25,885 nucleotides of DNA from Halovenus sp. (lineage in GTDB: Archaea > Halobacteriota > Halobacteria > Halobacteriales > Haloarculaceae), in contig PUMG01000034.1 of assembly GCA_003551265.1 (NCBI GenBank), positions 1-25,885 on the forward strand, read 5' to 3'. The position numbers and the translations under genes are program-made. Under the pieces are notes generated by a model. That model had not been told where the DNA came from, did not search any database, and saw only the letters and a list, made by a program, of their open reading frames with translations. Positions 1 to 25,885 of this stretch are shown in pieces (position 1 is the stretch's first letter; the number at the start of each line of letters is the position of its first letter).

Positions 1-66
1 GAGCCGAACTGTGCCGTCGCCGTTGCTGCCAGCCTGGTCGACGAGCGGGAGGGTGTCTGGAAACAT
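1..66 (-). CDS. Possible 5' end of a divergent gene (partial)
   Basis: An open frame on the minus strand begins with ATG at 64-66 and runs off the left edge without a stop. The 22 visible codons mostly end in G or C and encode an acidic, Gly-rich start (MFPDTLPLVDQ then AGSNGDGTVRL). It would be divergent from panB, with 43 bases between the two starts. No family can be assigned from so few residues. The frame could be chance, because high-GC DNA often leaves short frames open. No clean TATA box was found at the right distance for this gene. Confidence 0.35.
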   Translation of the reverse strand, partial: MFPDTLPLVDQAGSNGDGTVRL

Positions 67-77
67 GAACTCCGGCA

Positions 78-87
78 GTATTAGTAC
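78..87 (+). promoter_or_regulatory. TATA-like box of panB
   Basis: GTATTAGTAC is centred about 28 bases before the panB ATG at 110, the spacing expected for a leaderless haloarchaeal transcript. The similar GTATTAGTG lies at the same distance before the enolase-like gene. It supports choosing 110 as the start over upstream in-frame codons. Confidence 0.45.
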
Positions 88-109
88 ACCCCCACTGGTA
101 CGTGCGCGT

Positions 110-940
110 ATGCAGAATCGAACGTCCGTCCGAGACATCTACCGAAAGTACGAGAACGGAGAACCGCTGACGATGCTGACCGCCTACGACGCCCCGATAG
201 CCGCACAGGTTGATGCAGGTGGGGTGGACATGATACTCGTCGGTGATTCGGCGGGTGACAACCACCTCGGATACGACGACACACTCCCCGTGACGATGGA
301 GGAGGCGCTGTCGAACACGGCGGCGGTCGACCGGGCCACAGAGAACGCGATGGTCGTCGGCGACCTGCCGTTTCTCTCCTACGGCGCGTCGATGGAGGAG
401 TCGGTCAAGAACGCCGGACGGTTCATGAAAGAGGCCGGGGCAGACGCGGTGAAACTCGAAACCGCACCTCACGGCGACACCACCATCGACATAATCGCAC
501 GGCTGACCGAACTCGGGATTCCGACGATGGGACACATCGGCTTCACCCCACAGCGAATGCACCAGATTGGCGGGGCGTACATCCAGGGCCGCGGTCACAC
601 CAGCTCAGCGGCGCTCGACGCTCTCGTCGAGACAGCCGAGCGACTCGAAGAAGCCGGCGTCTTCACTATCGTTCTCGAGACGATAACCGAGGAGACGGGG
701 AAGGTCGTGACGGAGGCAGTTGACGTGCCGACTATCGGTATCGGTGCGGGTCGACACGTCGACGGACAGGTGCTCGTGACCACAGACGTGCTGGGACTCG
801 GTGGCGAAGCGTTCAAGCTCTCGAAACAGTACGCAGACATAGACAGCGAGATTCGAAGCGCCGTCGAGACGTACGTCTCCGAGGTCGAAAACGGCGATTT
901 CCCGGCCGAAGAGAACGTCTACGACCCGCTCGACGAATGA
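110..940 (+). CDS. panB: 3-methyl-2-oxobutanoate hydroxymethyltransferase (ketopantoate hydroxymethyltransferase)
   Basis: PanB transfers a hydroxymethyl group from 5,10-methylene-tetrahydrofolate to 2-oxoisovalerate, giving ketopantoate for coenzyme A synthesis. It is a cytoplasmic TIM-barrel enzyme. The 276-residue product has the family hallmarks in order: LTAYDAP near residue 22, the Mg-binding loop ILVGDSAG, the segment VKLE, GHIGFTPQ, IVLETI with the expected catalytic Glu, and GIGAG. The frame is open upstream to base 11, but those residues are not PanB-like; the start at 110 gives the normal family length and sits about 28 bases after a TATA-like box. Its stop overlaps the start of samp2 by four bases (ATGA), so translation of the two is probably coupled. 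Identification is firm. Confidence 0.95.
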   Translation: MQNRTSVRDIYRKYENGEPLTMLTAYDAPIAAQVDAGGVDMILVGDSAGDNHLGYDDTLPVTMEEALSNTAAVDRATENAMVVGDLPFLSYGASMEESVKNAGRFMKEAGADAVKLETAPHGDTTIDIIARLTELGIPTMGHIGFTPQRMHQIGGAYIQGRGHTSSAALDALVETAERLEEAGVFTIVLETITEETGKVVTEAVDVPTIGIGAGRHVDGQVLVTTDVLGLGGEAFKLSKQYADIDSEIRSAVETYVSEVENGDFPAEENVYDPLDE

Positions 941-1140
941 AAGTGACCGTCGAACTCGTCGGCGAGGGCTGTCGGACGGTCGAGGTTGCCGAGGGAACCT
1001 ACAGCGACCTGCTCGAACCGTTCGACGTGAGCAGACACGAGGTGTCGATTCTCGTCGACGGAACCCCGGTCCCCGAGGACCGACCGCTCGACGACGACGT
1101 CGACCACGTCCGGATTCTCCGACTCATCAAGGGCGGATAA
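937..1140 (+). CDS. samp2: Ubiquitin-like small archaeal modifier protein, SAMP2/ThiS-MoaD type
   Basis: This 67-residue beta-grasp protein ends in RLIKGG directly before TAA. The exposed C-terminal Gly-Gly is the feature that E1-like UbaA adenylates in haloarchaea. Wording such as HEVSILVDG, PVPEDRPL and the RLIKGG tail closely matches Haloferax SAMP2, from memory. SAMP2 is known both as a covalent protein modifier on lysines and as the sulfur carrier for tRNA wobble thiolation. The start overlaps the panB stop by four bases and the GNAT gene begins one base after the stop, so the three genes look like one operon. A generic ThiS/MoaD sulfur carrier is the alternative; the KGG ending favours SAMP2. 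Confidence 0.88.
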   Translation: MKVTVELVGEGCRTVEVAEGTYSDLLEPFDVSRHEVSILVDGTPVPEDRPLDDDVDHVRILRLIKGG

Positions 1141-1141
1141 C

Positions 1142-1531
1142 ATGGACGTGAGAACCGCAACAGCGGACGACCTCGTAGACATCTGCAACGTCCTCGACGG
1201 CGCATTGCTCGAAGTCGAGATGAGTACGCTTCTGAGTGCCATCGACGATGAGAGTGTTCTCCTCGCCGTCACATCCGGGGAACACACCGACGAGCGGGTC
1301 GTCGGGGTTCTGGTCCTCGTCGAGAACGAGATTGTCGCGCTCGCGATTCGCCGCCGTCGTCGCGGGCAGGGCATCGGGACCACACTCGTCGAGGCTGCTG
1401 GCGAGAACGACCGCACACTGCGTGCTGCATTCGACGAGCGAGTCCGTCCGTTCTGGGAGTCACTCGGATTCAGGAGTACCGCAATCGAGGGGAGCGAGCG
1501 CTTCGAGGCACAACGAACGTTCGAGCAGTAA
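1142..1531 (+). CDS. GNAT-family N-acetyltransferase
   Basis: This 129-residue protein has the GNAT fold order: an N-terminal helix region (RTATADDLVDICNVLDGAL), central strands ending VVGVLVLVENEIVALAI, and the acetyl-CoA-binding loop RRGQGIGTTLVEAA (about residues 78-91; R/Q-x-x-G-x-G). The C-terminal segment PFWESLGFR is the usual GNAT beta-bulge region. The substrate cannot be deduced. It starts one base after the samp2 stop, so it is very likely co-transcribed with panB and samp2. SAMP2 acts on lysines and GNATs can acetylate lysines or N-termini, but a functional link is only speculation. Confidence 0.85.
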   Translation: MDVRTATADDLVDICNVLDGALLEVEMSTLLSAIDDESVLLAVTSGEHTDERVVGVLVLVENEIVALAIRRRRRGQGIGTTLVEAAGENDRTLRAAFDERVRPFWESLGFRSTAIEGSERFEAQRTFEQ

Positions 1532-1578
1532 CCACCGCAAACCCAACTCGTTTTGATGCTGGCAGATTCAGAACGAAC

Positions 1579-2742
1579 ATGAGCACGTACACGTTCACCG
1601 ACCGCATCCGTGAGGGTCTGCCCGAGGTCGAACTGGACGAACTTCCAGGTGAACTGGTCACGAACGACGACCGCTACGATATGTATCGCTACGCCGACTG
1701 GTTACCGGTGGACGACATCGAGTGGCTCTCGACTGGTGAAGGATGGACGCCACTCGTCGACGCACCTGCGCTTGCGGAGGGCGAGGGAGCCGACGACACC
1801 AGCGTGCTGGTGAAAAACGAGACGACGAATCCGACGTGGTCGTGGAAGGACCGGATGGCGGCGATGGTCGTCTCACACGCCGTTGCCGACGGCGCGGACC
1901 GAATCGTGACGTCGACGACCGGAAACCACGGGAGTGCAATCGCGGCGTACGCCGCCCTCGCCGGTGTCGAGAGGGTGATGGTGTTCGTCAACCCGTCAAG
2001 TGAGCCACCGCATCACGCACAGATGCGTGCCTACGGAGCCGAGACAGTGGAGCTAACTGACGAACACGAAGCCGAAACGCTGCTCGAAGCGCTCGCAGAA
2101 CGGGGCTGGTTCGTGGCGTACGGACTCGACGGCTGGTTCACGGGACAGCCCTACGTCTACGAGGGCTACAAGACCATCGCGTTCGAGATTGTCGAACAAC
2201 ACGGCGTCCCCGACGCGGTGGTCGCAGCAGTCGGTGCAGGCGACGGACTGTACGGTATCTGGAAAGGGTTCGGAGAACTCGAAACGGCGGGCCTCATCGA
2301 GGAGACTCCCGCGATAGTCAGCGCAGAAGCCGAGGAGCGACACCCGCTCGCGGTTGCATTCGAGGAGAGTGCAGAGCGAGTTGGAACGGACCCTGGCCCG
2401 GAGCCGCTGAGTACGTCGACGAAATCTCCGACCACGGGAGACCACGCGCTCGCAGCGGTGAGAGAGTCGGGCGGGAGACCGACAGTGGTCGACCGCGAGT
2501 CGATGACGCGAGCACTCCGGGCCTGTGGACGGGCGGGAGTGTTCCTCGAACCGGCTTCGGCGCTGGCTGCTGCCGGTGCGAGCGAACTCGCAGGCGAAGA
2601 AGGGTTCGACACCATCGTCGCTGTGGGCAGCGGTGCGGGTGTCGCCTGGCCCGAGAAGACGACTGAGTTGCTCGGGGCGTACCCGACTGTCGAGCCGACG
2701 CTGTCGGCGCTCGAAGCGGTTTTGCCGTTTGGGCTGGAGTGA
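1579..2742 (+). CDS. PLP-dependent enzyme, threonine synthase-like
   Basis: This 387-residue protein is of the fold-type II PLP family (tryptophan synthase beta superfamily). The PLP lysine is in NPTWSWKDRMA (Lys90), matching the PT-x-S-x-KDR motif of threonine synthase. The phosphate-recognition loop STTGNHGSAIAAYA follows, and the C-terminal AVGSGAGVAWP replaces the usual glycine loop. Threonine synthase converts O-phosphohomoserine to threonine. The N-terminal zinc ribbon seen in many archaeal ThrC proteins is missing; the protein opens directly with a TEGWTPL-type segment (STGEGWTPLVDAP). It may therefore be a paralogue acting on a related substrate. A 47-base gap separates it from the GNAT gene. 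Its stop is 12 bases from the stop of the convergent phosphohexomutase gene. Confidence 0.82.
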   Translation: MSTYTFTDRIREGLPEVELDELPGELVTNDDRYDMYRYADWLPVDDIEWLSTGEGWTPLVDAPALAEGEGADDTSVLVKNETTNPTWSWKDRMAAMVVSHAVADGADRIVTSTTGNHGSAIAAYAALAGVERVMVFVNPSSEPPHHAQMRAYGAETVELTDEHEAETLLEALAERGWFVAYGLDGWFTGQPYVYEGYKTIAFEIVEQHGVPDAVVAAVGAGDGLYGIWKGFGELETAGLIEETPAIVSAEAEERHPLAVAFEESAERVGTDPGPEPLSTSTKSPTTGDHALAAVRESGGRPTVVDRESMTRALRACGRAGVFLEPASALAAAGASELAGEEGFDTIVAVGSGAGVAWPEKTTELLGAYPTVEPTLSALEAVLPFGLE

Positions 2743-2754
2743 GCAGGACCGAAG

Positions 2755-4167
2755 CTACGTCCCGCTCAGAGCCGACTCGACGACCTCGCGTCCACCCTCG
2801 AGGAGTTCACGTACACGCCCCTCGCTCGTCGCTTCAGCGTAGATTCGAAGCTTCGGCTCGGTCCCTGACGGACGAACCAGAATCCAGGTTCCGTCTTCGA
2901 GCGTGAGTTTGAAGCCGTCGACCGTACTCACTCGCTCGACACCGACTCCACCGACATCGTCCGGTAATTCGCGTTCGAGCGCATCGAGAGTCGGCCGTTT
3001 CTGCTCGTCGGGACAGTCGAGACTGACTCTGTCCTGATGGACCTCGCCGTAGGTGTCGAACAGGTCGTCGATGCGGTCGTCCAGGGGACGCTCGCTGTGG
3101 GCACACGCCACCACCAGCGCGACCACGACTCCGTCTTTGTTTCGGAGGTGTGCACCGACACCGTAGCCGCCACTTTCTTCGCCGCCGAGAAGCGCTCCGT
3201 GTTCGCCCATCGCCTCGGCAACCCACTTGAACCCGACTGCCGTCTCGTGAACAGTCTGGCCGTGTTCGGCGGCGATGCGGTCGACGAGACTGCTCGTGGA
3301 GACGGTGCGTACCACGTCACCATCGGCGTGTTCGAGCAGGTAGTCGTAGACGACCGCGAGAACGACGTTCGGGTCGACGAAGCCTCGAGCAGGCGTCACG
3401 ACGCCGACCCGGTCTGCATCTCCGTCGTTGACGAACCCGATGTCTGCCCCACCACGTGTGACCTGTTCGACCAGCGTGGAGGCGTTCTCGGGGGTTGGTT
3501 CTGGTGGCGTCCCACCGAATGTCGGGTCACGCTCACAGCGCAGTCGGGTCACGCTCGCTCCTGTGCGTTCGAGAACCGTGTCTGTCACGTCACGCCCGCT
3601 TCCGTGCATTGCATCGTAGGCGATACGGACGTCGTCGAGCGACCGGTCGATTCCGAACGCGTCGGGGAGAACCCCGAGAACGTGCTCGATGTATGGTCCA
3701 CACAGGTCTTCGTCTCGAATGCTGTTTCCGGACTCGTGAGAGGCTGGCGCTGCAAGCCGTCGCTCGAACTCGTCTGTGAGCTCCGGAAGCGCCGGAGTCC
3801 CGTCCCCGAGGACAAACTTGACGCCGTTGTACTCGGGAGGGTTGTGAGAGGCAGTCACGACGAGCCCACCGACGAAGGGACCGGTGGCCACTGCCCACGC
3901 CAGTGTCGGAGTGGGACAGTCACGCGCCGCGACAACGGCGTCGCGTCCGTTCGAGGCGAGCACGTCAGCAAGAGTCGTTGCAAAGTCTGGAGAGTGCTCT
4001 CGGGCGTCGTAGCCGATAGCGACCGGGCCGTCTCTGCCCTGTTCGTCGAGAACAGTAGCGATAGCCTGTGCGACCATCTCAACGCGCTCGGTCGTAAACG
4101 TCGAAAGCGGTGCTCGCCAGCCGTCGGTTCCGAAAGCGATTGCGTCCACGACAGCGTGTTCGTCCAT
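2755..4167 (-). CDS. Phosphohexomutase (phosphoglucomutase/phosphomannomutase family)
   Basis: This 470-residue enzyme of the alpha-D-phosphohexomutase superfamily moves phosphate between C1 and C6 of hexose phosphates, or of glucosamine phosphate in the GlmM branch. All four signature loops are visible: the phosphoserine loop TASHNPPEYNG (Ser107), the Mg loop DGDADRVG, the sugar-binding loop GGEESGG and the phosphate-binding loop RPSGTEPKLRIY near the C terminus. I start at MDEHAVVDAIAFGTDGWR, since the conserved FGTDGWR should lie close to the N terminus; an upstream in-frame codon at 4224 would add 19 unrelated residues. Substrate specificity (glucose, mannose or glucosamine) cannot be read reliably. 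Haloarchaea use such enzymes for glycogen, nucleotide-sugar and glycan precursors. Confidence 0.92.
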   Translation of the reverse strand: MDEHAVVDAIAFGTDGWRAPLSTFTTERVEMVAQAIATVLDEQGRDGPVAIGYDAREHSPDFATTLADVLASNGRDAVVAARDCPTPTLAWAVATGPFVGGLVVTASHNPPEYNGVKFVLGDGTPALPELTDEFERRLAAPASHESGNSIRDEDLCGPYIEHVLGVLPDAFGIDRSLDDVRIAYDAMHGSGRDVTDTVLERTGASVTRLRCERDPTFGGTPPEPTPENASTLVEQVTRGGADIGFVNDGDADRVGVVTPARGFVDPNVVLAVVYDYLLEHADGDVVRTVSTSSLVDRIAAEHGQTVHETAVGFKWVAEAMGEHGALLGGEESGGYGVGAHLRNKDGVVVALVVACAHSERPLDDRIDDLFDTYGEVHQDRVSLDCPDEQKRPTLDALERELPDDVGGVGVERVSTVDGFKLTLEDGTWILVRPSGTEPKLRIYAEATSEGRVRELLEGGREVVESALSGT

Positions 4168-4254
4168 ACTGGTGTTCCTACACGCGGTGGTAAAATCTCT
4201 CCGGGGGAGAACCCGGCCCAACACGGTTGTAGAGGGGTCCGCGGAGTCTGTGCC

Positions 4255-4404
4255 TCAGATCTGGTGGGTGCGCCGTCTGGCCGCCTCGGCAATACCCGCG
4301 TTGGCAGCACAACTTGGGCACGCCCGGATACGTCCGTGTTCGTCAGCGAAGACACGGGCAAAGCGGTCTGATACGTGCGCCCCACAGTGATTACATTCTG
4401 GCAT
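4255..4404 (-). CDS. Small CPxCG-type zinc-finger protein (49 aa)
   Basis: The 49-residue protein begins MPECNHCGAHVSDRFARVF and carries two Cys pairs, CNHC (Cys4/Cys7) and CPSC in the second half, enough to bind one Zn ion in a treble-clef or rubredoxin-like knuckle. Similar very short zinc-finger proteins are abundant and conserved in haloarchaea, where several affect growth or motility, but the role of this one is unknown. The frame extends upstream to 4491, but those residues lack resemblance to the family, so I start at 4404. A 6-bp inverted repeat lies at 4415-4434, just before the start. I recall the family as an uncharacterised haloarchaeal DUF. Confidence 0.75.
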   Translation of the reverse strand: MPECNHCGAHVSDRFARVFADEHGRIRACPSCAANAGIAEAARRRTHQI

Positions 4405-4414
4405 TCGTCTGGCA

Positions 4415-4434
4415 ACCGGCCTCTTCTTGCCGGT
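4415..4434 (-). repeat. Short hairpin before the zinc-finger gene
   Basis: ACCGGC and GCCGGT pair around an 8-base loop, ending 11 bases before the start codon on the minus strand. A TATA-like GTATTTACC on the minus strand (about 4455-4463) would place transcription start near 4432, putting this hairpin at the 5' end of the mRNA. It could affect translation, serve as an operator, or be incidental. Confidence 0.4.
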
Positions 4435-4572
4435 AGATACAGGTACGACTGGATGGTAAATACAGATGGTGCCTAACGAGTTGGGTGTCACCTGAGAGAG
4501 ATGATGTAACGAGCACGAATTCTTCCAGTATTCACCGCGAGAGTGGCCAGAGCGCGGATAAAACGAGAAAGC

Positions 4573-4579
4573 TTATAAA
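4573..4579 (+). promoter_or_regulatory. TATA box of the histone-fold gene
   Basis: TTATAAA, preceded by a purine-rich BRE-like stretch (CGAGAAAG), is centred 28 bases before the ATG at 4604. It is the best TATA match in this part of the window and predicts a leaderless, probably strong, transcript. Confidence 0.7.
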
Positions 4580-4603
4580 CGATCCTCCGGAAATCTTTCG
4601 TGT

Positions 4604-4771
4604 ATGGCAGACCTAATTGTCAAAGCCGCTGTGAAAGAAGAGCTTGATGACATGAACGTTGCGTCGGATTTCTACGATGCCCTCGACGAGAGCGTCGCCG
4701 AACTCCTCGAAGACGCTGCTCGACGTGCCGAAGCCAACGACAGAAAGACGGTACAGCCGCGCGACCTGTAA
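4604..4771 (+). CDS. Small histone-fold protein (DUF1931-like, 55 aa)
   Basis: This short gene encodes 55 residues from MADLIVKAAVKEELDDMNV to a C-terminal RKTVQPRDL. The pattern of helix, short loop, long helix (VASDFYDALDESVAELLEDAARRAEAND), then a conserved RKTV-x-x-RDL strand/loop resembles the second half of archaeal histone folds and the DUF1931 family that is nearly universal in haloarchaea. RKTVxxxD is the typical L2 loop of histone folds. A DNA-binding or nucleoid role is an inference. A strong TATA box 28 bases upstream indicates leaderless transcription. The TAA stop directly abuts the stop of the convergent DUF2240-like gene, leaving no bases between the two genes. Confidence 0.8.
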   Translation: MADLIVKAAVKEELDDMNVASDFYDALDESVAELLEDAARRAEANDRKTVQPRDL

Positions 4772-5221
4772 TCAGTCCCGGAGAAGTTCTTCTCGGGCGT
4801 GTGTAGCAAGTGTACTCACGTCCACACCGTTTTGTTGAGCGTAGACGGCAGCAGCTGCTTCGACAGTAATCCCGAGATTGCTCTGTAACCGATTGATATC
4901 CGCGACAGCAGTCTGCTTTTCGATGTCGCTATCGATAATCGTATCGAGGATTCGCTCGAACGTGGTTCGCTGTTGTAGAATCTTTTCGTCGGGTTCGAAC
5001 TCCTCGGGGACGTCGACGGAGGTCGCGTCGAAGGAGACGACAACCTCGCTGTCTTGTCGCACGAGCAGTCCTTCCGTTGCGGCAACATCCACGAGGCGTT
5101 TCGCCTGGTCTGGTGAGAACCACCTGCGGTTGAGCGAGAGTTCGACGAGAAACTCACTCTCAGACATCGATGCAACACCACGCTGGCGAAACGGTGTGGC
5201 GACAGCCTGACGGAGGCTCAT
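4772..5221 (-). CDS. DUF2240-family protein, conserved in haloarchaea
   Basis: The 149-residue protein starts MSLRQAVATPFRQRGVASM and contains LNRRWFSPDQAKRLVDVAATEGLL, a wHTH-like segment that recurs in the archaeal DUF2240 family as I remember it. A second helical part (RTTFERILDTIIDSDIEKQTAVADINRLQSNLGI) and a C-terminal helix rich in Ala follow. The mix of FSPDQAKRLV and LLVRQDSEVVVSFD looks like a winged-helix DNA- or RNA-binding domain, but no function is established. An upstream extension to 5422 runs through the start of rps8e and is not family-like, so I start at 5221. A TATA-like GATTTACGC (minus strand, about 5247-5255) sits about 30 bases upstream. The gene diverges from rps8e. 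Confidence 0.78.
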   Translation of the reverse strand: MSLRQAVATPFRQRGVASMSESEFLVELSLNRRWFSPDQAKRLVDVAATEGLLVRQDSEVVVSFDATSVDVPEEFEPDEKILQQRTTFERILDTIIDSDIEKQTAVADINRLQSNLGITVEAAAAVYAQQNGVDVSTLATHAREELLRD

Positions 5222-5317
5222 TGGTGAGGTGCACCGAGCGAGAAAGCGTAAATCTTCGGACTCGAAGCGACAGACTGTTTCGAGAGGTTCAAGTATGGCC
5301 TTCTCGATTGCTCTGAT

Positions 5318-5692
5318 ATGAACAACCACGCACGCTCTACCCGACGGCGAACAGGCGGCCGACGCCGACCCAAACGCGACAGACGTAAACACGAGCTCGG
5401 CTCCGAGCCGACCGAGACGCAAGTCGGCGCACAGAAGTTGAAAACTGTAGACGTACGCGGAACCAAACAGAAGGTTCGGGCCATGCGTACGGACACCGCC
5501 AGCGTCGCCACAGACGATGGCGTCGTTGCTGCTGAGATCACGAACGTCATCGAGAATCCTGCAGACCCGAACTACGCCCGACGAAACATCATCACCCGTG
5601 GTGCGGTTATCGAGACGAGCGAGGGCACCGCCAGAGTCACGTCCCGCCCAGGTCAGGACGGACAGGTCAACGCTGTTCTCCTCGAGCAGTAA
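5318..5692 (+). CDS. rps8e: 30S ribosomal protein S8e
   Basis: The 124-residue protein has the archaeal/eukaryal S8e pattern: a basic N terminus (STRRRTGGRRRPKRDRRKHELG), then the beta-barrel core with VRGTKQKVRAMRTDTASV, the hallmark NPADPNYARRNIITRGAVIET, and a short C terminus ending VLLEQ. The length matches archaeal S8e (about 120-130 residues); the eukaryotic insertion is absent. It is a primary component of the small ribosomal subunit. It stands alone, divergent from the DUF2240-like gene and convergent with phoU. The high basic content contrasts with the acidic neighbours, as expected for an RNA-binding protein. Confidence 0.96.
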   Translation: MNNHARSTRRRTGGRRRPKRDRRKHELGSEPTETQVGAQKLKTVDVRGTKQKVRAMRTDTASVATDDGVVAAEITNVIENPADPNYARRNIITRGAVIETSEGTARVTSRPGQDGQVNAVLLEQ

Positions 5693-5734
5693 CCAGAACG
5701 ACGATTGTTCGGTCGACGTGCCGTTTCTGAGAGG

Positions 5735-5784
5735 GATTCTCGCACGGCATCATCGATATCTCGCCGCGCATCGTGGCGAGAATC
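5735..5784. terminator. Inverted repeat between convergent rps8e and phoU
   Basis: GATTCTCGC (5735-5743) and GCGAGAATC (5776-5784) are perfect 9-bp complements. A competing inner stem pairs TCTCGCC with GGCGAGA over a 9-base loop. It lies in the 132-base gap between two convergent stop codons, where a bidirectional terminator would sit. No clear T-tract follows, so the terminator role is inferred from position only. Confidence 0.35.
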
Positions 5785-5824
5785 GCTGGGCAGGTTCGAT
5801 ACTCCCGAGGAGCAGTTCTTCCGG

Positions 5825-6823
5825 TCAGGGTCTCGGTGCGGCTTTCTGGAGTGCACTCTCGGCGATGTTGACGCCGTAGTCGGCCGTCCGGGAGAGAGAG
5901 TCGATGACGAGCCCTAGCACCTGGGCGAGTTGTGGTTCGAACTCGTGAATTTTCTGGTCGACCTCGCGGACTCGTTCGTCGATACCGTCGACGTATCCTC
6001 GAGCTTTGCTCGCGCGTTCCACAGCCATCTCTGGGTCATCCGCGAGCAGTGCGTCCATCGCTGTATCGGGAACGCGCGCAACCTCTTCCCGAAGTTCCCT
6101 GAGCGGTTGCGCTGCTTCCTCGGGAATCTCCCCGACTTCGAGTGAGAGTCTGGCGATTTTCGTGGCGTGGTCAGCGATACGCTCGAGCTGTCGGGCGCTC
6201 GACTGGAAGTCGAAACACGTCTCTCGTGGGAAGCCTACCTCTTCTGATGCCGTCGGATTCCGGAGTACGGTTCTGAACACCCGTGAGGTCATATACCAGA
6301 GACGGTCCACATCGTCGTCACGCTCTATGACGTCGTTCGCGAGTTCGTCGTCGTCGGTGAGGAGCGCTTCGACGGCGTCTTCGAGCATCGTGAGAGCCAC
6401 CAGGCGCATTCGTACTATCGCGTTCTCTATCGACAACTCCGATGAGTCGAGCAAATCCTGCAACACCATCTTCTTTGGCATCTCTTCGATGACTTCCAGA
6501 CCGACCAGCCCCTGTGTTGCATCGCGAATCGTTCGTCGCTGGCTGGCAGTCATTCGATTCGTCGTGAGAGTGATGACGTCGAATCCGCTGACGTACATCG
6601 TCATCACTGCTCGACGAAGCTCGTTGTCTCCGTCCAGGTCCGAAATGTCGAGTGTTCCGACTGTGTGACCATCTTCGTGCTGTGGCGTCACCAACAGCAG
6701 GTCCCCCTCGTCGTAAAACTCTACCGTCGTCCCGGCACTCACACCGTTGTCTGTAGCCCACTCTTTCGGTAACGACACCGTGTAAGTCGAACCGCCGGTC
6801 ACCTGCACTTTCCGTGTCTCCAT
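5825..6823 (-). CDS. PhoU-domain regulator with N-terminal AbrB/SpoVT-like DNA-binding domain
   Basis: The 332-residue protein begins with an AbrB/SpoVT-type swapped-hairpin domain (about residues 1-45: METRKVQVTGGSTYTVSLPKEW, then GVSAGTTVEFYDEGDLLLVTP). Two PhoU-type three-helix bundles follow; the second shows the typical R-x-L-E-R-I-A-D-H-A-T-K-I metal-binding helix (QLERIADHATKIA) and a repeat near the C terminus (LSRTADYGVNIAES). PhoU proteins restrain phosphate uptake and signal phosphate status. This fused form is common in archaea and probably acts as a transcription regulator. No pst transporter genes are near. A TATA-like AATAAATATA stretch (minus strand) lies about 25 bases upstream. 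Confidence 0.88.
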   Translation of the reverse strand: METRKVQVTGGSTYTVSLPKEWATDNGVSAGTTVEFYDEGDLLLVTPQHEDGHTVGTLDISDLDGDNELRRAVMTMYVSGFDVITLTTNRMTASQRRTIRDATQGLVGLEVIEEMPKKMVLQDLLDSSELSIENAIVRMRLVALTMLEDAVEALLTDDDELANDVIERDDDVDRLWYMTSRVFRTVLRNPTASEEVGFPRETCFDFQSSARQLERIADHATKIARLSLEVGEIPEEAAQPLRELREEVARVPDTAMDALLADDPEMAVERASKARGYVDGIDERVREVDQKIHEFEPQLAQVLGLVIDSLSRTADYGVNIAESALQKAAPRP

Positions 6824-6840
6824 ACGTGAACTCTATCCTG

Positions 6841-6852
6841 TATATTTATTAA
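6841..6852 (-). promoter_or_regulatory. TATA box of the phoU-like gene
   Basis: On the minus strand the sequence reads TTAATAAATATA, centred about 24-25 bases before the ATG at 6823. It is a strong AT-rich box in an otherwise GC-rich spacer and supports a leaderless or very short-leader transcript separate from the upstream kinase gene. Confidence 0.6.
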
Positions 6853-6891
6853 CCCTCTGAACTATATATCCAATCGCCTGTGGAGACTATC

Positions 6892-6966
6892 CCGGTCGAC
6901 GGAACGAGTGATAGTTCTGACACGGTACGGGTGGGTTGAGAGTCTCTCACATATTCCGTCGACCGG
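6892..6966. repeat. 13-bp perfect inverted repeat between kinase and phoU genes
   Basis: CCGGTCGACGGAA (6892-6904) and TTCCGTCGACCGG (6954-6966) are exact complements, separated by 49 bases. Inside the spacer lies a smaller odd palindrome, TGAGAG-T-CTCTCA (6937-6949). The element sits downstream of the kinase stop (7004) and upstream of the phoU promoter, both on the minus strand. It could form a long hairpin in the kinase 3' UTR, or be a paired binding site. Confidence 0.6.
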
Positions 6967-7003
6967 TATACTCTGTGTGGGGGTACCGCTTCGAGAGCCT
7001 CTG

Positions 7004-7807
7004 TTACGGCCTTTCCACTCGTTTACCGATTTCACCTTTGACGTTGAGCGTGTCGAAGTCGTGGTCCGGTCGGAGGTTGACGAAATCAAGATACGCCTCT
7101 GCCTCCAGCAACACCTCACCGGAGTAGTATCTGGCTGCAGTTTCGACAGTTTGCTGGGCACCGATGAGCGGTTCGAGCGCAGCGAGCGCGCACGCGATGT
7201 CGTATGCTCGGGCATCTTCGATGGCGTCCTCGTTCACCTTGGTCGCATCGATGAAATACAACTCACCGTCGAGAACGAGGACGTTCTCACCCCGGAGGTC
7301 ACCGTGAGCCAGACCGGCGTCGTGCATCTCCGAGAGCGCGCCAAAGAGGTCAGCCACAACGTCTTCGACCTGCTCTGTATCTATCTGCTCGAGCGTTTCG
7401 AACTCCGGGAGGAACTCAAGAACGAGTACCCCGTATCCATCGTACTCGAACGCTTCGAGTGGCTCTGGCGCGTTGATGCCGAGTTCACGGATTCGCTGAG
7501 TCGCTTCGAGGTCGTGTTGAGCCATATTCATCGGCGTTTCGAAGCGCTCGAAAAACCCTTCACTGCGGCTTGATAACACTCCGATATTTCGGCCAGCAGT
7601 CAACAGTCCATGGATGATCGAGTTCTGTTCGGTGATGATTTTGACGAACAGTTGTTCGTTGACGACGCACGGAATCGAGAGCCAGTTGTCGGCTTCGAGT
7701 TGTCGGACAGATTCGAACGTGTATCCTTGTCTGCGTGTCGCTTCCCGTGCAACGGCCTCAATCACCTCCGGTGGAAGCTGACCGCGCAGGAACCGTCGAA
7801 TTGCCAT
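7004..7807 (-). CDS. RIO-type serine/threonine protein kinase-like protein
   Basis: This 267-residue protein has a small N-terminal helical part (residues 1-35) and an atypical kinase domain. The ATP-binding lysine is probably Lys56 (LFVKIITE), with the partner acidic residue in HDLEATQRI. The catalytic loop is HGDLRGENVLV (His168, Asp170, Asn175) and the metal-binding Asp187 is in FIDATK, replacing DFG as in RIO and Bud32-like kinases. Catalytic residues are intact, so it is probably active; the substrate is unknown. RIO proteins in archaea often act in ribosome maturation. The gene diverges from the acetate-CoA ligase gene over 108 bases, with its own TATA box (GATAAATTA, 7832-7840). Confidence 0.82.
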   Translation of the reverse strand: MAIRRFLRGQLPPEVIEAVAREATRRQGYTFESVRQLEADNWLSIPCVVNEQLFVKIITEQNSIIHGLLTAGRNIGVLSSRSEGFFERFETPMNMAQHDLEATQRIRELGINAPEPLEAFEYDGYGVLVLEFLPEFETLEQIDTEQVEDVVADLFGALSEMHDAGLAHGDLRGENVLVLDGELYFIDATKVNEDAIEDARAYDIACALAALEPLIGAQQTVETAARYYSGEVLLEAEAYLDFVNLRPDHDFDTLNVKGEIGKRVERP

Positions 7808-7831
7808 GGACGATACTGCGTGACGTATCCA

Positions 7832-7889
7832 GATAAATTATCGCATCGACCGAAAACAGAGTCTCAGAAACACAGACGAGTAAATATAT
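7832..7889. promoter_or_regulatory. Divergent promoter region, kinase gene / acd
   Basis: Two TATA boxes lie in the 108-base gap. GATAAATTA at 7832-7840 (read on the minus strand as TAATTTATC) is about 29 bases before the kinase ATG. TAAATATAT at 7881-7889 is about 31 bases before the acd ATG. Both genes would be leaderless or nearly so, with back-to-back core promoters that could share a regulator. Confidence 0.6.
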
Positions 7890-7915
7890 CACGATACCTT
7901 CCCTACCATCACACG

Positions 7916-10042
7916 ATGGGTGAGCTATCGACGCTGTTTGCCCCGGAATGTGTCGCCGTTGTCGGGGCGTCCGACGAACCGGGCACCGTTGGCCACGCGA
8001 TTACGAAGAATCTGCGTGACGATTTCGAGGGGACTGTCGTTCCAGTCAACCCGAACCGTGAGAATGTACTCGGGCTCGAGTGTTATGACTCTGTCCGAGA
8101 GGCCAGCGAGGCTGATATAACTGTTGACGTTGCCGTTGTGGTCGTTCCACCGACGATTGCGCTTGACGTTATCGAGGAAGCCGCCCAGACCGGCGTCGAG
8201 AACGTCGTCGTCATCACTGCGGGCTTCAGCGAAGCCGGCAGCGAAGGCTCCGGGCGCGAACGCGAACTGGTCGCTCTCGCAGAGAAGTACGACCTGAACC
8301 TGGTCGGACCGAACTCTCTCGGTATCATGAGCACGACAGTCGGTCTCAACGCGACGTTCGGGCCACGAAGCGCTTCACCGGGTAATATCTCGTTCATGAG
8401 CCAGTCTGGCGCGTTCATCACTGCTGTCCTCGACTGGGCGGCCGACCGCCACCTCGGGTTCAAAGACGTCGTCTCACTCGGAAACAAAGCAGTCCTCGAC
8501 GAGAGTGATTTTATCAGACAGTGGGGCGATGACGAGGGAACAGACGTCATTCTCGGCTATCTGGAGGATATCGGCGACGGCCGGTCGTTCATCGACACGG
8601 CACAGACGGTAACCAGAGAGACGCCGATGGTGGTCGTCAAATCTGGTCGGACCGAGGCAGGAGCCTCCGCCGCAGCATCACACACGGGGGCAATCGCTGG
8701 CAGCGACACCGCCTACAGAGCTGGGCTCGAACAGGCTGGCGTGTTGCGAGTCGAGACCGTACAGGACCTGTTCGACTTCGCCTCCATCCTCGCTGGACAG
8801 CCACTTCCGGAGACGGAGGGCGTCGCGATTGTGTCCAACGCTGGTGGTCCGGGTGTGATGGCGACCGATGCCGTAGGTGACTCGTCACTCGAACTCGCAA
8901 CGTTCAGCGACGAGACGCTTGCCCGCCTCGAAGACCGACTCCCTTCGGAGGCGAATCTCTACAACCCGGTGGACATCATTGGGGATGCGACAATTGACCG
9001 CTTCGAGGACACGATAGACATCGTTCTCGACGACGAGAACGTCGGGATGGCCGTTGTTCTCTCGTGTCCGACGGCAGTTCTCTCCTATGAAGAACTCGCG
9101 GAAGTGATTGCATCGCTACACGAGAAACACGGAACACCTGTCGCAACGGCACTGATGGGTGGCTCCTCGACGGAGACCGCGGCACACACACTCAGCGAGA
9201 GTGGCATCCCCACGTACTTCGACCCGGAACGAGCAGTTCGCAGTCTCGACGCGCTCGCCAGGTACGCCCGGAGACGCGACCACGAGTACGAGACGCCAGC
9301 ACAGTTCGACATCGACCGGGAGCGCATCGACGAAATCCTCACGGCTGCGGTCGAATCTGGCCAGACCAGACTCGGAGTGGAGTCGATGGATCTGCTGGAG
9401 GCCTGTGAGATTCCAACTCCGACTGGGGAGGTCGTCAACAGTCCTCGTCGGGCGACAGCTGTCGCCCGCGAAATCGACGGTGATGTCGTAATGAAGATTG
9501 TCAGTCCGGATATCAGCCACAAATCCGACATCGGCGGCGTCGAAATCGGCGTCGCGACTGAGGAGGTCGCCGACACCTACGAGGACCTCGTCGTCAGGGC
9601 ACGCAACTACCAGCCGGATGCGAAAGTCCTCGGCGTCCAGATACAGGAGATGGTCGATGTCGATGCAGGGACAGAATCGATTGTGGGCGTCACCCGTGAC
9701 CCGCAGTTCGGACCGCTCGTGATGTTCGGACTCGGCGGTATCTTCGTCGAGGTGATGGAAGACACCGCGTTCAGGGTCGCTCCGGTTGCCGAATCAGCGG
9801 TCAGAGAGATGGTTGACGAGATTACCTCGTCACCGCTTCTGTACGGCGCGCGTGGCCGCGAGCGCGCTGATGTGGACGCACTGGTCGAGGTCATCCAGCG
9901 CATCTCCCAGCTCGTCACCGAGTTTCCGGTCATCACGGAGCTCGACATCAACCCCGTCGTCGTCCTTCCGGACGGCGTTGCAGCCATCGACCTCCGGCTC
10001 ACGCTGGACCCGGACGCAGTAACCACAGAGGTGGACTCATGA
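7916..10042 (+). CDS. acd: Acetate-CoA ligase (ADP-forming), single-chain alpha-beta fusion
   Basis: The enzyme converts acetyl-CoA, ADP and phosphate to acetate, CoA and ATP, the main archaeal way of making ATP from acetyl-CoA by substrate-level phosphorylation. The 708-residue product joins both subunits found separately in Pyrococcus. In order: a CoA-binding Rossmann domain (VAVVGASDEPGTVGHAI), succinyl-CoA-ligase-like domains, and a C-terminal ATP-grasp domain (from about residue 480). The His expected to carry phosphate is His256 in ASHTGAIAG; the relay His in the ATP-grasp part is His535 in ISHKSDIGGVE. I start at MGELSTLF (7916) because the upstream open frame is the antisense of the kinase gene. 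The stop overlaps the next gene by four bases. Related acyl-CoA ligases could use other acyl groups. Confidence 0.92.
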   Translation: MGELSTLFAPECVAVVGASDEPGTVGHAITKNLRDDFEGTVVPVNPNRENVLGLECYDSVREASEADITVDVAVVVVPPTIALDVIEEAAQTGVENVVVITAGFSEAGSEGSGRERELVALAEKYDLNLVGPNSLGIMSTTVGLNATFGPRSASPGNISFMSQSGAFITAVLDWAADRHLGFKDVVSLGNKAVLDESDFIRQWGDDEGTDVILGYLEDIGDGRSFIDTAQTVTRETPMVVVKSGRTEAGASAAASHTGAIAGSDTAYRAGLEQAGVLRVETVQDLFDFASILAGQPLPETEGVAIVSNAGGPGVMATDAVGDSSLELATFSDETLARLEDRLPSEANLYNPVDIIGDATIDRFEDTIDIVLDDENVGMAVVLSCPTAVLSYEELAEVIASLHEKHGTPVATALMGGSSTETAAHTLSESGIPTYFDPERAVRSLDALARYARRRDHEYETPAQFDIDRERIDEILTAAVESGQTRLGVESMDLLEACEIPTPTGEVVNSPRRATAVAREIDGDVVMKIVSPDISHKSDIGGVEIGVATEEVADTYEDLVVRARNYQPDAKVLGVQIQEMVDVDAGTESIVGVTRDPQFGPLVMFGLGGIFVEVMEDTAFRVAPVAESAVREMVDEITSSPLLYGARGRERADVDALVEVIQRISQLVTEFPVITELDINPVVVLPDGVAAIDLRLTLDPDAVTTEVDS

Positions 10043-11103
10043 GTACGATACTGGTCACGTCAACGGAAGAAGGGACAGGAAAGACAGCAATCACTATCGC
10101 CCTGGCGAAACTCCTCGCTGAGCGCGACGAAACAGTCGGCTACATGAAGCCCAAGGGCACTCGACTGGAGAGTGCCGTCGGGAAGACGCGTGACGAGGAC
10201 CCGATGCTTGCACGCGAGGTGCTCGGACTCGACGCGCCGATGCACACACTCGAACCAATCGTGTACTCGCCGACGTTCGTACAGGAGGCGATTCGCGGGC
10301 GTGAGAGCGTCGACGCACTTCGTGAGCGTCTTCGTGATGCGTTCGACGAACTGGCAGAGGACACTGACCATATGCTCCTCGAAGGGGGTGGCCGTCTCTG
10401 GACGGGCGGCATCGTGGAGTTGGCGGATACCGACGTGGCCGAGTTGCTGGATGCACAGATACTCCTCGTGAGTGGATACGACCAGCCAGAAGACATCGAC
10501 GAGGTTCTGGCTGCCGCTGCCGATATTGGTGACCGTCTCAGAGGTGTGTTGTTCAACAACGTCTCGGGAACCGATCTCGACGCACTCTCAGAGGACATCA
10601 TGCCGTTTCTCGACACTCGAGGTATCGAAACCATCGGTGCAGTGCCACACGACCCGGCACTCGCTGGCGTGACGGTCGATGAACTCGCGAGCAGTCTGGG
10701 TGCACAGATACTGACTCCCGACGCCCCCAGGGACCGCCGAGTAGAACGGTTCTCTGTCGGAGCGATGGGTGCCGAGGCGGCACTCAAACAGTTCCGCCGG
10801 ACACGAGCAAGCGCCATCATCACCGGTGGAGACCGGTCTGATATTCAGACGGCAGCGTTGCAGGCTTCGGGAACGGCGTGTCTTGTCCTCACCGGAGGGT
10901 ACCGTCCGTCCCAGGCAGTCCTCGGGAAAGCTACGGACAGAGGAGTTCCAGTCTTGCTCGTCCAGACGGACACGCGGACGACGATTGACCGGACGGAAGC
11001 CCGTCTTCGCTCGGGGCGAACACAGCGCCCGGAGACCGTCGAACAGATGGCCCGTCTGCTGGAAGAGAGTATCGACACTGAGAGTCTCTTCGAGCGCGAG
11101 TGA
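10039..11103 (+). CDS. BioD-like/DRTGG-domain protein (phosphotransacetylase N-terminal family)
   Basis: The 354-residue protein starts with a BioD-like P-loop domain (ILVTSTEEGTGKTAITIALA, Walker A within the first 20 residues; QILLVSGYDQPEDIDEVL; GVLFNNVSG) and ends with a DRTGG-type domain (VGAMGAEAALKQFRRTRASAIITGGDR, then CLVLTGGYRPS). This matches the regulatory N-terminal half of large phosphotransacetylases, without the catalytic acetyl-transfer domain. Its ATG overlaps the acd stop (ATGA), so the two are translationally coupled. Because Pta N-terminal domains sense metabolites and tune acetyl-phosphate flux, a regulatory role on the acetate ligase is plausible, but that is inference. 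It has no P-loop partner domain for biotin synthesis. Confidence 0.82.
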   Translation: MSTILVTSTEEGTGKTAITIALAKLLAERDETVGYMKPKGTRLESAVGKTRDEDPMLAREVLGLDAPMHTLEPIVYSPTFVQEAIRGRESVDALRERLRDAFDELAEDTDHMLLEGGGRLWTGGIVELADTDVAELLDAQILLVSGYDQPEDIDEVLAAAADIGDRLRGVLFNNVSGTDLDALSEDIMPFLDTRGIETIGAVPHDPALAGVTVDELASSLGAQILTPDAPRDRRVERFSVGAMGAEAALKQFRRTRASAIITGGDRSDIQTAALQASGTACLVLTGGYRPSQAVLGKATDRGVPVLLVQTDTRTTIDRTEARLRSGRTQRPETVEQMARLLEESIDTESLFERE

Positions 11104-11162
11104 GAGTGACACTTTCTTCGAGTCCGAAGCCGAGTGAACGCTTCGTTCGTGTCTCAACGCTC

Positions 11163-11186
11163 GAAATAGGTGTATACACTTATTTC
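11163..11186. promoter_or_regulatory. 24-bp near-perfect palindrome overlapping a TATA-like sequence
   Basis: The left half GAAATAGGTGTA and right half TATACACTTATTTC-type arm are complementary at 11 of 12 positions; the only exception is a G/T pair at 11169/11180. The right half contains a TATA-like CTTATTT about 27 bases before the first hairpin at 11209. It looks like an operator covering a promoter for the candidate RNA that follows. It could also be a simple terminator hairpin for the upstream acd operon, although no T-tract follows. Confidence 0.55.
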
Positions 11187-11204
11187 ACTCGGGTATGTAG
11201 CTGT

Positions 11205-11313
11205 AAGTGGAGCCATCTGGCTCCGTAGTGTCACACGCGAGGAGGAACGTTCCGACCGCCTCCTCGGGTTCGACGTGGGGAGGACGTTCCGACCGCCCCC
11301 CCACATCTTTTTC
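11205..11313 (+). ncRNA. Candidate structured small RNA with twin hairpins sharing one loop
   Basis: Three stem-loops follow each other in the 243-base gap. Hairpin A: GGAGCC-ATCT-GGCTCC (11209-11224). Hairpin B: stem CGAGGAGG/CCTCCTCG (11238-11266). Hairpin C: stem GTGGGG-A-GG paired with a C-rich arm ending CCCCAC (11275-11304). B and C have different stem sequences that each pair, yet share the same 14 bases ACGTTCCGACCGCC (11247-11260 and 11284-11297) covering the loop and closing pairs. Different stems with the same loop point to RNA structure and a loop-binding partner. A T5 run (11308-11312) after hairpin C could be the terminator. The 5' and 3' ends given here are estimates from the TATA-like site and the T-run. 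I do not recognise it as a known RNA family. Confidence 0.45.
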
Positions 11314-11346
11314 AAGATAGTTTCTCACCACCGCCTCGGATTTTCT

Positions 11347-11625
11347 TCACGCAATCTCTAGCCCGCCGCCGTTGCCTTCGTCGGTCTCGTCCCACTCCAG
11401 TTCGAACTCGATACTTCGCTCGTAGGGTCCACCCTCTGGTCCCTCACGCTCGGCTTTGACCTCGAATGTCGGTCTCGCTGGTGGTTCCATCGTGACTGAC
11501 TCATCACCCGCTTTCAGCGTGATGTCGTCCCCTCCCTCGAGGTTGTCCGCAACCGTTCGGAGGTACGTGGCAATCTCGCTTCGGTCCATCCGACTCTCCG
11601 ATTTGAACAGCACTTCTTCTGGCAT
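11347..11625 (-). CDS. Amphi-Trp domain-containing protein
   Basis: The 92-residue protein starts MPEEVLFKSESRMDRSEIA, followed by a helix (TYLRTVADNLEGGDDITLKAG) and a beta-rich end with EFELEWDE. This is the wording of the amphi-Trp family, small proteins conserved in haloarchaea and some bacteria whose function is unknown. Only one Trp is present here, in the strand FELEWDE. The last residues (ETDEGNGGGLEIA) are low-complexity and acidic. It has a TATA box (AGATAAAG, 11649-11656, read on the minus strand as CTTTATCT) 27 bases upstream and diverges from the next plus-strand gene over only 68 bases. Its 3' end faces the candidate structured RNA. Confidence 0.82.
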   Translation of the reverse strand: MPEEVLFKSESRMDRSEIATYLRTVADNLEGGDDITLKAGDESVTMEPPARPTFEVKAEREGPEGGPYERSIEFELEWDETDEGNGGGLEIA

Positions 11626-11648
11626 AGCTGAAACTACGCTGGACAGCC

Positions 11649-11670
11649 AGATAAAGACGGAGGTTCTTTA
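11649..11670. promoter_or_regulatory. Divergent TATA boxes, amphi-Trp gene / small unknown gene
   Basis: AGATAAAG (11649-11656) read on the minus strand as CTTTATCT is 27 bases before the amphi-Trp ATG at 11625. GTTCTTTA (11663-11670) is 27 bases before the ATG at 11694 on the plus strand. The two boxes are within 25 bases, so the two promoters may interfere or be co-regulated. Confidence 0.5.
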
Positions 11671-11693
11671 CCGCACACTCACAAACAGTGCCC

Positions 11694-11978
11694 ATGGCAG
11701 AAGAGACTGTTACGGTTACTGTCGAAGCAGGCCAGCACAGCGAGGAACTCACTGTTCCAACCGCACTGACCGACGTGTTGAGCGAAGAGGGTGACTCACC
11801 GGCATCGGTCGTCGCCGACCTCGCTGTACTCTCGCTGGCACAGCAAGCACACGGTATCGTCCATCACAGCCACGGTGACGCTGGTGAGGAACTCGAAGCC
11901 GCCGAGAAACTGGTACTCGAAACGTTCGAGGAACGCTTCGGCAAGACCTTCGCCGAGATGACCGGTCACAGCCACTGA
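11694..11978 (+). CDS. Conserved haloarchaeal protein of unknown function (94 aa)
   Basis: The 94-residue acidic protein starts MAEETVTVTVEAGQHSEEL. It has a short beta-rich N terminus, then helices (TALTDVLSEEG; ASVVADLAVLSLAQQAHGIVHHSHGD; EELEAAEKLVLETFEERFGKTFAEMTGHSH). The His clusters HHSH and HSH at the end of two helices could bind metal, but no known metalloprotein motif is complete. No signal peptide or membrane segment is present. I start at the ATG at 11694 instead of the in-frame GTG six bases earlier. It resembles conserved haloarchaeal hypotheticals I have seen, but I cannot name the family. Confidence 0.7.
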   Translation: MAEETVTVTVEAGQHSEELTVPTALTDVLSEEGDSPASVVADLAVLSLAQQAHGIVHHSHGDAGEELEAAEKLVLETFEERFGKTFAEMTGHSH

Positions 11979-12021
11979 TACGACTCCCTTCGGTCGCAGT
12001 CAGGGTAAAGGAGGTCGCTCG

Positions 12022-13947
12022 CTACTCTTCTTCGGGAAGGACAGCCGATGTCCCAATCTCCTCGTCAATTTCAGCGTCAGCCATCTTCTCGACGAGCGCG
12101 TCGATAACCTCCTCGCGCATTCCGCTGACGAACTTGATAGAGCCGACGACGAGGTGCCCACCACCTGAAACACCGCCGCCGGGTACCTCGGCTTTCAGCT
12201 CGGTGACCATCTCTGGGATGTCGAGACGTACCCCGTCAGAGCGCAAGACGGCGAAGTCAGGACCGTATCCGATAGTGATGACCGGGTCACCGGTCTCTTC
12301 GACCTTGCGGTCGTGAATCTTGCCTGTCGTCTTCCCCGGGGCGGGATAGGTGAACCGTCTGGCGTGGTTCTCGACGTCGATCCGGTAGAGGTGTGCGCCG
12401 TTGTCGAGCGCTTCGTGGGTGACGTGTTGCATCGCCGCATCGAGTTGAATCTCGACGTCTCGTTTCGCCCGTGCTGCGAACAGGTCGACCAGTCGCTCGT
12501 GGCGCTCGCGGTCGTCACAGTTGACAGCGAGCAGGTCGTTTATCAGCTCTTTGCCGTCGTTGTACCGGAGCCAGTACGTCGCATAGTCGAGCGCCTCACC
12601 GATTTCGACCAGTCGACGCTCGTCGTATCCCTCTTCGAGGGCGAGCGCCAGATAGTCGTTCATCGCTTCGCCCTCCGAGCGGTCGGCGAGACCGGCCACT
12701 GCCGGGACGTGTCGTATCTCACTGGTGATGTCCGGGTGAATCATGCGGGCGATTTCGACGCACATCATCCCGGTCGTGATGCGGTAGTCCTCGCCGTGGA
12801 GGTACGGATTGACGTGCATTTCGACCAGTTCTTCGACCGCCTCTGGGTCTGGGTGGTGGTGGTCGACAACGAGAACCGGGATGTCGTAGTGTGCCAGATT
12901 CCGGTATGCGGGCGTGTCTTCCTCGGTGCTGCCGTTGTCGAGCATCAACACGAGTGGGAGTTTCTGTCCGTGGCGTTTGCGGTCCTCCAGCGCGTAGTTC
13001 ATGTCCCGGGTAACGTCTTCGAGTTCGTAGAACGGGGCCTTGCTGGGCAGTCGCCTGAGCAGGTGGCGCGGCGCGTCCGGGTCCTCCCAGGTCCGGGCGA
13101 TAAACTGTTCGAGCGCGTACTGCAGCGGGACGCTCGCACAGAGCCCGTCACCATCTGCGTGGTGGCGCATCCGAATCGGCCGACCTTCGAGGACGGTCTC
13201 GCGCAGACGACGGGCGACCGCTTCGAGGTCGTCGGACAACTTCTCGAACGCTGGCCACTCGACGAGCGGTTCGACTGCTTCCGGTTCGGCCACTGCCGCT
13301 TCTCCGTCTCGAAGACGGCCGAGGACCTCCTGTGCGCTGTCCCCCGTCAGGACAGAGAGGTTCTGTACCTCGATCTGTGTGTAGTCTCGTCGCGGTTCAG
13401 GGACGCCGACGACTCGAACGATATCGTCGATTTCGACCCCCGGAAACGCCCGGACGCCGGCATCTTCGAACGCGGCGCAGGGGACGACGCCCGTTTCGGT
13501 TCGGACCTGGAAGATGGTCGGGCCACTGGTCTGTTTCACCTGGACGACCTGCCCGTCGAGGTGGACAACTTCGCCGGTGAACGCTGACGCTTCTTCCGTG
13601 GTGATTCGCTCGCCCGGAGCGACACGCACAGTGTCGTACTCAGCCATCTGGACCTCTGCGAAGCCGAGGTCGCCATCCTCGTGGATTTCGAGCAGTTCGA
13701 CGATGAGTTCGTCGCCAACGTCGTACCTGCCGACGAGGTTCGAACTGTGAACGAGACCCGAAATCGACTCTGAGAGGTCGACGAAGATACCGTACTCGAC
13801 GACACCGTTGACGGAGGCGTGGTAACGCTTGCCCGTTTCGATATCGTCGATGGTACATCGGGGAGCGAGGTCGTAGACAATCTTCGTGGCTGCAGCCTCT
13901 TCGGCGAGGTCGGCACCATCGTTTCTGGTGCCGTTGGGTGTAGACAT
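12022..13947 (-). CDS. DHH-family phosphoesterase with S1 and OB domains (RecJ/GAN-like)
   Basis: The 641-residue protein starts MSTPNGTRNDGADLAEEAA. An S1 RNA-binding domain (about residues 37-90: GKRYHASVNGVVEYGIFVDL) is followed by an OB-fold segment (about 120-210: FTGEVVHLDGQVVQVKQTSG) and a DHH phosphoesterase domain. Catalytic motifs are HHADGDG (about 262-268), LMLDNGSTEE, VVDHHHPD, and the DHHA1 motif SGGGHLVVGS near the C terminus. Such proteins are metal-dependent 5'-3' exonucleases on single-stranded DNA or RNA; archaeal members include the GINS-associated nuclease GAN and halo-RecJ paralogues. S1 plus OB domains suggest RNA handling or tRNA/DNA repair. The open frame upstream to 14019 overlaps the promoter and is not family-like. 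A TATA-like CTTAAAAA (minus strand, 13973-13980) lies 29 bases upstream. Confidence 0.88.
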   Translation of the reverse strand: MSTPNGTRNDGADLAEEAAATKIVYDLAPRCTIDDIETGKRYHASVNGVVEYGIFVDLSESISGLVHSSNLVGRYDVGDELIVELLEIHEDGDLGFAEVQMAEYDTVRVAPGERITTEEASAFTGEVVHLDGQVVQVKQTSGPTIFQVRTETGVVPCAAFEDAGVRAFPGVEIDDIVRVVGVPEPRRDYTQIEVQNLSVLTGDSAQEVLGRLRDGEAAVAEPEAVEPLVEWPAFEKLSDDLEAVARRLRETVLEGRPIRMRHHADGDGLCASVPLQYALEQFIARTWEDPDAPRHLLRRLPSKAPFYELEDVTRDMNYALEDRKRHGQKLPLVLMLDNGSTEEDTPAYRNLAHYDIPVLVVDHHHPDPEAVEELVEMHVNPYLHGEDYRITTGMMCVEIARMIHPDITSEIRHVPAVAGLADRSEGEAMNDYLALALEEGYDERRLVEIGEALDYATYWLRYNDGKELINDLLAVNCDDRERHERLVDLFAARAKRDVEIQLDAAMQHVTHEALDNGAHLYRIDVENHARRFTYPAPGKTTGKIHDRKVEETGDPVITIGYGPDFAVLRSDGVRLDIPEMVTELKAEVPGGGVSGGGHLVVGSIKFVSGMREEVIDALVEKMADAEIDEEIGTSAVLPEEE

Positions 13948-13972
13948 ATACGAACCGTAGGTGACTTGCCGG

Positions 13973-13980
13973 TTTTTAAG
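13973..13980 (-). promoter_or_regulatory. TATA box of the DHH/S1 gene
   Basis: TTTTTAAG, read on the minus strand as CTTAAAAA, is 29 bases before the ATG at 13947. It supports that start over the longer open frame. Confidence 0.5.
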
Positions 13981-14035
13981 CTTCGGTATACATCCGGACA
14001 ATTGATGAGACTGGTACACTAACGTTCCACCTGCG

Positions 14036-14383
14036 ATGGCCCGCTTCGAGACGGTTATCGAGGACGAGACGATCTACGTGGGGACACCGGACGGGCCCCT
14101 GGAGGTCGGGACAGTCGACAGTGTGCTGGCGGTCGTCGGTGGCCCATCCTGGGAGATAACGTACTCCGAGGAGGTGAAACAGCGCCACCCCGAGATAGAT
14201 ACCTCCGATGAGGGACTCATCGTGGACGTCGTCGACATGATGAACGCGATGACACACTCCGAGCGCTTCGTCAGAACGCTCGCTGCACAACCCACCGAAT
14301 CACCTGCTGACGACGACATCTCTCCGCGTCTCGGACTGTTTGTCGGAAAACTGCTGGAGAACCTCGAAAGCGGTGTCTCCTGA
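14036..14383 (+). CDS. Conserved haloarchaeal protein of unknown function (115 aa)
   Basis: The 115-residue acidic protein begins MARFETVIEDETIYVGTPDG and has a beta-rich first half with VGTVDSVLAVVGGPSWEITYSEE, then an amphipathic helix (DEGLIVDVVDMMNAMTHSERFVRTLAAQP), and a helical C terminus (RLGLFVGKLLENLESGVS). No cysteines, signal peptide or membrane span. I do not recognise the family and will not assign a function. Good GC3 bias and a divergent position to the DHH gene make it a convincing gene. It is followed by the toxin-antitoxin unit after 122 bases. Confidence 0.72.
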   Translation: MARFETVIEDETIYVGTPDGPLEVGTVDSVLAVVGGPSWEITYSEEVKQRHPEIDTSDEGLIVDVVDMMNAMTHSERFVRTLAAQPTESPADDDISPRLGLFVGKLLENLESGVS

Positions 14384-14451
14384 GAGGGTCGGTTGTGACT
14401 CATTACCACCGGTCGGATACAACCCTCGTCTGTCAGTTGGTTTCTCCTTGG

Positions 14452-14469
14452 TATGGGACATATCCCATA
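14452..14469. promoter_or_regulatory. Palindromic operator upstream of the TumE/TumA-type pair
   Basis: TATGGGA (14452-14458) and TCCCATA (14463-14469) are perfect inverted repeats around the 4-base spacer CATA. An imperfect copy with the same 4-base spacing, ATGGGA-CTCG-TACCAT, is at 14481-14496, and a third half-site, ATGGGATA, begins exactly at the start codon (14506). The AT-rich AGATTTTT (14469-14476) between the first two sites may be the TATA box. The layout fits autorepression by the antitoxin or the complex. Confidence 0.6.
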
Positions 14470-14480
14470 GATTTTTGCTG

Positions 14481-14496
14481 ATGGGACTCGTACCAT
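14481..14496. promoter_or_regulatory. Second, imperfect operator copy before the toxin gene
   Basis: ATGGGA and TACCAT flank CTCG; five of six base pairs match and the geometry equals that of the upstream operator. It lies 9 bases before the toxin start codon and within the likely transcription-start region. Confidence 0.45.
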
Positions 14497-14505
14497 ACAC
14501 CGGAA

Positions 14506-14790
14506 ATGGGATATACGGTCGTTGAAGACGTAGAGGATCGTGTTGGCGACCGTGTCATCCGGCGCAGAATAATCAAGACCGATAATCCACAATACCCGAG
14601 CGGCTACCGCTACGCACTCCACTACGGCTACACGGACGGGCGAGGAACCATCCTCAGGTACGACAATGAGAATGAAACCGTGGGTCGTCACGAGTGCCAT
14701 ACCCCTGAGGACATCACTGAAATCGACTTTCCGGGGATGATGGTACTCCGCGACCGATTCATCAACGAAATAAATCACAACCATGACTGA
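14506..14790 (+). CDS. TumE-type toxin-like protein (DUF6516-like)
   Basis: The 94-residue protein resembles TumE-family toxins (formerly DUF6516): a mixed beta start (IRRRIIKTDNPQYPSGYRYALHYGYTDG), then the family-like ILRYDN-x-x-x-ETVGRHECHTPEDI with aspartate and histidines that could form an active site, and a C-terminal [10 protein letters not shown]. It overlaps the next gene, a HVO_A0114-like winged-helix protein, by eight bases; this pairing is the main support for the call. About one third of its codons end in A or T by my count, more than neighbouring genes, which suggests recent transfer. The toxic activity is inferred from family and context only. Palindromic operators lie directly upstream. 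Confidence 0.72.
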   Translation: MGYTVVEDVEDRVGDRVIRRRIIKTDNPQYPSGYRYALHYGYTDGRGTILRYDNENETVGRHECHTPEDITEIDFPGMMVLRDRFINEINHNHD

Positions 14791-15211
14791 AAACACTCTC
14801 AAAATCACGTTCCGGCAAGCCGATGAACACCGCCACACTGCCCGTGAGCGGTTACGACGAGCTGAAGCAGATGAAACAAATGACACAATCGAACAGGAGG
14901 TGCGTTTCATCCTGAACTTCGAGGAGTTCGACGATATTGCCCGCCTGATGCGTACCTCGAATCTTGAACTCGTTGAAGCGATTGTCTCTGAAGAGCCGAA
15001 CAGTATCCGTGCCCTCGCGCAAACGGTAGATCGCGACTACCGCGAGGTCCACCGAAACCTGTCCACCCTCGAATCCCTGGGCGTAGTTGAATTCCAAGAT
15101 GAGGGATCCCGTAAGAAACCAATCCTCCGTGGTGGTGCGAAGAATATTGACTTCTCAATTCGTTTTCCACAGGCGACCAACCGTGGAGACGTTCCGGAGA
15201 CATTCGCCTAG
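14783..15211 (+). CDS. Winged-helix antitoxin-like DNA-binding protein (HVO_A0114/TumA-like)
   Basis: The 142-residue protein has an N-terminal helical region ([24 protein letters not shown]) and a winged-helix DNA-binding domain at about residues 70-120: [36 protein letters not shown], a classic MarR/ArsR-like recognition helix plus wing ([10 protein letters not shown]). It ends with [10 protein letters not shown], typical of the HVO_A0114-type proteins that accompany TumE. The gene overlaps the upstream toxin-like gene by eight bases. As the antitoxin it would neutralise TumE and repress the shared promoter through the palindromes at 14452-14496. The pair forms a self-contained insert between a haloarchaeal core-like gene and tmk. 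Confidence 0.8.
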
Positions 15212-15229
15212 CAGCCCAGTTGTATTGGA

Positions 15230-15256
15230 GTCGTCGCGTTTACATTGAGCGACGAC
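15230..15256. promoter_or_regulatory. 8-bp inverted repeat around the tmk TATA-like box
   Basis: GTCGTCGC (15230-15237) and GCGACGAC (15249-15256) are exact complements with GTTTACATTGA between them. The spacer holds a TATA-like GTTTACA about 27 bases before the tmk ATG (15268). It could be an operator straddling the box, or the terminator hairpin of the toxin-antitoxin unit. Confidence 0.45.
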
Positions 15257-15267
15257 GAGTTCCGAGT

Positions 15268-15855
15268 ATGCTGGTGACACTCGAAGGGCTCGATGGAAGC
15301 GGCAAATCGACGTGCGTCGAGGCGCTCAGGGCGGCGTCGTCGATTCCAGACGATACAGTGTACACCCGGGAGCCAACTCACTCGTGGTACGGGGACGCCG
15401 TCCGCCGCTCTATCGCCAACGACGACGCTGACTCCCTCGCAGAGCTGTTTCTGTACACTGCCGACCACGCAGACCACATCTCGACTGTCATCGAGCCTGC
15501 AGTGTCGGCCGGAACACTCGTCGTCTCGGACCGCTACTCCGACTCGCGCTACGCGTACCAGGGTGCGACTCTCGCAGACCGTTTCGACGACGCTGTCGCG
15601 TTCGTTCAGGATGTCCACCAGCCGTGGACACGGCCACCCGAGAGGACAATCTACCTCGATATCGATTCGGAGACTGCCGCAGAACGGAGCGGAGCAACGA
15701 ACAAGTTCGAGACGGTCTCGGCACTGGAGCAGGTTCGGGTCAACTACGAACGCCTTCTCGAAGCCGAACCGGAACGGTTCGTCCGAATCGACGCCTCTCA
15801 GTCCGAGTCGACCGTCTCCCGTGAGGTCATCGAGACAGTCGAACGACTGCTGTGA
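15268..15855 (+). CDS. tmk: Thymidylate kinase
   Basis: Thymidylate kinase phosphorylates dTMP to dTDP with ATP, needed for dTTP supply. The 195-residue protein starts [15 protein letters not shown], with the P-loop GLDGSGKST at residues 7-15. It continues with TREPTHSW (substrate-binding TREP motif), the DRY motif [15 protein letters not shown] (Tmk signature), and the LID-like segment [14 protein letters not shown]. The length is normal. Extension to the in-frame start at 15220 would add 16 unrelated residues. The catalytic DR and lysine/arginine positions are present, so it is probably active. It lies downstream of the toxin-antitoxin pair but has its own TATA-like box and inverted repeat. 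Confidence 0.93.
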
Positions 15856-15897
15856 GAGCACGAAACACATTTCTCGCCCCGGCCCAACACTCGACGT

Positions 15898-16680
15898 ATG
15901 AGTGGCATACTCGACCACACGATGATTCGTGTTACGGACCTCGAAGAATCTCTCGACTGGTACGGGACGAACCTCGAGTACGAAGAGAAAGACCGCTACG
16001 AGGGTGACGGGTTCACCATCGTCTACATGGGTCCCGAAGAGATGCACGACGACGGCGCGCTGCTCGAGCTGACGAGCAACGAGGACCAGGACGAACTCGA
16101 GATGGGTGACGCCTGGGGCCACATCGCGGTCCGCGTCGAGGACGTCCACGACGCCTACTACGAGTTGATGGACAACGGAGTCGAAGACTACCGACGGCCC
16201 GAGGACAACCCTGGCTACGCCTTCGTCAAAGACCCCGACGGCCACGAGATCGAGATCGTCGAGCGGGATTTCGGTGCTCGCTGGAGCATCGACCACACCA
16301 TGATTCGCGTCGAAAACGCCGACCAGGCACTCGGCTACTGGACGCGGAAGTTCGAGTACGAGGAGACCGGTCGCTGGGAAGCCGACACGTTCGCGAACTA
16401 CTTCATGCGCCCCGAAGACGCACCCCGCGAGTCGATGGCGCTCGAACTCACCTACAACTACGACGGCCGCACCTACACGATGGGAGACGCCTGGGGCCAC
16501 CTCTGCGTGCGCGTCGACGACCTGAACGAGGACTGGGAACAGCTCATGGTCCGGGAAGCTCCCGACTACCGCGACCCCGAATCCTGTGACGAACTGTACG
16601 CGTTCACGAAAGACCCGGACGGCCACGAACTCGAACTCATCGAACGAGACCCTGACGCTGACTCTCTGTTCCCGTTCTGA
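15898..16680 (+). CDS. Two-domain VOC (glyoxalase-like) protein
   Basis: The 260-residue protein consists of two tandem vicinal-oxygen-chelate modules, each about 125 residues. Module 1: LDHTMIRVTD (His7), LLELTS, WGHIAVRV, DPDGHEIEIVER. Module 2: IDHTMIRVEN, MALELTYN, WGHLCVRV, DPDGHELELIER. Each module keeps the four positions (His, Glu, His, Glu) expected for metal ligands in lactoylglutathione lyase (GloA). Haloarchaea lack glutathione, so if it works on methylglyoxal the thiol cofactor would differ; the substrate is not readable from sequence. Very acidic, soluble, no signal peptide. Convergent with the ABC permease gene (56-base gap). Confidence 0.85.
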   Translation: MSGILDHTMIRVTDLEESLDWYGTNLEYEEKDRYEGDGFTIVYMGPEEMHDDGALLELTSNEDQDELEMGDAWGHIAVRVEDVHDAYYELMDNGVEDYRRPEDNPGYAFVKDPDGHEIEIVERDFGARWSIDHTMIRVENADQALGYWTRKFEYEETGRWEADTFANYFMRPEDAPRESMALELTYNYDGRTYTMGDAWGHLCVRVDDLNEDWEQLMVREAPDYRDPESCDELYAFTKDPDGHELELIERDPDADSLFPF

Positions 16681-16736
16681 AGCGATACCGGTTCACATCC
16701 CGTCGAGCACCCTCCAATGGGTTACTGTCCAGACGG

Positions 16737-17531
16737 TCAATCTGTCTGCGGGAGCAGCTTCGCTGCAACCAGGAACGTGACGAACGCGAACACACAGAGA
16801 ACGCCGAGATTCAGATACGGAGCCGGGACTGTGTTCGAAAACTGGGCAAGCGCAACGCTGTCGTCGAGCGCTCCGTCGTAGGTGACCGCGCGAAGCCCAC
16901 GGGTGAGATAGGTCATCGGCGAGAGTTCGAGCGGAATCCACCGCGGCAACATCTCGGCCGAGACGAACGCTTCGGAGAGAAACAGTAATGGTACAGCAAC
17001 GCCGTTGCTCGCGGCGATAACGCCGTCGCGCGAATCCGTGATACTCCCGAGAATCGCACCCCCCGCACAGAACAGGACGGTTCCGACGACGACGAATGGG
17101 ACGACCAGCAGCAGTTCGATACTGAGCGGAAGGGTTGCGTCAGTGCCAGCGAGCACCAGCCCGACAAGCAGCACTGCCGCGAGTCCGATAACGACGATGT
17201 TGACGAGCGTCTGTGCCACCAGCCACTCCCACCGTCGCAGCGGCGTCGTCGCCAGTTTCTCGAACTGACTCCCTTCGCGGTGACGACTGACTTCACTACC
17301 CACACGCGACAGTGGCGTGAACAGGACGACGACGGCAATGTACCCCGCAATGTACCACCCGGGTTCCTCGGCGAAGAGACCGCCGTCTCCGGGCTGTGTC
17401 TGGACGAGCGCGCCGAAGATGACGACGATTATCGCTGGAAAGAAGAACGTGAAAAACACCGCCGTCCGGCGTCGGAGAAAGCTGTGCCAGCCCGCACGAG
17501 TCGTTGCCAGAATACGAGACCGTCGACTCAT
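16737..17531 (-). CDS. ABC-2 type transporter permease
   Basis: The 264-residue protein has about six membrane segments: TAVFFTFFFPAIIVVIFGAL, IAGYIAVVVLFTPL, TLVNIVVIGLAAVLLVGLVLA, LLLVVPFVVVGTVLFCAGGAI, a weaker segment near VAVPLLFLSEAF, and LNLGVLCVFAFVTFLVAAKLL at the C terminus. The large segment after TM1 and the sequence SMTYL-type motif (ELSPMTYLTRGLRAVTYDG) before the last span are typical of ABC-2 exporters. Its ATG overlaps the stop of the ATPase gene (ATGA), so the two form a coupled pair; the ATPase is transcribed first. The exported substrate is unknown. Proximity to heme synthesis genes could mean respiratory-complex assembly. Confidence 0.9.
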   Translation of the reverse strand: MSRRSRILATTRAGWHSFLRRRTAVFFTFFFPAIIVVIFGALVQTQPGDGGLFAEEPGWYIAGYIAVVVLFTPLSRVGSEVSRHREGSQFEKLATTPLRRWEWLVAQTLVNIVVIGLAAVLLVGLVLAGTDATLPLSIELLLVVPFVVVGTVLFCAGGAILGSITDSRDGVIAASNGVAVPLLFLSEAFVSAEMLPRWIPLELSPMTYLTRGLRAVTYDGALDDSVALAQFSNTVPAPYLNLGVLCVFAFVTFLVAAKLLPQTD

Positions 17532-18472
17532 CGTGCGCGCTCACCCCCAGCAACCGCTGACACGGTGCGTTCGTCTGCATCCCCAGCCTCTGAAACCGCC
17601 TGCCCGGTGAGTTCGAGATACACGTCTTCGAGGTCGGGTTCCGTCCACCTGAGTGACTCGTAGCTGAATCCAGCCTCGTCCAGTTCGCCGACGACGTCGC
17701 CGATTGCTTCCGGGCGAACGCTCCGCAAGGTGAGTCGCCCCTCTCCCAGCGAGCAGTCGTACGGAAACAGCTCCAGCACGGACTCGTCGAAGGCACCGTC
17801 GACGTACAGCAGACTCTCACCACCGTACGTCGTGACGAGATTCGCGGGAGTATCGACCGCGGCCAGCGAACCGTCGGCCAGCAGCCCAACCCTGTCTGCG
17901 AGTTGCTCTGCTTCCTCCATGTAGTGTGTGGTGATGAAGATAGTCGTTCCCCCTGCAGCGAGGTCTTCGAACAGTTGCCAGAGCGTTCGTCTCCCTGCCG
18001 GGTCGATGCCCGTCGTCGGTTCGTCGAGAACGAGCAGGTCCGGGTCGTTGACGAGCGTCGTCGCCACACAAGTCCGGCGCTGTTGTCCCCCGGAGAGGTT
18101 CTCGTAGTAGGTGTCGGCTCTGTCTGCCACCCCGACCGCTTTCAGCAGTGTCTCGGTCGGTTCGGGGTCGTCGTACAGTCCACCGTAGTACTCGACGAGT
18201 TCACGCACAGTCAGTCGCTCCGGTGGGTCGAACGACTGTGGCAGGAGACCGATTCGCTCCCTGTCGACGTGCTGTGGTGACGTGCCGAACAGCTCGACAC
18301 GCCCCTCAATCACTGTGGTCCCGGTCAAGGCTCTGACGAGCGTCGTTTTGCCCGCCCCGTTCGGGCCGACGAGTCCGAAGATCTCACCCTCCTCGACAGT
18401 GAGCGAAACGCCGTCGAGCGCGACAGTCTCGCCGTAGCGTCTGGAGACATCGTCGGCAACGAGTACAGCCAT
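17528..18472 (-). CDS. ABC transporter ATP-binding protein
   Basis: The 314-residue ATPase shows all ABC motifs: Walker A GPNGAGKTT (residues 36-44), the Q-loop (LLPQSFDPPE), the signature LSGGQQRR, Walker B DLLVLDEPTTG with catalytic Glu, and the H-loop FITTHYMEEAEQLADR. The C-terminal extension of about 80 residues (RSVRPEAIGDVVGEL, ESLRWTEPDLEDVYLELTG) is the usual DUF4162-like tail of drug/exporter-type ATPases. I start at MAVLVADDVSRRYGET (18472); the longer upstream frame is the antisense of the neighbouring gene region. It overlaps the permease start by four bases. Probably a heterologous two-gene exporter acting as a homodimer of ATPases with a dimer of permeases. Confidence 0.92.
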   Translation of the reverse strand: MAVLVADDVSRRYGETVALDGVSLTVEEGEIFGLVGPNGAGKTTLVRALTGTTVIEGRVELFGTSPQHVDRERIGLLPQSFDPPERLTVRELVEYYGGLYDDPEPTETLLKAVGVADRADTYYENLSGGQQRRTCVATTLVNDPDLLVLDEPTTGIDPAGRRTLWQLFEDLAAGGTTIFITTHYMEEAEQLADRVGLLADGSLAAVDTPANLVTTYGGESLLYVDGAFDESVLELFPYDCSLGEGRLTLRSVRPEAIGDVVGELDEAGFSYESLRWTEPDLEDVYLELTGQAVSEAGDADERTVSAVAGGERAR

Positions 18473-18558
18473 AGCTGACGGTTGGGACGGCCGAAGAAAG
18501 GTTTTGTCTTCCCGACACGCAAGGCTCTCGAAACAGCGAGGCTTGTGCTGTGAATTGG

Positions 18559-18789
18559 CTAGAGGTGTTCGCGGACTGCTCGCGTAATCTCGTCTACGTC
18601 GAAGTCGTCTTCCTCCTTGTCGAACACGGTCTCCCCGTCGACGCGAACCTCGAAGACGCCGTGGTCGCCCATGACGAGCGAGAGTTCGTCGAGTTCGTCT
18701 TCGACACCGTTCAGTATCGCGCCCTGCACGTCGAGCGCGCGCTCTCTGAATCCACACGGTACACAGTACTCGATAGCTACATGTGACAT
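18559..18789 (-). CDS. SelT/SelW/SelH-type Rdx family protein
   Basis: The 76-residue protein begins MSHVAIEYCVPCGFRERAL: a thioredoxin-like beta strand followed by a CxxC redox motif (Cys9 and Cys12, CVPC), then the Rdx tail with GDHGVFEVRVDGETVFDKEEDDFDVDEITRAV, including the family G-x-F-E-V-x-V-D-G segment. SelW-like proteins are small redox proteins; Cys replaces selenocysteine in this case, as expected because haloarchaea do not use Sec. A start at 18822 is possible but adds residues that do not look like the family. The gene is followed at 86 bases by the ABC pair and preceded at 59 bases by ctaB. Confidence 0.85.
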   Translation of the reverse strand: MSHVAIEYCVPCGFRERALDVQGAILNGVEDELDELSLVMGDHGVFEVRVDGETVFDKEEDDFDVDEITRAVREHL

Positions 18790-18848
18790 ACCAGTACGAA
18801 ATTGGGATGGAACACACAACAATGTTGTTTTTCACCGCTTCACTCGAA

Positions 18849-20318
18849 TCAGAACGCCAGCGCGTCGACGACGATGGCGAGGAGGAACAGGCCGAGGTAG
18901 GCGTTCGAGGCGTGAAAGGCACGGAACGCCGCCTTCTCTGTCTGTTCGTGGTGCAGACGCACGACGGCCCACAGGAACACAGCCCCCAGGAGGACAGTCG
19001 TCAGAGCGGTGAGCCACCCGAGGTCGGTGACCCAGATGAGGAGACTCCCGAACACCAGCGTCGCGCCGAGCCAGAACAGGGTGTGTTTCCGGGTCGTCGT
19101 CTCGCCCCGGACGACGGGCATCATCGGGAACCCACCGCGCTCGTAGTCCTTCCTGTACGCGAGCGCCAGGTTGTAAAAGTGTGCGGGCGTCCAGACGAAG
19201 ATGAACGCCGCGAGCAGGAGTCCGGCGACGTCGATTCGACCGGTGACGGCCGCCCAGCCAATGAGCGCCGGGAGCGAGCCAGCAGCACCGCCGAGAACCG
19301 TGTTCTGAACGGTGTTTGGTTTGAGCACCAGCGTGTAGATGATGCTGTAGAACAGAATGGCGACGAATCCGAGCGCAGCGGCGAGTGCGTTGACCTGCAG
19401 AAACAGGAGAATCGAGAGCCCGGTGAGCACGAAACCAAACGCGACCGCGTTGCGTTTCGGGACCTGGTGTGTGGCAAGTGGTCGGTCGTTCGTGCGGGCC
19501 ATCCGCCTGTCACGGTCGCGTTCGAGCACGTGATTGAACGTGCCGCTCGCACCGATCGCAAGCACCCCTCCTGTCAGTGTTAAGACAATAGTTTCGACGG
19601 TGAGCGTCCACCCGCTCGCTGCGGCGAGTGCCATCGCGGCGGCGGCCACCAGACTGAGCAACCACATCAATCGCGGCTTCATCAGCCTGAAGTACGTTGA
19701 CACCCGCGTCCGAATCGTCGCTGGGAACGACTGGACTGCCGATTCGGGAGCAACAGTTGCATCCGGACCGTCGTGCTGTAGACGTTCCGTTCGAGCGGGT
19801 TCGAGCGGTGGCTCTTCGAGAGGAGCAGGTTCGAGTTCGGCGGTCGGAACGACCTCGTCGTCGGTTCCCGTCTCGGATTCGAGTTGCCAGGCAAGCGCGA
19901 GCAACAGGATGCCAAAGAGAGAGATGCCGACGAGCAGGTGCAGTCCGGGAACGAGTTCCACACCGCTGTCGATGGCGACCAGCGCACCGACACCAATCTG
20001 GGCGGGATACAGCGTGAGTGCGAGCACCGTGACGGCTTTCACCCGTCGGTCAGCGTCGCTGCGGAGGATAATGATGCCAGTGACAAGCACCAGCAGACCA
20101 ACGATGGCGGCGAGCGCCCGGTGTCCGAGCGCGACGGCGACAGCCGGGTCTGAGAGAGAGACCGCACAGCCAGGCCAGGTCGAACACGCCGCCGCAGCGT
20201 CGGCGAGCGACGCTGTCGCGCCGACGACGACCAGCACGTACACTCCGAGTACCGCGGCCGTCAACCAGCCTGTCGGCGTCACCTTCGAGAACTGCAGCGA
20301 GGACCCCCGAGTGAGCAT
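18849..20318 (-). CDS. ctaB: Heme O synthase (protoheme IX farnesyltransferase) fused to a CtaA-like N-terminal domain
   Basis: The 489-residue membrane protein has two parts. Residues 1-145 form four membrane spans with His-containing helices (LGHRALAAIVG; LVPGLHLLVGI) like half of heme A synthase/CtaA-COX15. A hydrophilic linker (about 148-198) follows. The C-terminal part is a UbiA prenyltransferase: the motif NHVLERDRDRRMARTNDRPL is the CtaB-type Asp-rich prenyl-diphosphate/Mg site and YNLALAYRKDYERGGFPMMPVV is the second family loop. It transfers a farnesyl-type group to heme B to make heme O for terminal oxidases. Fusions like this are known in haloarchaea. The half-CtaA domain may assist heme transfer or give heme A synthase activity; that is not shown. 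A TATA-like element (ACTTATGTA, 20340-20348) is upstream. Confidence 0.9.
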   Translation of the reverse strand: MLTRGSSLQFSKVTPTGWLTAAVLGVYVLVVVGATASLADAAAACSTWPGCAVSLSDPAVAVALGHRALAAIVGLLVLVTGIIILRSDADRRVKAVTVLALTLYPAQIGVGALVAIDSGVELVPGLHLLVGISLFGILLLALAWQLESETGTDDEVVPTAELEPAPLEEPPLEPARTERLQHDGPDATVAPESAVQSFPATIRTRVSTYFRLMKPRLMWLLSLVAAAAMALAAASGWTLTVETIVLTLTGGVLAIGASGTFNHVLERDRDRRMARTNDRPLATHQVPKRNAVAFGFVLTGLSILLFLQVNALAAALGFVAILFYSIIYTLVLKPNTVQNTVLGGAAGSLPALIGWAAVTGRIDVAGLLLAAFIFVWTPAHFYNLALAYRKDYERGGFPMMPVVRGETTTRKHTLFWLGATLVFGSLLIWVTDLGWLTALTTVLLGAVFLWAVVRLHHEQTEKAAFRAFHASNAYLGLFLLAIVVDALAF

Positions 20319-20342
20319 ATCTGTGTGTTCGGCGGAGGGTAC

Positions 20343-21287
20343 TTATGTAGTGCGCTTTTCGCTGCCGGTGTCGAGAGGGGGCAGTTGGCTCGTTATCATC
20401 TCGCGGTCTTCTTCGAGCCACGGTGGAAGATACAGCGACTGGCCGAGCGTCTCGGTGTCGACGTCGGCCGTGACTCCGGGGCGGTCTGTCGCGAGTTCGA
20501 ACAGGATACCACCCGGCTCACGAACGTACAGGGAGTGAAAGAAGTGACGGTCTTTCACGCGCGAAACGTCGTACCCCCGCTCACGGAAGAGGTCGTGCCA
20601 CTCGTATAGCTGTGCTGTCTCCGAAACTCGAAGTGCAACGTGGTGTATCGAACCCGCACCCTCGCGCCCAAACTCGACATCCCGGTCGAGGATGTCGATA
20701 ATCGTCGCCCGGTCACCTGCTGTCGCATACCGGACGCGGTCTCCCTCCTGCTTTCGAAGTTCGAATCCAAATGTATCGAGAACGCTCGCAGTCACGAACG
20801 GACTCATCGAGAGCAGCGTCACGCTGTGAATCCCGCCAGCAGCGTGCTGTGTCGGGACTGGTCCGTCGGCCCACGGCTCAACAGGTGATTCGCCGGTAAC
20901 CAGTTCGAGTCGCGTTCCATCGGGGTCGTGAAACCGAAGCACCCTTTCGTCGAACCGGTCGAACGGCCCCTCGACGTCCCTTCCGGCCGCGTTGAGCCGC
21001 TCTTGCCAGTAGTCGACCGACTCCGGTGGGATAACGAGTGCAACAGTGCTGGCCTGTGGTTTGCCGATTCGACCGTCCTCCTCGCCAGGGTACGGGAAAA
21101 ACGTCAGTGTCGTTCCCGGAGAGCCAGTTTCGTCCCCATAGAACAGGTGGCGTGTGAACTGGTCGCTGAAGTTCACGGTCTGTTTGAGGAGGCGCAAGCC
21201 GAGCACTCCCGTGTAGAAGTCGTGAGTTCGCTGGGCCTCCCGCACGATGCCGGTGACGTGATGGATGCCGGGTGTGTCCGTGAGCAT
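20343..21287 (-). CDS. Ring-cleaving dioxygenase-like VOC protein
   Basis: The 314-residue protein contains two VOC half-domains. Module 1: GIHHVTGIV (His), with RLELVTGES as the first metal Glu. Module 2: GSIHHVALRVSE and ILFELATDRPG. It resembles the large MhqO/LinE-like ring-cleavage family (hydroquinone or catechol 1,2/1,6-dioxygenase), including LPPWLEEDRE near the C terminus, typical of haloarchaeal homologues I know. It would need Fe(II) at the His-His-Glu triad; candidate ligands are present in both modules. The substrate is unknown. The stop is 24 bases before ctaB and the start is 8 bases after the enolase-like gene stop, so the dioxygenase and enolase genes are probably one operon. 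Confidence 0.85.
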   Translation of the reverse strand: MLTDTPGIHHVTGIVREAQRTHDFYTGVLGLRLLKQTVNFSDQFTRHLFYGDETGSPGTTLTFFPYPGEEDGRIGKPQASTVALVIPPESVDYWQERLNAAGRDVEGPFDRFDERVLRFHDPDGTRLELVTGESPVEPWADGPVPTQHAAGGIHSVTLLSMSPFVTASVLDTFGFELRKQEGDRVRYATAGDRATIIDILDRDVEFGREGAGSIHHVALRVSETAQLYEWHDLFRERGYDVSRVKDRHFFHSLYVREPGGILFELATDRPGVTADVDTETLGQSLYLPPWLEEDREMITSQLPPLDTGSEKRTT

Positions 21288-21295
21288 CTGTCAGG

Positions 21296-22345
21296 TCAGC
21301 CCCATTCGAGTCCGCGAGGACTGGACGGAGCTTCGAGCGGACTCCGTGGAAGCTCTTCGTCCGGGTTGGGGTCGTTGTATCCAGTTGGCGCAACGTCGTT
21401 CGGCGAACCGGGATAGAACAGTGACGCGATTGCGTGTAAGTGTTGTCGACCGACGTCGAGTTCGAACTGTCCACCACCGAACAGTCGAATCCCGCGTTCC
21501 TCACAGTATTCGAGCGTGTCGAACAGCGACTGCACCGAACCGAACCGCGAGGGTTTGATGTTGAGCCACATCGGCTCCCAGGGAAGGCTCTCGACGGTGT
21601 CGACGCCACGAATCGGATAGTCCCAGGTAACACGGTTTTCGTGGCCCTCGAACAGCGGTTGGGTCTCGTCGGTCAGCGCAGGGTCCTCAACGAGCGCATC
21701 CGGGAACCCGTCGAGAACCCGTTCGTAGAGGTCGGGGTCGGCTGGCTGGTCGACTGTTGTTCCGTGGTACTGGCCTTTGAGGTCGAGGACACGAACCGCA
21801 TCCGTTTCGGCCAGTCGCTCGACGACATCGCTGGTCCACTCAGAGGTCGGGTCGAGTTTGAACTCCAGCTCTGGGTTCCGGTCGAGCCAGTTGAGCACCC
21901 GGTCACCAGTCGGAGGGTCTTCCAGACGCGTGCTCACGACGAACCGGACCGGGCTGTACTCGCGGCCGAGGCAGTCCGCAAGCGTCGTCTCCGTCTGTTT
22001 CAGTGCCAGGTCGAGGGCAGCGCTCTCGAACGCCCAGCGCCGGTAGTTTCGAAAGATAGACTGGTCAGGGTCGTCGCCGAAGAACAGATCAACGTCGCCG
22101 AGTTGTTCCGAGAACTCTGTGAGTGTGTACTCGCCAGTGAGAGGAACCGTCGGGCTTTCCACGGCCAGTGTTTCGTGTGCGGCGTTGTCGTATGTCACGT
22201 CCTCGCCACGGCCGATTTCGCCGGAGCCGTGTAACGAGACGACGGTCGTGGCTCGGGTGAACCCACTCGACGTGTCCCGCTCGTGCTGTTCGAGATGGAT
22301 GTCCTCGATGTCGACTTCGAGAGTAGAGACCTGGTCGTACAACAT
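21296..22345 (-). CDS. Enolase-superfamily (mandelate racemase/muconate lactonizing-like) enzyme
   Basis: The 349-residue protein has an N-terminal capping domain (to about residue 125) and a modified TIM barrel. Likely catalytic and metal residues line up with the superfamily order: Lys in LEFKLDP, Asp in VLDLKGQY, Glu in LVEDPALTDE, Asp in VTWDYPI and Lys in NIKPSRFGS. The late loop FGGGQFELDVGRQHLHAIASLF also matches. Members abstract a proton alpha to a carboxylate: muconate cycloisomerase, o-succinylbenzoate synthase, dipeptide epimerase, sugar-acid dehydratase. The substrate is not readable, but the neighbouring dioxygenase-like gene, 8 bases away, fits a ring-cleavage and cycloisomerisation pathway. 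A TATA-like GTATTAGTG (minus strand) lies about 28 bases upstream. Confidence 0.82.
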   Translation of the reverse strand: MLYDQVSTLEVDIEDIHLEQHERDTSSGFTRATTVVSLHGSGEIGRGEDVTYDNAAHETLAVESPTVPLTGEYTLTEFSEQLGDVDLFFGDDPDQSIFRNYRRWAFESAALDLALKQTETTLADCLGREYSPVRFVVSTRLEDPPTGDRVLNWLDRNPELEFKLDPTSEWTSDVVERLAETDAVRVLDLKGQYHGTTVDQPADPDLYERVLDGFPDALVEDPALTDETQPLFEGHENRVTWDYPIRGVDTVESLPWEPMWLNIKPSRFGSVQSLFDTLEYCEERGIRLFGGGQFELDVGRQHLHAIASLFYPGSPNDVAPTGYNDPNPDEELPRSPLEAPSSPRGLEWG

Positions 22346-22368
22346 GGTGACGATACGTTTGTCCGGGC

Positions 22369-22377
22369 AGCACTAAT
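22369..22377 (-). promoter_or_regulatory. TATA-like box of the enolase-like gene
   Basis: On the minus strand GTATTAGTG is centred about 28 bases before the ATG at 22345 and matches the panB box GTATTAGTAC. It predicts a leaderless start for the enolase-dioxygenase pair. Confidence 0.45.
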
Positions 22378-22414
22378 ACACTGGCGGTCGAAATTTCGTC
22401 AGGACTTTCGCCCG

Positions 22415-23692
22415 TCAGTACGGCGGTGAGCTATCACCATCGAAGTCATCGAGTGGCCTGACACCGATGCCGTGGAAGTCGGGAATCGCCTCTGCGTCCT
22501 CTTCGTCATCGTGCGCCGCCTGGAGAGTCTCTTCGTCGTAATCCTCGATAGGGTCGGGTTCGACCACGTCCAGTATGTCTCTCGTCTCGGCGTCGAGAAC
22601 GGCAAACCCAGGCGTGACGCCGGTTGCCGCGTGTGGGTCACCCGAGAGCGGAACCGGACCACGAAGCGTGACGAAAACGTACTCGCCGTCGGGAGAGAAC
22701 CACATGATGTCGGGGGCATCGCGCTCTTCGGGGTCGTCGCTCTGTGCGGGTCCGAACGCCTCGATTTCGTGGACAACCTCGTCAGTGTCAGGGTCGACGA
22801 CGACACCGTCGTTTGTTTCGCGGTTGAGTACCCACAGCTCCTCGCCGTCAGGTGCGAACCAGAAGCCGTGTGCGTCGACTCCGCCGGTGCTCTCCTGATG
22901 GAGTATCTCGTCGGTCTCCGTGTCGAGGACGTAGTACTCGCCCACGCCATCCTCACCGGCGTCAGGGTCTGATGGCAGACCTGCGGTGAGGTAGAACTTC
23001 TCCTCATCTGGGTGCGGCATCGTCCCACAGTTGGTGGGCAACTCCTCACCCGGAAAGGCCGTATCGACGACGAACTCGTCGTGGTCGACGATGACGAGAC
23101 CTGCGTCGTGGTAACTCGGCCCCAGCGTGTGAACCGACCGGCCACGGTGGTCGTAGGAGTGGCAAATTGGTGCACCTTCGTCCTCAGTCAGTCCGTCGAC
23201 ACCTTCGTCGATTTCTATCTCGTCGGCTATGTCGAAGAACTCCTCTTCGAGGTTGACGTCGATACGGACGATCTTGCTCTCGCCGATGACGTCGACGATG
23301 ATAGCCTCGTTGTCAGGGGTGAACCCGGCAAAGTGTGTTCCCGCACCGGTTTCGAGGTTTGCGACGAGTTCTCTGTCGTCGGTCCGATAAACGAGCGTCC
23401 GCGCCCCCGCCGTACAGGCAACAGCGGCGTAGGCATACTCCGAAGAGTAATGAATCATGTGAGGTACCTCGCCGTCGTCCTCGCCAGTGTCGATGGTGTC
23501 GACCTCCTCGAACTCTGGTTCGTCCTCGTCGGGTTCTTGCAACGCCTCGTAGATGTAGATGGTGTTGGTTCCCTGATCGAGCGCCCACACCTCGTAACCC
23601 TCTTCGGTCGTGCCGAGGCAACCCGCAAGCGCGGCGACAGACGCCCCAGCAGCAACTCCCATGAATCCACGTCTCGAAATCCGTTCTGGCAT
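22415..23692 (-). CDS. Tat-exported lipoprotein with beta-propeller repeats (YncE-like)
   Basis: The 425-residue protein begins with a Tat signal peptide (ISRRGFMGVAAG) and a lipobox ending in LAGC (Cys25), so it is probably exported folded and lipid-anchored outside the cell membrane. Repeats with WALDQGTNTIYIYEA, HFAGFTPDNEAIIVDV, HTLGPSYHDAGLVIVDHD, WFAPDGEELWVLN and WFSPDGEYVFVTLRG are blades of a seven-bladed propeller of the YVTN/NHL type. Several histidines (HFAGF, HSYDH, MPHPDEE, VDAHGFWF, DFHGIGV) could bind metal or heme, but no heme-binding CxxCH is present. Function unknown; such lipoproteins in haloarchaea may bind substrate or join redox chains. Its TATA box (TTTTATACAA, minus strand, about 23715-23724) is about 27 bases upstream. 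Confidence 0.82.
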   Translation of the reverse strand: MPERISRRGFMGVAAGASVAALAGCLGTTEEGYEVWALDQGTNTIYIYEALQEPDEDEPEFEEVDTIDTGEDDGEVPHMIHYSSEYAYAAVACTAGARTLVYRTDDRELVANLETGAGTHFAGFTPDNEAIIVDVIGESKIVRIDVNLEEEFFDIADEIEIDEGVDGLTEDEGAPICHSYDHRGRSVHTLGPSYHDAGLVIVDHDEFVVDTAFPGEELPTNCGTMPHPDEEKFYLTAGLPSDPDAGEDGVGEYYVLDTETDEILHQESTGGVDAHGFWFAPDGEELWVLNRETNDGVVVDPDTDEVVHEIEAFGPAQSDDPEERDAPDIMWFSPDGEYVFVTLRGPVPLSGDPHAATGVTPGFAVLDAETRDILDVVEPDPIEDYDEETLQAAHDDEEDAEAIPDFHGIGVRPLDDFDGDSSPPY

Positions 23693-23785
23693 TACCGGCG
23701 CTCAGGACCAGAGTTGTATAAAACTGATGACGGAGACAGTCTCTACCGGTGATTTGGCGAGGTAGCACGGTGCAAGCGACGGTTA

Positions 23786-23934
23786 CACTGTACAGGCCAG
23801 AATTCGACTATAGGGATTAGCGTACCTGTACAGAGATTCTCGCTGCGACGGACAGCGAGAAATAGAGCATGACGTACGCTAATCCCGATAGGTGCCGCTT
23901 CAGCCGTAGTTTGCTAGATTCTGGTCACAGAGTG
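23786..23934. repeat. Nested palindromic element in a 410-base gene-free gap
   Basis: An outer stem of 18 bp (CTATAGGGATTAGCGTAC at 23808-23825 against 23874-23891, one mismatch) encloses an inner perfect 9-bp stem (TTCTCGCTG/CAGCGAGAA, 23837-23845 and 23853-23861) with a 7-base loop. Further out, CCAGAAT (23797-23803) pairs with ATTCTGG (23918-23924), and CACT (23786) with AGTG (23931). CTGTACAG, itself a palindrome, occurs at 23788 and 23826. This 149-base cruciform-like unit could be a MITE-like remnant, a structured RNA or a binding-site array. It has no open reading frame. Confidence 0.65.
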
Positions 23935-24102
23935 CCGTTCCGTTGAGGCTCTTACCCAAGAAAGTGAGACAGCGGTATCTCTCCAGAAGTTGGGAGGAGG
24001 AACCGTGCAACATACAGAGGATCTATGCAACACTCAGCTACTGTTTATTTCATACGGGTGATGGTGAATCAACTCCTCTGTAGCTATGTGAATTGACCGG
24101 TG
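23935..24102. other. Gene-free stretch, nothing recognised
   Basis: Apart from a 23-codon chance frame starting at ATG 24025, I see no gene, repeat or promoter here. It is AT-richer than the gene-dense part of the window. Confidence 0.5.
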
Positions 24103-24693
24103 TTATTCTTCCCAATGATCAACCTCTCGAACTCGATATCGGACGTAGATTGGCATCGTACAGAGGATGTCATCGTCCCAGTCGAGGAGGTGTCCACGGG
24201 ACGGGATTTGTGTAACAAACTCCCTGTAGTTATCTACAGGTTTTTCGACAACGTCTCCGTTCTGTACCATGACGGAGTACCGTACGTAAATTGCATACCC
24301 GTCAACTTCCTCGGGGAAGTCACGGTCGGTATCCGACCGTACTTGGGGAGTTGCATCAGGATATCGATCTTGTAGCTCCGCAAAGAGCACCTGATTCATT
24401 CGGCTTGCGCACCAACCCTTCACGTCCCATCTTTCCGGGACAAGTTTGTGGTCTTCGTAGGGAACGATGAATGGCTCTTCAGCAGCACCACGGTGCCCGC
24501 CTTCAATCTGGTCTGGAAACTCGTCTTCGGTAATGACTGTAAGCTCGTCGTGATCGGGAAAATACTCTTTTTTGAACGCTGATTCCGAAAATTCGGCCGT
24601 ATCGTCATCGTCTTCATCATCGTTGCCGAGACACCCTGCGCTCAGCGTCATCAGCGAACCTCCCACCGCAACGAGAACCTGCCGCCGCTTCAT
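24103..24693 (-). CDS. Secreted lipoprotein of unknown function (196 aa)
   Basis: The 196-residue protein starts MKRRQVLVAVGGSLMTLSAGC: a twin-arginine motif and a lipobox with Cys21, giving a Tat-type lipoprotein. An acidic linker follows (LGNDDEDDDDTAEF), a common tether after lipidation in haloarchaea. The rest has two cysteines (WCASRMN and ILCTMP), a FPDQIEGGHRGAAEEPF segment and two similar strands (YAIYVRYSVMV, MPIYVRYRV). No known domain is recognised. Lower GC3 than the core genes suggests accessory origin. I start at the ATG at 24693; a longer frame to 24726 would destroy the N-terminal signal. A TATA-like box (TATTTATTTTA, minus strand) is about 26 bases upstream. Confidence 0.75.
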   Translation of the reverse strand: MKRRQVLVAVGGSLMTLSAGCLGNDDEDDDDTAEFSESAFKKEYFPDHDELTVITEDEFPDQIEGGHRGAAEEPFIVPYEDHKLVPERWDVKGWCASRMNQVLFAELQDRYPDATPQVRSDTDRDFPEEVDGYAIYVRYSVMVQNGDVVEKPVDNYREFVTQIPSRGHLLDWDDDILCTMPIYVRYRVREVDHWEE

Positions 24694-24847
24694 ATTGGAA
24701 AATAAAAGATGGTAAAATAAATACACACTGATAGCTTATACAGCGGTTTCATTCTTCAGGACTTCTATTGATCGGTCAGTGAACCGCCTACATTGAGCGA
24801 TTACGACAGGCTCATTCAGGACGACCCCTCGTGCAAGATTCGCGCGT

Positions 24848-24926
24848 TCTATTCAGCACTTGCTATATGAAAAGTTCTACATATTTTATCACTCCACTGC
24901 GGCATACAGAGTGTGTATTCAGCACT
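24848..24926. repeat. 11-bp direct repeats in the lipoprotein spacer
   Basis: TATTCAGCACT occurs at 24848-24858 and again at 24916-24926, separated by an AT-rich stretch (CTATATGAAAAGTTCTACAT and on). The two copies are 68 bases apart, in a 245-base gap without genes. They could be the scars of an insertion element or a duplicated regulatory site. Confidence 0.4.
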
Positions 24927-24938
24927 CGGCCTTTGCCA

Positions 24939-25709
24939 CTACCCCCCAAAGTCTAGCTTTCCCTGCTCGTTCCACGCACACCGGGCGTGACCACCATCAT
25001 CTGGGGGTGGCGTGATACGGAGACGGTTCTCTTCAATCGTGACCATGATCGGACGCTCGTCGAAATAATCATTTGGGAGAGTCTTGTTCGCTTCGTTGTG
25101 ATCCTCGACCGAGACGTGAATGTCGTACTCGCCCAGTTCAACATCTCCGAGATTGATTTCGGAATGGGATTCATCCGTAACCTCGAATCTCTCATTGCGT
25201 AATTCCGAGCCGTCTTGGTCGGTGACCGTCAGCCAGCCTGTATACCGTCCGTCAACTTGCGTGTTGATAGCAATTGAAAGGGGTTCTGTAACGGTTGTCT
25301 CGTAGAAAGTAAGCGTTTGCGTCCCATCGGAACCGCCGTCCTCGCCGTCAACGTGCGGTTCGTAATACCCCTCGTAATAGAGCGCCTCGGCACCGCCGTC
25401 GATCTGATCCCAGAATAGCTCGCCGTCGGTTTCGTACTGTCCCTTGGCAAACGCAATATCAATCTCAGCCTGGACTACTGGAGGAAGACGGGAGTAGTAG
25501 AGAATCCGTTGAGGACAGGATTCGAATTCGGATGGGGTGTCGAATTCGGATGGCCTCTTCCCATCAGATTGCTGTCTATCCTTTGTTTCGTTTCCCGAGT
25601 CGTCGGCATCGACTGATGAGTTGCTGTCGTCATCAGTGGTCGAAACACAACCAGCCACCAACATCACAAGGAAGGCACCGCTGTGTCGGAGAGCCTGTCT
25701 TCGTTTCAT
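24939..25709 (-). CDS. Secreted lipoprotein of unknown function (256 aa)
   Basis: The 256-residue protein starts MKRRQALRHSGAFLVMLVAGC with a twin-arginine motif and lipobox (Cys21), as in the 196-residue lipoprotein 245 bases downstream. Then comes a long acidic Ser/Asp-rich linker (DDDSNSSVDADDSGNETKDRQQ). The folded part has CPQRILYYSRLPPVVQAEIDIAFAKGQY, then GELFWDQIDGGAEALYYEGYYEPHV, and a beta-sandwich-like end with TLTFYETTVTEPLSIAINTQVDGRYTGWLTVTDQDG and IHVSVEDHN. The repeated beta strands resemble an Ig-like surface domain. I do not recognise the family and assign no function. A TATA-like TCTATATCA (minus strand, about 25733-25741) is about 28 bases upstream. Confidence 0.76.
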   Translation of the reverse strand: MKRRQALRHSGAFLVMLVAGCVSTTDDDSNSSVDADDSGNETKDRQQSDGKRPSEFDTPSEFESCPQRILYYSRLPPVVQAEIDIAFAKGQYETDGELFWDQIDGGAEALYYEGYYEPHVDGEDGGSDGTQTLTFYETTVTEPLSIAINTQVDGRYTGWLTVTDQDGSELRNERFEVTDESHSEINLGDVELGEYDIHVSVEDHNEANKTLPNDYFDERPIMVTIEENRLRITPPPDDGGHARCAWNEQGKLDFGG

Positions 25710-25732
25710 TACTTACAATTCGACGACTTGTC

Positions 25733-25741
25733 TGATATAGA
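25733..25741 (-). promoter_or_regulatory. TATA-like box of the 256-aa lipoprotein gene
   Basis: On the minus strand TCTATATCA is centred about 28 bases before the ATG at 25709. A 7-bp inverted repeat (25750-25769) lies directly upstream of it. Confidence 0.5.
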
Positions 25742-25749
25742 CCCTGATA

Positions 25750-25769
25750 ACTCAAACCGTCCTTTGAGT
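25750..25769. repeat. 7-bp inverted repeat upstream of the lipoprotein promoter
   Basis: ACTCAAA (25750-25756) and TTTGAGT (25763-25769) flank CCGTCC. It sits about 9 bases upstream of the TATA-like box, where an activator would bind, and could equally be the terminator of a gene beyond the window. The remaining bases to 25885 show no gene. Confidence 0.45.
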
Positions 25770-25885
25770 CCTCTCCCGCCTCTGAGTACCTCCGCTGTAC
25801 TGAGTGGATACATCAATCTCAATCGGACTCATCTCTCGTCAAGACTTGCGCTTTCTCTCCTGCACAACACTCAGTAACAACATCA

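Follow-up and report, generated by a model that had tools for sequence, protein, structure and literature searches.

The locus examined here is most likely an independent small-RNA gene, predicted on the plus strand of a Halovenus contig, and its product appears to represent a new small RNA (sRNA) family of the Haloarculaceae, for which cdrS is the well-supported predicted main target. The mechanism that we favor, and that we hold to be probable, is that a dedicated trans-acting sRNA would clamp the start of cdrS, block the initiation of cdrS-ftsZ2 translation, and thereby brake cell division. The covarying RNA family and its pairing and co-variation with one target were computed from genome sequences; transcription of the RNA, the block on translation, and the effect on division are what we infer from them.

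Structure of the locus

The window, i.e., the whole 25,885-nt stretch of DNA that was analyzed, is one contig of a 2.9 Mb draft genome comprising 380 contigs; its genus, Halovenus, and Haloarcula both belong to the Haloarculaceae. On the strand of the predicted sRNA, a CoA-ligase-type gene precedes an AAA_26/DRTGG gene upstream of the locus, and a convergent Amphi-Trp gene lies downstream of it. The features of the locus are:

10039 to 11103, plus strand: flanking gene with AAA_26 and DRTGG domains (Pfam), outside the RNA and a frequent upstream neighbor of the sRNA
11164 to 11185, strand not assigned: palindrome AAATAGGTGTATACACTTATTT, the right arm of which contains the TATA-like element
11179 to 11185, plus strand: TATA-like element, CTTATTT, at -30 relative to hairpin A
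11207 to 11313, plus strand: predicted small RNA, with the start placed from the TATA position and the end from the T5 run; covariance-model match over 11207-11278 at 50.7 bits
11209 to 11224, plus strand: hairpin A (GGAGCC-ATCT-GGCTCC), the conserved 5' hairpin, with 99.8% of cells paired over 72 distinct homologues
11225 to 11238, plus strand: linker GTAGTGTCACACGC, 14 nt; together with two preceding C (11223-11237), antisense to cdrS codons 2-7
11238 to 11266, plus strand: hairpin B, positioned where relatives have their covarying hairpin
11247 to 11253, plus strand: ACGTTCC in loop B, a 7-nt antisense match to GGAACGT at the genome's own cdrS start
11275 to 11304, plus strand: hairpin C, an additional hairpin with a loop identical to that of B, found in the window genome only (1 of 73 homologues has the direct repeat)
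11284 to 11290, plus strand: ACGTTCC in loop C, the same 7-nt antisense match as in loop B
11308 to 11312, plus strand: T5 run, the likely RNA end, read from the sequence

The three hairpins, the loop common to B and C, and the T5 run lie exactly where the original prediction had placed them. Its further claim of a plus-strand sRNA gene of about 105 nt holds insofar as the strand is structured and a start near 11207 and an end near 11312 can be placed from the sequence; the predicted length of ~105 nt in the window genome compares with ~60-75 nt in relatives. The palindrome that had been described as promoter-like fared less evenly: its right half contains a conserved TATA-like CTTAT, and its symmetry is absent from the relatives viewed. 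A CTTAT-like element stands at -30 from hairpin A in 55 of the 72 homologues, with TA at -11/-10, and the RNA should therefore begin near TGGAGCC. A trans-encoded sRNA is a separate gene with a promoter of its own; in the window genome the sRNA and cdrS are on separate contigs (C71 vs C216), and the TATA-like element provides a predicted promoter.

Hairpins B and C contain ACGTTCCGACCGCC twice (11247-11260 and 11284-11297) and form a single direct repeat of 17 nt at 94% identity with a spacing of 37 nt, because of which they look like a local duplication. A simple tandem duplication with stems that do not covary had been named beforehand as an outcome that would count against a structured RNA; the two copies do appear duplicated, with stems that have diverged and still pair. 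In the window genome, CGTTCCGACCGCC has three occurrences, namely the two loop copies and a minus-strand match at 19839-19851, which falls within an open frame of 489 aa and was dropped as an RNA copy. A 22-nt match on contig C186 was likewise rejected, as it lies in an apparent coding stretch and covers only part of hairpin B, with no linker. The 108-nt strand folds to -48.3 kcal/mol vs -38.1 ± 4.1 for its shuffles (z -2.5; 6 of 200 shuffles equal or better), and folded in isolation the hairpins have z of -4.2 (A), -1.8 (B), and -2.2 (C). Folding by itself makes the feature just moderately unusual, and we regard it as real because it is conserved rather than because of its fold energy.

Distribution and covariation of the RNA family

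The conserved parts of the family are a 5' hairpin GGAGCC-loop-GGCTCC, the linker GTAGTGTCACACGC, and one covarying hairpin, to which a GTTCCCCTTTG-like tail is added in most members. A DNA search of 18 genomes of the genus recovered 11208-11238 (hairpin A and linker) as the conserved segment, which is found in 17 of them, the exception being G014. A covariance model built from five relatives matched 141 of 146 family genomes, 114 of them strongly (E ≤ 7.7e-6; counted by hand from the listing) and 27 weakly, with five having no match, such that a strong match is missing in 32 of the 146. The weak matches inspected, in G014 and G056, fall on the antisense strand of cdrS.

Over the 72 distinct homologues, in an alignment that was fitted to the covariance model and is biased towards its structure, 96.5% of structure cells are paired and both sides have changed in 8 of 13 pairs, a level reached by 0 of 500 shuffles; when the partners were slid by 1-3 columns as a control, pairing dropped to 40-68%. 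Hairpin A is nearly invariant and most of the co-variation sits in hairpin B, while the linker, nearly invariant between the hairpins, is the most conserved part. Covarying homologues, the lack of which had been proposed as grounds for giving up the sRNA claim, are thus present, and the claim survives. One of the 73 sRNA loci (G092, linker GTCGTGTCACACGC) was missed by the linker pattern; it is included in the structure and repeat counts and excluded from the pairing tests. A direct repeat of at least 10 nt on the 3' side of the linker occurs in 1 of the 73 homologues, that of the window genome.

The original prediction did not recognize the family, which agrees with the result that Rfam 15 gave nothing in the window at curated thresholds; at a lax threshold a single miRNA family appeared (E 0.07, 19.9 bits vs the required 90), and the window contains no tRNA or tmRNA. 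Among 391 genomes of the class, strong matches fell within the family only, those outside having E ≥ 4.5e-4. The R1 search of 30 named genomes matched four family members at 1e-11 or better, and in the 26 named non-family genomes its best E was 0.0035, the nine matches inspected being either antisense cdrS or sequences that do not resemble the sRNA. The seed pattern, run on 15 named genomes, returned cdrS and a dozen single matches, of which 11 were inspected and none had hairpin A, linker, and hairpin B together. Beyond the family, the DRTGG locus was found in 17 of 18 genomes, with the linker absent within 600 nt downstream. Plasmids gave just one weak Streptomyces match, and exact GGCTCCGTAGTGTCACAC was not found in viral contigs. 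The cdrS-leader search of seven Haloferax genomes made no recurring RNA apparent; across the R1, seed-pattern, and cdrS-leader searches (7, 5, and 7 genomes, all other than H. volcanii), no relative of the sRNA was found in Haloferax.

Several isolated observations were made along with these searches. In Halogranum amylolyticum (L366, ~1490-1530), GGAACGTAGTGTCACACGTTCCCATTCCCCC reads as a linker-like hairpin with a tail 3' of it, the tail being antisense to GGGGGAAT in the cdrS leader of that genus; the stretch is contained in an open frame next to an integrase-like gene and may be either chance or a divergent relative. Halobacterium sp. KA-4 (L343/L318, ~1516) has exact GTAGTGTCACACGC followed by TCCCCCTTGTG in open frames, likely of a flagellin-related gene, and this match, which is without hairpins A or B, is probably due to chance. 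Haloferacaceae archaeon XH8 (G476) has two equal-scoring cdrS copies near the record ends (C1, 64534 and 2894770), which may be an assembly terminal overlap.

Predicted pairing with cdrS

Judging from its position before ftsZ2 and its RHH-type start, the target gene is cdrS, which opens the cdrS-ftsZ2 division operon; its start reads MERVTLRIPKQQ, and ftsZ2 (FtsZ match) is directly 3' of it. CdrS is described as a cell-division regulator (PMC7439475, PMC8406309). Across the 18 genomes of the genus, 28 sites match the 14-mer CCGTAGTGTCACAC exactly, 15 in the sRNA and 13 antisense to cdrS, with none elsewhere. Pairing was assessed in genomes for which both partners could be read, i.e., 54 for the linker site (site 1) and 53 for the tail-leader site (site 2), duplex energy, and joint folding; G012 was left out of the 53 for its short leader, and G014, one of 57, had no cdrS in the retrieved stretch.

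Site 1 is predicted to comprise cdrS codons 2-7, paired by the linker. All 16 of 16 positions are Watson-Crick in 32 of the 54 genome pairs, and in the 12-nt linker core 646 of 648 cells pair over the 54 genomes, four as G-U, such that G-U accounts for four of the six deviating cells. Four genomes have Leu CTG in place of CTA at this site; three retain U opposite the G, and in G010 the sRNA has also changed, to C. The cdrS start is conserved class-wide, including families in which the sRNA was not found, and its conservation is therefore not creditable to the sRNA alone; something else also holds the cdrS start.

Site 2 is predicted in the cdrS leader, ~7 to 24 nt upstream of the ATG. A common form of the tail 3' of hairpin B is GTTCCCC(T)TTG, and CAAAGGGGAAC is its counterpart in the cdrS leader. 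Tail and leader change together: GTTCCCCTTTG goes with CAAAGGGGAAC in genus g13, TTTCCCCTGTG with CACAGGGGAAA in G003, TCTGTCTGTGG with CCACAGACAGA in G118, AGTCTGTG with CACAGACT in G131, and GTTTGTG with CACAAAC in G124. Over the 53 genomes, the mean run score was 9.30 for true partners vs 7.72 ± 0.17 for shuffled ones (0 of 20,000 reached it), and shuffling within genera gave 8.65 ± 0.14 (again 0 of 20,000); in draws limited to a single genome from each genus, the true-partner score was reached in 0 of 2,000. Duplex energy followed the same pattern (-21.4 for true partners vs -18.95 ± 0.39 shuffled; 0 of 5,000; 53 genomes). Because the sRNA and cdrS loci are separate, such matched change appears hard to explain except by pairing. 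The leader would lie within the mRNA, since T/A-rich elements stand ~146-166 nt before the cdrS ATG in 18 of the 20 cdrS loci viewed.

When the two RNAs were folded jointly, the mean gain was 27.3 kcal/mol (53 pairs) vs 7.5 ± 3.5 with shuffled mRNAs (25 of the 53 genomes), and hairpin B was nested between the two helices. Leader pairs were missing from 6 of the 53 cognate folds (G006, G101, G103, G124, G125, G143).

The window genome's own copy is the weakest sRNA-cdrS pair. Its cdrS sequence is ATGGAACGT, compared with ATGGAGCGT in the 55 other family genomes that were read; 15 of 16 linker-cdrS pairs are retained, the usual tail-leader pairing is lost, and its joint-folding gain of 14.1 kcal/mol is inside the shuffled-control range (largest 19.7). 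The ACGTTCC of its loops matches its own start GGAACGT over 7 nt, compared with 4-5 nt for the starts of 15 other Halovenus, and 522 of 20,000 shuffled loops (2.6%) match as well by chance. The twin loops may thus add a start-codon contact in this genome, which we take as a lead and not as proof; such a contact would explain why both loops stay while their stems drift. ACGTTCC also resembles CGTTCCCC of other tails and may represent a tail remnant.

The cdrS leaders themselves (L064 before 1494; L292 1380-1502; others) contain a repeated palindrome, GTAAGAC...GTCTTAC, together with a GGGG(A)AA element and a near-fixed coding start. This pattern is common to the Haloarculaceae, Haloferax, and Halobacterium and could represent CdrL sites or RNA hairpins.

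Proposed mechanism

We propose that the RNA, ordered as hairpin A, the 14-nt linker, the variable hairpin B, and a GTTCCCCTTTG-like tail that most relatives possess, would pair through its linker with cdrS codons 2-7 and through its tail with the leader, such that the start codon would be bracketed and hairpin B would project from the junction between both helices. The clamp would keep the ribosome off cdrS, and because ftsZ2 directly follows cdrS, FtsZ2 would be lowered as well, resulting in a post-transcriptional brake on archaeal cell division. That the effect would be a block is suggested by the two sites flanking the start codon. Both the linker in the sRNA and site 1 in the mRNA are predicted to be 41% unpaired in isolation, and binding may therefore need refolding or a helper protein.

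The same RNA and target could also work in the opposite direction, with binding stabilizing or activating the cdrS mRNA, e.g., by masking a cleavage site. The pairing data are silent on the direction of regulation, and sRNA154 of Methanosarcina mazei is reported to stabilize some mRNAs and to block the translation of another (PMC5867862); however, both sites are beside the start codon, where the mRNA alone is fairly open (predicted unpaired 0.63 at -6 to +4) and presents no obvious block for an sRNA to lift, and we consider activation unlikely. The sponge envisaged by the original prediction, whose repeated loops would sequester a protein or a different RNA, fits the presence of the loop in two copies on different stems, and its notion of an RNA partner is retained here in the form of the cdrS mRNA, which is predicted. 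The twin loop, though, is limited to 1 of 73 homologues, the parts that would bind are the linker and the tail, and it is the linker that is most conserved; a sponge is accordingly a very improbable function for the family.

Common descent alone would do without pairing: the RNA gene would have arisen when the cdrS start was copied in inverted orientation, with the likeness due to chance or gene conversion, and given the class-wide conservation of that start an old copy could have remained similar. Yet the tail and leader vary between genomes and match within genomes, even inside genera, hairpins A and B are without counterpart in cdrS, and the linker-core deviations fall largely on G-U (4 of 6 cells), all of which makes this explanation extremely improbable. 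Finally, the GC-rich hairpins, the T5 run, and the DRTGG gene that precedes the RNA in the same orientation at 41 of the 56 loci with flanks might suggest mere transcription terminators or decay-stopping hairpins of an upstream operon, to which we assign a practically negligible probability given that the RNA is retained in the 15 of 56 loci without a DRTGG neighbor, that the TATA element stands at a fixed distance, and that the linker between the hairpins is nearly invariant.

Relationship to CdrS regulation and to known systems

An sRNA that clamps the cdrS start could in turn be part of a self-limiting loop, in which CdrS would activate the sRNA and the sRNA would shut cdrS-ftsZ2 translation, with the contacts re-wired in Halovenus and the twin loops replacing the lost tail; we put this extension forward tentatively, as doubtful on present evidence. 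Four genomes (G139-G142) have a TCTGAC-N4-GTCAGAC-like site just upstream of the sRNA promoter, as in ftsZ1 promoters of the family. A matrix derived from seven ftsZ1 promoters matched at p ≤ 0.05 in 13 of 72 sRNA upstream regions vs 13 of 55 cdrS upstream controls, with the best matches in G139-G142 and weak ones elsewhere. HVO_1885s of Haloferax volcanii is reported to be an RNA gene whose function is unknown; a CdrS site lies 41 nt upstream of its start, and its log2 fold change upon cdrS repression is -2.2 (PMC8406309). The likeness is that of an RNA tied to CdrS, as described in that report, and the Haloferax searches yielded no sequence link to the sRNA. As a separate observation on the ftsZ1 promoters (L173-L179), six of seven genomes have two GTCAGAC/GTCTGAC-like half-sites four bases apart, a candidate CdrS operator, and the window genome's own ftsZ1 promoter has one half-site.

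Deletion of CdrS is reported as not achievable in H. volcanii (PMC8406309). For Halobacterium, cdrS-ftsZ2 is described as probably regulated post-transcriptionally by an unknown route, with mRNA and ribosome occupancy diverging in Halobacterium salinarum, and an antisense RNA close to the 5' end of ftsZ2 is described in H. volcanii (PMC8303175). The Halobacterium divergence serves only as background here, because no such sRNA was found in H. salinarum by the R1 and seed-pattern searches. Among the open-licence papers listed, neither titles nor abstract openings describe an sRNA that acts on cdrS or ftsZ2. If the proposed mechanism is true, a dedicated sRNA would supply the molecule for a post-transcriptional route of cdrS-ftsZ2 regulation in the Haloarculaceae, which is testable in Haloarcula. 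To our knowledge and in our judgement, an archaeal sRNA with its main target predicted from evolution alone would be rare.

Contact of an sRNA with its mRNA at two sites is known from OxyS-fhlA in Escherichia coli, in which the sRNA touches the mRNA at the ribosome binding site and within the coding part; OxyS differs from the RNA described here in its kissing loops and many targets, and the two are not homologous. Among archaeal sRNAs, sRNA154 of M. mazei, as described in PMC5867862, is alike in having two stem-loops, one loop of which masks the glnA2 ribosome binding site; it differs in belonging to a nitrogen regulon, in its several targets, and in binding by loops, whereas here the linker and tail would bind and the loops are a lead in the window's own genome. 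sRNA162 of M. mazei, going by the account in PMC3510493, has another sequence, host, and target, and in comparison with it the RNA proposed here would have a second pairing site that brackets the start codon and is conserved with its target across the family.
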